Source: Acutalibacter sp. 1XD8-33
GTDB taxonomy: Bacteria > Bacillota > Clostridia > Oscillospirales > Acutalibacteraceae
Assembly (NCBI RefSeq): GCF_003612555.1
Contig: NZ_RAZF01000011.1
Span: 1-64,000 of the forward strand
Direction of reading: 5' to 3'
Length of the DNA stretch: 64,000 bases
In this document: positions 1 through 64,000 of the stretch, piece after piece
How the letters are laid out: each line of letters opens with the position of its first letter
How positions within the stretch are numbered: the first letter of the stretch is position 1
The notes under the pieces: generated by a model
The model's input: only the letters and a program-made list of their open reading frames with translations
The model's database searches: none
Told to the model about the DNA's origin: nothing
Made by a program: the position numbers and the translations under genes

Positions 1-300
1 GGAGCGTTCTGACCTGACCGAGTCGGCAGACGAGACCAGCTGAGACTCAACGCCCTCAAGGTCTTGCCCTTAAACACCTGAGAAGCGTATTTTTGCCAGG
101 GTGGTGAATAATAGGTTAACACTCGCTGCGCTCGGTTAACTATCCGAGTTTTGCAAAGCAAAACTCTTAAGAGGGGACGGAGAGTTCATCTCGCACAGCG
201 AGATGAATCTCTTTTGCAACTGAGAAAAGCGTCCCCTAGTTTCGGAACCATCCAGCGGCTTCCCATCCTGTCTTTCGCCTTTTGCTATCCCCGCGTGTGA
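1..300. repeat. Mosaic palindromic repeat cluster at left edge
   Basis: No gene is seen in this stretch. It consists of modules that recur elsewhere in the window: a GACCGAGTCGGCAGACGAGA block (also near 55,645), a CTCAAGGTCTTGCCCTTAA / ACACCTGAGAAGCG block, a TTAACACTCGCTGCGCTCGG module facing a GAGTTTTGCAAAGCAAAACTC palindrome, and a hairpin made by GAGTTCATCTCGC and GCGAGATGAATC. The order from 1 to about 170 closely matches 55,640-55,810, which shows that this is a composite repeat rather than chance structure. The cluster runs off the left edge of the window. Confidence 0.75.
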
Positions 301-371
301 ACAGCCAGCCCAACGCGCTCCGCCTGGGGCGCGTCTCAAAAAGAATACAATAAAGACATAGGAGGAAAATT

Positions 372-617
372 ATGGACACAAGAGAAGTTTTCACCCGCCT
401 GAACCGGGTATTCCAGGAGGTTTTCGACGACGACAGCATCCGGGTGGGCCCCCAGACTACCGCCGACGACATCGAGGACTGGGACAGCCTGGAGCACATC
501 ACCCTGATCTCCGCCGTGGAGCGGGAGTTCCGCATGAAATTCAAGATGGGCGAGATCTCCTCCATGAAAAACGTGGGCGAGATGGCCCAGATCGTCATGG
601 AGCGGGCCAAACGGTAA
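372..617 (+). CDS. acpP: Acyl carrier protein
   Basis: This 81-residue acidic protein is an acyl carrier protein, the phosphopantetheine-bearing carrier that holds acyl chains during fatty acid or related synthesis. The DSLEH motif places the modified serine at residue 39, and the length matches the family (about 75-85). The start is fixed by an AGGAGG at 360-365, seven bases before ATG. It stands alone, with repeats upstream and a hairpin terminator directly downstream, rather than in a fab operon. It could therefore be either the housekeeping ACP or a paralogue for a special pathway. The family assignment is firm; the specific role is not. Confidence 0.9.
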   Translation: MDTREVFTRLNRVFQEVFDDDSIRVGPQTTADDIEDWDSLEHITLISAVEREFRMKFKMGEISSMKNVGEMAQIVMERAKR

Positions 618-633
618 ATCCCCCAAAAAATGA

Positions 634-664
634 AAAAAATCCCCGGCAGCCGCTGGGGATTTTT
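634..664 (+). terminator. Rho-independent terminator after acpP
   Basis: AAAAATCCCC and GGGGATTTTT form a 10 bp stem around a GC-rich loop, ending in a T run, 17 bases after the acpP stop codon. Confidence 0.85.
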
Positions 665-707
665 CTATGTATGAAAACTTTACTGCTCCACCCTCCGGGC
701 AACTGAA

Positions 708-810
708 TCGTTAATGCGGTTCAAAAGAGGTACACCGCCTCTTTTGAACCAAGCGGCGCAGCCGCCCAGCTTGAAAACCAGTATTTACCGATTTTCAAGC
801 GCGTTTACGA
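708..810. repeat. Cloverleaf-like palindromic element, copy A
   Basis: The 103 bp element has inverted termini (TCGTTAATGCG / CGCGTTTACGA) enclosing three hairpins: GGTTCAAAAGAGG with CCTCTTTTGAACC, GCGGC with GCCGC, and CTTGAAAA with TTTTCAAG. The same plan is found at 16,646, 41,954 and 57,909. The right arm overlaps the end of the neighbouring minus-strand phosphodiesterase gene and encodes its final seven residues and stop codon. Confidence 0.8.
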
Positions 811-1741
811 TGACGCATTCCGCCTCCAGCAGCCGGGCATAGGCCTCCTGCCTCTCCCCCTCCGCCTTCGCGGGCAGGATGTTCTCGAAAATGCACAGGC
901 TCCCCAGGTCCTTGGTCCGCCGGTACTCCTCCTCGCTGCGGATGGTCCAGCTCACCTCCTGCATCCCGAACACCCGCTTCACCGCGCCCATGGCCGGAAT
1001 GTCCCGGGCGTGCAGGTCGTAGGCCTCGAAATTGGGCCGGGTGTACCAGTTTGTCAGCAGATTTCTGCCGCAGAAGGCCTCCCAGGCAGTAAGGTTGTCG
1101 TCCCCCTCTTTAAAATGGGCCATCAGCTGGCCACGCACAATCTCCGGGCGGTTCTTCCGGAACCAGCGCACGATCCTGGGGTCGAAGGATTCCACGCAGT
1201 AGAGGCCCTTGTAGCCCTCCAGTTCCTTCATGGCCAGCTGGCAGAGCTCCGCCGGGTCGTTGTAGCCCTTCAGCTCGATAATCAGCGGCGTGGTCCCTCG
1301 AAGCCCCGCCAGCACGTCCCGGAACAGAGGCACAGGCTCCTCGGTGCCGAACAGTCGGTAGGCCCTCAGCTCCTCATAGGTCAGATCCGCGATGGCCTTG
1401 TCCGCCCCACAGCTGCGCTTGATGCTGGCGTCATGGTGCACCACCACCCGCTTGTCCTTGGTGAGCTGCAGGTCAAACTCCATCCCGAAGCCCCCCAGCT
1501 CCGCCAGCCGGAATCCCTTCATGGAGTTCTCCGGCACGCCGTTCTCCAGGTTGTGCAGGCCTCTGTGGGCGTAGTCAAACCGCCGGAACTCCTGGAAGCT
1601 GGGCCTATGGGCGAGCTGGGGCGCGATCAGCCACAGCCAGACCAGCCCGGCCAGGGCCGCGATTCCCAAGAGAACCAGGGCCACTGTGCCCGGCAGGCCC
1701 AGTCCGCTGGTGGATACATCCAGAAAACGAAAAAAATTCAT
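785..1741 (-). CDS. Membrane-anchored glycerophosphodiester phosphodiesterase
   Basis: This 318-residue member of the GDPD/UgpQ family hydrolyses glycerophosphodiesters to glycerol 3-phosphate and an alcohol. A single transmembrane segment (about residues 17-40) anchors the N-terminus, followed by the TIM-barrel catalytic domain. The signature residues are visible: HRG at 59-61, the PEN stretch near 70-72, and the VVHHD catalytic histidine segment near 100-105. Start: ATG with TGGAGG seven bases upstream, behind a good promoter. Oddity: the last residues (VNALENR) and the stop codon lie within a cloverleaf repeat, so the native C-terminus has probably been replaced. Substrate specificity cannot be read from the sequence. 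Confidence 0.88.
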   Translation of the reverse strand: MNFFRFLDVSTSGLGLPGTVALVLLGIAALAGLVWLWLIAPQLAHRPSFQEFRRFDYAHRGLHNLENGVPENSMKGFRLAELGGFGMEFDLQLTKDKRVVVHHDASIKRSCGADKAIADLTYEELRAYRLFGTEEPVPLFRDVLAGLRGTTPLIIELKGYNDPAELCQLAMKELEGYKGLYCVESFDPRIVRWFRKNRPEIVRGQLMAHFKEGDDNLTAWEAFCGRNLLTNWYTRPNFEAYDLHARDIPAMGAVKRVFGMQEVSWTIRSEEEYRRTKDLGSLCIFENILPAKAEGERQEAYARLLEAECVIVNALENR

Positions 1742-1782
1742 GATTTTTCCTCCAAACTATCTTTCTTTTTTATCTTGTTTGT

Positions 1783-1810
1783 ATTATAATATGAAAAATA
1801 TGGCTTGCAA
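1783..1810 (-). promoter_or_regulatory. Sigma-A type promoter of the phosphodiesterase gene
   Basis: On the minus strand, TTGCAA (1805-1810) and TATAAT (1783-1788) are separated by 16 bases and lie about 40 bases upstream of the phosphodiesterase ATG. Confidence 0.7.
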
Positions 1811-1821
1811 AAGGACAGGGG

Positions 1822-2100
1822 TTGAGAGTGTTGATGGCCTCTGGCAGGGAGGGGCGTTGCCCCCTCCACCCCCACCACCTTTGAAAAGGTGGACGAAACT
1901 TTTACCCTGGTCAGCATTGGGCGGTCCAGCGGGCCTTACGCTGGCGCGGGTGTGGGGTGAGCGTCTGCCAGTGGCAGACAAGCTGCGAACCGACCGAGCC
2001 GGCAGGCGAGACCGGAGCCCCACGGTCTTGCCGTAAGGCGCAGCAGAGTTCGCGAAGCGAAACTCTCTGCGACTGGAGGCCACACAGTATTACTTTTAAA
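1822..2100. repeat. Composite repeat unit with terminal inverted repeats (unit 1)
   Basis: The unit starts with TTGAGAGTGTTGATGGCC and ends with the inverted counterpart GGCCACACAGTATTACTT. Between them are the CCACCTTTTGAAAAGGTGG-type hairpin followed by the ACGAAACTTTTACCCTGG block, the CGAACCGACCGAGCCGGC block, an ACGGTCTTGCCGTAAG block and a GAGTTCGCGAAGCGAAACTC palindrome. Similar units lie at 7,819, 25,912 and 31,541. No convincing gene is present. Confidence 0.65.
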
Positions 2101-2161
2101 ACCTATCATATACCAACCGCGAGACTTTTGCAAGCCCGTGGACAAAAGAAAGGAAATGATT

Positions 2162-4480
2162 ATGAAATTCACCAAAGGCTACTGGCTGAACAAGCCCGGC
2201 GTACAAAATTTTGACTGCGTCCAGATCCGGGAGGCCCGGGTGGAGGACGACCGCCTCTACCTCTACTCCGTGCCCTACCCCCAGGACGAGCGAGGCATGG
2301 GCGGCCCGGTGCTGGAAATCTTCATCAGCGCCCCCCGCCCGGACGTGATCCGCACCGAGGCCTGGCACTTCATGGGCGGCGCCCAGAAGGTCCCCCAGTT
2401 CGAGCTGGAAACCGTGGACGCGCCCTTGCAGGTGGAGGAATTTGACGGCGGGCTCACCGTCACCAGCGGCCGCACCCAGCTGCGTATCACCAAAAGCCCC
2501 GCCAGCTTCTCCTATTTCTACGACGGCAAGCCCCTCACCAAGGTGGGAGACCGCTTCGGCCACTCCATGATCAGCTATGTGCAGACCCCGGAGGGCCCCT
2601 TCATGCGGGCCCAGCTGGACCTGGACATCGGCGAGAACATCTACGGCCTGGGAGAGCGCTTCACCCCCTTCGTGAAAAACGGCCAGATCGTGGACATGTG
2701 GCAGGAGGACGGCGGCACCTGCTCCGAGATCTCCTACAAGAACATCCCCTTCTACCTCACCAACCGGGGCTACGGCGTGTTCGTGAACTCCAGCGCCCAG
2801 GTCAGCTACGAGCTGTGCTCCGAGGTGGTCACCCGGGCCCAGTTCTCCGTGCCCGGAGAAAAGCTGGACTTCATGGTCATCGGCGGCGGGGACGCCAAAA
2901 CCGTCCTACAAAACTACACCGCACTCACCGGCCGTCCCGCTCTGCCCCCGGCCTGGACCTTCGGCCTGTGGCTCTCCACCTCCTTCACCACCAACTACGA
3001 CGAGGAGACCGTCTCCCAGTTCGTGAACGGCATGGCGAACCGGGACCTGCCCCTACACGTGTTCCACTTCGACTGCTACTGGATGGCGGAGAACGAGTGG
3101 TGCAACTTCAAATTCGACCCCAAGATGTTCCAGGACGCCCCCGGCCTTCTCAAGCGCCTGAAGGAGCGGGGCCTGAAGATCTGCGTGTGGATCAACTCCT
3201 ATATCGGCCAGAAATCCCCCCTCTTCAAAGAGGCCATGGAGAACGGCTACCTCCTGAAGCGCCCGGACGGCAGCGTGTGGCAATGGGACCTGTGGCAGGC
3301 CGGGATGGGGCTGGTGGACTTCACCAATCCCCAGGCCTGGAAGTGGTATCAGGGCAAGCTTCGGGCCCTGCTGGACATGGGCGTGGACTGCTTCAAGACC
3401 GACTTCGGCGAGCGCATCCCCACGGACTGCGTCTACTACGACGGCAGCGACCCGGTGCTCATGCACAACTACTACACCTACCTCTACAACAAGTGCGTCT
3501 TTGAGCTTCTGGAGGAGCACAAGGGCAAGAACGAGGCCTGCCTCTTTGCACGCAGCGCCACGGCGGGGGGCCAGAAATTCCCGGTCCACTGGGGCGGCGA
3601 CTGCTCCTCCAACTACCTGTCCATGAGCGAGAGCCTCCGGGCCGGGCTCTCCCTGTGCCTCTCCGGCTTCGGCTTCTGGAGCCATGACATCAGCGGCTTC
3701 GAGGGCACCGCTCCCGCCGACGTGTACAAGCGCTGGGCAGCCTTCGGCCTCTTGTCCACTCACTCCCGCCTGCACGGGTCCAACTCCTACCGGGTGCCCT
3801 GGCTCTTCGACGAGGAGTCCGTGGACGTGGTGCGCCAGTTCACCAAGTTGAAGTGCTCCCTGATGCCATACCTGTACACCGGCACGGTGGAAACCCACGA
3901 AACCGGCGTGCCCCTCATGCGGGCCATGCTGTTGGAGTTCCCGGAGGACATCCCCTGCGCCGGGCTGGACCGCCAGTATATGCTGGGGGGCAGTCTGCTG
4001 GTGGCCCCGGTGTTCACCAAGTCCGGGGACGTGGACTACTACCTGCCCCAGGGCCGCTGGACCAACCTCCTCTCCAACCAGGTTGTGGAGGGCGGCCGCT
4101 GGCTCCACGAGGTCCACGGCTTCATGAGCCTGCCCCTGATGGTCCGGGAGAACACCATCCTGCCCGTGGGGGCCAACGACCACGATGTGGAGTACGACTA
4201 CAGCGACGGCCTGACCCTCCACCTGTTTGAGCTCACCGGGGAGGCCAGCTGCGATGTGGTGGACATGCGCGGGGAGAAGTTCCTCTCTGTCACGGCCAAG
4301 CGGGAGGGGGACAAGATCACCGTCTCCTTCGAGGGCAAGGCCGCTGGGCTAAAGCTGCTGCTGCGGAACGTGGACGCCATCCACAGCGCCAACGGCTTTG
4401 TGGGCGAGGCGGAGGCCACGCCTTTGGGCACACTGCTCCAGGTGAACCCCCAGCTGCAATCCGTGAGCTTCCACATCTGA
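2162..4480 (+). CDS. yicI: Alpha-xylosidase, glycoside hydrolase family 31 (YicI type)
   Basis: This 772-residue cytoplasmic GH31 enzyme probably releases alpha-linked xylose from isoprimeverose-type xyloglucan fragments. It has the full family layout: N-terminal beta-sandwich, TIM barrel and C-terminal beta domains, with no signal peptide. The nucleophile motif KTDFGERIP gives Asp414, and HWGGDCSSNY supplies the acid/base Asp near 480. These positions nearly match E. coli YicI (416 and 482), which also has 772 residues. An ATG 24 bases upstream is possible, but AGGA seven bases before 2162 favours the start given. It is monocistronic, between a repeat unit and a hairpin terminator. Xylosidase rather than glucosidase activity is inferred from the KTDFGE motif. 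Confidence 0.9.
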   Translation: MKFTKGYWLNKPGVQNFDCVQIREARVEDDRLYLYSVPYPQDERGMGGPVLEIFISAPRPDVIRTEAWHFMGGAQKVPQFELETVDAPLQVEEFDGGLTVTSGRTQLRITKSPASFSYFYDGKPLTKVGDRFGHSMISYVQTPEGPFMRAQLDLDIGENIYGLGERFTPFVKNGQIVDMWQEDGGTCSEISYKNIPFYLTNRGYGVFVNSSAQVSYELCSEVVTRAQFSVPGEKLDFMVIGGGDAKTVLQNYTALTGRPALPPAWTFGLWLSTSFTTNYDEETVSQFVNGMANRDLPLHVFHFDCYWMAENEWCNFKFDPKMFQDAPGLLKRLKERGLKICVWINSYIGQKSPLFKEAMENGYLLKRPDGSVWQWDLWQAGMGLVDFTNPQAWKWYQGKLRALLDMGVDCFKTDFGERIPTDCVYYDGSDPVLMHNYYTYLYNKCVFELLEEHKGKNEACLFARSATAGGQKFPVHWGGDCSSNYLSMSESLRAGLSLCLSGFGFWSHDISGFEGTAPADVYKRWAAFGLLSTHSRLHGSNSYRVPWLFDEESVDVVRQFTKLKCSLMPYLYTGTVETHETGVPLMRAMLLEFPEDIPCAGLDRQYMLGGSLLVAPVFTKSGDVDYYLPQGRWTNLLSNQVVEGGRWLHEVHGFMSLPLMVRENTILPVGANDHDVEYDYSDGLTLHLFELTGEASCDVVDMRGEKFLSVTAKREGDKITVSFEGKAAGLKLLLRNVDAIHSANGFVGEAEATPLGTLLQVNPQLQSVSFHI

Positions 4481-4517
4481 AGGCTCCACTGCCGGTTCGG
4501 CCAATCTTTTTGATTAT

Positions 4518-4554
4518 AAAAGGGAACATGACAGATTGTTGTCATGTTCCCTTT
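4518..4554. terminator. Bidirectional terminator between yicI and the trk operon
   Basis: AAAGGGAACATGAC and GTCATGTTCCCTTT form a perfect 14 bp stem with an 8-base loop, placed between converging genes ending at 4480 (plus) and 4577 (minus). A/T-rich flanks on both sides allow it to act in both directions. Confidence 0.85.
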
Positions 4555-4576
4555 GTTATAGGTTTTAAACCAGACC

Positions 4577-4900
4577 CTAATCCTCCTCTTGCTCTGCCCG
4601 GCGGATTGCCGCCGCGTAGGCCAGCGCCCTTTCCAGCCGCGCCAGGGCCTTTTGCAGATGGCGATAAACCGTAGCCTTGTTCACCCCCAGCGCCTGTCCG
4701 GCCTCCTCCATGGTCAGTCCATCAAAAAAGTATAGCCGAACACACTCCCGCTGCCGGTCTGTTAAATCCCGCTCAATGGCCAGCTGGAGCACCGCTTTGG
4801 CGGAACGGCGGTCTATCCCCCGGCCCTGGTCGGGGCCGAGGGAGTCCTCTCTGCCAAAAAAATTTCGGATTTCATCCAGACTTACCAGCTTGGTCCGCAT
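4577..4900 (-). CDS. Sigma-70 region 4-like helix-turn-helix protein
   Basis: This 107-residue protein resembles only the region 4 part of sigma-70 factors: LTDRQRECVRLYF, then a helix-turn-helix (MEEAGQALGVNKATVYRHL, about residues 64-82). There is no region 2, so it is unlikely to act as a stand-alone sigma factor; it may be a DNA-binding regulator or a partner of a split sigma factor. It starts at an ATG with a GAGGTG site and is the third gene of the trk operon, 19 bases after trkH. Control of potassium uptake is a guess from position only. Confidence 0.65.
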   Translation of the reverse strand: MRTKLVSLDEIRNFFGREDSLGPDQGRGIDRRSAKAVLQLAIERDLTDRQRECVRLYFFDGLTMEEAGQALGVNKATVYRHLQKALARLERALAYAAAIRRAEQEED

Positions 4901-4919
4901 AGAAACACCTCGGATCCCC

Positions 4920-6368
4920 TTACGTTTTGCGCCATGCCGTGGGAAGGAACAGCATAATCATGGGGAAAATCTCCAGCCTGCCGGCCAGCATGTCAAAGGA
5001 GAGCACCAGCTTGCTGAAGGGAGAGAATCCCGCGTAGCTGCCCATGGGGCCCACCACGTCCAGGCCGGGACCAATATTGTTCAGGCAGGCTACTACCGCG
5101 GTCAAATTGGTTTCCAGGGAGAACTCGTCCAGGGCAACCAGTACCATGGACCCCACCGTGATCGCCAGATAGACGGCCAGATAGCTGTAAGTGTTTTGGA
5201 TGACTTCCTCTCCCACCGTCTGTCCCTCCATGTGTACTTGGGAAACGGAGCGAGGGCGGAGCATCCGCTTTACATTCCTCCTGCCTGCCTTGCACAGCAG
5301 CAGCACCCGGGCAACCTTCATGCCGCCGCCGGTGGAGCCGGCACAGGCGCCCACGAACATCAGCACCACCAGCAAGGTTTTGGACAGGGCGGGCCATTGG
5401 TTAAAGTCCGCCGTGGCAAAGCCGGTGGTCGTCATAATGGAGGACACCTGGAAGGCCGCCTGATGCAGGGCCTCCCCCACATGGCGGTAAATGGGCAGAA
5501 TGTCCCAGGTAATCACCAGAATGCTGCCCAGCATAAGGCTAAGGTAGAGGATCAACTCCTGGTTCTTCAGCACTTTCATAAACTGCCGGATCAGCAGCAG
5601 ATAGAAGATGGAGAAATTCACCCCGAACAGAGCCATGAACACCGTGCAGACCCCTTGCAGATAATGGCTGTAGCTCATCAGGCTATCGCCTTTGATGGCG
5701 AAGCCCCCGGTGCCCGCCGTGCCAAAGGCGGTGGTGACGCTGTCGAAAAGGGGCATTCCTCCCGCCAGCAGCAGAATGATCTGTACCAGGGTCAGCCCGA
5801 TATAGATGGCGTACAGCAGCTTGGCACTGTCCTGGAGCTTAGGCACCAGCTTGTCCACCTGGGGGCCGGGGCTCTCCGCCCGCATCACATGCAGCAGGGA
5901 GTTCTTCCCCTTGCCCATAGGCATCACCGCCAGCAGAAACACCAGCACGCCCATCCCGCCCAGCCAGTGGGTGAAGCTGCGCCAGTACAACAGTCCCATG
6001 GGAAGAGCCTCAATGTCCGTCAGAATGCTGGCCCCGGTGGTGGTAAAGCCGGAAACAGTTTCAAACAGGCAGTCGATATAGTTTGGCACAGCGCCGCTGA
6101 GGAAAAAGGGCAGGGCGCCAATCAGGGAAACCGCCACCCAGCACAGCGCCACGCTCAAAAACCCCTCCCGGGCGCCGATCTGCCTGTCTTTAGGGGGAAG
6201 CAGAAAGGTGCCCAGGCTGAGCACCGCCGAAATGACGACGACCGCCGCCGTGCCGGCTACCGCCCGCGTCTCCCCATAAAACAGGGAGATGCCTACAGAG
6301 GGCAGCAGACATACAGCCTCCACCCGGAGGATATAGCTGATAAGGCGCAAAATCATTCTGTGATTCAC
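4920..6368 (-). CDS. trkH: Potassium uptake protein TrkH family, membrane subunit
   Basis: The 482-residue polytopic membrane protein is the ion-conducting subunit of a Trk/Ktr-type potassium uptake system. It has the four-fold membrane-pore-membrane layout, with filter-like segments such as SGFTTTGAS (about residues 135-143), FGTAGTGGF and TTTGFA, and GSTGGGMK before a cytoplasmic loop. The length is normal for TrkH. It starts 16 bases after the trkA stop, so the two subunits are made from one transcript. It is followed by the sigma-like gene and the bidirectional terminator. The assignment is secure; the choice between TrkH and KtrB naming depends on convention. Confidence 0.93.
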   Translation of the reverse strand: MNHRMILRLISYILRVEAVCLLPSVGISLFYGETRAVAGTAAVVVISAVLSLGTFLLPPKDRQIGAREGFLSVALCWVAVSLIGALPFFLSGAVPNYIDCLFETVSGFTTTGASILTDIEALPMGLLYWRSFTHWLGGMGVLVFLLAVMPMGKGKNSLLHVMRAESPGPQVDKLVPKLQDSAKLLYAIYIGLTLVQIILLLAGGMPLFDSVTTAFGTAGTGGFAIKGDSLMSYSHYLQGVCTVFMALFGVNFSIFYLLLIRQFMKVLKNQELILYLSLMLGSILVITWDILPIYRHVGEALHQAAFQVSSIMTTTGFATADFNQWPALSKTLLVVLMFVGACAGSTGGGMKVARVLLLCKAGRRNVKRMLRPRSVSQVHMEGQTVGEEVIQNTYSYLAVYLAITVGSMVLVALDEFSLETNLTAVVACLNNIGPGLDVVGPMGSYAGFSPFSKLVLSFDMLAGRLEIFPMIMLFLPTAWRKT

Positions 6369-6384
6369 TTCTACTGCCTCGCTT

Positions 6385-7746
6385 TCAGCCGGTTACAATA
6401 TCGCTGAGATTCTGGATTGCCATGTCGGCCGTGGCCACCACGATCACCGAGTCGCCGGCCTCTATGGCGTCGCTGCCCCCAGGAATGATCGCCCGGCCCC
6501 GGCGGTTGATGCAGGCAATCAACGTGCCCGGCTTCAGCTTCAGTTTATAAAGAGGCTGGCCCAAAAAGGGAAGGCCCTTCCCCACCTGAAATTCCAGCGC
6601 CTCCACTCGGTCCTCTACAATCCGGTGCAGGGTGGTCACAGAGCCGCCCTTCCGGTTGCCCATGGCCCGCACATACCGCATGATGTCGCTGCAGCACAGG
6701 TCCTTGGGGCTTACAGCGCAGTCGATGCCCTTGCCGGTCAGGGCCTCGTTAAATTCCGTGCGGTTGATCTTGGTGATCACCTTGTAGATGCCCAGGAAGT
6801 TAGCGTACATGGAGATGATGAGGTTTTCCTCGTCAAAGTCCGTCAGCGTTACCACCGCGTCGGTCTGGGCCAGACCCTCCGTGTCCAGAATATTCCGGTC
6901 CGAACCGTCGGCGTTAATGACGGTGGCCTTGGGCAGGGTGTCGGAGAGCTCGTTGCAGCGGGCCGGGTCCTTTTCGATGAGCTTTACGTTTACGCCGGAT
7001 TTGAGCAGCTCCGTGGCCAGATAATAGGCGATCCTGCTGCCGCCGATAATCATCACGTCCCGGATTTTCCGCTGGCTCACCCCCAGGTTGCGGATGAGCT
7101 TTGCCAGGTTTCCCGAAGGGGCCGTCACATGGAGCCTGTCCCCCTTCTGCAGCCGGAAGCGGCCGTCCGGAATAAAGACCTCGCTGCCCCGCTGCACCGC
7201 GCAGACCAGCACCTGGACCTTCACCTTTTTGCCGAAGTCCATCAGCAGGCAGCCGTCCAGCGGGCTGTCCTCCCCCAGCTCGATCTCCACAATCTCCACC
7301 CGGCCCTTGGCAAAGGAGTCCCGCCGGAGAAAGGAGGGGAACTGTAAGAGCCGGAAGATCTCGCTGGCTGTGGAGAGCTCCGGGTTGATCATCATGGACA
7401 GGCCCAGCTCGTCCTTCCACTCGTAGAGCTGGCTGAAATAGTCGGGATTCCGCACCCGGGCGATAGTGTGGGCGCAGCCCAGCTTGTGGGCGGTAATGCA
7501 GCAGAGCAGATTGGTTTCGTCTGCGGAAGTCGCCGCGATGAGCAGGTCGCTCCCCTGCACGTTGGCCTGGTTCTGCGTCTTGATGGTGGCGCCGTTGCCA
7601 TGAACCACAATAATATCCAGGGATTTCTGGGCCTCCTCCAGCACCAGCTTGTTGCTGTCGATGACCACCACGTCGTGGCCCTCCTTGGCCAGCTGAACGG
7701 TCAGGGCCGAGCCTACTTTGCCATCACCCACAATTACGATTTTCAT
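6385..7746 (-). CDS. trkA: Trk system potassium uptake regulatory subunit TrkA
   Basis: The 453-residue cytosolic protein gates the TrkH channel by binding nucleotides. It has two RCK units in tandem: each starts with a Rossmann fold (VGDGKVGS near residue 6; MIIGGSRIA near residue 228) and ends with a TrkA-C domain. Two ATG codons lie six bases apart; the second is used here because AAGGA lies six bases before it and the protein then starts MKIVIVGDG, as is usual. It is the first gene of the trkA-trkH-sigma-like operon, read away from the repeat unit at 7.8-8.1 kb. Confidence 0.94.
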   Translation of the reverse strand: MKIVIVGDGKVGSALTVQLAKEGHDVVVIDSNKLVLEEAQKSLDIIVVHGNGATIKTQNQANVQGSDLLIAATSADETNLLCCITAHKLGCAHTIARVRNPDYFSQLYEWKDELGLSMMINPELSTASEIFRLLQFPSFLRRDSFAKGRVEIVEIELGEDSPLDGCLLMDFGKKVKVQVLVCAVQRGSEVFIPDGRFRLQKGDRLHVTAPSGNLAKLIRNLGVSQRKIRDVMIIGGSRIAYYLATELLKSGVNVKLIEKDPARCNELSDTLPKATVINADGSDRNILDTEGLAQTDAVVTLTDFDEENLIISMYANFLGIYKVITKINRTEFNEALTGKGIDCAVSPKDLCCSDIMRYVRAMGNRKGGSVTTLHRIVEDRVEALEFQVGKGLPFLGQPLYKLKLKPGTLIACINRRGRAIIPGGSDAIEAGDSVIVVATADMAIQNLSDIVTG

Positions 7747-7812
7747 TGCCATTCCTTCTCTTTACCCAAAAGATTTCTGATTTTCCCAGCCGCCGTGGTT
7801 TCGCAAAAGGAT

Positions 7813-8145
7813 AGTTTTGAGAGTAATACTGTGTGGCCCCCGCCCCAAGGGGTGCGGCTTCGGCGCTTGGGGGACTCTGGGTCTCGGCTGGTCTCGACTG
7901 CCGACTCGGTCGGCGACGGGAAATTGCCACTGGCGATTGTCGCCCCCCAAAAAACCCACCACTTTTGAAAAAGTGAACAAAACTTTTTCCCTGGTTAACT
8001 GGGTGAGATAAAGCTAAACAAAGTAAAAGTTTTTGATCCACACTTTTCTCAAAAAGTGTGGTCCAGTCCAGGGTGAGAGTTCGTAAGACGAAGTCTCACG
8101 AACTCTTGTCGCCGAAGGCCATCACATGCTCCAATAAAGTATAAG
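7813..8145. repeat. Composite repeat unit with terminal inverted repeats (unit 2)
   Basis: The left end reads GAGAGTAATACTGTGTGGCC (7819-7838) and the right end GGCCATCACATGCTCC (from 8117), inverted relative to each other. The interior holds the GGAAATTGCCACTGGCGATT module, the CACTTTTGAAAAAGTG hairpin followed by the AAACTTTTTCCCTGGTTA block, and a second hairpin CACTTTTCTCAAAAAGTG. No convincing gene is present between trkA and the dipeptidase gene. Confidence 0.65.
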
Positions 8146-8217
8146 AAACTGGAGATTTCTGTTCAACTTTATGCCGCGGCCTGGGCATAAAAAGCCCTTT
8201 TCTTTAATAATTATATC

Positions 8218-9594
8218 TTATTCCGCCGTCAGCATCCGGTACATAGACTCCAGGCAAATCTGGGCATGGAGCTTGAACCGGCGCAGATCAATCTGCTCGT
8301 TCACATCGTGGGCGTTGCTGGGCTCGTCATCGTGAAAGCCGGGCCCAAAGGCAACTCCCTTTCCAAACATCTGCCGGGCATAGGTGCCGCCGCCCATGGA
8401 GAAAATGTCGCATTCCTCCCCGGCTATATCCTGATAGGCCCCAGAGAGCAGAGTCACCAGAGGGCTCTCCTTGGGCAGATACAAGGGCTTTGCATCAGAA
8501 AGAAGGGTGTATGCCAGCCCGGCCTCCTTCGCGGCCTTTTGGATGGTTTCAGATACCCACGCGCCATCCTTGGTGGCCGGATAGCGGATGTCCACCGTTA
8601 GACTGCACCCCTGGGAATTGGCGCTGAGCAGACCCAGATTGAAGGTCAAGGCCCCGCTGGGTTCGTCAGAAATGTTCACCCCCAGTTTTTCCCCGGTGGT
8701 GCACAGCCCGATCTTCTCATGGATAAATCCAAAGAATTTGCCCAGACGCTCTTTCCCGAACACCTCCGCCAAGAGCTCCACCGTATGCGTGGCGGCGTTC
8801 TGGCCATTTTCCGGCCCGGCGGCATGGGCAGCCTTGCCCTTTGCCAGCAGCCTTGCCCCATCCTCTGTGCGGGTGATTTCAAAGCTCGCCGCCCGGCCTC
8901 CCGCGGCCTGGGTCAGCCGCTCAAATTCATCGGCGGTGCAGACAATCTGGCACTCCGCCTTGGCCGGCACCGCGTTGACAACCGTACCGGCGGAAAAGCT
9001 CTTGATCAGCGGGGAATCATTTTCCGCCTTGATATTCAGGTCGATAATTCCCTTTTCACAGTGGCAGATTCCATAGCCGGAATCCGGGGTAAATCCCATA
9101 TCCGGATGCTGCTCCTTGGAGAAGTAGTAGGGCATATCCGCCATGCCGATCTCCTCCGCCGAGCCGAACACCACCCGCAGCTTCCGGTTGCCCTTGACCC
9201 CGGCGTCCTTTAAAGCCCGCAGGCAATGAAGCGCTACCACAGCCGCACCCTTATCGTCAGAAACACCCCGGCCAATCGCTTTGCCGTTCTTGACCACCAT
9301 GGTGAAGGGATCCGTGTCCCAGCCCTCCCCGGCAGGCACCACGTCCAGGTGGGCCATAACCACGGCATTGCCCTCGCCCAGGCCATATTCCGCATGGGCC
9401 GCGTAATAGTCCACGTTTTTTGCCTCCAGGCCATAGCCTTTCGCCATCTCGACCACCGTATCTATGGCCCGGGCGCACTGGTCCCCGAAGGGATGTTCTC
9501 CCTCAGAAGGCACCGCCACAGAGGGAATCGCCACCAGCTTACCCAGGTCGCTTACAATGTCATCCCAATACTCCAGAATCTTTTCTCCAAACAT
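8218..9594 (-). CDS. pepV: Dipeptidase, M20 family (PepV/Sapep type)
   Basis: The 458-residue cytosolic zinc metallopeptidase probably cleaves dipeptides. The M20 signature residues are in order: HLDVVPAG (His82, Asp84), GRGVSDDKGA (Asp113/Asp114) and GSAEEIGM (Glu147/Glu148), with a lid domain between about 185 and 330. Length and motifs fit PepV/Sapep rather than the shorter DapE or ArgE groups. AAGGA precedes the ATG and a good promoter lies upstream, so it appears to be transcribed alone, divergently from spmA. Substrate range is unknown. Confidence 0.9.
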   Translation of the reverse strand: MFGEKILEYWDDIVSDLGKLVAIPSVAVPSEGEHPFGDQCARAIDTVVEMAKGYGLEAKNVDYYAAHAEYGLGEGNAVVMAHLDVVPAGEGWDTDPFTMVVKNGKAIGRGVSDDKGAAVVALHCLRALKDAGVKGNRKLRVVFGSAEEIGMADMPYYFSKEQHPDMGFTPDSGYGICHCEKGIIDLNIKAENDSPLIKSFSAGTVVNAVPAKAECQIVCTADEFERLTQAAGGRAASFEITRTEDGARLLAKGKAAHAAGPENGQNAATHTVELLAEVFGKERLGKFFGFIHEKIGLCTTGEKLGVNISDEPSGALTFNLGLLSANSQGCSLTVDIRYPATKDGAWVSETIQKAAKEAGLAYTLLSDAKPLYLPKESPLVTLLSGAYQDIAGEECDIFSMGGGTYARQMFGKGVAFGPGFHDDEPSNAHDVNEQIDLRRFKLHAQICLESMYRMLTAE

Positions 9595-9633
9595 ATCTTC
9601 ATGTCCTTTCTGATGTTAAAACCGTTCTTACAT

Positions 9634-9662
9634 AAGATAGTCCTTTTTTGCCGCAAAGTCAA
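9634..9662 (-). promoter_or_regulatory. Promoter of the dipeptidase gene
   Basis: On the minus strand, TTGACT (9657-9662) and TATCTT (9634-9639) are 17 bases apart and lie about 40 bases before the dipeptidase ATG. Confidence 0.6.
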
Positions 9663-9689
9663 TACCCATTTCAAAAAGGAAGGATCCCC

Positions 9690-10295
9690 ATGATCAATCT
9701 CATCTGGTTCGGCATGATCGTCCTCAGCATACTCTGTGCCGCCATAAACGGCCGTCTGGGGGAACTCTCCTCCGCAGTGATGGAGGGCGCTTCCAGCGCG
9801 GTAGAGCTCTCCCTGTCCCTGCTGGGCAGCATGTGCGCCTGGCTGGGATTCCTGAAAATCGCCGAGCGCGGCGGGCTCACCCGAGTGCTGGCCACAGGGT
9901 TCTCCCCCATCATCGACCGGCTTTTCCCCGACTACCGGGAAGATCTGGAGCTGAAGGGCAAAATCTGTATGAATCTTTCCGCCAACCTGCTGGGCCTGGG
10001 CAACGCCGCCACGCCCTTGGGCCTTTCCGCCATTCAGGCCATGGCGGAAAAATCTCCCGGCGCTCTGCCCACCCGGGGAATGATCCTCTTTGTCGTAATC
10101 AACACCGCCTCTTTACAGATTCTGCCCATCAACATGGCTGCCATGCGGGCGGCTCAGGGCAGCACAACGCCCTTTGGGATTCTGCCGGAAATCTGGGTCA
10201 CCTCCCTGTGCTCTCTGGCAGCCGCGGTCCTGTGCTGCAAGCTGGCGGAACGGCGGGAATCCCTGGGGCAGGAGGAGCGGCTATGGAACAGATAG
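9690..10295 (+). CDS. spmA: Spore maturation protein A
   Basis: This 201-residue integral membrane protein of the nucleoside recognition (Gate) family is the SpmA partner of SpmB and is needed for full dehydration of the spore core. Features visible are an N-terminal membrane helix (MINLIWFGMIVLSI), the conserved stretch NLLGLGNAATPLGL and later hydrophobic helices. The start is chosen at MINLIW because AAGGAAGG lies eight bases upstream; an ATG 42 bases earlier has no such site. The stop overlaps spmB by 13 bases, which suggests coupled translation. It implies that the organism makes endospores. Confidence 0.93.
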   Translation: MINLIWFGMIVLSILCAAINGRLGELSSAVMEGASSAVELSLSLLGSMCAWLGFLKIAERGGLTRVLATGFSPIIDRLFPDYREDLELKGKICMNLSANLLGLGNAATPLGLSAIQAMAEKSPGALPTRGMILFVVINTASLQILPINMAAMRAAQGSTTPFGILPEIWVTSLCSLAAAVLCCKLAERRESLGQEERLWNR

Positions 10296-10804
10296 GGGCG
10301 GCTGCTCTTCCGGTAATCATCGGCGTGATCCTGCTTTTCGGCTTTTTTCGCGGCGTGGATGTGTTCGACGCCTTCCTCTCCGGGGCCAAAGAGGGCATTC
10401 ACACCTCTCTGGGCATTCTGCCCACTCTTATCGGCCTAATCGTGGCGGTAAACATGGTCCGGGCTTCTGGCCTGCTGGACGCTGTCTGCGCCGTGACGGC
10501 TCCCCTGGCCCAGCAGGTGGGAATTTCTCCAGAGATTATCCCTCTCGCCCTGCTGCGCCCCATTTCCGGCAGCGGAGCCTCGGCCTATACCCTATCTCTG
10601 CTGGAACAATTTGGCCCGGATAGCGAAACCGGAAAGATCGCCTCTGTGCTGGCCTCCTCCACGGAAACCACCTTTTATGCCATCACCGTCTACTTTGGCG
10701 CCTGTCAATGCAAAAAGCTCCGCTACACCCTGCCCGCCGCCCTGCTGGGGGATATGGCGGCGGTGGTGTTGTCTGTGGCCACCGTGAAATGGTTCGGAAT
10801 ATAG
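10283..10804 (+). CDS. spmB: Spore maturation protein B
   Basis: This 173-residue membrane protein of the Gate family pairs with SpmA in spore core dehydration. It contains conserved segments LRPISGSGA and STETTFYAITVYFGA, typical of SpmB, and several hydrophobic helices. It begins at the ATG inside the end of spmA (MEQIGAAAL), with GGAGGAG upstream. A longer reading in the same frame exists but merely runs antiparallel in frame usage through spmA and is not supported. Length is close to B. subtilis SpmB (about 178). Confidence 0.93.
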   Translation: MEQIGAAALPVIIGVILLFGFFRGVDVFDAFLSGAKEGIHTSLGILPTLIGLIVAVNMVRASGLLDAVCAVTAPLAQQVGISPEIIPLALLRPISGSGASAYTLSLLEQFGPDSETGKIASVLASSTETTFYAITVYFGACQCKKLRYTLPAALLGDMAAVVLSVATVKWFGI

Positions 10805-10859
10805 AGTTCGTTTCAGGCGCTGGCAGAGCAAACCGGCGCTTTCCGCCGCGCCCGCTCTT

Positions 10860-10888
10860 TTGACAATCTCCGCCATTTGTGTTATGAT
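10860..10888 (+). promoter_or_regulatory. Promoter of the SLOG-family gene
   Basis: TTGACA (10860-10865) and TATGAT (10883-10888) are separated by 17 bases, about 28 bases upstream of the ATG. Confidence 0.7.
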
Positions 10889-10915
10889 AATCTCAACCAT
10901 ACAATGGAGGTTCTC

Positions 10916-11443
10916 ATGGGCGTACAGATTATCCGGGAAAAAACCTGCTGCTTTACCGGCCACCGGCATCTGGCAGAGCGGGACAGCCTTTGGATCCGCC
11001 GGCGGATCCGCGAGGAAGCCGCAAAGCTGTGGAGGGAACAGGGCGTGGATACCTTTTTAGCGGGGGGCGCACTGGGGTTTGATACTATGGCGGCTCAAGA
11101 GGTTCTGCACCTAAAAGAGGATCTGGAGCCCCGCCTCAAATTGATTTTAGTGCTGCCCTTTCCCGGCCAGGAGAGCCGGTGGACGCAAAAGCAGCAGCTC
11201 CTCTATCGCGCGTTGCTGAGCCAGGCCGACGAGTCCTTTTATACCGGTGACTTTTTCAGCCGGGAAAGCCTCTTGCTGCGAGATCGCTATCTGGTGGAGC
11301 ACAGCGCCCACTGCCTCTGTTATCTGGACCAGCGCCGGCGAAACGGCGGCACCTCCTACACCGTGCGGTATGCTTTGGCCAATGGCCTGAACATCGTCAA
11401 CCTGGCCCCCGCGCCTCCGGATGCCCAGGATCCTTTCCTATAG
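10916..11443 (+). CDS. SLOG-family protein (DUF1273-like)
   Basis: The 175-residue protein has the CFTGHR opening motif (residues 11-16) and the FLAGGALGFDTMAAQ nucleotide-binding loop of SLOG/DUF1273 Rossmann-like proteins, related to YpsA. These proteins are thought to bind nucleotide-type ligands, but the function of this branch is not established. A GGAGG five bases before 10916 picks this ATG over two upstream alternatives. It has its own promoter and lies next to the mobile-element scar at 11.4-12.1 kb; it ends just before the decayed small ORFs. No partner gene suggests a role in defence. Confidence 0.8.
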   Translation: MGVQIIREKTCCFTGHRHLAERDSLWIRRRIREEAAKLWREQGVDTFLAGGALGFDTMAAQEVLHLKEDLEPRLKLILVLPFPGQESRWTQKQQLLYRALLSQADESFYTGDFFSRESLLLRDRYLVEHSAHCLCYLDQRRRNGGTSYTVRYALANGLNIVNLAPAPPDAQDPFL

Positions 11444-11665
11444 GCAAAGCCTTCAAAGGCATCGGAATTTTTGTGTCCTGCGTCCTCTGGTACAGTTACA
11501 TAGCCGCCTTTGACAATCTGCGCTTGCGGGATCCCGGTTTCAACGCACTTCGCTTTGAACTGTTCCGCCATGTCCTTGGGAATTCGAACGATGATGGAAC
11601 CGTAAACTTTTTTTATAGCGGTTCTTCACAGCGGATGAGGTTGTTGTTTTCCTTTTTGGCTCCAT
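11430..11665 (-). pseudogene. Frameshifted small mobile-element protein (IPQAQIVK type)
   Basis: An ATG at 11665 with AGGTGGAG upstream opens MEPKRKTTTSSAVKNRYKK. At the seven-A run (11608-11614) the sensible reading changes frame to VYGSIIVRIPKDMAEQFKAK and then GIPQAQIVK. Restoring one base joins the halves into a short basic protein of the kind found on integrative elements, probably DNA binding. After QIVK the normal ending is lost, so the 3' end is also disrupted. The left boundary is approximate. Function is unknown; the reading rests on frame continuity across the homopolymer. Confidence 0.5.
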
Positions 11666-11669
11666 ATCT

Positions 11670-11850
11670 CCACCTCAAAATATTTCCTTTGGCAATATGG
11701 CAATATATTTTTTTAGGCTATCTTCATTTTCACAAATATCTTTTGAGATTTTGTATTCGACGGACAAACTGCCAATTTTGTGTGAAACGATCCAGCATTC
11801 TCGCTGCTCTCTAATCGTGTATTCTGTAACTTCCTTTTGAGATAGTCATA
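11670..11850 (-). pseudogene. Frameshifted small ORF upstream of the IPQAQIVK remnant
   Basis: An ATG at about 11849 with AAAGGA upstream reads MTISK. After one extra base in AAAAGGAAG the frame continues as EVTEYTIREQRECWIVSHKI, then GSLSVEYKISKD and ICENEDSLKKY, and stops (TGA) just before the Shine-Dalgarno of the next remnant. The two small ORFs would form a tight operon if both frameshifts were repaired. They look like accessory genes of a lost integrative element. No family can be named with confidence. Confidence 0.45.
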
Positions 11851-12007
11851 ATTTAAGTCCTTTCTGTCTGCATTATTGATTTATTTTGCAGGCGCCTTAT
11901 AGTATAATAGGACTTACGGGAGGGGTGGTTTCCCGCCCGTGCCGGGGGAGCCGAAAAAGCCAGATTTTATGCGGGATTCTGTAAAACCAGGGTGTGTTTT
12001 GATTCCT

Positions 12008-12052
12008 CTCGTAATGATGAGGTGGTCGGTTCGATTCCGACATCCATCTCCA
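12008..12052 (+). tRNA. 3' fragment of tRNA-Thr(CGU), probable attachment-site scar
   Basis: The piece contains an anticodon loop CTCGTAA, the 3' anticodon strand TGATG, a variable loop, a perfect T arm (GTCGG-TTCGATT-CCGAC) and an acceptor strand with encoded CCA. The 5' half is absent: the bases before the loop (TTCCT) cannot pair with TGATG, and no D arm or GATGGAT acceptor strand is found. A tRNA cut at the anticodon loop is the usual signature of an att site used by tyrosine integrases, which fits the decayed ORFs just upstream. It should not be functional. Confidence 0.6.
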
Positions 12053-12072
12053 GAAAATATTGGCTTGCGCCA

Positions 12073-12120
12073 AAGAGGAGCGCCGAGGAACATGGGGGTT
12101 TTAGGCGTTTCTCTTTTTTG
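12073..12120 (+). terminator. Terminator-like hairpin after the tRNA fragment
   Basis: AGAGGAGCGCC and GGCGTTTCTCT pair imperfectly and are followed by six T residues; this may be the old tRNA terminator. Confidence 0.5.
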
Positions 12121-12203
12121 ATCTGCGTTCTGCATTGCCGCGGCGATTGTATGGGCCTTTCCGGCAGAGCGCGGCAGAAGAAAAAAGGAATAAATGCAAA
12201 AAC

Positions 12204-12229
12204 TCCCGGGCGCTGTCCGGGAATTTTTT
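12204..12229 (+). terminator. Small intrinsic terminator upstream of rex
   Basis: TCCCGG-GCGCTGT-CCGGGA is followed by ATTTTTT. Confidence 0.6.
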
Positions 12230-12274
12230 GTGGGAGCTTCCCTGGTGGAAAGTACACAAATAGTCAAGAAATTG

Positions 12275-12300
12275 TTATCGATATTTATTTATCGATATTT
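12275..12300 (+). promoter_or_regulatory. Tandem TTATCGATATTT repeats before rex
   Basis: Two copies of TTATCGATATTT (12275-12286 and 12289-12300) start 14 bases apart, each with a TATCGATA palindrome, in an A/T-rich stretch unlike the surroundings. They lie just upstream of the rex promoter and may bind a regulator. They do not match the usual Rex box (TTGTTAA-N4-TTAACAA) except for TTGTTA at 12272-12277. Confidence 0.4.
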
Positions 12301-12331
12301 TGATTTTTTTCTTTTCTTTTTCTGAAGAATG

Positions 12332-12340
12332 TGCTATATT
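12332..12340 (+). promoter_or_regulatory. Extended -10 promoter of rex
   Basis: TGCTATATT is an extended -10 element (TGn plus TATATT at 12335-12340) about 50 bases before the rex ATG; no clear -35 is seen. Confidence 0.5.
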
Positions 12341-12390
12341 ATAAATAGTAGAAGAATCGATCCAGGAAACAGGGAAGAGAGGTGATAAAA

Positions 12391-13029
12391 ATGCCGGACC
12401 GGTGTGTTTCAAAGCAGGCCTTGCAGCGTTTGCCGGCCTATCTGAACTTTCTGCGGAATTCCGGGGAGCAGGCGGGCAAATATGTTTCCGCCACGGCCAT
12501 TGCAGAGGCTTTGGGCATCAACGATGTGGTGGTGCGCAAGGATCTGGCTTCGGTGAGCAGCCGGGGCAGGCCAAAGGTGGGCTATGTCCGCCTGGAGCTG
12601 ATTCGGGAGTTGGAGTGCTTTTTAGGTTACGACAACACCCAAGACGCCATTTTGGTGGGGGCGGGCAAGCTGGGGCAGGCGCTGCTTTCCTACAGCGGTT
12701 TTCCCCAATATGGGCTGAACATTTTGGCCGGATTCGATTCCGACCCCGCCCTTGTGGAGACAGAGGTGGCCGGAAAACGGATCTTGCCCATGGAAAAGCT
12801 CCCGGGGCTGTGCCGCAGAGTGGGCGTACACATCGGGATCATTACGGTGCCGGGGGAACATGCCCAAAAGGTGTGCGACCAGCTGATAGACAGCGGCATT
12901 TTGGCGGTTTGGAACTTTGCCAATGCCCATTTGAACGTACCGGAAGGCATCCTGGTGCAGAACGAAAACATGGCGGTTTCACTGGCATTGCTTTCTAACC
13001 ACCTGAAAGAACGATTCAGCACAAAATAA
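12391..13029 (+). CDS. rex: Redox-sensing transcriptional repressor Rex
   Basis: The 212-residue protein is Rex, a dimeric repressor that leaves DNA when NADH rises relative to NAD+. An N-terminal winged helix-turn-helix (about residues 10-75, with INDVVVRKDLA) is followed by a Rossmann NADH domain (ILVGAGKLGQALL near residue 90). The ATG at 12391 is preceded by AGAGAGGTGAT; a GTG nine bases upstream sits inside that site and is less likely. It is the first gene of an apparent rex-adhE-kinase operon. Since adhE is a classical Rex target in clostridia, control of its own operon is likely, though no perfect operator is visible. Confidence 0.94.
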   Translation: MPDRCVSKQALQRLPAYLNFLRNSGEQAGKYVSATAIAEALGINDVVVRKDLASVSSRGRPKVGYVRLELIRELECFLGYDNTQDAILVGAGKLGQALLSYSGFPQYGLNILAGFDSDPALVETEVAGKRILPMEKLPGLCRRVGVHIGIITVPGEHAQKVCDQLIDSGILAVWNFANAHLNVPEGILVQNENMAVSLALLSNHLKERFSTK

Positions 13030-13051
13030 ACAGCAAAGGATGGGCAATTTC

Positions 13052-15652
13052 ATGGAGACAAATTTTGAAATCGTGGAAAACGTGGAAACCTTTGAAAAAA
13101 TGCTGGCCCGGGTGCGCGAGGCGCAGAAAAAGTACGCCACCTATACCCAGCAGCAGGTGGACGAGATTTTCCGCGCCGCGGCCATGGCCGCCAACCTGCA
13201 GCGGATTCCGCTGGCAAAAATGGCTGTGGAAGAGACGGGCATGGGCGTAGTGGAGGATAAGGTGATCAAAAACCACTATGCCGCCGAGTATATCTACAAC
13301 ACCTATAAGAACACCAAGACCTGCGGTGTGATTGAGGAGGACAAGGCCTTCGGCATCCGGAAAATCGCCGAGCCCATTGGCGTGATCGCCGCCGTCATCC
13401 CCACCACCAACCCCACCTCTACCGCTATCTTTAAGACCTTGCTGGCTCTGAAATCCCGCAACGGCATTATTATCAGCCCCCACCCCCGGGCCAAGAAGTG
13501 CACCATTGCCGCCGCCAAGGTGGTTCTGGAAGCAGCTGTCAAGGCAGGCGCTCCCGAGGGCCTCTTCGGCTGGATCGACGCTCCCTCTTTGGAGCTGACC
13601 AATCTGGTTATGGCTGAGGCCGACATCATTCTAGCCACCGGCGGCCCCGGCATGGTGAAGTCCGCCTACTCCTCCGGCACTCCGGCTCTGGGCGTGGGCG
13701 CGGGCAATGTGCCCGCCATCATCGACGACACTGCCGACCCCATTCTGGCTGTGAACTCCATTATTCACTCCAAGACCTTTGACAACGGCATGATCTGCGC
13801 CTCCGAACAGTCCGTGATCACCCTGGAGCCCCTCTATGAGCAGGTAAAAGCCGAGTTCGTTAAGCGCGGCTGCCATATCCTCTCCAAGTCCGAGCTGAAC
13901 AAGGTGCGCAAGGCTATCATCATCAACGGCGCCCTGAACGCCAAGATCGTGGGCCAGTCCGCCTTCAAGATCGCCCAGCTGGCCGGCGTCACCGTGCCCG
14001 AGACCACCAAGATTCTCATCGGCGAGGTGGAGAGCGTGGACATCTCCGAGGAGTTTGCCCACGAGAAGCTGTCTCCCGTGCTGGCCATGTACAAGGCCGT
14101 CAGCTTCGAGGACGCCATCCAGAAGGCCGAGCGCCTCATCGAGGACGGCGGCTACGGCCACACCGCCTCCCTGTACATTGACGTGACCCAGAAGGAGAAG
14201 CTGGCCGCTCATCAGGCAGCCATGAAAACCTGCCGTATCGTGGTGAACACCCCGTCCTCCTTCGGCGGCATCGGCGACCTGTACAACTTCAAGCTGGCCC
14301 CGTCCCTGACCCTGGGCTGCGGCTCCTGGGGCGGTAACTCCGTTTCCGAGAACGTGGGCGTCAAGCACCTGATCAATATCAAGACCGTGGCCGAGAGGAG
14401 AGAGAATATGCTGTGGTTCCGCACGCCTGAGAAGGTGTTCTTCAAGAAGGGCTGCATGCCCGTGGCTCTGGAAGAGCTGAAAACCGAGTATGAGAGGAAG
14501 AAAGCCTTCATCGTTACCGACAGCTTCCTGTATCAGAACGGCTACACCAAGCCCCTCACCGACAAGCTGGACGAACTGGGCATCCAGTACGCGGTTTTTG
14601 CCGACGTTGCCCCGGACCCCACCCTGGCCTGCGCTCTGGAGGGTGTAAAGCAGATCCGCTCCTTCCAGCCCGACGCCATTATCGCCCTGGGCGGCGGCTC
14701 CCCCATGGACGCTGCCAAGATCATGTGGGTGCTCTATGAGCATCCGGACGCGGACTTCCAGGCCATGAGCATGGACTTTATGGACATCCGCAAGCGCATC
14801 TACCGCTTCCCCAAGATGGGCCAGAAGGCCATGATGGTGGCCATCCCCACCTCCTCCGGCACCGGCTCCGAGGTTACCCCCTTCGCCATCATCACCGACG
14901 AGAAAACCGGCACCAAGTGGCCCCTGGCAGACTATGAGCTGCTGCCCACCATGGCCATTGTGGACGTGGACAACATGATGAACCAGCCCAAGGGCCTGAC
15001 CAGCGCCTCCGGCATTGACGCCATGACCCACGCCATCGAGGCCTATGTATCCATTATGGCTTCTCAGTTCACCGACGGCCTGGCTCTGCAGGCTATCAAA
15101 GCGGTATTCCAGTATCTGCCCTCCGCCTATGAGAATGGCGCCAATGACCCCATTGCCCGTGAAAAAATGGCAGAGGCCAGCTGCATCGCCGGTATGGCTT
15201 TTGCCAACGCTTTCCTGGGTCTGAACCACTCTATGGCCCACAAGCTGGGCGCCTACCATCACCTGCCCCACGGCATTGCCAACGCGGTGATCCTCACCGA
15301 TGTGATCCGCTATAACGCCGCCGAGGTTCCCACCAAGATGGGCACCTTCTCTCAGTATCAGTATCCCCACGCCAAGGCCCGCTACGCGGAGATTGCCAAG
15401 GCCTGCGGCCTGCCCGGCAGCAATGACGACGAGCTGCTGGAGAGCCTGATTAAGGCTCTGGAAGAGCTGAAGGATAAGATCGGCATCAAGAAAACCATCA
15501 AGGATTATGGCGTAACCGAAGAGGCTTTCCAGGCCACGCTGGACGAGATGGTGGAGAACGCCTTTAACGACCAGTGCACAGGCGCCAACCCCCGTTACCC
15601 GCTGATGAGCGAGATCAAAGAAATCTACCTCAAGTGCTACAACGGCAAATAA
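13052..15652 (+). CDS. adhE: Bifunctional acetaldehyde-CoA/alcohol dehydrogenase
   Basis: AdhE reduces acetyl-CoA to acetaldehyde and then to ethanol, using two NADH. The 866-residue protein has an N-terminal CoA-acylating aldehyde dehydrogenase half (catalytic Cys249 in GMICASEQ) and a C-terminal iron-dependent alcohol dehydrogenase half (GGGSPMDAAK, then metal ligands in GLNHSMAHKLGAYHHLPHG). Length is normal and such proteins form spirosome filaments. AAAGGA lies 11 bases before this ATG; an ATG at 13040 overlaps that site. It follows rex by 22 bases, so NADH level probably controls ethanol production through Rex. Confidence 0.96.
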   Translation: METNFEIVENVETFEKMLARVREAQKKYATYTQQQVDEIFRAAAMAANLQRIPLAKMAVEETGMGVVEDKVIKNHYAAEYIYNTYKNTKTCGVIEEDKAFGIRKIAEPIGVIAAVIPTTNPTSTAIFKTLLALKSRNGIIISPHPRAKKCTIAAAKVVLEAAVKAGAPEGLFGWIDAPSLELTNLVMAEADIILATGGPGMVKSAYSSGTPALGVGAGNVPAIIDDTADPILAVNSIIHSKTFDNGMICASEQSVITLEPLYEQVKAEFVKRGCHILSKSELNKVRKAIIINGALNAKIVGQSAFKIAQLAGVTVPETTKILIGEVESVDISEEFAHEKLSPVLAMYKAVSFEDAIQKAERLIEDGGYGHTASLYIDVTQKEKLAAHQAAMKTCRIVVNTPSSFGGIGDLYNFKLAPSLTLGCGSWGGNSVSENVGVKHLINIKTVAERRENMLWFRTPEKVFFKKGCMPVALEELKTEYERKKAFIVTDSFLYQNGYTKPLTDKLDELGIQYAVFADVAPDPTLACALEGVKQIRSFQPDAIIALGGGSPMDAAKIMWVLYEHPDADFQAMSMDFMDIRKRIYRFPKMGQKAMMVAIPTSSGTGSEVTPFAIITDEKTGTKWPLADYELLPTMAIVDVDNMMNQPKGLTSASGIDAMTHAIEAYVSIMASQFTDGLALQAIKAVFQYLPSAYENGANDPIAREKMAEASCIAGMAFANAFLGLNHSMAHKLGAYHHLPHGIANAVILTDVIRYNAAEVPTKMGTFSQYQYPHAKARYAEIAKACGLPGSNDDELLESLIKALEELKDKIGIKKTIKDYGVTEEAFQATLDEMVENAFNDQCTGANPRYPLMSEIKEIYLKCYNGK

Positions 15653-15670
15653 GAAGGAGGAGTATCAGTT

Positions 15671-16426
15671 ATGAATCTGGAAAATGCAAGAGTAATCGCG
15701 GCGCGCACCTCCAAGACCCTTTACAGGGAAAATGACAAGGTGATTAAGGTTTTTGACGAGGACTACTCCAAGGCGGACATCCTCAACGAGGCGCTGAACA
15801 TTGCCCGGGTGGAAGAGACGGGCGTACCCATGCCCCGGGTGCAGGGCGTTGAGATGGTAGAGGGCAAGTGGGCCATTGTCACCGATTATATTGAGGGCAA
15901 GACCATGGACCGGCTGATGAAGGAGAATCCGGAGAAGAAGCAGGAGTATCTGGAGCGTCTAGTGGACATTCAGCTGGAGATCCACAAGCACACCGCCCCC
16001 ATGCTCACTCTGCTTCAGGACAAAATGCGCCGGAAGATCAGCCAGACCGGCCTGGATGCCACCACTCGCTATGAGCTGGACGCCCGTCTGGACAGCCTGC
16101 CCAAGCACCGCAAGCTGTGCCATGGAGACTTTAACCCCTCTAACGTGATTATCAAGCCCGACGGCGGCTACGCTGTGCTGGACTGGGCCCATGCCACCCA
16201 GGGCAATGCCAGCGCCGACGCGGCCCGGACCTATCTGCTGTTCTGGCTTCAGGGCGACATGGACGGCGCGGAGCAGTATCTGGACATCTTCTGCAAGAAG
16301 TCCGACACCGCCAAGCAGTATGTGCAGAAGTGGCTGCCCATTGTGGCCGCCAGCCAGTCTGTGAAAGGCAAGCCCGAGGAGAAGGAATTCCTCATGGGCT
16401 GGGTAAACGTGGTCGAGTACGAATAA
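15671..16426 (+). CDS. Aminoglycoside phosphotransferase-fold kinase
   Basis: The 251-residue protein belongs to the APH/choline kinase fold group, probably the TIGR02172-like branch. The catalytic loop HGDFNPSN starts at residue 151, followed by the metal-binding VLDWAHAT segment near 169-176; the N-terminal lobe includes a nucleotide-binding lysine region. The substrate is unknown, and antibiotic phosphorylation should not be assumed. AAGGAGGAG precedes the start, 18 bases after adhE, and a terminator follows, so it is the last gene of the rex-adhE transcript. A link with redox or fermentation control is inferred from position only. Confidence 0.8.
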   Translation: MNLENARVIAARTSKTLYRENDKVIKVFDEDYSKADILNEALNIARVEETGVPMPRVQGVEMVEGKWAIVTDYIEGKTMDRLMKENPEKKQEYLERLVDIQLEIHKHTAPMLTLLQDKMRRKISQTGLDATTRYELDARLDSLPKHRKLCHGDFNPSNVIIKPDGGYAVLDWAHATQGNASADAARTYLLFWLQGDMDGAEQYLDIFCKKSDTAKQYVQKWLPIVAASQSVKGKPEEKEFLMGWVNVVEYE

Positions 16427-16474
16427 GCGCGGCCCGCAAGCTCTGCCCTGACGAAATAGAAACATAAACCTGAG

Positions 16475-16506
16475 AAGAAGGGGGCTCGAAAGGGCCTCCT
16501 TTTTCT
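16475..16506 (+). terminator. Terminator of the rex-adhE-kinase operon
   Basis: AAGGGGGC and GCCTCCTT flank a small loop and are followed by TTTTTCT. Confidence 0.65.
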
Positions 16507-16645
16507 ACAATAGTCCCGGCGTAATCGATGGCATGAGGCGGAGAGCACGGCCAGGGGCGGGCGGATCTGCCAAATTCCGGCTCCCTGACAGGGCGTGGGG
16601 CCAGTGATTGAGAAGCGGGCTTTTGGCAGGGACGGAAACCAAAGA

Positions 16646-16751
16646 TATAGTAAACACACTTAAAAATCGGTAGCTACCGATTTTTAAGCTGGGCAGCTAC
16701 GCGCCTGGTTCAAAAGAGGCAGAATACTTCTTTTGAACTGTGTTAACTATA
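16646..16751. repeat. Cloverleaf-like palindromic element, copy B
   Basis: The 106 bp element is bounded by TATAGTAAACAC and GTGTTAACTATA, enclosing the hairpins CTTAAAAATCGGT / ACCGATTTTTAAG and GGTTCAAAAGAGG with a slightly diverged partner TTCTTTTGAACT. The middle hairpin is weak. It lies in the opposite orientation to the copy at 57,909. Confidence 0.8.
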
Positions 16752-16793
16752 AAAACCGAAATGAGAAAAATACAACGAAAGGAGCGACACGGG

Positions 16794-16828
16794 GCGCGAA
16801 AGACGGGGTTCATCCCTCTCTTTCGCGC
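16794..16828 (+). promoter_or_regulatory. Perfect inverted repeat in the alcohol dehydrogenase leader
   Basis: GCGCGAAAGA (16794-16803) and TCTTTCGCGC (16819-16828) form a 10 bp stem with a 15-base loop. An AAAGGAG lies just upstream (16778-16784) without a matching start codon. There is no T tract, so it is not a typical terminator; it may control translation or be a short palindromic insertion. Confidence 0.45.
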
Positions 16829-16852
16829 GTTCCGTACCGGATGGCGACTATC

Positions 16853-17866
16853 ATGAAAGCAAGCTATTTCCTGGGAAACCAGGCTTTTGAGGTCCGGGAG
16901 AGGGAGATTCCCCGCCCTGGCTCTGGGGAGGTTGTGATCAAGAACATGGCCTGCGGGGTGTGCGGCACGGATGTGCACATCTATTACGGAGAACCGGGCT
17001 CTGCGGATGTGACACCGCCGGTGGTGCTGGGGCACGAATATTCTGGCGAGATCGTGGAAGTGGGGGAGGGCGTCGACGGCTTAAAGCCCGGCGACCATGT
17101 GACGGTAGATCCCAATATTTACTGCGGCCGGTGTGAATACTGCCGCGACGGCAAAAAGCAGCTCTGCGAGAGTATGCAGGCCGTGGGGGTAACCCGGGAC
17201 GGTGGCTTTGCCCAGTATAGCTTGGTGCCCCAGGGGCAGGCCTTCAAGCTGGCGGAAGGGGTCCCCTTCCAGGCGGGAGCCATGGCGGAGCCTCTGGCCT
17301 GTTGCCTTCACGGCATCGACCTGGCGGGAATCAAGCCTGGGCAGACGGTGTGCGTTGTGGGCGGCGGGGCCATCGGCCTGATGATGCTCCAACTGGCGCG
17401 GCTGTCCGGCGCGGGGCGGGTGTTCCTCAGCGAGCCCAACCCCAAACGCCGGGAGGCGGCGCTGGCTCTGGGGGCGGATCTGGCGATTGATCCCGCGGAT
17501 GCCCAAAGCCGCGTCCAGGGAGAGAATTCCGCCGATGTGGTCATTGAGTGCGTGGGCAATCATCTGGCGGTGGAAAGCGCCTTTGCCTTTGCCAACAAAG
17601 GAGCCACGCTGGTGCTGTTCAGCGTGCCCAAGGTGGACGCCGTATTCCCTCTGCCCCTGTTTGACCTCTATAAGAAAGAACTGACAGTAAAGGGGTCTTT
17701 CGTGAATCCGGATACCCATGCCCGGGCCGTGGCGCTGATTAACGCCGGACGGGTGGACTTTGGCCCCATCATCACCCACCGCTTTGGAATCGGCCAGCTG
17801 CCGGAGGCCATCGCCGCCCAACAGGGGAGCGAGTCCATCAAAGTGGTGGTCCTGCCCCAGGAGTAG
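16853..17866 (+). CDS. Zinc-dependent medium-chain alcohol dehydrogenase
   Basis: The 337-residue NAD(P)-dependent dehydrogenase belongs to the MDR superfamily, close to sorbitol, threonine and butanediol dehydrogenases. Catalytic zinc ligands are Cys37 (CGVCGTD) and His61-Glu62 (GHEYSGE); the structural zinc site is CGRCEYC with a later Cys (about residues 90-105); the nucleotide loop is VVGGGAIG near 167-174. MKASYF at 16853 fits the family start, but the Shine-Dalgarno there is weak and the ATG at 16841 is an alternative. Substrate is unknown. It is co-oriented with the Smr gene, 30 bases downstream. Confidence 0.85.
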   Translation: MKASYFLGNQAFEVREREIPRPGSGEVVIKNMACGVCGTDVHIYYGEPGSADVTPPVVLGHEYSGEIVEVGEGVDGLKPGDHVTVDPNIYCGRCEYCRDGKKQLCESMQAVGVTRDGGFAQYSLVPQGQAFKLAEGVPFQAGAMAEPLACCLHGIDLAGIKPGQTVCVVGGGAIGLMMLQLARLSGAGRVFLSEPNPKRREAALALGADLAIDPADAQSRVQGENSADVVIECVGNHLAVESAFAFANKGATLVLFSVPKVDAVFPLPLFDLYKKELTVKGSFVNPDTHARAVALINAGRVDFGPIITHRFGIGQLPEAIAAQQGSESIKVVVLPQE

Positions 17867-17896
17867 GCCGTGCGGTTCCGACGGGAGGGTGATGGG

Positions 17897-18121
17897 ATGC
17901 GGGTGGACCTTCATGGAATGTATCAGGCAGACGCCAAGGAGCTGCTGCTGAACTGGCTGGACCATGTTCCGGCGGGAGTGACCGAGCTGCGGGTGATTCA
18001 CGGTTCCAACCAGGGCACGGTGCTCCGGGATATGATCTGGGAGGACCTGGCACACAAAAAGATTAAAACCCGGCTGCACACCCTGAACCCAGGAGAGACA
18101 AGGCTGCTCCTGAAAAAGTGA
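17897..18121 (+). CDS. Small Smr-domain protein
   Basis: The 74-residue protein is a stand-alone Smr domain: VDLHG near the N-terminus and VIHGSNQGTVLRD in the middle, matching the LDLHG and HGxGxG-type motifs of MutS2/Smr endonuclease domains. The asparagine in HGSNQG replaces the usual glycine-rich pattern, so nuclease activity is uncertain. The ATG at 17897 is preceded by GGAGGGTGAT; a GTG 27 bases earlier lacks a site. It is probably co-transcribed with the upstream dehydrogenase and ends at a strong terminator. Confidence 0.8.
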   Translation: MRVDLHGMYQADAKELLLNWLDHVPAGVTELRVIHGSNQGTVLRDMIWEDLAHKKIKTRLHTLNPGETRLLLKK

Positions 18122-18157
18122 AAAGAACCCGTCGCGGCCAGCGGCGGGTTCTTTTTA
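18121..18157 (+). terminator. Terminator after the Smr gene
   Basis: AAAGAACCCGTCGC and GCGGCGGGTTCTTT form a long stem followed by TTTA. Confidence 0.85.
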
Positions 18158-18198
18158 TATAGCGCGTGAACTGAAAAGGGTATCTTTACAATTGCGGA

Positions 18199-18262
18199 TA
18201 TAGTTAATTTATTTTAAAAGAATCTTTTGAACTAGGCGGCAGAGCCGCCGAACTTAAGAACC
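18199..18262. repeat. Decayed cloverleaf-like element, copy E
   Basis: TATAGTTAAT, TTTTAAAAGAATCTTTTGAAC, GGCGGC-AGA-GCCGCC and ACTTAAGAACCGG follow the order of the full elements, but the outer arms are diverged and the far end is missing. It supplies the stop codon of the adjacent minus-strand ORF. Confidence 0.5.
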
Positions 18263-18526
18263 GGCTTTCAATTCCTCTTCCGTGTCATACAGATACCCGC
18301 TACTAAGAATGAACTTTTCAAACTCGTTCAGGGCGTTAAAATCCTTTGTTTCCGTCCTGATCTTTTCTTGCAACAGTTCACCGTAACCGGAGACCCGTTC
18401 CGGGGTGGTAGCTTCCGCCGCGGCGGTTTCGGCAACAGGGACCGCCGCCCGCTCGTTTTCATCATAAATTCGGCTTTCCGGGTGTTTGTCGCTCCAAAAC
18501 TCAATGCGCTCCGTCGTTTCCTTCAT
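18254..18526 (-). CDS. Hypothetical protein, probable downstream half of a split gene
   Basis: The 90-residue reading starts MKETTERIEFWSDKHPESRI and ends EEELKAGS. It overlaps the preceding small ORF by 26 bases in another frame and has no Shine-Dalgarno of its own. A single frameshift near 18,515 would join the two into one protein of about 135 residues, so it may be half of a pseudogene. The middle is Ala/Glu/Thr-rich (AETAAAEATTPE). I do not recognise the family; the style is that of accessory genes on integrative elements. The last codons and stop lie in a decayed cloverleaf repeat. Confidence 0.4.
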   Translation of the reverse strand: MKETTERIEFWSDKHPESRIYDENERAAVPVAETAAAEATTPERVSGYGELLQEKIRTETKDFNALNEFEKFILSSGYLYDTEEELKAGS

Positions 18527-18662
18527 AGAACACGCCGCTTTCCTCTGTGGCGTAGGTCTTGCGAATAGCATTGCCCTCCCACGTGGAATCTTCTTTGCAC
18601 TGTACGCCTAACAGAATTTCGGCTTTCGCGGCTTTGTACCCTTCAAATGTAACGTGCTTCAT
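18501..18662 (-). CDS. Hypothetical protein, probable upstream half of a split gene
   Basis: The 53-residue reading opens MKHVTFEGYKAAKAEILLGV with an excellent AGGAGG seven bases before the ATG, and contains STWEGNAIRKTYATEE. It stops shortly after the second ORF begins in the +1 frame. The strong start and weak end, against the weak start of the next ORF, suggest one gene broken by a frameshift. No family is recognised. No promoter was identified; a partial repeat lies upstream. Confidence 0.45.
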   Translation of the reverse strand: MKHVTFEGYKAAKAEILLGVQCKEDSTWEGNAIRKTYATEESGVFYEGNDGAH

Positions 18663-18785
18663 TTTGGTGTCCTCCTGTGACTTTCCGGCCCGGATATACA
18701 AAAAATTAGGTTCACGGGTCGTTTAAACTTGTGTAACCTAATTGTAATGCTTGCACACTTTTTTAATAAGTGATACGGAGTGGCC

Positions 18786-18872
18786 GCCGGAGGGTGAGCG
18801 TTCTGCCGGATACTTGGCAAAGCCAAGTATTGCAGACAACGCCGCGAACCGACCGAGCCAGCAGGCGAGACT
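18786..18872. repeat. TGCCGGATACTTGGC repeat module
   Basis: This stretch carries GTGAGCGTTCTGCCGG, ACTTGGCAAAGCCAAGT and AACCGACCGAGCCAGC. The same run occurs near 20,580, 42,750, 55,565 and 58,800. It is preceded by AGTGATACGGAGTGGCC, a diverged unit end. Confidence 0.7.
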
Positions 18873-18924
18873 CCAAAATATCGTCCCAAAAGCGCGCTTG
18901 GCCCACTCTCAGATCACCGGGTTC

Positions 18925-19794
18925 TCATCCAAAGGGCCTCTCTTGGGTAAGGGAGGCGAAGTCCCCGGTGTCGAAGCGCTTCCACAGGAGCTCCGCCAGA
19001 TCCAGAGCCTCCTCGTAGAGCTGGAAGAAATCCCGGTCTCGCCGCGTCCCCTCCCAGGTCCAGCTTTCGTGGCTGAGGTTGGCGAAGTCCTCCTCCGGGT
19101 CCTCGGTGATGGGCACCAGATGGGAAGCCACATAGCTGGGCCGGCCCTTCTCAATCACCCGGAACAGGCCGCGCTTGAGGCCCGTGCGGTCGGTGCAGCA
19201 GGCAAAGACAAAGTGGGCGTCCTTGGTGGCCTGATAGAGCTCCTCCTGGGAGACCTGGGCCCCGTAGACCGTGGAGAGCACGTCCTGGTAGAGGCAGGCG
19301 ATCTTCCGCTGGGCCCCCTCGTTCTTGGGAAACATGTCTCCCAGCTTCACCTCGGAGGGCAGCTTCCCGGTTTTCCAGCGCAGGACGATGGCGTCTAGGG
19401 AGGCCTCGATCTCCCCGTGCATGGTGGAGGGGTTCTCCCCGGGGCGGCGCTCCGCCAGCTCCCTTGCCCGGGCGTTCACAAAGGGGTGGGCGGTGGAGTC
19501 CAGGGCGTAATGGCACAGAAATCCCAGCACATAGGAGCGGTAGGAGGGGTCACTGTGGCGAGAGAGAAAGTCCCGCATGGCGTTCAAGGTGGCGGAGGGC
19601 GGATCCCGGTGCAGGGCAGAGCCGTACTCCTTCAGGGAGGCGCCGGTTTTCTTCAGGGCGGACTGGAAGTACCGGTGGCAGAAGAGGAAATCCGGGCCCT
19701 GGGCGCCCCAGAAACAGGCGCACTCGTCCACGCTTTCCCGGAGCCGGGCCAGAACGTCCCTGGCGAACAGATTGTGGGTGATACAGGCGGGCAT
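18925..19794 (-). CDS. Zinc-dependent phospholipase C-like protein
   Basis: The 289-residue protein belongs to the zinc-dependent phospholipase C (S1/P1 nuclease-like) family common in clostridia. Metal-ligand candidates are seen: the N-terminal THNLFARD and GAQGPDFLF segments, HYALDSTAHPFV (about residues 95-106) and TMHGEIEASLD. The first residues lack a signal peptide, so it is probably cytosolic and not a toxin. The start at MPACITHN is supported by AAAGGAG; the longer reading extends into repeat DNA. It stands alone between repeat tracts. The physiological substrate is unknown. Confidence 0.8.
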   Translation of the reverse strand: MPACITHNLFARDVLARLRESVDECACFWGAQGPDFLFCHRYFQSALKKTGASLKEYGSALHRDPPSATLNAMRDFLSRHSDPSYRSYVLGFLCHYALDSTAHPFVNARARELAERRPGENPSTMHGEIEASLDAIVLRWKTGKLPSEVKLGDMFPKNEGAQRKIACLYQDVLSTVYGAQVSQEELYQATKDAHFVFACCTDRTGLKRGLFRVIEKGRPSYVASHLVPITEDPEEDFANLSHESWTWEGTRRDRDFFQLYEEALDLAELLWKRFDTGDFASLTQERPFG

Positions 19795-19841
19795 AGGGGT
19801 GCTCCTTTCGTAACTGATAGAGATTTTGAGAGTTTTTATTT

Positions 19842-20534
19842 TTTTATGGGCGCGTGAGTGCGCACATTGGCTAATTGCGGAGCACCACGCCCGGCGGGCG
19901 TTTAGGCTTGGTAGCTGCGCCCAGCGCTGGCTTTCTCCGCATCCACCCCGCTCGGGTTCGTCCTTCGGACGAACCGCCGGAGGAAGCGGGCTTTGCCCGT
20001 TTCCTCGCGGCCATTTTGCGGCTCGCCGCAAAATGCGAGCGGGGCACACCGCGCCAAGCAAGTGCGAGGAATAAGCTAGGTTTCGCGGTAGTGTCAAAAA
20101 GATAAACACTCGCATCGCTCGGTTTATCTTTCCGTTTTGCTTCGCAAAACTCGCCGGGCTGGGTGCTGGATACACGGCGCAGGCTGGTTCTGATTTCCAG
20201 GAAACTTTTTTCTCTTACAAAAAGTTTCCTCTTGGCGCTACGCGCCAATTCATCTTCAAAAAATGCGCTTCTCAGGTGTTAAGGTCAAGGGCAAGACCGT
20301 AGAGGCTCTGCCTCCAAACCACCGCGAGCTTTTGAAGAAAGCTAAGACTTCGCAGAGCGAAGTCTGCAAAACTTTTACGTTGGTTAGCTGAGTGCGCTTG
20401 CACCCAGCTTGGTAGAGTTTTGCGTAGCAAAACTCATGACACATGACGAAACTCAGCTGGCTCATTTCTCCATTCTTGGCGTCATGTGCGACGAACACAG
20501 TGAGGAGTGGGTAAAATGTTTCGTAGACTTCGTT
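19842..20534. repeat. Mosaic palindromic repeat cluster
   Basis: The order is: ATGGGCGCGTGAGTGCGC / GATTGCGGAGCACCA block (to about 19,900); a roughly 100 bp block with nested palindromes (CCCCGCTCGGGTTCG, GGTTCGTCC/GGACGAACC, GCGGGCTTTGCCCG, CATTTTGCGG/CCGCAAAATG, ending GAGCGGGG); a TCGCGGTAGTGTCAAAAAGA block; GAGGAAACTTTTT-type arms; and, from 20,275, a roughly 245 bp stretch almost identical to 60,520-60,820. The right end continues into the coding tail of the RluA-like gene. No convincing gene. Confidence 0.75.
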
Positions 20535-21524
20535 CTACGAAGTCTTACCTTTCTCAAAGGTGGCAGGGGTTTGGGGGTGAGCGTCTGCCGGATACTTGGC
20601 AAAGCCAAGTATTGCAGACAACGCTGCGAACCGACCGAGGCGGTAGCCGAGACAACCCCAAGGTCTTGCCCAGGAAAACGCCTGGGCAAGGTCCTCCGGA
20701 AGGGGGGAGTGAAACTCCCGGCGGAGGCCCAGGGCCCTGCACTCCAGCTCCAGGGAACAGCAGTGCAAGGCCTGCCGGGAAACCAGCTGGAGGCCGCCCC
20801 CGTACAGATCGTCCCCGGCCAGGGGATGGCCCAGCCATGCCATGTGGGCCCGGATCTGGTGGGTGCGGCCGGTCTCCAGCCAGAGGGCCAGGAGGGTGTG
20901 GTCCTCCGCCTGGGCCAGGGCCCGCCAGTGGGTGACGGCGGGCTGGCTTTGGGGGCCGGGGCCGCAGACCCGCAGGATCTTGCTGCCCTCCGCCAGCCCG
21001 ATGGGCGCGTCCACCGTGCCGGAGCCGGAGAGAACCCCTTCGCAGACGGCCAGATAGGTTTTCCTGGTCCGTGCCCCCGCCGCGATCCGGTGCTTGGCAA
21101 TGGCCAGCAGTCCGCTGGTGTCCTTGTCCAGGCGGAAGAGGGGCTTGACGGCGCAGCTCTGGCCGGTGCGCCGGTAGTGCCAGGAGACGGCCTGAAGCAG
21201 GCTGTCCCAGTCGTGGCCGGGGGAGGGGTGCACGGGCATCCCTGAAGCCTTGTCAACGATGAGGAAATCCTCGTCCTCATAGACGACGGCCAGAGGCAGG
21301 TTTTCACAAGGGTAGTCCGCCCCCTCCGGGGGCAGGGAAAGGGCAAGGACGTCCCCGGCCCGCAGGTGCTGGCGCACATGGCAGTCCTGGCCGTTCACCC
21401 GAATGCCCCCCGGAAATTTCTGCCCCGCCAGGGCATGGGCGGAGAGCTCCAGATATCCCCGGGCAAAGGCCTTCACCGTGGCCCCCTCCCATTCCGCCGG
21501 AACCACGTAGCGGAGAATCCTCAC
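20535..21524 (-). CDS. RluA-family pseudouridine synthase with repeat-derived tail
   Basis: The protein (329 residues) converts uridines in ribosomal or transfer RNA to pseudouridine. It has an S4-like N-terminal part, the catalytic motif FRLDKDTSG (Asp133) and LETGRTHQIRAHMAWLGHPL, diagnostic of RluA/RluC/RluD. The start is a GTG overlapping the ispA stop by one base. From about residue 291 on, the frame reads through a mosaic repeat (the ACTTGGCAAAGCCAAGT module), so the last 40 or so residues are probably not original. It is the last gene of the nusB-xseA-xseB-ispA group. Target uridine unknown. Confidence 0.85.
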   Translation of the reverse strand: MRILRYVVPAEWEGATVKAFARGYLELSAHALAGQKFPGGIRVNGQDCHVRQHLRAGDVLALSLPPEGADYPCENLPLAVVYEDEDFLIVDKASGMPVHPSPGHDWDSLLQAVSWHYRRTGQSCAVKPLFRLDKDTSGLLAIAKHRIAAGARTRKTYLAVCEGVLSGSGTVDAPIGLAEGSKILRVCGPGPQSQPAVTHWRALAQAEDHTLLALWLETGRTHQIRAHMAWLGHPLAGDDLYGGGLQLVSRQALHCCSLELECRALGLRREFHSPLPEDLAQAFSWARPWGCLGYRLGRFAALSAILGFAKYPADAHPQTPATFEKGKTS

Positions 21525-22390
21525 TAGTTTTCCCGCCCGGCCAGGGAGAGGGCTAGCTCCCGGAGGAAGCCGCTGTCCCCAGGGAAGGCCTCCAGGGCCT
21601 CCACGGCCTGGGCGGTGTAGGAATCCACCAGGGCCTGGGCCCGCTCCACCCCCAGAAGGGTCACGTAGTTCCGCTTGTCCCGGGCGGCATCCATGCCGGT
21701 GTTCTTCCCCAGCTTTTCCGCGCTCCCGGTGAGGTCCAGGATGTCGTCCCGGATTTGGAAAGCCATGCCCACCCCCTGGGCGTACCGTCCGGCGGCAGAA
21801 AGAACGGCCTCGTCCCCTCCGGCGGCGATGCAGCCCATGCGGCAGGCGGCATCGATGAGGGCCACGGTCTTTCCCTGGTCCATGATCTTCAGCAGGTCCA
21901 GGTCCGCCTCCTTGCCTTCGGAGAACAGGTCCACGCACTGGCCCCCCACCATGCCCCGGTATCCGGCCAGCCGGGCCAGAGTTTTCCCGGCTTCGGCCCC
22001 CCGGAGGGCGTCGGGAAAGCTCAGAACGGTCTCAAAGGCCAAGGTGAGCAGGCCGTCCCCGGCCAGCAGGGCCATGGCCTCGCCGTAGACTCTGTGGCAG
22101 GTGGGCCGTCCCCGGCGGAGCTCGTCGTCGTCCATACAGGGCAGGTCGTCGTGGATGAGGGAATAGGTGTGGACCATCTCCACAGCGCAGGCGAAGGGCA
22201 GGGCCTCTCGCCAGTCTCCGCCGCACAGCTGGCAGAAGGCTAGAACCAGCGCCGGACGGATCCGCTTGCCCCCGTCCAGCAGGCTATAGCGCATGGCCTC
22301 CGTGACGGAAGCGGCGGGATCCTGGGGGGCGGGGGCGGGCAGGATCTGCTCCAGGGCCCGCTCCACGGCCTCAAGATAGGCTTTCATCAT
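21524..22390 (-). CDS. ispA: Polyprenyl (farnesyl/geranyl) diphosphate synthase
   Basis: The 288-residue trans-isoprenyl diphosphate synthase condenses isopentenyl diphosphate with allylic diphosphates to make farnesyl-type products. The two Asp-rich motifs are present: DDLPCMDDDELRRGRPT (about residues 80-96) and DDILD (about 218-222), with GGKRIRP near residue 39. Length and the xseB neighbour fit IspA. Translation starts at an ATG with GGAGGAGG six bases upstream, inside the end of xseB (20-base overlap), which indicates coupling. Chain length is inferred, not proven. Confidence 0.93.
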   Translation of the reverse strand: MMKAYLEAVERALEQILPAPAPQDPAASVTEAMRYSLLDGGKRIRPALVLAFCQLCGGDWREALPFACAVEMVHTYSLIHDDLPCMDDDELRRGRPTCHRVYGEAMALLAGDGLLTLAFETVLSFPDALRGAEAGKTLARLAGYRGMVGGQCVDLFSEGKEADLDLLKIMDQGKTVALIDAACRMGCIAAGGDEAVLSAAGRYAQGVGMAFQIRDDILDLTGSAEKLGKNTGMDAARDKRNYVTLLGVERAQALVDSYTAQAVEALEAFPGDSGFLRELALSLAGREN

Positions 22391-22601
22391 GGGGGTCCTC
22401 CTCCGGCCGCAGAGAGGCGGTGAGCTCCCGAACCTTCTGCTCGGCCTTGTTCAGGGTGTTGTAGCACAGGGCGGAGAGCTTCGCGCCCTCCTCAAACAGG
22501 GCCATGGCCTCCTCCAGGGGGGCGTCGCCGCTCTCCAGCCGGGCGACAATCTCCTCCAGCCGGGTCAGGGTGCTTTCAAAGTTCAGCTTTTTCGCGGGCA
22601 T
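22371..22601 (-). CDS. xseB: Exodeoxyribonuclease VII small subunit
   Basis: The 76-residue protein is the small subunit that binds the coiled arm of XseA; the complex degrades single-stranded DNA from both ends. FESTLTRLEEIVARLESGDAP and LEEAMALFEEGAKL are typical of XseB, and the length matches the family. AAAGGAACATCAAA precedes the ATG. It normally follows xseA directly; here a 700-base repeat cluster lies between them. It overlaps ispA by 20 bases. Confidence 0.93.
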   Translation of the reverse strand: MPAKKLNFESTLTRLEEIVARLESGDAPLEEAMALFEEGAKLSALCYNTLNKAEQKVRELTASLRPEEDPHDESLS

Positions 22602-22639
22602 TTTGATGTTCCTTTCTATTGTGGCACGGTTTTGCCGTT

Positions 22640-23320
22640 TGGATTTTTATATGGGGGCTTTCATTGTGCAATAGTCCGGTGGACGGGCGCCAAGGCCGGG
22701 TGGATGTTTCAGCCTAATCTCCGCTGGCCTTTTCCGTGTTCGCTCCGCCCCGCTCGCATTTTGCGGCGAGCCGCAAAATGGCCGTAGGGAAACGGGCAGA
22801 GCCCGTTTCCCCCGGCGGTTCGGCCGAAGGACGAACCCGAGCGGGGCGCCTGAGGCCGAGAATAGTGAGATGAGATGAGCTTCGTCAGTGCGTCAAAAAG
22901 ATAAGCACTCGCGCGGCGAGATGAACTCTCCGCGTCCCCTCTTATAGAGTTTTACTTTGCAAAACTCGGATAGTTAACCGAGCGCAGCGAGTGTTAACCT
23001 ATTATTCACCACCCTGGCAAAAATATGCTTCTCAGGTGTTTAAGGTCAAGGGCAAGACCGTGGAGGCTCTGAGTCTCAGCTGCCGCTTCGGTCGGCGACG
23101 GGAAATCGCCACTGGCGATTTCCCGTCGCCCTCCAAACCACCGCGAGCTTTTGAAGAAGGCTAAGACTTCGCAGAGCGAAGTCTGCAAAACTTTTTACGT
23201 TGGTTAGCTAAGCTAAAAACGTTAATTGTCTGCGACGAACGTAGTGAGGAAGCAGGGTAAAAGTTTCGCCGGCCTTTTCAAAGGCCGCAGGGTGTGGGAC
23301 GGAGTCCCACGACCTTGGGC
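22640..23320. repeat. Mosaic palindromic repeat cluster between xseA and xseB
   Basis: It contains a TATATGGGGGCTTTC-type block, a 100 bp CCCCGCTCGCATTTTGCGG / CCGAGCGGGGC block (22,748-22,852), a GAGTTTTACTTTGCAAAACTC palindrome, the CGAGCGCAGCGAGTGTTAAC block, the GGGAAATCGCCACTGGCGATTTCCC module and the AAGACTTCGCAGAGCGAAGTC hairpin. From about 22,940 to 23,215 it is nearly identical to 60,430-60,690. No gene was found; it interrupts what is normally a continuous operon. Confidence 0.75.
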
Positions 23321-24511
23321 TCACACCAGCTTGGCCTGTCGCCGGCCGGTTTCCACTTGCAAAGTGACCTCCTCCCCGGCGGGGAGCCCGGTCAGGTCCC
23401 GCACGGCTTTGCCCCCGTGGTACACCACAGAGTAGCCCCGGGAGAGCACCTTCAGCGGGCTCATGGCGTCCAGCTTGCCGGAGAGCAGGGCCAGGGTCTG
23501 ACGGCGGGTATTCATCTGCTCCCGGCCCTGGGCCTCCAGCCGGGCGGAGAGCTCCTCCAGCCGGGCCCGGCGGGCCAGGGTGTAGTCTCCCGGACGGTTC
23601 AGGGGGGAGTCCCGCAAAAGCAGGTCCACCCGCTGGCGCAGGTCCTGGACCGTCCCCAGGCCCTTGTCCTGGAAATACCGGTGATAGGCCAGCAGCCGGT
23701 CCAGCTCCGTGTCCCGGTCCGGGGTGCACAGCTCGGCGGCGGCGCTGGGGGTGGGGGCCCGCAAGTCGGCGGCGAAGTCGCAGATGGTGAAATCCGTCTC
23801 GTGGCCCACAGCCGACACCACCGGGATCTCCGATGCCGCCACCGCCCGGGCCAGGGCCTCGTCGTTAAAGGCCCACAGGTCCTCCATGGAGCCGCCCCCC
23901 CGGCCCACGATCATCACGTCGCAGGCCCTTGCCCGGTTCAAGGCCTGCACGGCGGCGGTGATCTGGGCGGAGGCGCTCTCCCCCTGGACCAGCACCGGGC
24001 AGAACACGATCTCCGCCAGAGGCCAGCGCCGGGCCGTGATCTGGAGGATGTCCCGGACAGCCGCGCCGGTGGGGGAGGTCACCACCCCAATTCGCTGGGG
24101 ATAGGGGGGCAGGGGGCGCTTCCGGTCCGGGTCAAAGAGACCTTCGGCGGTAAGCCGGGCCTTCAGCTGCTCGAAGGCCATGGCAAGGGCGCCGATGCCG
24201 TCGGGCTGCATATCCTCCACATAGAGCTGGTACTGGCCCGAGGCCTCGTAGACGGAGACGCGACCCCGGATGATCACCTTCATGCCGTCCGCCGGGCGGA
24301 AGCGCAGGCGGGAGACGGCGGAGGAAAACATCACCGCCCGAATCACCGAGCGGTCATCCTTCAGGGAAAAATACATGTGGCCGGAGCGGTGCTGCCCGGT
24401 AAAATTGGACAGCTCCCCGGTGATCATAATGTCCCCCAGGCGGCCGTCTCCCTCGATCAGGGACTTGAGGAACCGGTTCACCTGGGTTACGGTAAGCAAA
24501 GCCTGGCTCAA
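23321..24511 (-). CDS. xseA: Exodeoxyribonuclease VII large subunit
   Basis: XseA is the catalytic subunit of exonuclease VII. The protein of about 396 residues starts with an OB-fold (LTVTQVNRFLKSLIEGDG... GELSNF), followed by the nuclease domain (IGVVTSPTGAAVRDIL, IVGRGGGSMEDLWAFNDE, VSAVGHETDFTICD) and a helical C-terminal arm. A TTG at 24511 lies eight bases after GAGGTGAT; a GTG at 24520 is inside that site and overlaps the preceding stop codon, so the TTG is preferred. It follows the Kae1-like gene with no gap. Confidence 0.93.
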   Translation of the reverse strand: MSQALLTVTQVNRFLKSLIEGDGRLGDIMITGELSNFTGQHRSGHMYFSLKDDRSVIRAVMFSSAVSRLRFRPADGMKVIIRGRVSVYEASGQYQLYVEDMQPDGIGALAMAFEQLKARLTAEGLFDPDRKRPLPPYPQRIGVVTSPTGAAVRDILQITARRWPLAEIVFCPVLVQGESASAQITAAVQALNRARACDVMIVGRGGGSMEDLWAFNDEALARAVAASEIPVVSAVGHETDFTICDFAADLRAPTPSAAAELCTPDRDTELDRLLAYHRYFQDKGLGTVQDLRQRVDLLLRDSPLNRPGDYTLARRARLEELSARLEAQGREQMNTRRQTLALLSGKLDAMSPLKVLSRGYSVVYHGGKAVRDLTGLPAGEEVTLQVETGRRQAKLV

Positions 24512-24516
24512 GAAAA

Positions 24517-25434
24517 TCACCTCGTTTTTGCTGCAAGAATGGCCGCGCCCGCAGCGTTATCGCTGGAAAATTCCGGCGCGGCGAAATAGGCCCCGAAGGC
24601 CCCGGAGAGCCGTTCCCGGATCAGGAAATTGCCGCAGACCCCGCCGGAAAACACCACGGGCAGGGGGCCCCGCTCCCGGAGCAGCAGACGGCACATGGCC
24701 TCCAGCGCGGCGGCGATGGACTCCAGGCAGTGCCGGGCGGTCTCCTCCGGCGGGCTGCCCGCCCGGATCATGGCCATACACTGGTTTTCAATGCCGGAGA
24801 GGGAGCAGTCAGCCCCCCGTAGCACGGGCTTCACCCGCACGGGCTCCGGCCATCGGAGGGCCAGCTCCTCCAGGGCCGGTCCGCAGGGGAAGGGGAGCCC
24901 CAGGGCCACGCCCACCCGGTCCACGGCCTGCCCGGCTTTCAGGTCCAGGGAGGCGGCGGCGATCTCCACGGCCGGGCCCTCCTCGCCGCCGGGAGAGACC
25001 AGCAGGGCCTCGGTGGTGCCGCCGGAGACATGGAACGCCAGGAATCTCTCCTCCAGAAGGTCCAGCTGCCCGGCGGAATAGAGCGCGGCTGCGATGTGTC
25101 CCTGCTGATGGGAAAACGGGGCCACAGGCACGCTAAGAGCCGCGCCCAGCACCTCCGCGAAGCCCTTCCCGGCCAGGAAGCAGGGCATGTAGGAGTCCTC
25201 CCCCTGCCGGGGGCTCACAGAGACGCCGATGGCCCGAAGCCCCTCCACAGGCAGAAGGCCGCTGAGCAGCCGGGGGAGCTGGCGGGTATGGTGAAAGACC
25301 GCGTCGCTCTGGCGCAGGCCTCGGGCCCCTTTTGGTACGGGCAGGGGGTGCTTCCGGTTCTCCAGGACCTGTTCCCCGTCGTAGACGGCGGCGGAAGTAG
25401 TATAGTTGCTGGTATCAATCCCCAGGGTTTTCAT
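24517..25434 (-). CDS. Kae1/TsaD-like ASKHA protein
   Basis: The 305-residue protein has the ASKHA ATPase fold of TsaD/Kae1, which make threonylcarbamoyl-adenosine in tRNA. Seen are LGIDTSNYTTS (residues 4-14), the HQQGH metal-like motif in PFSHQQGHIAAAL, SGGTTE, and SGGVCGN. It is shorter than true TsaD (about 335-345) and sits between nusB and xseA, away from tsaB/tsaE, so it is probably a paralogue whose role is not established. It ends overlapping the xseA start region, which shows co-transcription. No clear Shine-Dalgarno precedes the ATG. Confidence 0.8.
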   Translation of the reverse strand: MKTLGIDTSNYTTSAAVYDGEQVLENRKHPLPVPKGARGLRQSDAVFHHTRQLPRLLSGLLPVEGLRAIGVSVSPRQGEDSYMPCFLAGKGFAEVLGAALSVPVAPFSHQQGHIAAALYSAGQLDLLEERFLAFHVSGGTTEALLVSPGGEEGPAVEIAAASLDLKAGQAVDRVGVALGLPFPCGPALEELALRWPEPVRVKPVLRGADCSLSGIENQCMAMIRAGSPPEETARHCLESIAAALEAMCRLLLRERGPLPVVFSGGVCGNFLIRERLSGAFGAYFAAPEFSSDNAAGAAILAAKTR

Positions 25435-25443
25435 AGGAGGCCC

Positions 25444-25842
25444 CTAAGCGCAATGGCTCTTGTTCACAGAACTTAGAACCCCGTTGATATAGGGTGCGTC
25501 CCCCTTGCCGCCGTAGGTCTTTGCCAGTTCCACGGCCTCGTTGATGGACACGCTGGCGGGGATAGCGGGATCAAACAGCATCTCGTATACCGCCAGGCGC
25601 AGTAGCGTCAGAGCGACCTTGGAGATGCGGTGAATGCTCCAGCCCCGCAGGTTTTCCCGGACAACGCCGTCGATTTTCTCCCGGTTTTCCTCCACCCCGA
25701 AAACCAGCTCCTCCGTGAAGGAGTTGGGAACCAGATCCCGGGCCTCGTGGGCCGCCTTGAGGATATCCTCCATCCGTTCGCCTCCCGCAGCCTGTTCAAA
25801 CAGCAGGCAGAAGGCCTGCTCCCGGGCTTCCCGTCTTGTCAT
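25444..25842 (-). CDS. nusB: Transcription antitermination factor NusB
   Basis: The 132-residue all-helical protein binds boxA RNA with S10 and supports rRNA transcription. It has the expected TRREAREQAFCLLFE opening, the RISKVALTLLRLAVYEM core and SVSINEAVELAKTYGG near the end. The ATG chosen lies behind a GGGAGGAG site; the longer reading adds 19 residues without support. It is the first gene of nusB-Kae1-like-xseA-xseB-ispA-rluA-like, an order typical for clostridia apart from the repeat invasion further down. Confidence 0.94.
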   Translation of the reverse strand: MTRREAREQAFCLLFEQAAGGERMEDILKAAHEARDLVPNSFTEELVFGVEENREKIDGVVRENLRGWSIHRISKVALTLLRLAVYEMLFDPAIPASVSINEAVELAKTYGGKGDAPYINGVLSSVNKSHCA

Positions 25843-25911
25843 AAAAACTCCTCCCATATTCCCAAAATAATACTTTTGAGAGATCGTGTGCGTAGCCAAG
25901 TATACTTTATC

Positions 25912-26184
25912 TAGAGTGTGTTTTGGCCTCTGGCAGCCAGGGTTTCACCCTGGACTGGACCAAACTTTTTGAAAAAAGTTTGGATCAAAAACTTTTACCC
26001 TGGTTAGCTTGTGAAAAACATCAAAATGTTCACAACGAATGAAATGAGGAATGACAGTAAAAGTTTCGTAGACTTCGTGAAACGAAGTCTCGCCTTTCTT
26101 AAAAGGCGGCGAGGTGGAGGCGAGACCCGGAGCCCCCCTGCCGGAGGCTGTGTGCCCAGAGGCCAGCACATAACTATTATAATG
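25912..26184. repeat. Composite repeat unit with terminal inverted repeats (unit 3)
   Basis: It starts TAGAGTGTGTTTTGGCCTCT and ends AGAGGCCAGCACATAACT in inverted orientation. Inside are the CAAACTTTTTGAAAAAAGTTTG hairpin, the AAAACTTTTACCCTGGTTAG block, a CAACGAATGAAATGAGG block, and GTAGACTTCGTGAAACGAAGTC. No gene. Confidence 0.65.
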
Positions 26185-26308
26185 TTATCAAAGTATACTT
26201 CCACGGCGCGGGCCAACAAATACTCCCTCAAACCACGTTAACTATAGCACAAAGCCCAGGGCAATTCAACTGTCAATTTGCGAGGCTGGCCCAGGCAATC
26301 TCTGGCGC

Positions 26309-26337
26309 TTGACAAACTGCTCTACAGATGGTATAGT
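26309..26337 (+). promoter_or_regulatory. Strong promoter of threonine ammonia-lyase
   Basis: A consensus TTGACA (26309-26314) and TATAGT (26332-26337) with a 17-base spacer. Transcription would start near 26,345, leaving a 160-180 base leader. Confidence 0.8.
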
Positions 26338-26436
26338 ATAGTTCAATAACACACTAAAGCTGTGGCGGACCGCTGGGAAATTACCGTTTCTTCCAACGTA
26401 AGCCGCTTGAAAAAGCTGGAATTTCCGGTTGAACGC

Positions 26437-26467
26437 CGCACCCTTCAAAGCGATTTGAACGGGTGCG
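26437..26467 (+). promoter_or_regulatory. Stem-loop in the threonine ammonia-lyase leader
   Basis: CGCACCCTTCAAA and TTTGAA-C-GGGTGCG form a 13 bp stem with one bulge and a 4-base loop. No T tract follows, and no T-box sequence is seen, so the role is open. Confidence 0.45.
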
Positions 26468-26521
26468 CGACTGTTATTTATGCAAATACGCCGGGAGTTT
26501 TACAGAATGGGGACTTCTACT

Positions 26522-27724
26522 ATGCTATCTATCGACAAAATTTTTCATGCCTCCGTGGTGCTGAAAAACATCATCCGTAGCACCGCCATCGTCCACACCG
26601 AGGGCATCACGGAGAACTGCTCCCTCTACCTGAAGCCGGAAAACCTGCAAAAAACCGGCTCCTTCAAGCTGCGGGGCTCCGGCTACAAGATTTCCATGCT
26701 CTCCGAGGAGGAGAAGGCCAGGGGGGTGATCGCCTGCTCCGCCGGGAACCATGCCCAGGGCGTGGCCCTGGCCGCCACCAAAAGCGGGGTGGAATCGGTG
26801 ATCTGCCTGCCGGACAGCGCCCCCATCTCCAAAATCGAGGCCACCAAGAAGTACGGCGCCAAGGTCTGTCTGGTGGAGGGGGTCTACGACGACGCCTACA
26901 ACCGGGCCCTGGAGCTCCGGGAGGAGCGGGGCTACACCTTCGTCCACCCCTTTGACGACGAGGACGTGATCGCCGGGCAGGGCACCATCGGCCTGGAGAT
27001 CGTCCAGGAGATCAACGACATCGACGCGGTGATCGTACCCGTGGGCGGGGGCGGGCTGATCTCCGGCGTGGCCTGCGCCATCAAGTCCATGAACCCCTCC
27101 ATCAAGGTCTACGGGGTCCAGGCGGCGGGGGCCCCCAGCATGTTCAACTCCGTGCGAGCCGGGTCCATCGGATGCCTGGACAATGTGTCCACCATCGCGG
27201 ACGGCATCGCGGTAAAGCAGCCGGGGGAGCACACCTTCCAGCTGGTACAGAAATATGTGGACGACATCGCCCTGGTCACGGAGGACGAGATCTCCTCCGC
27301 CATCCTGGCGCTGATGGAAAAGCAGAAGATGATCGCCGAGGGGGCGGGGGCCGTGTCCGTGGCGGCGGCCATGTTCAATAAGTTCCCCACCGAAGGCAAA
27401 CGGGTGGTGAGCCTGGTCTCCGGGGGCAACATCGACGTGACCATCCTGTCCCGGGTGATCGAGCGGGGCCTGATGAAGTCCGGTCGGTCCAGCACTCTGG
27501 TGATCGAGCTCATCGACAAGCCCGGCCAGCTGCAGAACGTCTCCCGGATCATCGCGGAGTGCGGCGGCAACGTGACCAGCGTCCAGTATGAGCGGGCCGG
27601 GGAGATCGAGAGCATCAACGGCTGCTACCTGAAGATCGGCATGGAGACCCGGAACTACGCCCATGTGCAGATGATCGCCCAGGCCCTGCGGGACAACGGC
27701 TTCAAGCTGGTTCAGGCGGGGTGA
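26522..27724 (+). CDS. ilvA: Threonine ammonia-lyase with ACT domain
   Basis: The 400-residue PLP enzyme converts threonine to 2-oxobutanoate, the isoleucine precursor. The PLP lysine lies in TGSFKLRG (about Lys48), with SAGNHAQGVALAA and the glycine-rich GGGGLISG cofactor loop. An ACT-type regulatory domain is at the C-terminus (LVIELIDKPGQLQNVSRIIAE). Length and layout fit the TIGR01127/TdcB-like group with one ACT domain. ATG at 26507 is an equally good start. It has its own promoter and is followed downstream by ilvB-ilvN-ilvC-ilvD, so a biosynthetic role is likely. Confidence 0.9.
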   Translation: MLSIDKIFHASVVLKNIIRSTAIVHTEGITENCSLYLKPENLQKTGSFKLRGSGYKISMLSEEEKARGVIACSAGNHAQGVALAATKSGVESVICLPDSAPISKIEATKKYGAKVCLVEGVYDDAYNRALELREERGYTFVHPFDDEDVIAGQGTIGLEIVQEINDIDAVIVPVGGGGLISGVACAIKSMNPSIKVYGVQAAGAPSMFNSVRAGSIGCLDNVSTIADGIAVKQPGEHTFQLVQKYVDDIALVTEDEISSAILALMEKQKMIAEGAGAVSVAAAMFNKFPTEGKRVVSLVSGGNIDVTILSRVIERGLMKSGRSSTLVIELIDKPGQLQNVSRIIAECGGNVTSVQYERAGEIESINGCYLKIGMETRNYAHVQMIAQALRDNGFKLVQAG

Positions 27725-27739
27725 GGGCCTCCGGCGCGC

Positions 27740-28110
27740 AAGGTCGTGGGGCGTTGCCCCACACCCCACAAACTTTTTGAAAAAAGTTTGATCAAAAACT
27801 TTTACCCACTCCTCACTACGTTCGTCGTGAACGATTTATGTTGTTCGACCAGCTAACCTAACAACCGTAAAAGTTTCGCCGGCCTTTTCAAAGGCCGCAG
27901 GGTGTGCCTTAGCAGCGTCCCACGGTCTTGCCCTTGACCTTAACACCTGAGAAGCGCAATTTTTGCGGGGTGAATTGGCGGACGGAGTCTGCCAAGAGGG
28001 GGGCTTTTTGCAAGAATAAAAAGCCCCCCTAGTCCCGGAGCAAGCCAGCTGAGCGCACGGGCGTACCAGCCGAGAGCGCGCCCTGCCAGCTGAAATCTGG
28101 ACGCGCCGCC
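27740..28110. repeat. Mosaic palindromic repeat cluster
   Basis: Modules: GTGGGGCGTTGCCCCAC hairpin, CAAACTTTTTGAAAAAAGTTTG hairpin, ACCCACTCCTCACTACGTTC block, GCCGGCCTTTTCAAAGGCCGC hairpin, GGTCTTGCCCTTGACCTTAA block with ACACCTGAGAAGCG, and a GGGGGGCTTTTT / AAAAAGCCCCCC palindrome. No gene between ilvA and the acetyltransferase. Confidence 0.7.
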
Positions 28111-28178
28111 GCGCCCCGAAGGCCCCCATACAAAAGCAAAAACACTCAAACACTATATAAGCAATGGAGGAAATCAAC

Positions 28179-28856
28179 ATGAATAGAATCGTTCGGTCTC
28201 TGGCATGGGTCGCCGCGGGAGCCGCCGCGGGCGTGGCCTGGGCCAAGCTCACAAAAAGGAAGCAGGACGCCGGGACCGCCCCCCAGGCCTTGCGCCATTC
28301 CGGCACCCGCACCATCGAGACGGACCGGCTGATCCTGCGCCGCTTCAAGGTGGAGGACGCCGGGGCCATGTACCACAACTGGGCCAGCGACCCGGAGGTC
28401 ACCCGGTTCCTCACCTGGCAGCCCCATGTGAGCGTGGAGGCCACCGCCGAGCTGCTGGAGGACTGGGAGGGCCGCTATGAAAACGGCGCCTGCTATAACT
28501 GGGCCATCGTGCTCAAGGAGCTGGGCGAGCCCATCGGGTCCATCAGCGTGGTGGACCAGAACGACACCCTGAGAAAGGCCCATGTGGGCTACTGCATCGG
28601 CAAGAAATGGTGGCGCCAGGGCATTATGACCGAGGCCCTCGCCGCCGTGATCAAATTCCTGTTCCGGGAGGGCTACCAGCGCATCGACAGCCGCCACGAC
28701 CCCAACAATCCCCACTCCGGCGAGGTCATGAAGAAGTGCGGCATGAAGTATGAGGGCACCCTGCGGAACTACGACTGGAACAACCAGGGCTACTGCGACG
28801 CCTGTTTCTACTCGATTCTGGCGGAGGAGTACCAGGAGGGAGGCCATTGCCTATGA
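28179..28856 (+). CDS. GNAT acetyltransferase with N-terminal membrane helix
   Basis: The 225-residue protein is a RimJ/RimL-type N-acetyltransferase: RLILRRFKVEDA, then the acetyl-CoA-binding part (GYCIGKKWWRQGIMTEAL) and RIDSRHDPNNPHSGEVMKKCG. Unusually, the first 25 residues form a hydrophobic Ala/Gly-rich helix followed by KLTKRK, which may anchor it to the membrane. A GGAGGAAATCAAC site favours ATG at 28179 over an ATG lying within that site. It overlaps the start of ilvB by four bases. The acceptor is unknown, and a direct role in branched-chain synthesis is not implied. Confidence 0.82.
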   Translation: MNRIVRSLAWVAAGAAAGVAWAKLTKRKQDAGTAPQALRHSGTRTIETDRLILRRFKVEDAGAMYHNWASDPEVTRFLTWQPHVSVEATAELLEDWEGRYENGACYNWAIVLKELGEPIGSISVVDQNDTLRKAHVGYCIGKKWWRQGIMTEALAAVIKFLFREGYQRIDSRHDPNNPHSGEVMKKCGMKYEGTLRNYDWNNQGYCDACFYSILAEEYQEGGHCL

Positions 28857-30520
28857 TGCTGTCCGGCGCGGATATTATTGTGAAAACCCTGATCGAGCAG
28901 GGCTGCGATGTGGTGTTCGGCTACCCCGGCGGGCAGATCATCAACGTGTACGACTCCCTGTATAAATACCGGGACGAGCTGCGCCATGTGCTCACCGCCC
29001 ACGAGCAGGGGGCGGCCCACGCCGCCGACGGCTACGCCCGCATGACCGGCAGGCCCGGGGTGGTCATCGCCACCTCCGGCCCCGGGGCTACCAATCTGGT
29101 GACGGGCATCGCCACCGCCTACCTGGACTCCGTCCCCCTGGTAGCCATCACGGGGAATGTCCCCAGCGGCCAGCTGGGCACGGACAGCTTCCAGGAGATC
29201 GACATCACGGGCATCACCCTGCCCATCACCAAGCATAACTATGTGGTGGGGCGGGTGGAGGAACTGGCGGACACCATCCGGGAGGCCTTCCGCCTGGCCA
29301 TGTCCGACCGGCCGGGCCCGGTCCTGGTGGACGTGCCCAAGGACATCCAGATCGCCCAGTGCGAATACGAGCCCCTGCCCCCTGTGAAGGCCGACGAAAA
29401 AAAGGCCGCCAAGGACGTGCGGATTCAGGAGGCGGCGGAGTGCATCAACCAGGCCCACAGGCCCTATGTCTACTTCGGCGGCGGGCTCATCAACTCCCAG
29501 GCGGAAGAGGAGGTCCTGGCCCTGGCGGACCGGATCGACGCGCCCATCGGCTGCTCCTTTATGGGCATTTCCGGCGTACCCACCAGCCATCCCCGGTTTT
29601 TGGGGATGCAGGGGATGCACGGGCACTACGCCTCCTCCATGGCTATGCACCACGCGGACTGCATCATCGCCCTGGGCGTGCGCTTCAACGACCGGGTCAC
29701 TGGCAACCGGGAGAAGTTTGCCACCAAGGCCCAGATTGTCCATATCGACATCGACGGGGCGGAGCTCTCCAAGAACATCTCTCCGGCCCACGCCCTGCGG
29801 GGAGACCTGAAGCTCACCCTGCAGAAGCTGCTGCCCCTCTTGGAGCAGAAGCGGCACGACCCCTGGCGGCAGGCCATTTCCCAGCTGAAAAACGATGAGA
29901 ACTGGTCTTTGGACCACCGGGAGGGCCTGACCCCCCGCAATGTGCTGCTGGCCCTGAACCGCTTTACCAAGGGGGAGCTGCCCGTGGCCACGGACGTGGG
30001 CCAGCACCAGATGTGGGCGGCCCAGACCCTAGAGTTCCGGAAGATCCGGCGGTTCGTCTCCAGCGGGGGCCTGGGCACCATGGGCTTCGGCATGGGGGCG
30101 GCCATGGGGGCGCAGATCGCCACCGGCCAGCGCACGGTGCTGGTCACCGGGGACGGCGGCTTCGGCATGTGCCTCAACGAGCTGGCCACCGCCGTCCACG
30201 AGAACATCCCCCTGGTGATCCTGATCATGAACAACGGCGTGCTGGGCATGGTGCGCCAGTGGCAGACGCTGTTCTTCGACAAGCACTATTCCAACACGGT
30301 CCTGGACCGGAAAACGGACTTTGTAGCGCTCAGTAAGGCCTTCGGGGCCGATGGCAGGAGGGTGACGGACCTGAACGGGCTGGACGAAGCCCTTAAGACG
30401 GCCTTTCAAAGCGATGGGCCGTACCTGATCGAGTGCATGATCGACAAGGACGAGTTCGTGCTGCCCATGCTGCCCCCCGGCGGAAGCATGGATGATATCA
30501 TAACAAAGGTGGGTGACTGA
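28853..30520 (+). CDS. ilvB: Acetolactate synthase large subunit
   Basis: The 555-residue thiamine diphosphate enzyme makes acetolactate or acetohydroxybutyrate, the first shared step to valine, leucine and isoleucine. The activating Glu is in TAHEQGAAHAADGYAR (about residue 47), and the ThDP site is GDGGFGMCLNELATAV to MNN (about 435-465). Three domains and length fit IlvB with a regulatory partner. The ATG follows GAGGGAGG and overlaps the acetyltransferase stop. The small subunit follows at once, so the pair forms a holoenzyme. Confidence 0.96.
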   Translation: MMLSGADIIVKTLIEQGCDVVFGYPGGQIINVYDSLYKYRDELRHVLTAHEQGAAHAADGYARMTGRPGVVIATSGPGATNLVTGIATAYLDSVPLVAITGNVPSGQLGTDSFQEIDITGITLPITKHNYVVGRVEELADTIREAFRLAMSDRPGPVLVDVPKDIQIAQCEYEPLPPVKADEKKAAKDVRIQEAAECINQAHRPYVYFGGGLINSQAEEEVLALADRIDAPIGCSFMGISGVPTSHPRFLGMQGMHGHYASSMAMHHADCIIALGVRFNDRVTGNREKFATKAQIVHIDIDGAELSKNISPAHALRGDLKLTLQKLLPLLEQKRHDPWRQAISQLKNDENWSLDHREGLTPRNVLLALNRFTKGELPVATDVGQHQMWAAQTLEFRKIRRFVSSGGLGTMGFGMGAAMGAQIATGQRTVLVTGDGGFGMCLNELATAVHENIPLVILIMNNGVLGMVRQWQTLFFDKHYSNTVLDRKTDFVALSKAFGADGRRVTDLNGLDEALKTAFQSDGPYLIECMIDKDEFVLPMLPPGGSMDDIITKVGD

Positions 30521-30521
30521 T

Positions 30522-31031
30522 ATGGAGAGCTTTACTTTGGCTGTGCTGGTGCAGAACCAGTTCGGCGTGCTGAACCGGGTGACCAGCATGTTCCGGCGCA
30601 GGAGGTTCAATATCACCAGCCTTAGTGTCAGCGTCACGGAATCTGACACCCGGTCGCGGATCACCATCACCGCTGACGGCGGGGGCCGGGACAAGGACCA
30701 GCTCATCGACCAGCTCTACAAGCTGCCGGTGGTGGTATCCATCGCGGAGATCAAGGAGGAGGACTGCGTCACCTGCGAGCTGCTGCTCTTGAAGGTACAG
30801 AACAAGCCCGAGCTCCGCAGCGACATTCACGCCGCCGCTGAGGCTTTCGGAGCGAAGATTGTGGACTACACCCGGGATTCCGTGGTGCTGCAGATGGTGG
30901 GCACCGCCCGGAATATCGACGCGTTCATCGAGGTCATGCAGGACTACACTGTGCTGGAGATCTGCCGCACCGGCGTCATCTCCCTGGAGCGCGGGGCCAT
31001 GACCATCGAGAAGAAGGCGGAGATCTACTGA
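30522..31031 (+). CDS. ilvN: Acetolactate synthase small (regulatory) subunit
   Basis: The 169-residue protein binds IlvB and gives feedback inhibition by valine. It has an N-terminal ACT domain (LAVLVQNQFGVLNRVTSMFRR) and the ALS C-terminal domain (LRSDIHAAAEAFGAKIVDYT). The ATG at 30522 has an AAAGGTGG site upstream and starts one base after the ilvB stop; a GTG nine bases earlier is unlikely. The stop overlaps the next gene by one base (TGATG). Length is typical (about 160-170). Confidence 0.95.
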   Translation: MESFTLAVLVQNQFGVLNRVTSMFRRRRFNITSLSVSVTESDTRSRITITADGGGRDKDQLIDQLYKLPVVVSIAEIKEEDCVTCELLLLKVQNKPELRSDIHAAAEAFGAKIVDYTRDSVVLQMVGTARNIDAFIEVMQDYTVLEICRTGVISLERGAMTIEKKAEIY

Positions 31032-31519
31032 TGGCCTCCCTCATCACCCTGGAGCCGCTGACCAAAGCAAACCTGGACGAGGCCCGGGGCATACGCCGGG
31101 AGGATGTGAGCGAGGAGCTAGTGGATAGTGTGGACACCCTCTGGGAGCTGACGCAGTACGGCGCGGAGCACGGCTGCATCGGGCGCACGTTTCTCATCAG
31201 GTACGAGGGCCGGTGCGCAGGAGTGTTGCTCCTGGGCGAGGCCATTCCCTGGGACACCGACCCACCCGAGATGCGGGAAAAACCCTTCTACCGGCTCATG
31301 GGCTTTGTGATGGACCGGGAGCTGCGGGGCATGGGGCTTGGCGGCCTGGCCCTGGAGCTGGCGGTGGAGCATGTGTACAGCGAGTTCGGGGAAAGGCCCA
31401 TCGCGCTGGGGGTCCATAAGAACAACCCTAAAGCGGAGCGGTTTTACCTCCGGCATGGGTTCCGGAAAACGGCCTATATGGAGGGGAACGACTGTTACTT
31501 TCTCAGGTTTCTTCCGTAA
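31031..31519 (+). CDS. GNAT-family acetyltransferase
   Basis: The 162-residue protein has the GNAT acetyl-CoA motif (FVMDRELRGMGLGGLALELAVEHV, about residues 93-116 split by the RGMGLGG loop) and the typical end KNNPKAERFYLRHGFRK. It begins within the ilvN stop codon, so it is translated from the ilvB-ilvN transcript. Acceptor unknown. It is a second, unrelated acetyltransferase flanking the ilvBN pair. A weak hairpin and repeat unit follow. Confidence 0.8.
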   Translation: MASLITLEPLTKANLDEARGIRREDVSEELVDSVDTLWELTQYGAEHGCIGRTFLIRYEGRCAGVLLLGEAIPWDTDPPEMREKPFYRLMGFVMDRELRGMGLGGLALELAVEHVYSEFGERPIALGVHKNNPKAERFYLRHGFRKTAYMEGNDCYFLRFLP

Positions 31520-31538
31520 AAATACCGAAAGGTATACT

Positions 31539-31800
31539 TTTTGGGAGTAGTACGGGCATGGCCTTCGGCGACTCAAGGGCTACTCGCCCTTGAGAATCCT
31601 CGCCAACGCAAAGGCGGCGTTGGATCCGCCACCACGCATTCCGCTAACTTTAGCGCACTCAGCTAACCAGCGTAAAAGTTTCGTCCACCTTTTCAAAGGT
31701 TGCGTGGTGTGGAGCGGAGCTCCACGACCTTGCCGTAGTCGGCGAAGAGTTCGCTTGCGAACTCTTCGCCGACTACGGCCATACAGTATTACTTTATAAT
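31539..31800. repeat. Composite repeat unit with terminal inverted repeats (unit 4)
   Basis: Left end TTGGGAGTAGTACGGGCATGG-CC, right end GGCCATACAGTATTACTTTA in inverse orientation. It contains a CCACCTTTTCAAAGGTTG-type hairpin, GGAGCGGAGCTCCACG, and GAGTTCGCTTGCGAACTC. The right boundary is clear because it runs into a TATACTTTC-TTTCA-GAAAGTATA hairpin before ilvC. Confidence 0.65.
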
Positions 31801-31844
31801 AAAGTATACTTTCTTTCAGAAAGTATAAATATAGAAAAAATTGA

Positions 31845-32876
<1,032 letters not shown>

Positions 32877-32891
32877 GGAGAGCATTCCGCT

Positions 32892-33317
32892 ATGGAGAAG
32901 AGGATTGACATCATCCCATACCTGACCTTCAACGGGAACTGCGAGGAGGCCCTGCGTACCTATATGGAGGCCTTTGGCGGGAAAATCCATCATCTGTCCC
33001 GCTGGGACCGGCAGAACTGCGGGAGGCCCGAGCAAATTGGAACGGTCATGCACGTGGAGTTCCGGCTGGGCAATACCCCCATGGGAGCCGGCGACAACTT
33101 CGACTTTTCCGGGGACCCCGCCGTGAAGCTGATGGTACACCTGGACACCATGGAGAAGGCGCGGCACGCCATTGACACGCTGGCGGCCGGGGGCGGAACC
33201 GTCCTCTCTCCCCTGCACCCCCACCCTGCCCCAGACGACGGCGGCTGCGGCTCCGCCACCCGGGACCGGTTTGGATATGTCTGGTTTGTCACCTGTCCAA
33301 ACCCCGACAAGCAGTGA
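32892..33317 (+). CDS. VOC/PhnB-like glyoxalase-fold protein
   Basis: The 141-residue protein has the PhnB-type VOC fold: PYLTFNGNCEEALRTYMEAF at residues 8-27, then GNTPMGAGD and a final RFGYVWFVT strand. This group lacks a proven common reaction; many are annotated as 3-demethylubiquinone methyltransferase-like without evidence. It follows ilvC by 15 bases with GAGGAGAG at the right place and overlaps the next gene's possible GTG start. Function unknown. Confidence 0.8.
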   Translation: MEKRIDIIPYLTFNGNCEEALRTYMEAFGGKIHHLSRWDRQNCGRPEQIGTVMHVEFRLGNTPMGAGDNFDFSGDPAVKLMVHLDTMEKARHAIDTLAAGGGTVLSPLHPHPAPDDGGCGSATRDRFGYVWFVTCPNPDKQ

Positions 33318-33325
33318 GCGCGCCT

Positions 33326-33964
33326 ATGGAACAGAACCTTGGCCTGTGGGCGTCTGGTGAGCTTGGTCTAATATCTATCTCGCCGAGGCTCGGCTACTGG
33401 CCCGCCAGTCCGGACCCCCTCTGCGCGGACATCGGCGTGTATGAGGGCAGGGACAGCCTGTGGATTTTCGACGTGGGCTGCGGGGAGCAGGCCGCGGAGC
33501 GGATCAACCGCTTGCCCGGAAAAAAGCGGGTGGCGATCTCTCATTTCCACCAGGACCACATGGGCAATCTGCCCCGGATTTCCCGGGAGGAGCTCTACCT
33601 GGGCCGGTACACCCTCCGCCACGCGGGGGCGGGCCAGGTGGTGGAAGCGCCCATGGAGCCCGAGCCCGGCCTGCGCCTGTTCCCCATCCCCTCCAGCCAC
33701 GCGAAAGGCTGCCTGGGGATGGAGGTCGGGGGCCGGTACGCCTTTCTGGGGGACGCCGCCTATAGCACCCGCGTAGACGGCAGAATCCGCTACAACGCCA
33801 CCCTGCTCCAGGACACCATCCGGACCCTGGAGGCCCTCTCCGCTCCCTGGTTCCTTCTGAGCCACGGGGAGCCCTTCGCCCGCCCAAAGGAGGAGGTGCT
33901 GGAGGAGCTGCGGGAGATCTACACCCGGCGGGCCCAGGGCGAGGCGTATATTGATCTGGAATGA
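33326..33964 (+). CDS. Metallo-beta-lactamase fold hydrolase
   Basis: The 212-residue protein carries the metal-binding motif HFHQDH (about residues 72-77), later SSHAKGCLG, LGDAAYS (metal Asp) and a final SHGEPF histidine, in the order of MBL-fold hydrolases. The substrate is not predictable. Two starts are possible: GTG at 33314 overlapping the VOC stop codon, or ATG at 33326; neither has a good Shine-Dalgarno, so translation may be coupled to the upstream gene. It is followed by a lipoprotein gene with which it nearly overlaps. Confidence 0.8.
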   Translation: MEQNLGLWASGELGLISISPRLGYWPASPDPLCADIGVYEGRDSLWIFDVGCGEQAAERINRLPGKKRVAISHFHQDHMGNLPRISREELYLGRYTLRHAGAGQVVEAPMEPEPGLRLFPIPSSHAKGCLGMEVGGRYAFLGDAAYSTRVDGRIRYNATLLQDTIRTLEALSAPWFLLSHGEPFARPKEEVLEELREIYTRRAQGEAYIDLE

Positions 33965-33974
33965 GGAAATTTTC

Positions 33975-34649
33975 ATGAGACAACGAATCATATGCTCTGT
34001 GCTGGCGCTCTGCCTGTGCGCGCTCCTGTGCTCCTGCGTGGGGCAGTCCGCCCAGACCGACGTGCCCCTGGCGGACGACGCCACCCTCTATAGCCAGGGC
34101 CTGGAAATGGCCGGGCTGCTGGAGGAGATGGTGAACAGCGAACAATATCTGGACCTGATGAGCACAGCGGAGAGCGTCCGGGCGGTGCTGGAGCCCCTGG
34201 AGGGCCAGGACTTCAGCCGGCCGGAGAGCGTATACAGGGTCACCTTCAGCCAGGAGGTTCTGGCCTCCCTGGCCAGCGAGGGGGCGGTGGACCTGGAGGA
34301 GTTTTCCCGGCCCCTGCGGAAGTTCGTGCTCCACCGGATGCAGAATTCCGTCCTGTCCATGCTCAACAGCCGGGCCGGGGCCGAGACCCTTGCTGCGGCC
34401 AGCATCTGCACGGTCTCCCAGACCTACGAGGTGGAGAATATCCCCGAAAACGCCATTTTCTTCTACTTCTACCCCGACGCCTGCCCGGTGATGGTCTCCT
34501 TCCACAACGGCACGGCCTCTCTGCAGGCCAACGCCGCGTTTCTGCTCAGCGGCGCGCTGGAGGAGGGCTCCGCCGGGGCCTTGGAGGAGCTGTTCCAGGA
34601 GTTCGGCGAGGGCGTGACGGTGGAAGAGCTGGAAATCCCGGAGGGATAG
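33975..34649 (+). CDS. Hypothetical lipoprotein
   Basis: The 224-residue protein has a lipoprotein signal peptide: RQRI, a hydrophobic core and the lipobox LLCSC, with the lipidated Cys near residue 18. The mature part is acidic and mostly helical, with no family recognised. A GAGGAAATTTTC site points to the ATG at 33975, not an earlier in-frame codon. It may form a small transcription unit with the membrane protein that follows. Function unknown. Confidence 0.7.
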   Translation: MRQRIICSVLALCLCALLCSCVGQSAQTDVPLADDATLYSQGLEMAGLLEEMVNSEQYLDLMSTAESVRAVLEPLEGQDFSRPESVYRVTFSQEVLASLASEGAVDLEEFSRPLRKFVLHRMQNSVLSMLNSRAGAETLAAASICTVSQTYEVENIPENAIFFYFYPDACPVMVSFHNGTASLQANAAFLLSGALEEGSAGALEELFQEFGEGVTVEELEIPEG

Positions 34650-34697
34650 CCGGGCCCACAAAAACCCATAGAATCTGTTTGGAAGGGAGAGGTCTCT

Positions 34698-35135
34698 ATG
34701 AAAAAGGAAAAGCTCAAGAAAATCGCGAGGAAATTCCTTCTGGGGGCCTGCGCCCTTCTGGCGGTCTCCATCGTCTCCCTGCGCATCTATCAGGCCGCCT
34801 CCCACCGCCTGTTCTTTTTCCTTCCCGGCACTGTGGTCACCATTTCCTTCGAGAACCGGGACATGCAGACCCACATCAACGTTTCGGACGATGAGAAGCT
34901 GCAAAAGATTGTGGACCTGCTCAACGGCTTCCGCTACGAGGCCAGGGTGCAGTATCCCCCGGCCGGCAGCGGCGGGACCTGGGCCACCATTGGCGGGCCG
35001 ATCCTGTTCCAGCCCACATCCTTTGGGGTCTCCCCCGGCGCGATCAAATTTTCAAAGGGGAACGGCGGCTCCGTGTCCTACGACAGCGCCGACCCGGAAT
35101 ATTTTCAGCCGCTCTTCGACCTTCTGAAACCTTAG
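34698..35135 (+). CDS. Hypothetical membrane-anchored protein
   Basis: The 145-residue protein has a lysine-rich start (MKKEKLKKIARK), one transmembrane helix (about residues 13-32) and an extracytoplasmic part with the pattern ITFENRD-like VTISFENRDMQTHI and KIVDLLNGFRYEA. The latter resembles small domains of unknown function found in Gram-positive surface proteins. GGAAGGGAGAGG precedes the start. It follows the lipoprotein gene by 48 bases. No function can be given. Confidence 0.65.
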   Translation: MKKEKLKKIARKFLLGACALLAVSIVSLRIYQAASHRLFFFLPGTVVTISFENRDMQTHINVSDDEKLQKIVDLLNGFRYEARVQYPPAGSGGTWATIGGPILFQPTSFGVSPGAIKFSKGNGGSVSYDSADPEYFQPLFDLLKP

Positions 35136-35150
35136 AACGCGGCAAAGGAA

Positions 35151-35188
35151 GCCCGGCAGAGAACCGGGCTTTCGCTCTGCATTTTTTT
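35151..35188 (+). terminator. Overlapping hairpins before ilvD, terminator or attenuator
   Basis: GCCCGG (35151-35156) pairs with CCGGGC (35164-35169), while GCAGAG (35156-35161) pairs with CTCTGC (35175-35180) followed by ATTTTTTT. The two stems share bases, so they exclude each other. The second is a plausible intrinsic terminator only 20 bases upstream of ilvD. Confidence 0.55.
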
Positions 35189-35202
35189 AAAGGAGAATTC
35201 TT

Positions 35203-36858
35203 ATGGTAAGCGACAAAATCAAGCTGACGCCCCAGAACGCCCCGCACCGGGCGCTCTACCACGCGCTGGGCCTCACAGAAGAGGAGATCGCCCGGCCCCT
35301 GGTGGGCATTGTCAGCTCCTATAACGAGATCGTGCCCGGCCACATGAACATCGATAAGATCGTGGACGCGGTGAAGCTGGGCGTGGCAATGGCCGGGGGC
35401 ACCCCCATCGTGTTCCCCGCCATCGCCGTGTGCGACGGCATCGCCATGGGCCATGTGGGCATGAAGTACTCCCTGGTCACCCGGGACCTGATCGCCGACT
35501 CCACCGAGGCCATGGCCTTGGCCCACGGCTTTGACGCCCTGGTCATGGTGCCCAACTGCGACAAGAACGTCCCCGGCCTCCTGATGGCGGCGGCAAGGCT
35601 GAACCTGCCCACGGTGTTCGTCAGCGGCGGGCCCATGCTGGCCGGTCGGGTGGACGGCTGCAAGACCAGCTTCTCCTCCATCTCCGAGGCGGTGGGCCAG
35701 TTCAACGCCGGGAAGATCACCGAGGAAAAGCTCCGGGAATACGAGCAGAAGGGCTGCCCCAGCTGCGGCTCCTGCTCCGGCATGTACACCGCCAACTCCA
35801 TGAACTGCCTCACCGAGGCCCTGGGCATGGGCCTGCCCGGCAACGGCACCATCCCCGCCGTGTACTCCGCCCGGATCGAGCTCGCCAAGCACGCGGGCAT
35901 GGCTGTGATGGACATGCTGAAGCGGGACCTCCGCCCCAGGGATATCATGACGGAGGGGGCCTTCCAGAACGCCCTCACCGTGGACATGGCTCTGGGCTGC
36001 TCCACAAACTCCATGCTCCACCTGCCCGCCATCGCCCACGAGTGCGGCATTGACATCGACCTGGACATCGCCAACGCCATCAGCGAAAAGACCCCCAACC
36101 TGTGCCATCTGGCCCCCGCCGGGCGCACCTATGTGGAGGACCTGGACGAGGCCGGCGGCGTCTACGCCATCATGCACGAGCTGAACAAGAAGGGCCTGCT
36201 GCACACGGACTGCCCCACCGTCACCGGAAAAACCGTGGGGGAGAACATCGCCCCCGCCCAAAATAAAAACCCAGACGTGATCCGCCCCATCGAGAACCCC
36301 TTCTCCGAGACCGGCGGCATCGCCGTGCTCAAGGGCAATCTGGCCCCAGAGGGCTCGGTGGTGAAGCGCTCCGCCGTGGCCCCGGAGATGCTCCGGCACC
36401 AGGGCCCGGCCCGGGTGTTCGAGTGCGAAGAGGACGCCCAGACCGCCATCAACGCCGGAGAAATCCACCCCGGCGACGTGGTGGTCATCCGCTACGAAGG
36501 CCCCAAGGGAGGCCCCGGTATGCGGGAGATGCTGAACCCCACCTCCGCCATTATGGGCATGGGCCTGGGCAACTCCGTGGCCCTCATCACCGACGGCCGG
36601 TTCTCCGGAGCCACCCGGGGAGCCTGCGTGGGGCATGTCTCCCCCGAGGCCGCCAGCGGCGGGCCCATCGGCATTGTGGAGGAGGGGGACCAGATCCTCA
36701 TCGACATCCCGGCAAATAAAATCGAGCTGAAAATCACTCCGGAAGAATTCGCCGCCCGCATGGCCGGCTTCACTCCCAAGCAGAAGGATCTCTCCGGCTA
36801 TCTGCAGCGGTACGCGGCGTTGGTTTCCAGCGGGGCGAAGGGCGCGGTGCTGAACTAA
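35203..36858 (+). CDS. ilvD: Dihydroxy-acid dehydratase
   Basis: The 551-residue iron-sulfur enzyme dehydrates dihydroxy acids to 2-oxo acids, the third common step of valine and isoleucine synthesis. Cluster cysteines lie in NCDKNVPG (about Cys119) and [19 protein letters not shown] (about 186-204); [19 protein letters not shown] is typical of the IlvD/Edd family. AAAGGAG lies eight bases before ATG. Preceded by a possible attenuator. It overlaps the DUF815 gene by one base. Confidence 0.96.
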
Positions 36859-38054
36859 TGGCGAAAAAATTATCCAAACTAGCCCTGCGGCTGCGGTCCA
36901 TGACTGTTTTCCGCAATCTGCTGGAGGATCCGGTAGTTTCCGCTCTGATCCGTTGCCTGGAAAGGACCTCCGGCGGCCCAGAACGGTTTGTGCCGGCCTA
37001 TGGGGAGTTCGTCTCCCGGCTGTACCAGGCGGGATATATAAGCCTCACCGACTACCTGCGGGACCTGGTCTTTGACAGCGACAATGTATACATCCGAATG
37101 ATGGGCGTGGGCAGGCTGCCGGACAAGCTCCTGCTAGACAGCACCATTCTGGACCTGGACACCCTCAGCGACGCCGCCGGCCTGGACGCCGCCCGTCTGC
37201 TGGAAGAGGCCAACTGCAATCTGGCCCTGGCCCGGTTCGAGGGGAAAAAGGTCAACCTCACCAACGAATACGGCGAACGGGCCAAGGAGGTGGGCCGCTA
37301 CGGCTACGGCATCTACTCCCGGAACCGGATGCTCTGTCTGGACGGCAAGGGCCGGGTGGTCCCGGTGCGCTCCCCGGACCCCATCCGCCTCTCCCAGCTC
37401 ATCGACTACCAGCGGGAAAAGGACCTGATCCTGGAAAATACCCGTGCGCTGCTCTCCGGCAAGCCCGCGGCCAACATCCTCCTCACCGGGGACGCGGGCA
37501 CGGGGAAGTCCTCCACCGTGAAGGCTGTGGTGAACGAGCTGTGGGAGGAGGGCCTGCGGATTCTGGAGGTGCGCAAGGAGCAGCTCCACGAGATTCCGGG
37601 AATCCTGGAGGAGCTCACCGAGAACCCCCTGAAATTCATCATCTTCATCGACGACCTGTCCTTTGAGCGGGACGACGACGATTTCAGCGCCCTGAAGGGG
37701 ATGCTGGAGGGCTCGGTCTCCGCCAAATCCGGGAACGTGGCGGTGTACGCCACCAGCAACCGGCGGCATCTTGTGAAAGAGCGCTTCTCCGACCGGGAGG
37801 GGGACGAGGTCCACCGGCGGGACAGCATGCAGGAGGCGGCCTCCCTGGCGGAGCGCTTCGGCCTGCGGATCACCTTCCAGCGGCCGGACAAGAGCACCTA
37901 CCTGAACATCGTGCGCAGTCTGGCCGAAGAGGCGGAGCTGGACCTGCCGGACGAGGAGCTGTGCGCGGGGGCGGAGCGGTTCGCCCTGTCCCGGAGCAGC
38001 CGCTCGGCCCGGGCGGCCCGGCAGTATGTGGACGGGCTCATCGCGAAAAAATAG
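36858..38054 (+). CDS. DUF815 AAA+ ATPase
   Basis: The 398-residue protein is a DUF815-family ATPase: Walker A GDAGTGKSS (about residues 212-220), Walker B FIIFIDDLSFE (about 257-267), and sensor ATSNRRHLVKER. The N-terminal 190 residues are helical and specific to this family. Its role is not known; members occur widely in bacteria. It begins in the ilvD stop codon (TAATGG), so the two are translationally linked, an unusual pairing that may be chance. A terminator follows at once. Confidence 0.85.
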   Translation: MAKKLSKLALRLRSMTVFRNLLEDPVVSALIRCLERTSGGPERFVPAYGEFVSRLYQAGYISLTDYLRDLVFDSDNVYIRMMGVGRLPDKLLLDSTILDLDTLSDAAGLDAARLLEEANCNLALARFEGKKVNLTNEYGERAKEVGRYGYGIYSRNRMLCLDGKGRVVPVRSPDPIRLSQLIDYQREKDLILENTRALLSGKPAANILLTGDAGTGKSSTVKAVVNELWEEGLRILEVRKEQLHEIPGILEELTENPLKFIIFIDDLSFERDDDDFSALKGMLEGSVSAKSGNVAVYATSNRRHLVKERFSDREGDEVHRRDSMQEAASLAERFGLRITFQRPDKSTYLNIVRSLAEEAELDLPDEELCAGAERFALSRSSRSARAARQYVDGLIAKK

Positions 38055-38062
38055 GAAAAAAT

Positions 38063-38096
38063 TGGCGGCGGGGCGCGGGCTCCGCCGCTGTTTTTT
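38063..38096 (+). terminator. Terminator after the DUF815 gene
   Basis: GGCGGCGG and CCGCCGC form a GC-rich stem followed by TGTTTTTT, ten bases after the stop codon. Confidence 0.8.
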
Positions 38097-38099
38097 GCC

Positions 38100-38128
38100 T
38101 TGACTTTCCAGGGCGGCGCGGCTATAAT
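38100..38128 (+). promoter_or_regulatory. Promoter of the SLH surface protein
   Basis: TTGACT (38100-38105) and TATAAT (38123-38128) with a 17-base spacer, about 36 bases before the ATG. Confidence 0.85.
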
Positions 38129-38164
38129 AAATTTACATATAAAAGAAAAACGGAGGCTGAAAAT

Positions 38165-41100
38165 ATGGTTAAAAAATTCGTCAGTCTGCTGCTCTGCGTG
38201 ATTCTCGCCCTGGGCGCTCTGCCCCTTTCGGCGGGGGCGGCAAAGAATCCGGGCGATTCCCATACGATTACGTTTCACTATGAGGACCCCGACGACATCA
38301 ACTCTCGGCTGGTCCTGAACACCTGGGCCGTGAAGGGCTCGGATGAAGAAATATCCGTCAAATTCCATTACAATTTTAATAGGAACTGCTCTGAAAATGA
38401 CAGCTGCGATAGCAGCCAAAGCGCGACGTTTCCTTATAAGAAGAACGGCGCATATGAGAACCCGGCTCTGCCTACTATTTCCGAAACGCTTTATTCCGAT
38501 AAAGTGTTCCTTGGATGGTACACAAATTCCTCTTTCAATGACCGAGGCATAAAGATCTCCAATGACGAGCTGGTTAATCCGGATATCACCCATCTGTACG
38601 CCCAGTATTTTGACAAATCCAGCCTGACAAACAGTTATCTGATTGTTTATAATTATCGGAACGCCACAGGTACTTACTTAGAAGCCATATCCAGTCAGGG
38701 CACAGGGACCAGTGTTCTTCTGCCTGCTCCTACCCGTTCCGGCTATCGGTTCTGCGGCTGGTATGACGACACACTCAAAGGCGCGACAAAATTTGAAGAA
38801 ACCGATGCCAACGGGCTTTCGGCGGGAGAGGTTAAGCAGCTCTATGCCCGGTGGATTCCCGAAAGCAGCAAATTAACGGCTTACTTACCTCAAAATTCCT
38901 CCACTCTCAATATCTCCGTTTCTTACAACCAAACTACATCTCTTCAGGATTTCTGGGATGAAGTGGACCGGCAAAACATTCAAGGACCCAATAGCGAAAT
39001 CATTACTGGCTGGAGTTTCGTGGATAAAGATCAGTCTGCCTATACTGATGCGGATATTGTTCTAAAGAGGCCCGCGGCCAGCACTGCATCCCGTGCCAGA
39101 GCCAATTCCGGCACTATTTTGCAGTTCCTCTGCGACAATGCCGCCTACGCTCCCTTGGAAGTGCACGATGGGAAAGAGGTTCCTGTTCTTTCGCTCTACC
39201 CCGTCTACGGCACTGTCTCCGCCGATACGGTGAAGCTCACCCTGACAGGCAACGGCGGCAAATTCACTTATCAAGGCGTGGATAAAGGAGATAACTTTGA
39301 CATCAATGTTGCCTCTGGCACTACCTTTGGGAACGCTCTTAAGGATGTCACCGCCACCAACACGGACTCTGGCCTCATCCTTAAGGGCTGGAGCACCTCA
39401 TCTACTGGATACGTGCCGGTTGACCTGACCGCTCCCATCAACAGCAGCCAAACCATCTATGCCGTGTGGGGAACGGCGATCACCGTCTCCGTTAACCCCA
39501 ACGGCGGCACATATGATGGATCCGCCCTGCCCAAATCCATAAATATTCCCAGCGGCACCACCTTCGCGGACTTCAAGGCCAACTACCTGAAGCAGGAGCT
39601 TTTGAAACCCGACAACAGCGCTCTTCGGGAATTTTCCAGCTGGTATCTTCGGGATGAGATGTATCCCAACGACGCCACCAAATTCCATATCCTCAAGGAT
39701 AACGACGAGTTCAACCAGGACATTACCATTCACGCGGCCTGGAAAGCGGTCACCACTCCCCCCGCCGACGAGATCATCGTCTCCTTTGACCTGAACTATA
39801 CCGGCGCGCCCGCAGGCCCGGCGGATATCAAAATCGGGGATACCCTGAAATACGGCCAGCTGCCCCAAGTAACCCGCGCCGGCTACAATTTCCTAGGCTG
39901 GTTCGCGGAGAAGAGCGGCGGAACCGAGGCCAAAACCAACGGAAGTCTGGTCAAGCAGGAATCCCACACCCTCTACGCCCACTGGGGCCAGATGGGCTCC
40001 ATCAACCTAAACCCGGACGGTGGCACTCTGGCGGACGGCGAACCCAAGTCCGTGACCCCTGTAGACGGCAAATATCCCGAGCTGCCTGACCCCACTCGCG
40101 CGGGCTACACCTTCCAGGGCTGGTTCACCGCCCAAAAGGACAGCGGCGTGAGGGTAAAAGAGGGCGACGCCGTTTCCCCCGCGGACATCGGGATGATCTA
40201 CGCCCATTGGAAAGCCAACACCTACACCGTTGCCTATGACCTGAACTACACTGGCGCTCCTGCCGCACCCACCGACAAAACCGTCACCTACGACCAGAAA
40301 TACGGCCCTCTTGCCCAGCCCGACCGCTCCGGCTATACTTTCCTGGGCTGGTTCACCCAGCCCTCCGGCGGCCTGGAGGTCAAGGCCGAGGACACGGTGC
40401 AAATCACCCAGAAACAGACGCTCTTCGCCCACTGGCAAGGGGGCGACCCTGTGACCCTGGAGCTCCAGGGCGGAAAGCTCCCCGATGGCGTGAGCGGCAG
40501 AATCGGCGTTACCCCAGGGGGGAAATACCCCACCCTGCCTGTGCCCACCCGCACCGGTTATACCTTTGAGGGCTGGTTCACCAAGGCCGAGGACGGCTCT
40601 CAGGTGGAAAGCGGTGATTCCGTGGGCGAAAAGGCCCCCGAGAAGCTCTACGCCCACTGGACCGCCCGAAAGGTCACCGTAAACTTCGATTACAACGGCG
40701 CTCCTGGCAGCCGAGACCCCAGAACCTACAACTATGGCGCGAAGTATACCAACCTTCCCGCCTCCGCCCGCTGGGACGGCCACACCTTCCTGGGCTGGTT
40801 CACCGCCGCCACCGGCGGAACCCAGATTACCAAAGACAGCACCGTCTCCGTGCCGGAAGGAACGGATGAAACTGAAGGGCTTTCCATCACTTTGTATGCC
40901 CACTGGGGATTCCAGATCAGCTATGAGGCCAACGGCGGTTCCGGCGAAATGGAGAGCAGCACCGCTCCCATGGACTCCCCCTTCACCCTGCCCTCCTGTA
41001 CCTTTACGCCTCCCTATGGCATGGTGTTTGACCGCTGGGCTGTGGGCTCTCTCAAGGGCGAGCACCTGACTGCCGGTGCCACCCACACCTTTAACCGGAA

Positions 41101-41971
41101 CACCACCCTCTATGCTACCTGGAAGGAATCCCCTGTCACCATCACCGCCACCTGTACCTCCGGCGGGTCCCTGATTACCACCACGGGTCAGTCCAACACC
41201 GTCACAGTGGATAAGGGCCAGGACGTGACCTTCAACGCCACCGCCAACTATGGCTATGAGCTGGTGGACCTGATTGTAGACGGCGAAAGCCTCTATGCCC
41301 TGGAGAGCTATACCTTCCGCTCTGTGATGGAGAACCACACCATTCACGCGGTATTCCAGCGGATCGCCCCAGATGATTATATTACCTGCCCCCGGGACTA
41401 CACCTGTCCCCTGAGCCGGTTCAGCGACCTGAATCCCAGAGAATGGTATCATGACGCGGTCCATTACTGCCTGGATGAGGTAATCATGAACGGCGTCTCC
41501 TCCAACCGCTATGGGCCCAATATGCCCACCAGCCGGGCGATGCTCACCATGGCCCTCTGGCGGGCGGAAGGCCGTCCCGACGCGGTAGGAGGCGGTGCCC
41601 TGACCCGCCCCTATAAGGATGTTCCCTCCACGGAATGGTTCTACCGGTGCATTGTCTGGGCAACCCGCACAGGCGTGGTGAACGGCTACAGCGCCACGGC
41701 TTTTGGCCCCAACGACAATATCACCCGGGAACAGGTGGTCACCATCCTGTGGCGGCACGCGGGCTCCCCTGCCCCCCGGTCCTATAACCTCCCCTTCTAT
41801 GACGACTGGGCCACCAGCAGCTATGCCTGGAACGCTATGTGCTGGGCCTATGAGAACGGCATCATCAAGGGCCGGCCGAACCGCATTCTGGATCCCAGGG
41901 GAAATGCCAAGCGGGTGGAGATCGCGGAGATCATGAAGAATTACCTGCTCAACTATAGTAAACGCACTTAA
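38165..41971 (+). CDS. SLH-anchored surface protein with InlB-type repeats
   Basis: The 1268-residue secreted protein has a signal peptide (MVKKFVSLLLCVILALGA, cleavage near GAA/KNP), then about ten InlB B-type repeats ending in patterns such as GYTFLGWFT ... LYAHW (about residues 80-1060), and three SLH domains (about 1085-1260; SDLNPREWYHDAV, KDVPSTEWFYRCI, YAWNAMCWAYENG) that bind cell-wall polymer. The role is probably adhesion or surface structure. The first third has lower GC than the rest, which suggests a mosaic origin. The last residues (YSKRT) and stop codon lie in a cloverleaf repeat. CGGAGG precedes the ATG, behind a consensus promoter. Confidence 0.88.
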   Translation: MVKKFVSLLLCVILALGALPLSAGAAKNPGDSHTITFHYEDPDDINSRLVLNTWAVKGSDEEISVKFHYNFNRNCSENDSCDSSQSATFPYKKNGAYENPALPTISETLYSDKVFLGWYTNSSFNDRGIKISNDELVNPDITHLYAQYFDKSSLTNSYLIVYNYRNATGTYLEAISSQGTGTSVLLPAPTRSGYRFCGWYDDTLKGATKFEETDANGLSAGEVKQLYARWIPESSKLTAYLPQNSSTLNISVSYNQTTSLQDFWDEVDRQNIQGPNSEIITGWSFVDKDQSAYTDADIVLKRPAASTASRARANSGTILQFLCDNAAYAPLEVHDGKEVPVLSLYPVYGTVSADTVKLTLTGNGGKFTYQGVDKGDNFDINVASGTTFGNALKDVTATNTDSGLILKGWSTSSTGYVPVDLTAPINSSQTIYAVWGTAITVSVNPNGGTYDGSALPKSINIPSGTTFADFKANYLKQELLKPDNSALREFSSWYLRDEMYPNDATKFHILKDNDEFNQDITIHAAWKAVTTPPADEIIVSFDLNYTGAPAGPADIKIGDTLKYGQLPQVTRAGYNFLGWFAEKSGGTEAKTNGSLVKQESHTLYAHWGQMGSINLNPDGGTLADGEPKSVTPVDGKYPELPDPTRAGYTFQGWFTAQKDSGVRVKEGDAVSPADIGMIYAHWKANTYTVAYDLNYTGAPAAPTDKTVTYDQKYGPLAQPDRSGYTFLGWFTQPSGGLEVKAEDTVQITQKQTLFAHWQGGDPVTLELQGGKLPDGVSGRIGVTPGGKYPTLPVPTRTGYTFEGWFTKAEDGSQVESGDSVGEKAPEKLYAHWTARKVTVNFDYNGAPGSRDPRTYNYGAKYTNLPASARWDGHTFLGWFTAATGGTQITKDSTVSVPEGTDETEGLSITLYAHWGFQISYEANGGSGEMESSTAPMDSPFTLPSCTFTPPYGMVFDRWAVGSLKGEHLTAGATHTFNRNTTLYATWKESPVTITATCTSGGSLITTTGQSNTVTVDKGQDVTFNATANYGYELVDLIVDGESLYALESYTFRSVMENHTIHAVFQRIAPDDYITCPRDYTCPLSRFSDLNPREWYHDAVHYCLDEVIMNGVSSNRYGPNMPTSRAMLTMALWRAEGRPDAVGGGALTRPYKDVPSTEWFYRCIVWATRTGVVNGYSATAFGPNDNITREQVVTILWRHAGSPAPRSYNLPFYDDWATSSYAWNAMCWAYENGIIKGRPNRILDPRGNAKRVEIAEIMKNYLLNYSKRT

Positions 41972-42060
41972 AAATCGGTATATACTGATTTTTAAGTTGG
42001 ACTGCTACGCCGCCTAGTTCAAAAGAGGTCAAATACCTCTTTTGAACCGCGTTAACTATG
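41954..42060. repeat. Cloverleaf-like palindromic element, copy C
   Basis: TATAGTAAACGC and GCGTTAACTAT termini enclose CTTAAAAATC / GATTTTTAAG and GTTCAAAAGAGG / CCTCTTTTGAAC hairpins; the central arm is reduced. The first 18 bases are coding for the surface protein. Confidence 0.8.
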
Positions 42061-42095
42061 CGCCCACAGGGACTGAATTCTTGCATAACATAACG

Positions 42096-42126
42096 AAGGA
42101 CCCCTTTTCGAAGGGGTCCTTTTTCT
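42096..42126 (+). terminator. Terminator downstream of the surface protein gene
   Basis: AAGGACCCCTT and AAGGGGTCCTT with a short loop are followed by TTTC. Confidence 0.75.
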
Positions 42127-42129
42127 GTG

Positions 42130-42890
42130 CTTTGGATTTTTTGAATATGGGCGCGTGAGTGCGCGCGCTGGCCGATTGCAGAGCACCAAGTCCCGGCAAG
42201 CGCTGAGGCCCGGCGGCGGCGCACGCCAACAGAACGGGCGCGAAACGGGTAAAAGTTTTGCAGACTTCGCTCTGCGAAGTCTTAGCTTTCTTCAAAAGCT
42301 CGCGGTGGTTTGGAGGGCGACAATCGCCAGTGGCGATTTCCCGTCACCGACCGAAGCGGCAGCTGAGACTCAGAGCCTCCAAGGTCTTGACCTTAAACAC
42401 CTGAGAAGCGCATTTTTTGAAGGTGAATTGGCGCATAGCGCCAAGAGGAAACTTTTTGCAAGAGAAAAAAGTTTCCTGGAAACCGGAAGCACCCAGTGCT
42501 ATATAGCTTTCGTTCGCTTCGCATTTGCGAAGCGAAACAGGGGACCCCCGACGAGGGTCCCCTACGCAAAACGTCCCACCGGGACGTTTATGCTACCCTC
42601 CTGCGTTGTTTTCTCAGGTGTTAAGGGCAAGGGCAAGACCATGGGACTCTGTCCCACACCCTGCGAGGCTTTTGAAAAAGCTCGACCAAAACTTTTACGG
42701 TTGTTAGGTTAGCTTGTCAAAAGCAGTAAAAGTTTGTGGGGTTTGGGGGTGAGCGTTCTGCCGGATACTTGGCAAAGCCAAGTATTGCAGACAACGCTGC
42801 GAACCGACCGAGCCGGGGATGCTCCCCGGTGGGGAGCGTTCTGACCCGACCGAGTCGGCAGACGAGACCAGGCGAAACCGGAGTCCCCAA
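42130..42890. repeat. Mosaic palindromic repeat cluster
   Basis: The order is ATATGGGCGCGTGAGTGCGC block, AAGTCTTAGCTTTC block with GACTTCGCTCTGCGAAGTC, the TCGCCAGTGGCGATTTCCCG module, the ACACCTGAGAAGCGC block, GAGGAAACTTTTTGC with its partner, then from 42,538 the GGGGACCCCCGACGAGGGTC hairpin, AAACGTCCCACCGGGACGTTT hairpin, a CTGTCCCACACCCTGC block, and from 42,748 the ACTTGGCAAAGCCAAGT / CGACCGAGCC module followed by a second GACCGAGTCGGC block. No gene. Confidence 0.75.
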
Positions 42891-42894
42891 GGTC

Positions 42895-43782
42895 TTAGGG
42901 GAAGTGCGCGGTGAGCACCAGCTTACCGTCCTTATACTCGGCGGTGAGGGTGCCGTCCATACGCTCGGCCAGAGCCCTGGCGATGGACAGCCCCAGGCCC
43001 GTGGACTTCCGCGCCGCCTCCACCGTATAGAAGCGGTCGAAGAGCCTCTCCACCTCTACAGTGGTCAGGGCCCGACAGCGGTTGGCGAAGATCACCTTCC
43101 CATCCCCGGTGAGGGTCACCTCTAGGTCGCCGGAGCTATACTTCACCGCGTTGCTCAGCAGGTTGGAGAAGATCCGGGAGAGCGCCGCCCGGTCCAGCCT
43201 GCGCACCACCTTCTCCTCGGGTATCTCCACCTGGGGCATAATCCCCGCGCCGGTGAGGTTGGTGTAGGCCGCCGCCAAGCTGGATTCCAGCGCCCCGTTC
43301 AGGCACAGCTCCTCCCGGTTTAGGCCCCCAGGGTCCGAGAGCACCACGCAGTAGCGGAACAGCTCCTCGCTGAGTTGCCGGAGCAACTCCGCCCGGCCCT
43401 GGATGATCCCTAGATACTCCCTGGCCTGCCCGGAGACGTCCTCCTGTTCCAGCAGCTCCAGATATCCGCAAATGGCGGTGAGGGGCGTGCGCAGGTCGTG
43501 GGAGATGTTGGTCACCGCTGCCTTCAGCTCCAGGTCTCCCTGCTGGTAGCGCAGGCGCTGGGCCCGCAGCCGCCCCAGCTCCCCGTTGATCCGGGAGGCC
43601 AGCCGGCGCATGTCTCGGTCCCGGGTGGAGATGTCGATGAGGGTGTTGGTGTCCGCCCGGAGCTTTTCCCGAAGGCCCTCCTCCAGCTCCCGCGCGGCCC
43701 TGCGCATGAGATAGATTTTCCCGGCCAGCAGCAGGACCGCCGCCCCCATCGCCCCAATCAGGCTCCACCACAGGATTTCCAT
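42895..43782 (-). CDS. Sensor histidine kinase
   Basis: The 295-residue kinase has one N-terminal transmembrane helix (about residues 5-25) and no sizeable extracellular part. A short linker leads to the dimerisation/phosphoacceptor domain with NISHDLRTPLTAICGYL (His near 94) and an ATPase domain with IFSNLLSNAVKYS and STGLGLSIA. This intramembrane-sensing layout is typical of kinases linked to ABC exporters that detect peptide antibiotics. AAGGAGG precedes the ATG. It probably pairs with the response regulator at 48.5 kb; permeases and repeats lie between them. Confidence 0.9.
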   Translation of the reverse strand: MEILWWSLIGAMGAAVLLLAGKIYLMRRAARELEEGLREKLRADTNTLIDISTRDRDMRRLASRINGELGRLRAQRLRYQQGDLELKAAVTNISHDLRTPLTAICGYLELLEQEDVSGQAREYLGIIQGRAELLRQLSEELFRYCVVLSDPGGLNREELCLNGALESSLAAAYTNLTGAGIMPQVEIPEEKVVRRLDRAALSRIFSNLLSNAVKYSSGDLEVTLTGDGKVIFANRCRALTTVEVERLFDRFYTVEAARKSTGLGLSIARALAERMDGTLTAEYKDGKLVLTAHFP

Positions 43783-43821
43783 AAGGCGCGTGCCTCCTTA
43801 TCCGTTCGTTTCGATTGCGTT

Positions 43822-44192
43822 TTATTTTTTATGGGCGCGTAAGTGCGCGCGCCGCTTGATTGCGGAGCACCAAGTCCCGGCGGGCGCTAAGGCTCGGCAA
43901 CTGCGCACAGAGCTGGCTCTCTCCGCATCCGCCCCGCTCGCATTTTGCGGCAGGCCGCAAAATGGCCGTAGGGGAAACGGGCTTTGCCCGTTTCCCCCGG
44001 CGGTTCTCCCGAAGGACGAACCCGAGCGGGGCGCCTGACGCCGAGAATGGCGAGATGAGAAAGCTAGGCTTCGTCAGGCGTCATGAGTTTTGCTTCACAA
44101 AACTCTACCAAGCTAGGAGCAAACGCACCCAGCTAACCAGGGTAAAAGTTTTTGAGGCTTCTTAGGGAACTTTTTTCAAAAACTTCCCTAAG
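43822..44192. repeat. Mosaic palindromic repeat cluster
   Basis: ATGGGCGCGTAAGTGCGC and GATTGCGGAGCACCA block, then the 100 bp CCCCGCTCGCATTTTGCGG ... GAGCGGGGC block (43,930-44,035), a GAGTTTTGCTTCACAAAACTC palindrome, the CAGGGTAAAAGTTTTTGAGG block and a perfect CTTAGGGAACTTTTTTC / AAAAACTTCCCTAAG hairpin that may end the permease transcript on the minus strand. Confidence 0.7.
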
Positions 44193-44220
44193 CCGCCGGA
44201 GGCCGTCAACACTCAAAAAA

Positions 44221-45123
44221 TTATTTCAGGTCCATCCGGCGGAACGCCAGCAATCCCCCACCGCCCGCCAGGACAAACAGTCCCAGCGAGTACGCCGCCA
44301 GCAGTCCAGGAGAACCCCGCTCCAAGGGCAAGCTCTGGCAGAGCAGAAACGCCTGCCCGCCGGGGAAGGCCTCCATCCCAAAATAATACAGGCTGCGCAA
44401 GGGTTCATCCACATAACGGGGATCGGGAATCATTTCCAGATCATCCTCCTCCACTCGCCTGCCGTCCTGCCAGTATACCAGATCGAAATCTCCCTCCTCG
44501 TTGGGCTCCAGCGTCTGGGTCACCTTGTCCCAATCCGGCTGGGCGGGGAGAATGCACAGATGCCGAAACAGATGCTGGGGCAGCCAGAGCAGCCCCACAG
44601 CCAGCAGAATCGCCACGATGGACACCGCCCGGGACCGTACTAGCATCCCCAGAAGAGTGAACAGGGCCGTGATTCCCAGAATGTAGGGCAGGCAGGGCAG
44701 TAGCGCCTTCGCCGTATCCTCCCACACCCAGATATGGGACTTCACCAGACACACCGCCCCCACAGACAGAGCCACATGGACCGCCGCGTAGAACAGAGCC
44801 GCCGCCAGCAGGGCGAAATAGTTGGCCAGATAGACCTGAGCCCGGGTGCGCCCCACCACGATTTTGTTCCGGAGGGTTCCGTTGTGGTAGTCCTCGTTCA
44901 GGAAGAGCGGGCAGAGCGCCGCCAGAATCAGGAACAAGGGCACAGTGAAATCCGCGATCCGGCTGCTCAGGTAGTCGGCGGGATGGCCACCGTTGGGCCC
45001 CAGGGCCCAGGAAAACATCTCGGACAGCTCCCATAGGGTGTAGCCCAGTATCCCCAGCCCGCCCAGCCAGAACCAGACGCAGCGCCAGAGCCGGGCGAAG
45101 TTGGCGGAAAGCAGGTTTCTCAT
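44221..45123 (-). CDS. ABC transporter permease, third of three paralogues
   Basis: The 300-residue membrane protein has an N-terminal NLLSANFARLWR motif, six predicted hydrophobic helices and a large extracytoplasmic loop between helices 1 and 2 or near the end (EDDLEMIPDPRYVDEPLRSL). It ends in FRRMDLK. The same N- and C-terminal motifs occur in the two preceding genes, which shows tandem duplication. GGAGGGGAAACC precedes the ATG, 13 bases after the preceding gene. It should work with the ATPase at 47 kb, perhaps in peptide export or self-protection; substrate not known. Confidence 0.82.
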   Translation of the reverse strand: MRNLLSANFARLWRCVWFWLGGLGILGYTLWELSEMFSWALGPNGGHPADYLSSRIADFTVPLFLILAALCPLFLNEDYHNGTLRNKIVVGRTRAQVYLANYFALLAAALFYAAVHVALSVGAVCLVKSHIWVWEDTAKALLPCLPYILGITALFTLLGMLVRSRAVSIVAILLAVGLLWLPQHLFRHLCILPAQPDWDKVTQTLEPNEEGDFDLVYWQDGRRVEEDDLEMIPDPRYVDEPLRSLYYFGMEAFPGGQAFLLCQSLPLERGSPGLLAAYSLGLFVLAGGGGLLAFRRMDLK

Positions 45124-45136
45124 GGTTTCCCCTCCT

Positions 45137-46054
45137 CTATTTCAGGTCCTTCCGCTGGAACACCGCCAGCCCTAGGCCCGTAGCCGCCGCTGTGAATCCC
45201 AATGCAAACCCGGCCAGCACTCCGGGCGGTGGCGGCAGGGCGGACACCGGCCCGGACACCGTATCGCTATACAGCTGGTATGCCTGGCCCGCCGGGCTGA
45301 AATTCTGGGCAAAGGCCAGGGCCGCGTGGAGGGGCTCCCCCATGTATTCCGGGTTGGGCTCCGTGGGGCAGTCCTCCAGGGTATAGTCCACGCCGTCCTT
45401 CCGGTAGCCCTTCACCGTCCGGCCGCTCTCGTCCATGATGGGCACGATCTCGTCGTAGGACGGCACCTCCGCCGGGGTCAGCAGCATCTGGTCGGCGGTT
45501 CGCGCGGCGAAGATCAGGGCCAGAGCCAGGCCCAGCGCCGCCAGGGGCACGGCGCGATGGGTCATCAGCCGGGCCAGCAGCACGGACATGGCCCCGATGG
45601 CCAGGATCACCGCCAGACTTGCCGCCAGCTTGGGCGCGACCTCCCCCCAGCCGGGCAGCAACGGGAACCGCTCCCCCGCCCCCACCTGGGGCAGGCCGAA
45701 GCCCAGCAGAACCCCCAGATAGACGCCGGTGTAGATCAGCCCCACCGAGGCCACCAGAATCAGATCGGAGAGGTAGACGGCGCCGCGCCTCTGGCCCACG
45801 GTGAGCTTGTTGCGGATGACGCCGTAGTAGTAGTCCGCGTTGAGAAAGACAGCCGCGAACACGGGCAGGGCGATGAGCAGCACCAGCACAAAGTTGAGCG
45901 CATAGCTGAGAATGGAGACCGGTTCCCCGTAGTTTGCCAGGGTGCGGGCGCCCTCCACGGATCTCCAGGCGATCCAGGCCATGGCGACGGACCCCACCCA
46001 GAACCACGCGGACCGCCAGAGCCGGGCGAAATGGGCGGAAAGCAGATTCGTCAT
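45137..46054 (-). CDS. ABC transporter permease, second of three paralogues
   Basis: The 305-residue membrane protein starts MTNLLSAHFARLWRSAWFWV, has several hydrophobic helices and ends VFQRKDLK. The loop segment CPTEPNPEYMGEPLHAALAF corresponds to VPNPRYVAEPMRTVLRK in the first paralogue, so the external loop is conserved too. The ATG at 46054 is eight bases after AAGGAG; a GTG nine bases upstream is within that region. It begins 17 bases after the first permease gene. Substrate unknown. Confidence 0.82.
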   Translation of the reverse strand: MTNLLSAHFARLWRSAWFWVGSVAMAWIAWRSVEGARTLANYGEPVSILSYALNFVLVLLIALPVFAAVFLNADYYYGVIRNKLTVGQRRGAVYLSDLILVASVGLIYTGVYLGVLLGFGLPQVGAGERFPLLPGWGEVAPKLAASLAVILAIGAMSVLLARLMTHRAVPLAALGLALALIFAARTADQMLLTPAEVPSYDEIVPIMDESGRTVKGYRKDGVDYTLEDCPTEPNPEYMGEPLHAALAFAQNFSPAGQAYQLYSDTVSGPVSALPPPPGVLAGFALGFTAAATGLGLAVFQRKDLK

Positions 46055-46071
46055 ATTTCTCACTCCTTATC

Positions 46072-46986
46072 TTATTTCAGGTCCTTGCGCCGGAAGAAGA
46101 TCAATCCCCCGGCCGTGACGGCCGCGGCGAGCCCGGCGGCGTAGAGCGCCAGCTGCCAATAAGGCGTCGCGGTCTTGAACCCGTCCGGCTCCAGGTGGCC
46201 GTCCTCCAGAAGCTCCGCCAGCTGGCCGCCCGGCTGGATGTCGTTCACCTTGCGCAGAACGGTGCGCATAGGCTCCGCCACATAGCGGGGATTGGGGACC
46301 CGGGGGATGTCCTCCGGGTCGATGGGGTTGCCGTTCTTGTCCATATACTGGACGGTCATGTTCCCGTCCTCGGTGGTGATATACGTAACGCCGCCGTAGT
46401 CCTCGATCATCTCGGGCGCCTCCAGCTTGGCGTTGATAATCTGCGCCCCAAGGATCAGCCCGAAGGCCATGAACACACAGATCAGCAGCACCGACCGGTT
46501 GGTGATCAGCGTGGCAAGCAGAGTGAACAGGGCCGAGAGGGCGAGGAACAGGAGGAGCATCATCAGCAGCTTGCTAAGTGCCGCCTGGGGATGCCTCAGG
46601 CTCCCCAGAACCGGAAAGCCCACCAGCAGATAGACCGCCTCATAGACCAAGGTGTAGAACACCCCCGCGGCGTAGACGGTGATCAGGTTGGAGAGGTACA
46701 CCTGGGTCCGGGTGCGGCCCACGGTGAGCTTGTTCCGGATGGTGCCGTCGTTGTAGTCCGTATTGATGAAGAGGCTCCCCAGGGCCGGGAGGATCAGGAA
46801 CAGCAGGATGGCGTACTGGAACACGCCGGAATCCAGCAGCCCGTCGAACTCGGCCATGTCTTTCATCCGGTTGATATCCAGCACCATGTACACGCCGCCG
46901 GCGGCCATGATAAACGTGCCCAGCCAGAAGCGCTTGGAGCGGATCATGGAGAAGAAATTGGCGGAGAGGAGGTTAATCACGGCCAT
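46072..46986 (-). CDS. ABC transporter permease, first of three paralogues
   Basis: The 304-residue membrane protein begins MAVINLLSANFFSMIRSKRF and ends FFRRKDLK, with helices at about 18-38, 55-75, 100-125, 145-185 and 275-297. It overlaps the ATPase gene by 14 bases, so the two are co-translated, and this is probably the original partner from which the next two permeases arose. It resembles ABC-2 type permeases next to bacitracin- and lantibiotic-type ATPases. Substrate is unknown. Confidence 0.83.
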   Translation of the reverse strand: MAVINLLSANFFSMIRSKRFWLGTFIMAAGGVYMVLDINRMKDMAEFDGLLDSGVFQYAILLFLILPALGSLFINTDYNDGTIRNKLTVGRTRTQVYLSNLITVYAAGVFYTLVYEAVYLLVGFPVLGSLRHPQAALSKLLMMLLLFLALSALFTLLATLITNRSVLLICVFMAFGLILGAQIINAKLEAPEMIEDYGGVTYITTEDGNMTVQYMDKNGNPIDPEDIPRVPNPRYVAEPMRTVLRKVNDIQPGGQLAELLEDGHLEPDGFKTATPYWQLALYAAGLAAAVTAGGLIFFRRKDLK

Positions 46987-47899
46987 CGCCCCCTTTCCCG
47001 GTGCCCACCAGACTGAGGAAATAACTCTCCAGGCTCTCGTCGTGGTTCTGGATGTTGTAGACCTCGCAGCCCCGCTCGCTGAGGGCCCTCACCAGCTTGG
47101 AGACGTTCACCGCGTCGTAGATGTCCACCTGCCTGCCGTCCAGAATCTTGTATTCCAGCTGCATCTCGTCCAGCACCAGGGCCACGGCCTTGGGCTCGGA
47201 CACGTCCGCCCGCACGCACTTGCGGCAGGTGGCCTCCAGCTCCTGGGCGCTGATCTCCCGGACCATGCGCCCCCCGTCGATAAAACCGTAGTGGGTGGCC
47301 AGCTTGTGCATTTCCTCCAGGATGTGGCTGGAGATGAGCACGGTGATGTTCCGCTCCTGGTTCAGCTTGAGGATCAGCTCCCGCACCTCCACAATGCCCT
47401 GGGGGTCCAGGCCGTTCACCGGCTCGTCCAGCACCAGGAAATCCGGGCTTCCGCACAGGGCCACGGCGATGCCCAGCCGCTGGCGCATCCCCAGGGAGAA
47501 GTTCCGGGCCTTTTTCCGCCCGGCGCTCTCCAGGCCCACCAGCTCCAGAAGCTCCGGCACGCAGGAGAAGTCCGGCAGGCCCAAAATCCTGCACTGCTGG
47601 CGCAGGTTATTCTCGGCGGACATGTCCAGGTAGATGGAGGGAGTCTCCACCACCGCGCCCATGCGCCGCCGGGCTTTGATGATCTCCAGGCTGCCGTTAT
47701 TGGCCCCGTAGATGCTATAGGTGCCGTAGGTGGGGGTCTGCAGGCCGCAGACCAGCCGCAGCAGGGTGGTCTTGCCCGCGCCATTTCGGCCCACAATGCC
47801 ATAGATGGCGCCCTTGGGCACCGCGATGTTGAAGTTTTCCAGCGCCTTGAAATGCCCGTAGCTCTTTCCCAGAGCGCTGGTCTGCAGTACGTATTCCAT
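46973..47899 (-). CDS. ABC transporter ATP-binding protein
   Basis: The 308-residue ATPase has Walker A VGRNGAGKTTLL (about residues 36-47), signature FSLGMRQRLGIA, Walker B FLVLDEPVNGLDP and the switch histidine in ISSHILEE. The C-terminal 90 residues form the extension typical of BcrA/CcmA-like exporter ATPases. AAAGGAGG lies eight bases before the ATG. It drives the three downstream permeases. A 580 bp repeat tract separates it from the response regulator gene upstream, so a promoter within or beside the repeats may be needed. Confidence 0.92.
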   Translation of the reverse strand: MEYVLQTSALGKSYGHFKALENFNIAVPKGAIYGIVGRNGAGKTTLLRLVCGLQTPTYGTYSIYGANNGSLEIIKARRRMGAVVETPSIYLDMSAENNLRQQCRILGLPDFSCVPELLELVGLESAGRKKARNFSLGMRQRLGIAVALCGSPDFLVLDEPVNGLDPQGIVEVRELILKLNQERNITVLISSHILEEMHKLATHYGFIDGGRMVREISAQELEATCRKCVRADVSEPKAVALVLDEMQLEYKILDGRQVDIYDAVNVSKLVRALSERGCEVYNIQNHDESLESYFLSLVGTGKGGDGRD

Positions 47900-48049
47900 G
47901 AGAGTACCTCCTTTGGGTGATGAAAGGACTTGGGAGGGACGGGTTCCCCTCTTGAAAGACATCATACACCTAAAAGGTAAAGAAAACGGTAAAGAAAAGC
48001 GTAAAGAAATGGTAAAGATTTTCGGCCCCCGCCGGGAGACCTTGGGGCG

Positions 48050-48478
48050 TTTTTATATGGGCGCGTGAGTGCGTGCGCTGGCTGATTGCGGAGCACCAGG
48101 CCAAGCAGGCGAATTGGCTATGTTCCTCCGCCCGGCGACGGCTGATTCCAAAACCCAGGGCCTTTGTCCCGCCTGCTCCGCAGTCGGGATAGGGGACCCC
48201 CGACGAGGGTCCCCTACGCAAAACGTCCCACCGGGACGTTTATGCTACCCTCCTGCGTTATTTTCTCAGGAGTTTAAGGGCAAGAGATAAAACCGTGGGA
48301 CGCTGTCCCACACCCTGCAACCTTTAAAAAGGTTGACGAAACTTTTACGGTTGTTCGGTTAGCTCGTCAAAACATCTAAAACGTTCACGACGAATGTAAT
48401 GAGGAGTGACATTACGCGGTCAAGGGGCGTTAGGCCCCTGGTGGGGTGTGGGGCAACGCCCCACGGCCTTGCCAGCCT
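48050..48478. repeat. Mosaic palindromic repeat cluster between regulator and ABC genes
   Basis: Modules: TATATGGGCGCGTGAGTGCG block, GGGGACCCCCGACGAGGGTC and AAACGTCCCACCGGGACGTTT hairpins (48,188-48,275), GTGGGACGCTGTCCCAC hairpin, CAACCTTTAAAAAGGTTG hairpin, a TTCACGACGAATGTAATGAGG block, GGGGCGTTAGGCCCC and GGGGCAACGCCCC hairpins. No gene seen. Confidence 0.75.
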
Positions 48479-48481
48479 CCC

Positions 48482-49150
48482 CTAATTCTCCGCCAGCTTG
48501 AAGCCGATGCCCCAGACCGCCTCCACGCACTCCCGGCCCGTGGCCGTCCGCAGCTTCCGGCGCAGGTTGCTCACGTGCATTTTCAGGGAGCTCTCGGTAC
48601 AGTCCGGGGTGTCCAGGGAGATCCTGTCCAGGAGCTGAGTCTTGGTGACCACCTGGGCGGGATTGCGCATAAGCTGGCGCAGAATGGCGTATTCCGTGGG
48701 GGTCAGGCGCACCTCTGCGTCCCCGCAAAAGACGCTGTGGGTGTCCGTGTGCAGGGTGAGGCCGTTATAGGAGAGGCGGTTCTTCTCCCGGCGGGGGCCG
48801 TCCCGCAGCTGGACCGCCACCCGGGCCAGGAGCTCCTTGGTGTCAAAGGGCTTGGTGATATAGTCCGCCGCGCCTCCCAGCAGCAGGTCCACCTTGCTGT
48901 CGATCCCGGCCTTGGCGCTCACCACAATCACCGGGATCCCGTCGATCCGGGGCAGCAGCTCCTCCCCGGAAAGCCCCGGCAGCATCAGGTCCAGAAGCAC
49001 CAGATCCGGCTCCTCCTCCCCCAAAATCCCGGCCGCCTCTGTGCCGGAATAGGCCCGCTTCACCCGGTAGCCCGCCTTGGAGAGGATCTCCTCCAGAAGG
49101 TTGCCAATGTGCAGGTCGTCATCGACCACTAAAATCGTTTCCAAAGCCAT
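48482..49150 (-). CDS. OmpR/PhoB-family response regulator
   Basis: The 222-residue regulator has a receiver domain (ILVVDDDLHI acidic pocket; phospho-Asp in LVLLDLMLPG, about residue 53; Lys in ITKPFDTKEL, about 102) and a winged-helix DNA-binding domain (about 125-222; VVTKTQLLDRI, VSNLRRKL). It begins six bases after the DUF1700 gene, with AAGGAGG unusually close to the ATG. The cognate kinase is probably that at 42.9 kb, and the ABC genes between are the likely targets. Confidence 0.92.
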   Translation of the reverse strand: MALETILVVDDDLHIGNLLEEILSKAGYRVKRAYSGTEAAGILGEEEPDLVLLDLMLPGLSGEELLPRIDGIPVIVVSAKAGIDSKVDLLLGGAADYITKPFDTKELLARVAVQLRDGPRREKNRLSYNGLTLHTDTHSVFCGDAEVRLTPTEYAILRQLMRNPAQVVTKTQLLDRISLDTPDCTESSLKMHVSNLRRKLRTATGRECVEAVWGIGFKLAEN

Positions 49151-49156
49151 GCCTCC

Positions 49157-49714
49157 TTATCCCCCTATTTTAGCCTTCGCGGCGCTGATCTTCCGGACAA
49201 TTTTCACCGTGAAGCCCCAGAGCAGCCTGCCCAATACAAACAGGACGGCTCCTATCAGAATGGAATAGGGCAGGAACAGGGGGGCGGACATCACATAGCT
49301 TCCAAACTGCGCCCCCACCCAGGGCAGCTCCCAGCCCAAAAGGTGAGCCGCGAATTTGATCAGTCCCACCACAGGGGACAGCGCTCCGGCCAGCATGAAG
49401 CTGACTCCCGTAACGCTGGTCACCGGCAGCACAAACAGCCAGGCCGCCCCGGCCAGACTGTAAAACGCCATCACCGCGCACAGCCTTCGAAAGCTGAAGC
49501 GGGTAGTTTTTCCAATGGCCTCGCCCAGATAACCTCGGGCCAGCTCCTCCGGAGTGCCCAGTCGGGCGGCAATCTCTTCCGGACTCTTTCCTTCAGCCTG
49601 AAGCTCCAAAATCCCGCTTTTGATTTCCACCACAATGTCCATCCGCTCCCCCGCAGGAAGGGGCCGCAGATATTTCTCCACCTTTTCCAAATACCGGTTC
49701 ATCTGCTCATTCAT
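49157..49714 (-). CDS. DUF1700/HAAS-domain membrane protein
   Basis: The 185-residue protein starts with a helical HAAS-type domain (MNRYLEKVEKYLRPLPAGER ... IAARLGTPEELARGYLGEA, about residues 1-65) followed by three or four membrane helices. HAAS domains are usually encoded next to PadR regulators and are thought to interact with them or with membrane partners. It overlaps the PadR gene by eight bases, behind GGAGGGTGAAC. It probably belongs to envelope-stress signalling together with the two-component and ABC genes; this is inferred from position. Confidence 0.82.
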   Translation of the reverse strand: MNEQMNRYLEKVEKYLRPLPAGERMDIVVEIKSGILELQAEGKSPEEIAARLGTPEELARGYLGEAIGKTTRFSFRRLCAVMAFYSLAGAAWLFVLPVTSVTGVSFMLAGALSPVVGLIKFAAHLLGWELPWVGAQFGSYVMSAPLFLPYSILIGAVLFVLGRLLWGFTVKIVRKISAAKAKIGG

Positions 49715-50063
49715 ACCGTTCACCCTCCGATTTTTCTTGCATTCCGGCGATAGCCGCCGTCAAATTTTCCCATTCCGTGCTCATAGCCGCCAGATTTTCC
49801 CAGCCCTTTTCCGTAATGCGGTAATACTTTCTGGGGGGAAGGCCCTGGGTAGTATCCTGCCAGAAAGAGACAAGATATTCCTCCTTTTGCAGGCGGCGGA
49901 GCAAGGGATAGACTGTGCTCTCCTTTGCGGATAGAATGGGCCATTTCTCCAGGCTGCTGATGATTTCATAGCCATAGCGGGGTGCGGTGGAGATCATCCG
50001 CAAAATGCAGAACTCCAAAGTTCCTCGCTTGATTTGGGATTTCCAGTCGTCCAGGTTCATTCC
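49707..50063 (-). CDS. PadR-family transcriptional regulator
   Basis: The 118-residue regulator has the PadR winged helix-turn-helix: KRGTLEFCILRMISTAPRYG, then KESTVYPLLRRLQKEEYLVS and a wing with PPRKYYRITEKG. The ATG at 50063 follows GGGAGGTGATGG; the longer reading starts in poor context. It is the first gene of PadR-HAAS-response regulator and probably represses its own operon, with ligand or partner binding by the HAAS protein. A TATA-rich stretch upstream (50,085-50,125) may be its promoter region. Confidence 0.9.
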   Translation of the reverse strand, partial: GMNLDDWKSQIKRGTLEFCILRMISTAPRYGYEIISSLEKWPILSAKESTVYPLLRRLQKEEYLVSFWQDTTQGLPPRKYYRITEKGWENLAAMSTEWENLTAAIAGMQEKSEGERYE

Positions 50064-50263
50064 ATCACCTCCCTTATATACATCGTACCGCATAGTACTG
50101 CTTTTGTCAACAGTATATCAAAAAAGTAAGAATTCCGTAAAAAACCGCCTGGAAGCCCTCCAAGCGGCGAGTCGCTATAGGTTTTGAGCGTAATACTGTG
50201 TGGCCTTCGTACGCACAGGGTCATAAAAAGTATAGTATTCTTCCTTCAGAAAGGAGTAAGACT

Positions 50264-50617
50264 ATGGCTCTGAATTTTCAATGCGTCGACATCAGCTCCA
50301 AGGACCCGAAGGCCCTGGCGGATTTTTACCGCTCCATCGGGGCCTCGGTATTCGTGGAAAACGACTGCTATGACGGGTGGAACATCGGCGGCCCGGAGAA
50401 AGGCGGCTATGTCTGCTGCTGGGACGAGAATGTCTGGGGGAAATCCACGGCGGACTTTGCCACCATTGTGCTGAACACCGGCGACGCGCAGAAAACCTAT
50501 AAAGAGCTTAAAGCCAAGGGCTTTGCCATCGACCCGCCCAGGACCGCCGACTGGGGCGGCCAGGAGCTGAGCTTCCAGGACCCGGACGGCAACATCATAC
50601 TGATTTTAAAAGGGTGA
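50264..50617 (+). CDS. VOC-family protein, glyoxalase fold
   Basis: The 117-residue protein has the VOC pattern VDISSKDPKALADFYRSIGA at the N-terminus and LSFQDPDGNIILILK at the end, with the typical beta-alpha-beta repeats. Reaction unknown; related proteins include glyoxalase I-like and resistance proteins. AAGGAGTAAG precedes the ATG. A second, shorter VOC gene follows after eight bases, so they probably share a transcript. Confidence 0.8.
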   Translation: MALNFQCVDISSKDPKALADFYRSIGASVFVENDCYDGWNIGGPEKGGYVCCWDENVWGKSTADFATIVLNTGDAQKTYKELKAKGFAIDPPRTADWGGQELSFQDPDGNIILILKG

Positions 50618-50624
50618 AGCGGAT

Positions 50625-50849
50625 ATGCGGATGAAACTGGGACATATCAAGCTGGGAGCCAGCGACCTGAAGCGCTCTGTGAAGTGGTACACCCAGGTGC
50701 TGGGCTTTGAGGTGGAGGACGTGGACGCCCTGTGGGAACGGCTGAAGGATAAGGTCACAGTGATAGAACCCATATGGGACACGCCCTGGGGCACCAGGAA
50801 GTTTACCATCGCCGACCCCGACGGCAATGAGCTGGGGTTCTCCCGTTGA
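50625..50849 (+). CDS. Short VOC-family protein with internal deletion
   Basis: Both ends of a VOC protein are present: LKRSVKWYTQVLGFEVE at the N-terminus and RKFTIADPDGNELGFSR at the C-terminus. The protein is only 74 residues long against about 115-130 for the family. The part between VLGFEV and DVDALWERLKDKV, which normally holds two strands and metal ligands, is missing. It is either a decayed paralogue of the gene before it or a half-domain that needs a partner. The reading frame is intact, and the start is eight bases after the preceding gene. Confidence 0.6.
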   Translation: MRMKLGHIKLGASDLKRSVKWYTQVLGFEVEDVDALWERLKDKVTVIEPIWDTPWGTRKFTIADPDGNELGFSR

Positions 50850-50859
50850 TTTTTCGTGC

Positions 50860-50889
50860 TTGACATTTCAGTACCGCCGGGGGTATAAA
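50860..50889 (+). promoter_or_regulatory. Promoter of a candidate small RNA
   Basis: TTGACA (50860-50865) and TATAAA (50884-50889) with an 18-base spacer, just after the short VOC gene. Confidence 0.65.
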
Positions 50890-50895
50890 AATAGA

Positions 50896-51052
50896 AAGGA
50901 CACTGCCTGTACTTTCAGCGACTACCAGCGATTAGTCTTGTTGACTAAGAGTTTTTTCAAATAGTTAGCCGTTTGGGTGCCAGCCGAACGGCTAACACGC
51001 TTTTATGGGTGCTATGTAGCCCAAATGAACCACCCCCTTTTGGGGGGTATTT
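50896..51052 (+). ncRNA. Candidate structured small RNA
   Basis: After a good promoter there is no ORF, but several hairpins in order: TTAGTC-TTGTT-GACTAA followed by GAGTTTTTT (50,931-50,957, itself terminator-like), a 13 bp stem GTTAGCCGTTTGG / CCGAACGGCTAAC (about 50,964-50,996, with one G-U pair), TGGG-TGCTATGTAG-CCCA, and a terminal hairpin ACCCCC-TTTT-GGGGGGT followed by ATTTTT. Promoter, stems and terminator together suggest a small RNA of about 60 or about 155 nucleotides, or a leader with two terminators. It does not match any riboswitch I can recognise, and it is unlike the surrounding repeat modules. Confidence 0.45.
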
Positions 51053-51104
51053 TTATCCCACTGCCACTTTTGCGCTCTGTCCAAAGCGCATGTTTGGGGA
51101 CGAC

Positions 51105-51345
51105 GTTTTGCCCTCCGGCGGCTCAGGGGCTCCGCCCCTAAGAACCCCGCCACTTTTGAAAAAGTGGACAAAACTTTTGCCCTGGTTAGCTTGGAACGCT
51201 ACAGTTAACAACATTGACCGGTCCAGCTGGTCTTAAGCTGGCGGGGGTGTGGGGCGCGGAGCCCCACGGTCTTGCCGTAGGGGTGAGCGTGTGCCTGTGG
51301 CACACAAGCTGCGAACCGACCGAGCCGGTAGGCGAGACCCGTGAC
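51105..51345. repeat. Mosaic palindromic repeat cluster before proS
   Basis: GGCTCAGGGGCTCCGCCCC hairpin, CACTTTTGAAAAAGTG hairpin with ACAAAACTTTTGCCCTGGTT block, GGGGCGCGGAGCCCC hairpin with the ACGGTCTTGCCGTAG block, and a variant of the GTGAGCG ... CTGCGAACCGACCGAGCC module. No gene. Confidence 0.7.
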
Positions 51346-51415
51346 CTGTACGCCCGGAGGCCTCCCATTCCTTCAAAAAACACGCGTTCTGGACACTCCC
51401 GTCCACAAAAACACC

Positions 51416-51444
51416 TTGCAAATCCCACCCGTTCCCGCTATAAT
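51416..51444 (+). promoter_or_regulatory. Promoter of proS
   Basis: TTGCAA (51416-51421) and TATAAT (51439-51444), 17-base spacer, 33 bases before the ATG. Confidence 0.75.
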
Positions 51445-51476
51445 AGTTCCAAAGCGAAAAGAGAGGACGGTTCAAT

Positions 51477-52916
51477 ATGGCGCAACAGAAAAAGATGGTG
51501 GAGGACATCACCTCCATGGACGTGGATTTCGCCCAGTGGTACACAGACGTGGTGAAAAAGGCCGAGCTGGCGGACTATTCCAGCGTGAAGGGCTGCATTG
51601 TCTACGAGCCCTACGGCTATGCTATCTGGGAGAACATCCAGCGGGAAATGGATACCCGTTTTAAAAAGCTGGGGGTGCAGAACGTGGCGATGCCCATGCT
51701 CATCCCTGAGAGCCTGCTTCAAAAGGAGAAAGACCACATCGAGGGCTTTGCCCCTGAATGCGCGGTAGTCACCCAGGGAGGCGGCGAATCGCTGGCCGAA
51801 AAGCTCTATATCCGCCCCACCAGCGAGGTGCTCTTCTGCGAGCACTACCAGAAGGTAATCCACTCCTACCGGGACCTGCCCAAGCTCTACAACCAGTGGT
51901 GCTCCGTGGTGCGCTGGGAAAAGACCACCCGGCCCTTCCTGCGGGGCATGGAGTTCCTCTGGCAGGAGGGCCACACCATGCACGAGACTGCCGAAGAGGC
52001 CCAGGAATTCACCCTGAAGATGTTGCGGGTCTACGAGGAGGTCTACCGGGAGGCCCTGGCCATCCCCCCGGTGGTGGGCAGAAAGACCGAGAAGGAAAAG
52101 TTCGCCGGGGCCGAGGCCACCTACACCCTGGAGCCTATGATGCACAACGGCGTGGCCCTCCAGGGGGGCACCACCCACTATTTCGGGGACGGCTTCTCCA
52201 AGGCCTTCGGCATCACCTTCACCGGTCGGGACAACCAGCTCCACGCCCCCTTCCAGACCTCCTGGGGCATGAGCACCCGCTTGGTTGGCGCGGTAATCAT
52301 GGTCCACGGGGACGACAACGGCCTGGTGCTGCCCCCCCGGATCGCCCCCATCCAGGTGGTGATCGTGCCCATCGCCCAGCACAAGCCCGGCGTCTTGGAG
52401 AAGGCGGCGGAGCTGCGGGACCGCCTCGGCGAGAAATTCCGGGTGAAGCTGGACGACAGCGACAACTCCCCCGGCTGGAAGTTTGCCCAGTATGAGATGC
52501 AGGGCGTGCCTCTGCGCATCGAGATCGGGCCCAGGGACATCGAGCAGGGCCAGTGCATGTTCGTGCGCCGGGACACCGGGGAGAAGTTCCCCAGGGACCT
52601 GGACACCCTGGAGGAGAAGGTGGCCGCCTCCCTGGACATCATCCACGACAGCATGCTCCACAGGGCCCAGGAGAACTTTGACTCCAAGACCTTCACCGCC
52701 CACAACCACGAGGAGTTCCTAGACATCGCCGCGAACAAGCCCGGCTTCATCAAGGCTATGTGGTGCGGGGACAGCGCCTGTGAGGACAAGCTGAAGGAAG
52801 AAACCGGCGGCGTAAAATCCCGCTGCATCCCCTTTGAGGAGGAGCACATCTCCGATGTATGCGCCTGTTGCGGCAAGCCAGCCAAGCATATGCTCTATTG
52901 GGGCCGGCAGTATTAG
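51477..52916 (+). CDS. proS: Prolyl-tRNA synthetase, archaeal/eukaryal type
   Basis: The 479-residue class II synthetase charges tRNA-Pro. It is the short ProS type 3 form without the editing insertion: catalytic core with [12 protein letters not shown] and [21 protein letters not shown] (about residues 105-165), an anticodon-binding domain, and the C-terminal zinc domain with four cysteines (CGDSACEDK ... CACCGK) ending in a Tyr. Bacterial-type ProS is longer (about 570). GAGAGGACGG precedes the ATG. A palindromic element begins at the stop codon. Confidence 0.95.
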
Positions 52917-53076
52917 AACTTATCCCGAAATTATCCGCGCGCAGCTTGCCAGTGGATTTTCCCCCATAACCAGCCAATTTCGCTTGCCAATCGCGGGATT
53001 GACGGCGCTCAATCCACACGGCTCTGACGAAAAATCTCCTTGGCAATCTGCACGCGCCTAATTTGGGGATAAGCTC
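52917..53076. mobile_element. MITE-like element with long terminal inverted repeats
   Basis: The 160 bp element has about 45 bp imperfect inverted ends: AACTTATCCCGAAATTATCC with CGCGCGCAGCTTGCC on the left, and GGCAATCTGCACGCGCC with TAATTTGGGGATAAGCT on the right. The centre is GC-rich, without an ORF. It starts directly at the proS stop codon. The pattern matches non-autonomous elements that depend on a transposase elsewhere. It is unrelated to the other repeat families here. Confidence 0.7.
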
Positions 53077-53184
53077 TTGATCTTGATTTATGTAAACTAA
53101 CGGAGCGCACTCCAGCGGGCCAAGCTAATTTCCCAATATTTCAAAGAGCAAAGAAATTATTTCTATAAAAATCACAAAGAAGGC

Positions 53185-53213
53185 TTTACTTTTTCTTCCA
53201 ATTGCTGTACAAT
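53185..53213 (+). promoter_or_regulatory. Promoter of the Gfo/Idh/MocA gene
   Basis: TTTACT (53185-53190) and TACAAT (53208-53213) with a 17-base spacer; the leader is about 95 bases long. Confidence 0.6.
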
Positions 53214-53312
53214 AGACTTGTAATCTGTATGGCTCCGGATGAGAGCGGCGGAGAGGGCTTCTGAAAGCCTTTCCCCCTCCGGGAGGCATAGAATATTAGG
53301 AGGATGATTCCC

Positions 53313-54431
53313 ATGGCTAAGTTAAAAATTGGCTTTATCGGCTGCGGCGGCATCGCCAACCAGAAGCATCTGCCCGGCATGGCCCAGCAGACTGAGTATG
53401 TAGATCTGTGCGCTTTCTGCGACCTGATCCCCGAGCGTGCCGAGAAAGCCGCGAAAGAGTACGGCACCCCCGACGCAAAGGTATATACCGACTATCACGA
53501 GCTGCTGGCCGATCCCACCATCGACGCGGTTCACGTGCTGACTCCCAACATCGCCCACTGTGAGATCACTGTGGCCGCTCTGGAAGCCGGCAAGCATGTT
53601 CTCTGCGAGAAGCCCATGGCCGCCACCCCCGAGGACGCCCAGAAGATGCTGGAGGCCCGGGACCGCACCGGCAAGATGCTGACCATCGGCTATCAGTACC
53701 GTCATTTCCATGAGAACACCGTGGCCCGCAAGGTGGTTGCCGACGGCTGGCTGGGCGACATTTATTACGCCGAGGCCACCTATCTGCGTCGCCGTGGCGT
53801 GCCCACCTGGGGCGTGTTCACCGACAAGTCCAAGCAGGGCGGCGGACCCCTGATCGACATCGGCACCCATGCCCTGGACAACGCGCTGTTCATGATGAAC
53901 AACTACGATGTAGACTATGTGGTAGGCACCTCCTTCGAGAAGCTGGGCCGGCTGCTGGACCCCGAGCATCAGGGCCAGAACAACTGGCGCGGCGAGCCCG
54001 ACAACTGGAACAACGAGACCTATGACGTAGAGGATTCCGCCGTGGGCCACATCAAGATGAAGAATGGCGCCGTGATCAACCTGCGCGCTTCCTGGGCTCT
54101 CAACATGGCGGAAAAAGCCGGCTGCGACAACTCCGCTCATGTTCTGCTCTGCGGCACCAAGGGCGGTCTGGACACTCTGGAAGGCCGTGTGCGCCTGAAC
54201 CATGTTATTGCCAATCAGCAGACCATCTCCTGGGTTGGCGATAAGGTGATGGGCTTTATCCCCGGCTTTAGCCAGGGTCCCGCCCCCCTTTCCAAGGAGC
54301 ATGACATCTGGGTGAAGGCTCTGCGCGGCGAGGGTGAGCTGTTCGTCACCGCCGACCAGGCTTTCGTAGTCACCAAGATTCTGGACGCCATCTATCAGTC
54401 CTCCAAGACCGGCCAGGCTATCAAGTTTTAA
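53313..54431 (+). CDS. Gfo/Idh/MocA-family sugar oxidoreductase
   Basis: The 372-residue NAD(P)-dependent enzyme oxidises or reduces a sugar or inositol. The N-terminal Rossmann domain has IGFIGCGGIANQKHLPGM, and the catalytic Lys lies in CEKPMAAT (about residues 95-102). The C-terminal domain has DIGTHALDNALFMM with the usual catalytic Asp/His. AGGAGGATGATTCCC places the start at 53313, not nine bases earlier. It is followed 21 bases later by a TIM-barrel isomerase; such pairs serve inositol- or sugar-catabolic pathways. Substrate unknown. Confidence 0.88.
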   Translation: MAKLKIGFIGCGGIANQKHLPGMAQQTEYVDLCAFCDLIPERAEKAAKEYGTPDAKVYTDYHELLADPTIDAVHVLTPNIAHCEITVAALEAGKHVLCEKPMAATPEDAQKMLEARDRTGKMLTIGYQYRHFHENTVARKVVADGWLGDIYYAEATYLRRRGVPTWGVFTDKSKQGGGPLIDIGTHALDNALFMMNNYDVDYVVGTSFEKLGRLLDPEHQGQNNWRGEPDNWNNETYDVEDSAVGHIKMKNGAVINLRASWALNMAEKAGCDNSAHVLLCGTKGGLDTLEGRVRLNHVIANQQTISWVGDKVMGFIPGFSQGPAPLSKEHDIWVKALRGEGELFVTADQAFVVTKILDAIYQSSKTGQAIKF

Positions 54432-54452
54432 GCCGACTTCGAGGTAGAGAGA

Positions 54453-55304
54453 ATGGAAAATATCAATCTGCAAATGTACTCTTTTGGCCACGACTGCCCC
54501 CTTTCCGCTGTAGAAAAGATCAAGGCTGCGGGCGAGATGGGTTACGCAGGCGTAGAATTTGCCCAGGAGTATGACGGCGTACCTGTGGAGGACATCAAGA
54601 AGGCTCTGGCGGACGCCGGGGTCAAGGCTGTTTCTGCTCATGTCCCCTTTGAGAAAATGGGGGAGCACCTGCCCTATCTAGCGGAGCTTGGCGTAAAATA
54701 TGTCGCCTGCCCCATGACCTCTTTTTGCGACGCGGAAGAGGCCAAGGAAGTGGCGGAAGAGCTAAACAAGTGGGGCCGGGAAGCCAAGAAATACGGCATT
54801 ACGATTGGCTATCATAACCACACCCAGGAGTTCAACAAGGATCAGGACAAGTACCTATTCGACTGGGTAATGGAGAATACCGACCCGGAAACCGTCGCTT
54901 TTGAGATCGACTGCGGCTGGGCTTCTGCGGCTGGGATCAACCCGGTGGAGTATATCAACCAGCACGCCGGCCGCATTGCCGCCATCCACATCAAAGAAAA
55001 TGGCGCGGTGATCGGCCCGGACAAGGCTTCCTCCCGGAAAAATCCTCCGGAGTGGCCCAAGTTTGAGCTGGATGAGAACGGCAAGCCCATCTTCCCCCCT
55101 GAATTCCTAAAGATGATGGAAGAGCGGGACAAGCTGAACGTGCCTACCGGAAGCGGTATTGTAGACTGGAAGGCTGTTAAGGCGGCTGCGGATGCCCAGC
55201 GCGATGGCGTGATTTATGTTGTCGAGCGCGAAGCTAATTACGGCGGCAAAGCCCGTATGGACTGCCTGAAAGAGGATATCGCCTGGCTAAAAGCCAACCT
55301 GTAA
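54453..55304 (+). CDS. Sugar phosphate isomerase/epimerase (AP endonuclease 2 fold)
   Basis: The 283-residue TIM-barrel protein belongs to the xylose isomerase-like family. Metal-binding residues are visible in YHNHTQEF (about 117-124), FEIDCGWASAAG (about 150-161), IAAIHIKE and a final VVEREANYG. It has no signal peptide. AGAGAGAATGG-type sequence precedes the ATG. Pairing with the oxidoreductase suggests joint catabolism of a sugar or inositol derivative through keto intermediates. A terminator follows. Confidence 0.87.
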   Translation: MENINLQMYSFGHDCPLSAVEKIKAAGEMGYAGVEFAQEYDGVPVEDIKKALADAGVKAVSAHVPFEKMGEHLPYLAELGVKYVACPMTSFCDAEEAKEVAEELNKWGREAKKYGITIGYHNHTQEFNKDQDKYLFDWVMENTDPETVAFEIDCGWASAAGINPVEYINQHAGRIAAIHIKENGAVIGPDKASSRKNPPEWPKFELDENGKPIFPPEFLKMMEERDKLNVPTGSGIVDWKAVKAAADAQRDGVIYVVEREANYGGKARMDCLKEDIAWLKANL

Positions 55305-55320
55305 ATTTTTCGTGAACAAA

Positions 55321-55351
55321 TGGCTCTCTGCCTTGGCAGGGGGCCTTTTTG
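55321..55351 (+). terminator. Terminator after the isomerase gene
   Basis: GGCTCTCTGCC-TT-GGCAGGGGGCC is followed by TTTTTGTT. Confidence 0.85.
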
Positions 55352-55489
55352 TTATTGATTTCGGGTCTGTAATCCTATGATATTTCTTGTTAAGAATTAT
55401 AATTTCCGCCTGACTGTGTATACTTTAGGGGTAGAGGGCGTGAAAATGTCGTCTTGCCCGCATTTTTTTGGGGACGCACCCAGCTAACC

Positions 55490-56070
55490 AGGGAAAAAGT
55501 TTTGCAGACTTCGCTCTGCGAAGTCTTAGCTTTCTTCAAAAGCTCGTGGGAGTTTGAGGGGTGAGCGTTCTGCCGGATACTTGGCAAAGCCAAGTATTGC
55601 AGACAATGCTGCAAACCGACCAAAGCGGGGAAGCTCCCCAGTGGGGAGCGTTCTGACCCGACCGAGTCGGCAGACGAGACCAGCTAAGACTCAGAGCCTC
55701 CAAGGTCTTATCTCTTGACCTCAACACCTGAGAAGCGCATTTTGGGTGTGTGAATAATAAGTTAACACTCGCTCTGCTCGGTTAACTATCCGAGTTTTGC
55801 AAAGCAAAACTCTTGCAAGAGGCCCCTTTTTGCAAGAGAAAAAGGGGCCTGGAAACCGGAACCCGCCAGCTTTGTACTGTGTGTTGTTTTTATATGGGCG
55901 CGTGAGTGCGCGCACTGGCTGATTGCGGAGCACAGGGCCAGGCGGGCCTTTCGGCTGATTCCATGCGCACAGAGCTGGCTGAGAGCACATCTAGGGAAAC
56001 CCCCGGCGAGGGGTTCCCTCTGAAAGTCTCCACCGGAGACTTTCATTCACCCTTCCTGCGCAGTTTCCCA
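55490..56070. repeat. Mosaic palindromic repeat cluster
   Basis: AGACTTCGCTCTGCGAAGTC hairpin, ACTTGGCAAAGCCAAGT module, GGGGAAGCTCCCCAGTGGGG arms with the GACCGAGTCGGC block, the ACACCTGAGAAGCGCATTTT block, GTTAACACTCGCTCTGCTCG, GAGTTTTGCAAAGCAAAACTC, an AGAGGCCCCTTTTTG / AAAAAGGGGCCT palindrome, the ATATGGGCGCGTGAGTGCGC block (55,888-55,950), GGGAAACCCCCGGCGAGG and GAAAGTCTCCACCGGAGACTTTC hairpins. No gene. Confidence 0.75.
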
Positions 56071-56165
56071 GCCGTTTTGCGTGCCCAGCCCTGTGCTCCT
56101 CACCCTGCTTTCACGCCATCTTTGCCCTCTCCATAAAATAATCAAAAAGCAAAAGGAGGCCCTCC

Positions 56166-57758
56166 ATGCGCCGCGTCTTATCCCTGCTTCTCTGTTTCTC
56201 TCTGCTGGCCACTTTTCCCGCCTGCGGCGATGGATATCAGTCCGGCATGGAATTCACCTATGCCCTGCCCCAAAACGTAGACTCTCTGGACCCTCAAACC
56301 GCCGCCCGGCAATCCTCGTATCTGGTAATCGGCTCTATCTTTGAAGGTCTGTGCAAAATAGATTCTGACGGGGATATCATCCCCGGCGTTGCCCGAAAGT
56401 GGGAGGCCTCTGATAATAATACCCGTTTCACCTTTCATCTTTATCCCAATGCAAAATGGAGCAACGGCACCCCCGTTACGGCTAACGATTTTCTGTTCGC
56501 CATCCGGAGAGCGCTGCGCCCGGAAACCGCCACCCCCTCTGTAGACGATCTTTTCATCATCCAGGGCGCCAGGGCGGTCTATAATGGAGAAGCCAGCGAG
56601 GACTTTCTGGGGGTCTGGGCAGAGAATGAGCATACCCTCATTGTGCAGCTGGAGCGGAGCTATGCGGATTTCCCCGCTCTCACCGCCGGCGCCCACTATA
56701 TGCCCTGCAATCAGGAATACTTCGAAAGCTGTGCCGGACACTACGGCCTATCCTCTGAATACTTGATTACCAACGGTCCCTTCACCTTTTCCAGCATCTA
56801 TGCCTGGAATACTACCTATGGCAGCCGAAAAGTTGAGCTTACCCCCTCTGAGAATTACCATCGGGCAAAGGACGTGGCCCCTGCAAAGCTGACATATCTG
56901 ATCGACTACGAGGAAGCCGTTGTCCAGGATCCCGTTTCCGCCCTGGTTTCTGGCGCCATTGATAACGCCAGCTTGATGGAAACCGCTGCCGAAGAAGCCG
57001 CCAATCGGGGCTGCGGTATTCAGGTGCTGGACGACTCTGTAACCGGTCTGCTGCTCAATCCGGAGTCTGGAATTTTAAAACATCTGGAAGCCCGGGAAAT
57101 CTTTATCAAAACCATTGACCGGCAGGCTCTCTTAGACCGGCGCATGGACAAAAACAGCAGCGAAGCTATGGGGATTATGGCAAGCTGTGTGCGCTGGGGG
57201 GGAGAACCCTATTATGCCGATGGCGCGGTCATGTTCTCCACCCAGGACGACAGTATTCTGGAAGAACGGCTCCCCGCCCTCTTAGAAACCCTGGAGCTGG
57301 AGCGCCTCCCCAGCATCACCGTAATCTGTCCCAACGACGAGGAATCTATCAATATCGCCAACGGCCTGTTGCTTTCCTGGAACTCAAAATTCAGCACCGC
57401 CTATAATATTCAGCCCTTGGAGGACGCGGAGTTCCAAGAAAAAATTGCCTCTGGGGAATATGAAGCGGCACTGTATACCCTGCGGGCCGGAGGCACCACT
57501 CCTTATCAGGTGCTGAAGGCCTTTGAAAGCACTTCCAGTCCCACCCTGCTGAAAAGCCCGGATTATGACAGCCAGCTCCACGCTCTGAGCTTCGAGCTTT
57601 CCTCTTACCGAAGCCTGGAATCCTACCTACAGGCCCAGCACCTGTTCTACCCACTGTTCAGCGACAAATCCTACTATGTCAGCAGCCCCAACAGCCAGGG
57701 AATCTCCGCTTCGCCTGACTTAACCATCGACTTTTCCAGGGCAAAGAAAAAGTCGTAG
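56166..57758 (+). CDS. Peptide ABC transporter substrate-binding lipoprotein (family 5)
   Basis: The 530-residue protein is an OppA/DppA-type solute-binding lipoprotein that delivers oligopeptides or similar ligands to an ABC importer. The signal peptide (MRRVLSLLLCFSLLATFPAC) puts the lipid-modified Cys at residue 20. The family signature is seen in VDSLDPQTA, FEGLCKIDSDGDIIPGVARKWE and YPNAKWSNGTPVTANDFLFA. AAAGGAGG lies upstream of the ATG. No permease or ATPase genes lie nearby, so it is an orphan receptor that must use a transporter encoded elsewhere, or a sensor of peptides. Ligand unknown. Confidence 0.9.
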   Translation: MRRVLSLLLCFSLLATFPACGDGYQSGMEFTYALPQNVDSLDPQTAARQSSYLVIGSIFEGLCKIDSDGDIIPGVARKWEASDNNTRFTFHLYPNAKWSNGTPVTANDFLFAIRRALRPETATPSVDDLFIIQGARAVYNGEASEDFLGVWAENEHTLIVQLERSYADFPALTAGAHYMPCNQEYFESCAGHYGLSSEYLITNGPFTFSSIYAWNTTYGSRKVELTPSENYHRAKDVAPAKLTYLIDYEEAVVQDPVSALVSGAIDNASLMETAAEEAANRGCGIQVLDDSVTGLLLNPESGILKHLEAREIFIKTIDRQALLDRRMDKNSSEAMGIMASCVRWGGEPYYADGAVMFSTQDDSILEERLPALLETLELERLPSITVICPNDEESINIANGLLLSWNSKFSTAYNIQPLEDAEFQEKIASGEYEAALYTLRAGGTTPYQVLKAFESTSSPTLLKSPDYDSQLHALSFELSSYRSLESYLQAQHLFYPLFSDKSYYVSSPNSQGISASPDLTIDFSRAKKKS

Positions 57759-57908
57759 CGCCCAGGCCGCCGTGGCCTCCCCGCTTGGTTAAAAGAAGTG
57801 TTTTCTTGACAGTATTATAGGAAATAGAAGCGGTACATGAATGAACCTTTTCATGCACCACTTCTGCTTTTTTGCAGCCCCTTTGTCCTTGCTGAACTGC
57901 CGGCGGAT

Positions 57909-58023
57909 TATAGTAAACGCAGTTCAAAAGAGGTATCCCTCTTTTGAACCAGGCGGCGCAACAACTGCTGTGCCGCCCAGCTTGAAAATCGGTATATACC
58001 GATTTTCAAGTGCGTTTACTATA
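57909..58023. repeat. Cloverleaf-like palindromic element, copy D (best preserved)
   Basis: The 115 bp element has near-perfect termini TATAGTAAACGCA / TGCGTTTACTATA. Inside are three consecutive hairpins: GTTCAAAAGAGG-TATC-CCTCTTTTGAAC, GGCGGC...GCCGCC, and CTTGAAAATCGGTA-TACCGATTTTCAAG. Together with the paired ends they fold on paper into a cloverleaf with a four-way junction. It lies between two converging genes and does not touch their coding parts. Confidence 0.85.
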
Positions 58024-58087
58024 GGCCCCCTGTCCTTACGAGCTGTTTGGCGGCCGGCAATGTCCAGCGGTCGGACCAGCTCTTTTC

Positions 58088-58603
58088 CTACGCCGAAAGG
58101 GCTCTTTTATGCTTTATCAACGTATATTCATACCCATCACGGGGCCGGGTGTGCCTCTCAATAGCGTACTGTCGGAACCCGGCCTTGGCCGCCAGCGCCC
58201 GGGAAGCGGCGTTCTCCTCCCAAGCCGAGTAGACAAACTCCCTGGCCCCCAGCTTCCAGGCATGGCCCAAAAGGCAGTTCAGCACCTGGGTTCCATATCC
58301 CCTGCCCCAGAAATCCGGCCCCAGACAGATCCCGGTCTCCTCCCAGGTATCCCCTTCTAGCCGGGCAATTCCCCCGAAGCCCATAGCCTCACCGGTGGAC
58401 TTTTGGAATATGGTATAGGCTGTCTCCCGTTCCGCCTGGAACGCAATGGTCCGGCGCATCCGCTCTTGGGCCTCCTCAGCGCTGGGGCTGGGCTCCAGCA
58501 TCATATAGCGGAAGCTCTCCGGGCGGCTCCACACGTTGCAGTACATGGGCTCCCAGTCCTCAAATTTCGCTTTTCTCAAAATCAAATCCTTTGTCTCCAG
58601 CAT
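58088..58603 (-). CDS. RimJ/RimL-type GNAT acetyltransferase
   Basis: The 171-residue protein is an N-acetyltransferase of the RimJ/RimL group: LILRKAKFEDWEPMY near the start, ICLGPDFWGRGYGTQVLN for acetyl-CoA binding, and AWEENAASRALAAKAGFR. The acceptor may be a ribosomal protein or small amine; it cannot be decided. The ATG at 58603 lies behind AGGAGGTCAAC; the 70-residue longer reading goes through repeat sequence and is rejected. It stands alone, upstream of nothing on this strand but a cloverleaf element. Confidence 0.85.
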   Translation of the reverse strand: MLETKDLILRKAKFEDWEPMYCNVWSRPESFRYMMLEPSPSAEEAQERMRRTIAFQAERETAYTIFQKSTGEAMGFGGIARLEGDTWEETGICLGPDFWGRGYGTQVLNCLLGHAWKLGAREFVYSAWEENAASRALAAKAGFRQYAIERHTRPRDGYEYTLIKHKRALSA

Positions 58604-58639
58604 CGTTGACCTCCTGTCAAAAATGGATGGTTTGGGATG

Positions 58640-59335
58640 ATATTGTGGCTGCCGGCGGCTGGGGGCTCTGAGTCTCACCTGCCGGTTCGGTCGGCGACGG
58701 GAAATCGCCACTGGCGATTGTCGCCCCCCGTCCCCCGCCACTTTTGAAAAAGTGGACAAAACTTTTACCCTGGACAGCATTGACCGGTCCAGCTGTAAAC
58801 TTGGCAACGCCAAGTTTTGCAGACAACGCCACGAACCGACCGAGTCGGCAGACGAGACCAGGCGAGACTCGCGCAGCCCTCAAGGTCTTGCCCTTGACCT
58901 TAAACTCCTCAGAAGCGCAATTTTGAAGGTGAATTGACGCGCAGCGTCAAGAGGAAACGGAGAGTTCATCTCGCCCTGCGAGATGAATCTCTTTTGCAAC
59001 TGAGAAAAAGTTTCCTAGTCTCGGAGTAAACCAGCGGAGAACGTTCGCACCCAGCCCGGCGAGTTTTGCTTTGCAAAACTCATGACGCCTGACGAAGCTC
59101 AGCTATATCATCGCTCCATTCTTCGCGTCAGGCACCCCGCTCGGGTTCGTCCGAAGAACGAACCGCCGGGAGAAACGGGCAGAGCCCGTTTCTCCCGCAG
59201 CCATTTTGCGGCTCGCCGCAAAATGCGAACGGGGCGGACGCGGGAAAGACTAGCTGAGCGCACGAGCGTACCAGCCGGGAGCGCTCCTTGCCAGCTGGAA
59301 TCTGGATGCGCCACCGCTCCATGCGAGCCCCTTAA
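58640..59335. repeat. Mosaic palindromic repeat cluster
   Basis: GGGAAATCGCCACTGGCGATT module, CACTTTTGAAAAAGTG with the ACAAAACTTTTACCCTGG block, ACTTGGCAACGCCAAGT with the CGAACCGACCGAGTCGGC block, AACTCCTCAGAAGCGC, GAGTTCATCTCGC / GCGAGATGAATC, GAGTTTTGCTTTGCAAAACTC, and the 100 bp CCCCGCTCGGGTTCG / AATGCGAACGGGG block (59,140-59,240), then a GAGCGTACCAGCCGGGAGCG block. No gene. Confidence 0.75.
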
Positions 59336-59392
59336 TAAACACTTAAAAAAGATATAAAGCACACTTTATGGGGAAATGCGGAGTGTTTCCCC

Positions 59393-60172
59393 TCAGGAGC
59401 CTGTGGATTTATACATGTGGACGCCGATCCGCCAGACGATCCAGCAGGGCACGGCGAAGAGGCAGGCCACCAGAGGCAGAAAGATGAACACCGGGTTGTC
59501 CGACCGGCCCAGAACATAGAGCAGCGGGTAGTACTGCACCAGGGCGTAGGGCACACCGAAGGTGCAGAAGAGCAGCATCTCCCGGCCATAGATGGACAGG
59601 GGGTACTTGCCGTGCTCGATGGCCCCATAGGTGAACACGTTCATGAATTCCAGCCCCTGGAGGGTGAAAAAGGCAATAGAGCCGTCCAGGAGGAACAGGG
59701 CCGAGAACAGGACCACGCCCCCCGCTATCATCAGGACCACGGTGAGCACCCGGAGGGGGGTCCAGTCCACCCGGCAGCTCATGATGCCGTAGACCAGCAT
59801 GACCACCCCCTGGAGCAGCATCCCCAGGCGCACGAAGTCGATGCGCTGGGCCAGCACCTGGAAGATCTCTCCCCGGGGGCGGCAGAGGATGCGGTCGAAC
59901 TGGCCGTTGGAGATGAGGCTGTCCATCACCTTGAAGCCCGAGGCGAAGAGCTGGGCCAGGGAAAAGCCCATGAGCATGACGCCGTAGCAGAGCAGCACCT
60001 GCTCGTAGCTGAAATCCGCCACTCGGTGGAACCGCTGGAACATGAAGGAGATGCCTAGGAACACGGAGAAGGACGTGAGAAACTGGGCGATGAGCGTGGT
60101 GAAAAACGAGCCCTTGAACTGCATGGCGGACTTGAGATGGATGGCAAAATATTTGCCGTATAGCTTCAGCAT
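59393..60172 (-). CDS. Orphan ABC-2 family transporter permease
   Basis: The 259-residue membrane protein has six hydrophobic segments and resembles ABC-2 permeases of the DUF990-like group (FTTLIAQFLTSFSVFLGISF, ISNGQFDRILCRPRGEIFQV). These normally occur in triads of one ATPase and two permeases. Here it stands alone between repeat tracts on both sides, so it is either a leftover of a deleted operon or works with genes outside the window. AGAAGG lies before the ATG. The C-terminus ends shortly after the last helix, as expected. Substrate unknown. Confidence 0.78.
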   Translation of the reverse strand: MLKLYGKYFAIHLKSAMQFKGSFFTTLIAQFLTSFSVFLGISFMFQRFHRVADFSYEQVLLCYGVMLMGFSLAQLFASGFKVMDSLISNGQFDRILCRPRGEIFQVLAQRIDFVRLGMLLQGVVMLVYGIMSCRVDWTPLRVLTVVLMIAGGVVLFSALFLLDGSIAFFTLQGLEFMNVFTYGAIEHGKYPLSIYGREMLLFCTFGVPYALVQYYPLLYVLGRSDNPVFIFLPLVACLFAVPCWIVWRIGVHMYKSTGS

Positions 60173-60194
60173 GGCGGACCTTCTTTCTATGTAA

Positions 60195-60879
60195 TGTTTT
60201 TATGGGGGCCTGCTGGGCGCAATGGCTCGTCCAGATTCCAGCACACCGCGCCTAGTATGTGCGAGGCGGAAGCTGGATTTCGCGGTGTGTCATGAGTTTT
60301 GCTATGCAAAACTCTGCCAAGTCTGGTACGCCCGTGCGCTCAGATGGCGGGTTCCGATTTCCAGGAGACGCTTTTTTTCAGTTGTAAAAGAGTTTCATCT
60401 TGTTCCACAAGATGAACTCTCCGCGTCCCCTCTTAAGAGTTTTGCTTTGCAAAACTCGGATAGTTAACCGAGCGCAGCGAGTGTTAACCTATTATTCACC
60501 ACCCTGGCAAAAATATGCTTCTCAGGTGTTTAAGGTCAAGGGCAAGACCGTGGAGGCTCTGAGTCTCAGCTGCCGCTTCGGTCGGCGACGGGAAATCGCC
60601 ACTGGCGATTGTCGCCCTCCAAACCACCGCGAGCTTTTGAAGAAAGCTAAGACTTCGCAGAGCGAAGTCTGCAAAACTTTTACGTTGGTTAGCTGAGTGC
60701 GCTTGCACCCAGCTTGGTAGAGTTTTGCGTAGCAAAACTCATGACACATGACGAAACTCAGCTGGCTCATTTCTCCATTCTTGGCGTCATGTGCGACGAA
60801 CACAGTGAGGAGTGGGTAAAAGTTTCGTCAACCTTTTCAAAGGTTGCAGGGTGTGGGACAGCGTCCCACGACCTTGACC
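60195..60879. repeat. Mosaic palindromic repeat cluster
   Basis: It contains TTTTTATGGGGGCC block, GAGTTTTGCTATGCAAAACTC, GAGTTTCATCTTGTTCCACAAG, GAGTTTTGCTTTGCAAAACTC, and then a roughly 390 bp run (60,430-60,820) that matches 22,940-23,215 in its first two thirds and 20,310-20,520 in its last third. It therefore joins two other composites end to end. It ends with CAACCTTTTCAAAGGTTG and GTGGGACAGCGTCCCAC hairpins before the mannosidase stop codon. No gene. Confidence 0.75.
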
Positions 60880-62934
60880 TTACTTCGCGGGCCGTGCCCC
60901 CATCTCGAGCACCAGCTCCCCGCCGGAGACGATCTCCTGATGGGTGAGGAAGGGCCGGTCCAGGGGTTTGCCGTTGAGCTCGGCCTTCTGGATATAGCGC
61001 AGGCCGTCGCCAGCGCCCTTGGCGGTCACCTTGAAGGACGCGCCGCTCTCCATCTTCATCTCCATGCTGTCAAAGAGGGGCGTGCCCAGGGCATATTCCG
61101 CCTTGCCGGGGCAGACCGGGTAGAAGCCCATGGCCGAGAACACCAGCCAGCTGGACATGGCCCCGCCGTCCTCGTCGCCGCAGATGCCCGTGGGGGAGTT
61201 GGGGAACCAGATGTCCATCAGGTCCCGCAGCTTCTTCTGGGCCTTCCAGGGCTGGCCGAAGTAATCATAGAGATAGGGGATGTGGAAGGAGGGCTCGTTG
61301 CCCATGGCGAACTGGCCCATCAGGCCCGTGGAGTCCGGGAACTGCCCCAGATAGATGAACTTGCTGGGCTCGTTGTGGAAGCCCTCCCGGAATACCTGGT
61401 CCAGGCGCTCCCCAGCCTTCTCCTTGCCGCCCATCAGCTCCGCCAGACCCTCCGGATCGTGCATCACAGACCAGGTGTAGGTCCAGGTGTTGTTCTCCGT
61501 GGTGTAGTCCCGGCCGCCCATGCCGCCCGCGAACTTGGGGTTGAAGTCCTCCACCCACTGGCCGTCAATGGACTTGGGAGCCATCCAGCCCAGCTCCGGG
61601 TTGTAGAGGCTCTTGTAGCCCTGGGCGCGCTTTCTGAACATCTCGGCGTCCTCGGGCTTGCCAAGCCGCTCGGCAATTTCTGCGGCGCACCAGTCGTCGT
61701 AGCAGTGCTCCAGGGTCACGGCCACGGACTGCCGCCGCTCAAACTCGTGGGCCGCGGGGCAGGTCTCCGCCTCGCCCTTTTTCAGGGCGGGGAAGAAGCC
61801 CTTCTCCCAGTAGCACTCCTCCTCGGCGCCGGCGGGGGCGTTGCAGGCCCAGGGCATCATGGACTGCTCGGTGGCGTTCTTGCGGATGCCCTCGTAGGCG
61901 GTCTCGTAGTCGGCCTCGATGCCCTTTGCCATGGCGTCCGCGAAGAGGGAGGCCGCGTGGAAGCCGATCATCACCGGCAGGTCCCCCTCGAAGCCGGGGA
62001 AGCAGGGCATCAGCCCGCTCTGCTTGTACATCTCCACATAGCTCTGGAGGATGTCCTTGTGGCGGCGCTCGTCCACCAGCAGCTGCAGGGGGTGCATACA
62101 CCGGAAGGTGTCCCAGAGGCCGTCGTTGTTGTAGAAGGTGCCCTCATGGACCTTGCCGTCGAAGCCGCTGAAATACTGGCCGTGCTCGGTGACGTCGGTC
62201 ATCCGCTGGAAGGCCCGGTAGAGGGCGGTGTAGAACACGGTTTTCCGGTCCTCGGTATTGCCCTCCACGATGAATTTGCCCAGCTGGGCGTCCCAGATTT
62301 CCTGGGCCCGGGCCTTGACCTCGTCAAAGCTCTGGCCGCCGGCCTCCAGCTCCAGGCTCTTTTTGGCGCTCTCCAGGGAGATCATGGAGACGGCGCCCCG
62401 CACCTCTGTGAGCTCGGGGGCGCGGAAGATCAGGGCGTCCTCCTCCTGGCCGGTGAGCTCCACGCCCTGGCCCAGCTGGATATAGGCATACTGGCGCAGG
62501 GGCGTGCGGCGGCCCCGGTTGGGCCAGGAGAGGGTAATCTCTACCGTGTTGCCCTCCGCCTTGGCCTCGCCGCCGGGGAAGCTGAGGCGCAGGCAGTCCT
62601 GGCCGGAGAAGCGGTAGAGGTACACGTGCTGGGTGACGGTGGTCTCGGCGGTGATATCGTGCTCCTCCAGCTCCAGGCGCTTGTAGTAGCAGCGGGCGGT
62701 TTCCCGGCTGTGGTCCAGGATATTGTGGAAATCGCCGCCCTTGCCGGGCATGACGTAGGCCGCGCCCAGGGGGAAGCCCAGGACCTGATCGCAGCAGTAG
62801 GAGTCGCCGTTATCGTGGGATACGGGGGTGCTGCGGGCCATGCCGTAGGGGAGCATGACCTCGGGGTTGGTGGAGGTGAGCATGTGGGAGATGGTGCCGA
62901 TGTAGGGATTGACGTAATCGGAAAGGTGTTTCAT
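60880..62934 (-). CDS. Glycoside hydrolase family 92 alpha-mannosidase
   Basis: The 684-residue enzyme belongs to GH92, calcium-dependent exo-alpha-mannosidases acting on N-glycans and mannans. Seen are the N-terminal VNPYIGT ... PYGMARSTP segments, FYTALYRAFQRMTDVTE, GGRDYTTENNTWTYTW and the catalytic motif CGDEDGGAMSSWLVFSAMGF (about residues 590-610). No signal peptide is present and length is slightly below the family norm (700-760), so a cytosolic role after sugar import is suggested. AAGGAG lies before the ATG at 62934; the longer reading goes into repeats. A sugar-binding protein gene lies upstream on the same strand. Confidence 0.9.
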   Translation of the reverse strand: MKHLSDYVNPYIGTISHMLTSTNPEVMLPYGMARSTPVSHDNGDSYCCDQVLGFPLGAAYVMPGKGGDFHNILDHSRETARCYYKRLELEEHDITAETTVTQHVYLYRFSGQDCLRLSFPGGEAKAEGNTVEITLSWPNRGRRTPLRQYAYIQLGQGVELTGQEEDALIFRAPELTEVRGAVSMISLESAKKSLELEAGGQSFDEVKARAQEIWDAQLGKFIVEGNTEDRKTVFYTALYRAFQRMTDVTEHGQYFSGFDGKVHEGTFYNNDGLWDTFRCMHPLQLLVDERRHKDILQSYVEMYKQSGLMPCFPGFEGDLPVMIGFHAASLFADAMAKGIEADYETAYEGIRKNATEQSMMPWACNAPAGAEEECYWEKGFFPALKKGEAETCPAAHEFERRQSVAVTLEHCYDDWCAAEIAERLGKPEDAEMFRKRAQGYKSLYNPELGWMAPKSIDGQWVEDFNPKFAGGMGGRDYTTENNTWTYTWSVMHDPEGLAELMGGKEKAGERLDQVFREGFHNEPSKFIYLGQFPDSTGLMGQFAMGNEPSFHIPYLYDYFGQPWKAQKKLRDLMDIWFPNSPTGICGDEDGGAMSSWLVFSAMGFYPVCPGKAEYALGTPLFDSMEMKMESGASFKVTAKGAGDGLRYIQKAELNGKPLDRPFLTHQEIVSGGELVLEMGARPAK

Positions 62935-62984
62935 GGATTTTTTCTCCTTGAAGATAGTAAATTTTAGTTTTTTCGCAAAGCTGA

Positions 62985-63370
62985 CCAGGGTAAAAGTTTC
63001 GCCGGCCTTTTCAAAGGCCGCAGGGGTTTGGGGACGGCGTCCCCAAGGTCTTGCCTTTGAACACCTGAGAAAACAACGCAGGAGGGTAGCATAAACGTCC
63101 CGGTGGGACGTTTTGCGTAGGGGACCCTCGTCGGGGGGCGCTGGTCTCCGCTGGAGACCGTCAAGCGCCGACCGAGCCGGCAGGCGAGACCCCCTGTTTC
63201 GCTTTGCGAACTCTCCCACACCACGCAACCTTTGAAAAGGTTGACGAAACTTTTACGGTTGTTCGGTTAGCTCGGCAAACGACATAAAGTGTTCACGACG
63301 AACGAAGTGGGAGTGACGTTCGCGGTCCAGGGGCGTTAGGCCCCTGGTGGGGTTTGGGGCAAAGCCCCAA
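62985..63370. repeat. Mosaic palindromic repeat cluster with nested module
   Basis: GCCGGCCTTTTCAAAGGCCGC and GGGGACGGCGTCCCC hairpins, ACACCTGAGAAAACAACGC block, AAACGTCCCGGTGGGACGTTT hairpin, GGGGACCCTCGTCGGGG arm interrupted by a roughly 55 bp insert (GGTCTCCGCTGGAGACC and GACCGAGCCGGCAGGC), CAACCTTTGAAAAGGTTG, a TTCACGACGAACGAAGTGG block, and GGGGCGTTAGGCCCC. No gene. Confidence 0.75.
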
Positions 63371-63395
63371 GGTCTTGACCTTGAAAGAATATAAT

Positions 63396-63460
63396 AAGGG
63401 CCGGTCCGAAGGGGATACCCAACCAAAAAGCGTAAGTTGTATCCGTCCGGACCGGCCCTT
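63396..63460 (-). terminator. Strong terminator of the sugar-binding protein gene
   Basis: AAGGGCCGGTCCG (63396-63408) pairs with CGGACCGGCCCTT (to 63460), with an inner GGATAC / GTATCC pairing. On the minus strand it is followed by ATTATATTCTTT. Confidence 0.75.
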
Positions 63461-63490
63461 GTGTTCATCTAGCGCACATCAATCGGGCAA

Positions 63491-64000
63491 TTATTTGTTG
63501 GAGGCCCACCGATCGTAAGCCTGCTGATAGGTGGCGATTACCTCTTCCACGCCCAGAGACTTCATCTCGTCGGTGAAAGCATCCCACTGGTCGAAGCTCT
63601 TCTCGCCAACAACGAACTTGGCGCTGTTCTCCTGGCGGCAGTTCTTCAGGTCGGTGGTGTACATATCTACCACAGCCTGCTCTTCCTCAGTCAGGAACAT
63701 GTCGGGCAGAGTCTGCTTGTTGTAGGGGTTCAGGCTCTTGTCAGACCAGGCGATACGAGCCTGCTGCTGCACGTCGTCCCAGGCGCCCTCGGTGGTGTCG
63801 CGAACCCACTTGGGCAGGGGCAGACCGCAGTCAGGAGTAATCTCGCCGCCGCGGACTTCTTCTACGTTCCGTCCGTCGGTGGGGAAGATGTACTTATGCA
63901 GGGTGGGATCGTTCTCAGAGTACTCCCAGATGTGGCCTTCGGGGCCGTAGTGGATCAGCCAGGAACCCTCTTCGCTGTAGAGGTAGTCAACCCAACGCAT
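63491..64000 (-). CDS. Extracellular sugar-binding protein, C-terminal part
   Basis: The 169 residues seen are the C-terminal third of a family 1 (LplA-like) solute-binding protein; the gene runs off the right edge, so the first Met in view is not the true start. Features are RWVDYLYSEEGSWLIHYGPEG, a fingerprint of these proteins, and a C-terminal helix EEVIATYQQAYDRWASNK. It probably brings oligosaccharides to an ABC importer whose permease genes may lie beyond the window. The GH92 mannosidase downstream on the same strand suggests mannose-containing glycans as ligand, which is inference only. Confidence 0.85.
   Translation of the reverse strand: MRWVDYLYSEEGSWLIHYGPEGHIWEYSENDPTLHKYIFPTDGRNVEEVRGGEITPDCGLPLPKWVRDTTEGAWDDVQQQARIAWSDKSLNPYNKQTLPDMFLTEEEQAVVDMYTTDLKNCRQENSAKFVVGEKSFDQWDAFTDEMKSLGVEEVIATYQQAYDRWASNK

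What the first reader, a model, noticed from the sequence alone, without database searches (positions are those of the whole stretch)
57909..58023. Family of cloverleaf-like palindromic elements with TATAGTAAACGC termini
Four full copies (708-810, 16,646-16,751, 41,954-42,060, 57,909-58,023) and one decayed copy (18,199-18,262) share inverted termini and consecutive internal hairpins: a TTCAAAAGAGG arm, a GC-rich arm and a TGAAAATCGGTA arm. The loops differ while stems keep pairing, e.g. GAAAATCGGTA/TACCGATTTTC against AAAAATCGGT/ACCGATTTTT, which indicates conserved structure rather than conserved sequence. The copies occur in both orientations. I know of no named element with this four-way design in clostridia; it looks like a non-autonomous mobile element whose folded single strand may be the mobile form.
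Basis: seen in the sequence. Interest (0 to 1): 0.75.

Follow-up and report, generated by a model that had tools for sequence, protein, structure and literature searches.

The report
Genus-specific cloverleaf-shaped mini-transposon family
A 105-125 base-pair hitch-hiking DNA element that folds into a four-armed cloverleaf is scattered about 70-90 times through this gut bacterium's genome and only through its genus; it is a new, unusually shaped family of a well-known kind of non-autonomous transposon that inserts at TA dinucleotides.

Summary
All copies are at the stated places (within 2 bp) and fold as a terminal stem plus three hairpins (z -7 to -12.6). The genome holds at least 72 copies at 60 bits or more; the family occurs in 12 of 29 genomes of the genus (Acutalibacter/Neglectibacter group) and in none of 134 other genera of the family. 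It is mobile: identical copies sit in unrelated flanks, copies are nested in other repeats, and orthologous empty sites show insertion at TA with a TA duplication. That is the anatomy of a MITE (RUP, ERIC, Correia type) with symmetrical ends, moved in trans by a DDE-type transposase. No transposase with these ends was found: IS630, IS200-type and DDE_Tnp_1 elements of these genomes carry other ends. Pairing covaries in all four helices, but this is not proof of a selected RNA. Double changes arise in one step (two copies differ only by one paired change), many are transversions without wobble intermediate, and 54-57-bp derivatives form a series from hybrid to perfect palindrome. DNA-hairpin-templated correction explains this best. 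'Folded single strand as mobile form' is unsupported. Verdict: undescribed family, unusual cloverleaf variant of a known kind.

The parts
57909..58023 (+). full copy (115 bp) including the flanking TA on each side
   Evidence: query, which scored 40 places in the own genome; CM 133.9 bits
57909..57920 (+). left terminal inverted repeat TATAGTAAACGC; 5' half of terminal stem; first TA is the presumed target duplication
57922..57949 (+). hairpin arm 1: GTTCAAAAGAGG-TATC-CCTCTTTTGAAC
   Evidence: fold; covariation
57951..57977 (+). hairpin arm 2: GGCGGCGCA...TGTGCCGCC (GC-rich, length-variable between copies)
   Evidence: fold; alignment
57980..58011 (+). hairpin arm 3: CTTGAAAATCGGTATATACCGATTTTCAAG region
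   Evidence: fold; covariation
58012..58023 (+). right terminal inverted repeat GCGTTTACTATA; 3' half of terminal stem; last TA is the presumed target duplication
706..812 (+). full copy, 107 bp, variant outer ends (ATCGTTAATGC...GCGTTTACGAT)
16646..16751 (-). full copy, 106 bp
18199..18262 (+). decayed 5' part of a copy (left end, broken arm 1, arm 2)
41954..42060 (-). full copy, 107 bp; the upstream gene (37961-41971 +) ends inside it, so the element supplies its last codons and its stop

Best explanation
The element is a MITE: a non-autonomous transposon of about 105-125 bp with 12-bp terminal inverted repeats (imperfectly extending to 25 bp) that inserts at TA and duplicates it. It is moved in trans by a DDE-type transposase, most likely of the IS630/Tc1 kind, which was not found and may be lost or carry diverged ends. 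Shown: mobility, TA target, symmetrical ends, cloverleaf fold of either strand, genus-only distribution. Inferred: the transposase class. The three hairpins are long palindromes in the DNA. They keep pairing largely because hairpins that form during replication let one arm template the other (quasipalindrome correction), which also produces the shortened and expanded derivatives. When transcribed, copies would fold in the RNA, supply stop codons, or alter mRNA ends; this is a side effect until shown otherwise.
For: Copy number: at least 72 places at 60 bits or more in the genome, in both orientations. Recent movement: two identical 116-bp copies in unrelated flanks in one relative. Empty sites: the L022 site reads GGGTTT-TA-[TAG..CTA]-TA-CAATCAGGCC, while the best-matching relative reads GGCTTC-TA-CTATTAGGCC; a divergent copy in a RepA_N gene reads CTA-TA-TGACGA where uninterrupted homologues read GGCTGG-TA-TGACGA; the L023 site is empty in relatives. 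Nested insertion in another repeat with an empty copy present. Most copies lie between genes. Fold. Templated correction: copies L115 and L231 differ only by one paired T-A to C-G change; the ratio of concerted to single-sided changes does not rise with distance; 5 of 12 concerted changes in close pairs are transversions, as are 14 of 33 double-change types overall; 54-57-bp derivatives range from hybrid (L082, L086, L094) through half-corrected (L093) to perfect palindromes (L090, L091, L092). Template switching homogenises inverted-repeat arms elsewhere (PMC8604942, PMC7202029; abstracts).
Against: No transposase with matching ends was found: perfect 16-bp ends give no long convergent pair that encloses a transposase in ten genomes; IS630 copies of the genus end in TA-TTATTCCTGAAAAACG and GGGGGTAA-TA. 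G-U pairs exceed A-C pairs (123 to 74; 96 to 68 without the inner terminal stem), which hints at some strand-specific RNA-level constraint. In the RepA_N case the left TA has decayed to AA. The terminal stem, whose halves lie about 80 bases apart, also covaries, which simple hairpin correction explains less well.
Confidence: 0.82

Rival explanations
1. The folded single strand is the mobile form: an HUH (Y1/RAYT or relaxase-like) enzyme recognises the hairpins and moves the element as single-stranded DNA, as REP/REPIN or IS200/IS605 elements do.
For: Strong DNA fold of either strand; Y1 transposases present in 4 of 6 genomes searched.
Against: Symmetrical terminal inverted repeats and a TA on both sides with a single TA in empty sites, whereas Y1 transposition makes no target duplication (established knowledge); Y1 loci do not carry these ends, and the one Y1 gene next to a copy is a separate insertion near the same rep gene; two genomes with many copies (G022, G005) have no Y1 hit.
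Confidence: 0.07
2. The copies are a functional structured RNA or mRNA-end element kept by selection (attenuator, RNase target or stability element), with transposition only as its way of spreading.
For: Covariation in all helices; excess of G-U over A-C pairs; a divergent member with largely different arm sequences keeps all four helices.
Against: Found in convergent, tandem and divergent spacers and inside a rep gene, not at one class of genes; no Rfam match; one-step paired transversions and perfect-palindrome derivatives point to DNA-level correction; both strands fold equally.
Confidence: 0.12
3. Recombination or integration site (attC-like or XerCD-like) rather than a transposon.
For: Imperfect palindromic, length-variable middle arm; folded recombination sites exist (attC, established knowledge).
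Against: Dispersed singly at unrelated TA sites, not in cassette arrays; conserved inverted ends and TA duplication.
Confidence: 0.02

Closest known systems
RUP (repeat unit of pneumococcus, 107 bp)
   Same: Size, copy number (about 108-110), intergenic, TA at termini and TA target, inverted ends, transcript folds, nested in other repeats (PMC2229807, PMC3049150).
   Different: No sequence relation tested or expected; RUP has a proposed partner (IS630-Spn1) with similar ends, here none found; RUP has short ends (9 bp) and no three-hairpin cloverleaf is described for it in the passages read.
Correia/NEMIS elements of Neisseria
   Same: Inverted ends (24 bp), target duplication with TA at the termini, about 107 or 155 bp with an internal length variant, filled/empty sites (PMC2229807).
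   Different: Described as a stem-loop formed by 5'-3' pairing; different genus and sequence.
ERIC/IRU (127 bp)
   Same: Target duplication with TA at the termini, palindromic, intergenic, no known transposase (PMC2229807).
   Different: Stem-loop by end pairing rather than a four-way junction; enterobacteria.
CIR elements of Caulobacter/Brucella
   Same: Several arms in the predicted RNA, unlike most small repeats (PMC2229807).
   Different: No terminal inverted repeat; two arms with a linker; GANTC motif.
REP/REPIN with RAYT
   Same: Palindromic dispersed intergenic repeats.
   Different: No symmetrical long ends and no TA duplication; moved by a Y1 enzyme (established knowledge).

Membership tests
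MITE (bacterial miniature inverted-repeat transposable element) | Short (under about 200 bp), non-coding, multi-copy | tested here: met
   104-125 bp typical; at least 72 places at 60 bits or more in the genome
MITE (bacterial miniature inverted-repeat transposable element) | Terminal inverted repeats | tested here: met
   TATAGTWAACGC at both ends; 60 exact 16-mers in the genome, 0 in the reversed control
MITE (bacterial miniature inverted-repeat transposable element) | Target site duplication shown by filled/empty sites | tested here: met
   TA, (L022 site, empty in three relatives); right side exact in RepA_N gene, left TA decayed
MITE (bacterial miniature inverted-repeat transposable element) | Ends shared with an autonomous element (common but not required; ERIC also lacks a known partner) | tested here: inconclusive
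   None found among IS630, Y1 and DDE_Tnp_1 loci or by end-pair search; other transposase families not searched
IS630/Tc1-derived MITE (RUP-like) | TA target duplication | tested here: met
IS630/Tc1-derived MITE (RUP-like) | Ends match an IS630 element of the same genome | tested here: not met
   IS630 of G000/G022/G005 end in TATTATTCCTGAAAAACG / TATTACCCCCGAACAAG; so it is not filed under IS630, only said to work like one
REP/REPIN or IS200/IS605 (Y1/HUH) | No target duplication, asymmetrical ends | tested here: not met
   Symmetrical ends with TA duplication
Rfam structured RNA family | Match to a curated covariance model | tested here: not met
   No match at gathering score in the window nor up to E=1 for 57800-58150

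The most novel reading that the evidence does not exclude
The cloverleaf itself is the working part: the transposase (or another enzyme) recognises the extruded four-way junction in DNA, or the transcript's cloverleaf is a selected regulatory RNA, so that this is a mobile element defined by shape rather than by sequence.
Probability: 0.1. Interest if true: 0.72.

Novelty: new variant of a known kind. Interest (0 to 1): 0.42.

Why it matters
It adds an undescribed MITE family, confined to one gut-bacterial genus, whose four-way-junction shape differs from the single long stem-loop usual for such repeats. Its many copies and shortened forms are a natural record of template-switch correction: covariation, normally read as proof of a selected RNA fold, can here be largely a mutational product of DNA hairpins. 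That is a caution for covariation-based RNA discovery in repeats.

Tried and rejected
Autonomous partner by ends: exact-end search in 29 genomes; the 3.17-kb pair in G015:C255 is two ordinary copies around host genes; isolated ends in G000 are decayed or shortened copies or ends of other repeats. IS630 gives other ends. Y1_Tnp is not linked except one separate insertion near the same rep gene. DDE_Tnp_1 gives other ends. Viral contigs: no match. Rfam: none. Literature: no paper with all terms for cloverleaf MITE or clostridial MITE, one irrelevant paper for Acutalibacter repeats; the end sequence occurs only in an unrelated malaria paper. The idea that L067/L069 is a separately spreading family was dropped: both are the same insertion in a rep gene carried twice. 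A count of structure pairs failed on string length and was replaced by a script with shuffles and slid controls.

Full report
Observation. The five places were read directly. Four are full copies, one is a 5' remnant. The copy at 57909-58023 reads TATAGTAAACGC-A-GTTCAAAAGAGG/CCTCTTTTGAAC-CA-GGCGGCGCA/TGTGCCGCC-CA-GCTTGAAAATCGGT/ACCGATTTTCAAGT-GCGTTTACTATA. It folds into a terminal stem with three hairpins on either strand, as RNA (z -12.6 and -12.0) and as DNA (z -12.0 and -14.1). The other window copies fold the same way (z -7 to -9).

Copy number and distribution. BLAST with the 115-bp copy scored 40 places in the own genome. The model finds the family in 12 of 29 genomes of the genus and in none of 31 more distant genomes. 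In a second sample of 250 genomes from 135 genera of the family, only three genomes of the own genus matched. An exact 21-mer scan of one genome per species (84,980 species) hit only records titled Acutalibacter, Neglectibacter or Oscillospiraceae bacterium. That the window's genome belongs to that group is an inference from these titles. Viral contigs gave nothing.

Mobility and target. Two identical 116-bp copies lie in unrelated flanks in G027 (L117, L127). Several copies are nested in another dispersed repeat of which an empty copy exists. Joined flanks of 17 copies searched in the genus gave continuous matches. At the L022 site three relatives have the two genes joined without the element; the best-matching one reads GGCTTC-TA-CTATTAGGCC against GGGTTT-TA-[element]-TA-CAATCAGGCC. 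Insertion at the stop codon gave the upstream gene a new stop. The L023 site is empty in four relatives, though their spacer has diverged. At the L016 site a multi-copy repeat of G005 is uninterrupted with a TA at the junction, give or take two bases. A divergent member sits inside a RepA_N gene. Ten uninterrupted homologues read GGCTGGTATGACGA or differ from it by one or two bases; the filled copy reads GGCTGA-ATAG...CTATA-TGACGA, so the right side is exact and the left TA has decayed. TA duplication is therefore the best reading. Most copies lie between genes, in tandem, convergent and divergent spacers (crude ORF calls).

Anatomy of the family. The left end is mostly TATAGTTAACGC and the right TATAGTAAACGC, and the similarity of the two ends extends imperfectly into the arms, so each strand resembles the other (the reverse strand of the window copy still scores 82 bits). 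Arm 2 varies most in length. Arm 1 can be expanded by extra palindromic units (L113, L200). Shortened forms of 33-57 bp exist in several genomes. The divergent rep-gene member keeps the terminal stem and three hairpins with largely different arm sequences.

Covariation and what it means. Over 89 aligned copies, 27 of 41 stem pairs have Watson-Crick double changes, 87 cells against 17 on average and 29 at most in 300 shuffles, and 21-34 in slid controls. So structure is kept while sequence varies. But the way it is kept matters. Between close copies concerted changes appear at once: L115 and L231 differ by a single paired T-A to C-G change and nothing else in 116 bp. The ratio of concerted to one-sided changes does not rise with distance (0.38 at 0-4 differences, 0.11 at 5-9, 0.21-0.34 beyond), whereas sequential mutation and compensation would make it rise. 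Five of 12 concerted changes in close pairs are transversions, which cannot pass through a G-U intermediate. Shortened forms join the apex of one hairpin to that of another, and occur as hybrids, half-corrected forms and perfect 54-57-bp palindromes. This is what replication template switching in quasipalindromes does (PMC8604942, PMC7202029, abstracts). A modest excess of G-U over A-C pairs (123 to 74; 96 to 68 without the inner terminal stem; copies are not independent) leaves room for some RNA-level constraint.

Partner enzyme. None was found. Exact ends in ten genomes form no long convergent pair around a transposase. IS630 elements, which also duplicate TA, are present but have other ends; the Y1 and DDE_Tnp_1 loci examined do not carry these ends either. 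Other transposase families were not searched. The DDE/IS630-like mechanism is therefore an inference from TA duplication and symmetrical ends, as for ERIC, not a demonstrated relation.

Comparison. Small bacterial repeats with inverted ends and TA at the termini are a known class (Correia, ERIC, RUP; PMC2229807), and RUP is thought to be moved by IS630-Spn1 (PMC2229807, PMC3049150). The review states that most of these form a stem-loop by 5'-3' end pairing without arms, CIR being an exception. A terminal stem with three hairpins is thus an unusual variant. No earlier description of this family was found in the open-access library, which does not cover most subscription journals.

Verdict. A real, undescribed MITE family of one genus, with an unusual cloverleaf design. 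The mobile-element reading is well supported; the single-strand mobile form is not; functional structure is possible but not needed to explain the data.

Noticed in passing
window 16-266, 1836-2107, 7815-8142, 20080-20650, 22744-23308, 27740-28135, 42247-42900, 51079-51383, 55475-55874, 58631-59312, 60289-60867, 62966-63315: A second, larger set of dispersed repeats built as a shuffled mosaic of roughly 40-330-bp blocks at 75-95% identity.
   Followed up: no
L026 1300-1463; also L006, L010, L011, L012, L018: A roughly 160-180-bp repeat with inverted ends (CTAAGAAGCTGTACCRATAGG...CCTATYGGTACRGCTTCTTAG) into which the cloverleaf inserted; a further small palindrome (TATACTTTCTGAGAG...CTCTCAAAAAGTATA) is inserted next to it in L011, L012 and L018.
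   Followed up: partly
L066 361-392, L072 256-287, L076 301-332, L077 292-323, L080 2981-3012: A 32-bp palindrome ATAGTTAACGCTCGCTGCGCTCGGTTAACTAT in similar short flanks, sharing the GTTAAC-type end, probably part of another repeat.
   Followed up: no
window 37961-41971: A 1336-aa protein with S-layer homology and InlB-type repeat domains whose last codons and stop are supplied by the cloverleaf copy.
   Followed up: no
L069 (G000:C9:13400-16700) and L067: RepA_N gene interrupted by the divergent cloverleaf in two places of the genome; in one of them a Y1 transposase gene has also inserted just upstream, while the other lacks it.
   Followed up: partly
L007 1501-1615: A copy inserted in the loop of what looks like an intrinsic terminator (GCCCCCTCCGC...GCGGAGGGGGC).
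   Followed up: no
L166, L171, L176, L179, L183, L187, L191 (G022): An IS630 element flanked by TA in over a dozen nearly identical copies in one complete genome, 99% identical in the window's genome (L165) and in G005 (L180), so recently spread between species.
   Followed up: partly

Follow-up and report, generated by a model that had tools for sequence, protein, structure and literature searches.

Mosaic intergenic repeats in an Acutalibacter genome as probable composites of small structured units inserted into one another

The window considered here is a stretch of 64,000 nucleotides at the start of contig C6 of the draft genome of Acutalibacter sp. 1XD8-33 (3.62 Mb, 106 contigs). Its focal composite lies near the end of the stretch (Table 1), and a query with its 396 focal bases gives 71 matches in the genome. 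Positions 60,410–60,697 are 96.9% identical to 22,919–23,212 over 294 bases, positions 60,616–60,828 are 99.5% identical to 20,311–20,524 over 214 bases, and the two matches overlap by about 80 bases in the shared module E; a weaker match (92%) relates 60,509–60,561 to 20,259–20,310. A fuller copy on contig C17 (327,670–328,059) shows 98% identity across all 396 focal bases, and together with its flanks this block corresponds to 60,361–60,828 at 96.4% identity. A sequence-only reading of the window had reported the two near-identities at about these places and had taken them for related copies, not independent hairpins. Both matches were found and bear this out, and a copying process has indeed acted, as a past event.

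A scan with 25 seed modules over 460 kb, comprising the window and 20 further stretches, yielded 620 hits and 98 clusters of at least three modules, counts which do not scale to the genome since the 20 stretches were picked for their richness in matches. Eighteen of these clusters fall in the window, in agreement with an earlier figure of about 17 intergenic regions, and the partial order of the modules recurs. That modules occur only at operon boundaries or in disrupted operons is correct for the most part, 564 of the 620 hit midpoints lying outside genes as drawn by a home-made gene caller and 56 inside. One cluster (22,744–23,317) parts the gene of the exonuclease VII large subunit (23,321–24,520) from a small downstream ORF which overlaps a polyprenyl synthetase gene and is probably the small subunit, judging by position only. 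Within this region (window 22371–24520), the repeat-filled gap between the large-subunit gene and the ORF measures 720 bases. Contigs C6 and C12 carry the same repeat at their starts (37–178 in each), that is, the draft breaks inside composites. A separate small element of modules J, J and O, with GTTCAAAAGAGG...CCTCTTTTGAAC and CTTGAAAATCGGTA...TACCGATTTTCAAG, stands apart from the D-type composites.

Table 1. Repeat features discussed in the text (window positions unless a locus is given).
Feature	Position	Strand	Remarks
Focal composite	60361..60828	+	Modules G, C1, C2, B, D, E, X, C1, Y; common to contig C17 at 96.4%
Second composite copy	20259..20524	+	Without D, C1, C2; empty D site at 20310/20311
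Third composite copy	22919..23212	+	D present, X-C1-Y absent
A and H modules of 22.9 kb copy	23231..23317	-	
A and H modules by focal copy	60814..60881	-	Hairpin CAACCTTT-tc-AAAGGTTG and GTGGGAC-agc-GTCCCAC
Focal D	60562..60615	+	54 nt; absent at 20.3 kb; no target-site duplication (model match 60563-60616)
D of 22.9 kb copy	23073..23130	+	Second hairpin is a perfect 17-bp palindrome, 23094-23130
D nested in loop of another D	42815..42868	-	Both halves of outer unit present
D nested in loop of another D	55627..55680	-	Both halves of outer unit present
D nested in loop of another D	L166:17,138-17,191		Both halves of outer unit present
D nested in loop of another D	L181:9,982-10,035		Both halves of outer unit present
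D unit	58672..58725	+	
D unit	63137..63190	-	
D unit	42316..42369	-	
D unit	7891..7944	+	After left half of another D
D unit	1956..2012	-	56-57 nt subtype
D unit	51282..51338	-	
D unit	58803..58858	-	After left half of another D; weaker match
D unit	18793..18871	-	21-nt hairpin in second loop; weaker match
21-nt perfect hairpin	60437..60457	.	GAGTTTTGC-ttt-GCAAAACTC; module C1
21-nt perfect hairpin	60650..60670	.	AGACTTCGC-aga-GCGAAGTCT; in module E
21-nt perfect hairpin	60720..60740	.	GAGTTTTGC-gta-GCAAAACTC; between X and Y
21-nt perfect hairpin	20525..20545	.	AGACTTCGT-tct-ACGAAGTCT; inserted in module A of 20.3 kb copy
J, J, O element	718-803		
J, J, O element	41963-42048		
J, J, O element	57922-58014		
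J, J, O element	L172:10066-10158		

Compared side by side, the focal, C17, 22.9 kb and 20.3 kb copies differ by discrete units. Among these four, unit D is missing from the 20.3 kb copy only (which also lacks C1 and C2) and X-C1-Y from the 22.9 kb copy only, and a 21-nt hairpin in the A module is carried by the C17 and 20.3 kb copies but neither by the A module beside the focal copy (60,814–60,881) nor by that of the 22.9 kb copy. At the empty D site of the 20.3 kb copy, GAGGCTCTG runs directly into CCTCCAAACC at the junction 20,310/20,311; in a longer reading, AAGACCGTAGAGGCTCTG is followed there by CCTCCAAACCACCGCGAGC, and the focal copy reads AAGACCGTGGAGGCTCTG, then the 54 nt of D, then CCTCCAAACCACCGCGAGC. 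Relative to the 20.3 kb copy the focal one gains exactly 54 nt (60,562–60,615) with no target-site duplication, and once D is removed the flanks of the two are 96.7% identical over 60 joined bases. The strong match to the 20.3 kb copy begins only at 60,616, with the weaker one before it, because that composite lacks D. The four copies are better read as states of one composite, set apart by the presence or absence of D, of X-C1-Y and of the hairpin in A, and the earlier proposal that one cluster joins two others would not be needed.

The short form of D measures 54 nt and aligns gap-free in 43 copies, drawn from this and other genomes; in some other genera D is mostly 63–73 nt long and has one additional hairpin. 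Its conserved unpaired bases are GTCTC, a TGCC loop, TCGGTC and an ACY loop, stem sequence being free as long as it pairs, and each base of GTCTC, TGCC and TCGGTC is 87–100% conserved among the covariance-model matches of the own 460 kb. The consensus fold adds the pairs G1-C21, C3-G19 and U4-G18, and the first half of D is therefore an imperfect hairpin. The alignment (A2) holds 124 rows, 44 of them of 54 nt, of which 43 were used, L054 being left out as it opened a gap. Its rows were chosen by the exact pattern GTCTC..CTG[CT]CG..TCGGTCGG plus a hairpin of at least 5 bp. By this selection the pattern bases are conserved, and the third helix is 100% paired, partly by construction; the pairing of the first-helix variable bases and of the second helix is not built in. 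Across the 43 copies, 94.3% of cells pair in the given structure (71.9% in shuffles), 161 cells are changed on both sides (49.8 in shuffles), and the covariation score of 0.595 (0.164 in shuffles) is reached by none of 500 shuffles; sliding the partner strand cuts pairing to 30–51%. The number of pairs with change on both sides (11, as high in 62 of 500 shuffles) and of further pair types (28, as high in 49 of 500) does not stand out. Independently of how copies were selected, the two variable bases before CTGCCG are complementary to the two behind it in 146 of the 163 D copies (shuffle mean 66.7, maximum 80; 1000 shuffles).

Covarying stems, together with a focal composite that folds at low energy (z −6.3), speak for a reading in which the units are functional RNAs under selection, such as terminators, processing sites or leaders. 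The second hairpin of D offers another source of covariation: in the focal D one arm is bulged (GGCGACGGGAAATCGCC-ACT-GGCGATTGTCGCC), and in the 22.9 kb D the other arm is lengthened to match (GGCGACGGGAAATCGCC-ACT-GGCGATTTCCCGTCGCC), which makes a perfect 17-bp palindrome (23,094–23,130). Such arm correction is expected from quasipalindrome template switching, according to the available text of PMC7202029, and the palindrome looks like an example of it, so that covariation in D need not mean a selected RNA. With the home-made gene calls, gaps of at least 60 bases contain modules in similar shares whether convergent (19 of 35), tandem (76 of 148) or divergent (18 of 35), and D in tandem gaps lies 14 times on the same strand and 16 times on the opposite one, without orientation bias, which fits insertion wherever it is tolerated and not a terminator; a terminator or leader element was rejected on these grounds. 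A known RNA family was likewise rejected, as the repeats have no Rfam match: at the gathering score there are 0 matches in the window, 18 D-bearing loci gave only a tRNA, and 60,200–60,900 gave nothing credible at E up to 5. With neither orientation nor gap type nor Rfam on its side, and with template switching as another route to covariation, the functional-RNA reading is very improbable.

Insertion of D is well supported, and that D inserts as a unit can be held with high confidence. The empty-site test used the 56 of 82 model hits that were full length and scored at least 46 bits, leaving out 26 weaker or partial ones. An empty-site paralogue exists within the own 460 kb for 48 of the 56, compared with 6, 11, 8, 10, 9 and 11 for control excisions shifted by −160, −110, −70, 70, 110 and 160 bases, respectively, although the 48 filled/empty pairs are not independent events because the flanks of D are themselves repeats. 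The net gain in the own genome is 52–54 nt, with junctions that are not perfectly uniform, and no target-site duplication was seen at 20,310/60,562, in the parA-like gene described below or in the displayed empty-site pairs. D also occurs inside D, at the TG/CC loop point, in four cases in which both halves of the outer unit are kept (Table 1) and whose outer units belong to two subtypes; in two further cases (window 7,891 and 58,858) the left half alone is found. Once D is taken out, its flanks can pair over 6 bp or more in 17 of the 34 own copies (200 shuffles averaging 5.7 and reaching 12 at most) and in 24 of 77 copies of other species (average 6.6, maximum 15); in the other 17 and 53, respectively, they fall below 6 bp. 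As about half or fewer of the flanks have such stems, yet more than in shuffles, hairpin loops are preferred but not required. In such loops D sits directly before a run of C. Overall, a C follows D in 97% of the 34 own copies and in 83% of 81 others; to the left of D no strong motif was found (at most 0.68 bits per position).

A datable insertion within a gene is seen in another genome of the same order (G132), where D lies in frame within a parA-like gene, so named from its sequence by eye (...VDADTQG-CGSPVETSQAFACEAPTEPTGET-LTTCLGW...; L241, G132:C1, 2684–3178). The gene is uninterrupted in a genome of the same genus (G205), where it reads VDADPQGDLTTCLGW, and likewise in seven other aligned homologues. 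Compared with G205, the G132 copy shows a net gain of 66 nt and no duplication, the 70-nt D unit apparently having taken the place of about 4 nt. Further downstream the G132 frame stops prematurely for a separate reason, and the gene may be non-working; the uninterrupted parA had no match in plasmid and phage collections.

These insertions bear on the alternative that every mosaic stems from homologous recombination and gene conversion between old repeats, no unit having moved alone. Blocks of several hundred bases are 96–98% alike at distant loci, the roughly 80 bases of module E shared by the two reported matches are a possible crossover place, and whole composites may well have been duplicated in this way. 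As an account of all mosaics it is nevertheless unlikely, leaving unexplained the clean presence or absence of 52–54 nt at the same point, the D units within D loops, and the D in a parA-like gene whose relatives lack it.

Next to D, the clusters contain small perfect hairpins. In the 460 kb there are 120 with a stem of 9 bp and a loop of 3 nt, compared with 3 in the control, which was one mononucleotide shuffle, while 9-bp stems with loops of 2 and 4 nt number 13 and 2. The stems of these 21-nt hairpins fall into few families and their loops vary freely. A 21-nt hairpin at the foot of module A yields module F and also occurs at the corresponding place in module E, and another lies within the second-hairpin loop of a D (L163:9,078–9,155); nesting is thus not limited to D.

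The excess of perfect 9-3-9 hairpins would suit an enzyme-free process in which replication template switching at hairpins copies pieces into the loops of other hairpins, as would the quasipalindrome-type correction at 23,094–23,130 and the few bases by which D junctions differ. Against such a process, the unpaired bases of D are 87–100% conserved among the own-genome model hits and D is found across several families of the order, which points to the recognition of a particular sequence and shape, and swapping between hairpins within one cluster does not account for the D in the parA-like gene. Template switching as the origin of the mosaics is therefore quite improbable.

At least 149 strong D matches (E ≤1.4e-7) are present in the own genome, a lower bound since 150 candidates were scored of 2547 from a first look; all 150 match. 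The exact pattern for the 5′ half of D, with 19 fixed bases, was found in at least 111 stretches of a genome collection in which about 2 are expected by chance. Among the matches listed, most come from Ruminococcaceae, Oscillospiraceae, Acutalibacter and other Clostridia, a few from Lachnospiraceae and one from a record labelled Alistipes. A strict D model finds D in 18 of 147 genomes of the order, across several families, and in 6 of 398 of the phylum, the own genome being counted in both. Outside the own genome, the focal DNA itself has matches in 12 of 39 relatives, each of the same genus. Among 2.9 million viral contigs, only 8 stretches contain the exact D pattern, and spread by phages was set aside. 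Assembly error, which the sequence-only reading had set against itself, does not account for the repeats as a class, as D recurs in many separately assembled genomes.

On balance, a dedicated trans-acting enzyme probably moves D. The agents suggested earlier, a REP-associated transposase or a reverse transcriptase, are not supported. The only intact Y1 transposase gene of the own genome (contig C9) belongs to NCBIfam IS200/IS605 (144.5 bits), scores 38.7 bits with the RAYT model, below its cut-off of 80, and has no D within its 1.5 kb flanks; among 25 Y1 loci of the own genome and relatives, only one has a D nearby, 1.2 kb from a weak Y1 fragment. Four RVT_1 matches of the own genome have no D in the flanks examined. 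Of 11 other D-bearing genomes, 8 lack PF01797 and 6 lack RVT_1, and three that are 98–99% complete (G086, G128 and G039) have neither. D is possibly a fossil in some genomes, so that the absence of an enzyme lowers but does not exclude a role for Y1 or RVT_1 proteins. As to an autonomous parent with D ends, no transposase was recognised, with ORFs judged by eye, at 19 of 120 other-species pattern copies without the second hairpin or in 14 stretches around closely spaced D copies in relatives. D itself has internal hairpins, not terminal inverted repeats of 15–30 bp.

A Y1 HUH transposase of the RAYT or IS200/IS605 type, which would make D a REP-like element with an ordinary mover, would be in keeping with an imperfect hairpin with mismatches and a bulge following conserved bases, with the lack of duplication and with the loop sites. 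Hairpin, loop sites and clean insertion recall the single-strand chemistry described for TnpAREP in the available text of PMC8266576. Such a mover is nonetheless rather unlikely, given the RAYT score of the intact Y1 (38.7 against 80 bits), the single weak fragment 1.2 kb from a D among 25 Y1 loci, the 8 of 11 other D-bearing genomes without PF01797 and the absence of any strong motif left of D (no position above 0.68 bits).

The mosaics are best explained, at a probability of roughly 70%, as composites of small structured units which were inserted into one another and then copied as blocks. Small foldable units, above all D, would have entered the loops of other hairpins by clean insertion. 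A trans-acting enzyme would recognise the folded D strand and move D, in the manner of Y1 transposases acting on REPs, yet would not be a Y1 or RVT_1 protein carried today by every D-bearing genome. Perfect arms with free loops would probably be kept in part by quasipalindrome template switching, and whole composites would afterwards have been duplicated or homogenised (focal and C17, 96%). A more tentative proposal, held at somewhat below even odds, makes D the founding example of a hitherto undescribed superfamily of mobile DNA in Clostridia that is defined by its structure: an element of two or three hairpins, its stems kept for their shape, which enters hairpin loops, including its own, without duplication, is moved by neither a Y1 protein nor a reverse transcriptase, and has built the mosaics through nested rounds with 21-nt hairpins.

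D works like REP or MITE families, being small, foldable, multicopy, extragenic and non-autonomous, although it lacks the target-site duplication of a MITE. The ends of IS200/IS605 elements and the elements derived from them have subterminal hairpins and make no target-site duplication. On both counts they are a candidate for an element that works like D; in contrast to them, D has no strong left-flank target, and most of the tested D-bearing genomes lack PF01797. According to the available text of a survey of tagged REPs, GTAG REPs, BIMEs and REPINs with their RAYT are, like D, short palindromic, multicopy, mostly intergenic and noncoding, form mosaic composites and insert without duplication (PMC3733652). 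They differ in their GTAG tag, which D lacks, having GTCTC as conserved 5′ bases, and in being single hairpins of 20–40 nt as described there, whereas D has two or three hairpins in about 54–73 nt; moreover, the intact Y1 of the own genome is no RAYT above the cut-off, and the host belongs to the Clostridia. As far as its main text was available, the survey contains none of the strings "Clostridi," "Firmicutes," "Ruminococc" and "Faecalibacterium" (PMC3733652). CGTC-tagged REPs, which include Rickettsia RPE and Neisseria dRS3, seem from the same text to be without a dedicated transposase, and RPEs, like D in the parA-like gene of G132, are found in frame within genes (PMC3733652). Read as a tag, however, the 5′ end of D is GTCTC and not CGTC, and D has two or three hairpins and targets hairpin loops, its own included. 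The pneumococcal BOX elements are, by description only, the nearest modular composite: in the available text of PMC3049150 they gain and lose modules as the composites do here, but there it is the tandem number of boxB that varies, and here different units are nested. No D-like element in Clostridia was found in the literature searched, which took in few subscription papers, nor does that literature contain any of four 16-base strings taken from the D core.

Palindromic repeats without a recognised mover are a long-standing problem, of which the CGTC-tagged REPs are another case, and the filled and empty sites, the gene pair from one genus, the precise unit and the covariance model make it testable which gene moves D and whether a folded single strand is its substrate. 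Loop insertion would explain how mosaic repeats grow inward with their outer stems kept, and nested repeats account in part for the intergenic breaks in drafts of such genomes. In one genome from another order of the class (G538:C9, 96918–97202), four D matches form two adjacent pairs, the arrangement being repeated. In one rumen MAG (L059, L069, L070, L109, L115 and L125), D at contig edges is preceded by a shared string, TATAACAAGCGTCGATGTCCCCCGA, which together with D is perhaps a larger multi-copy element there.
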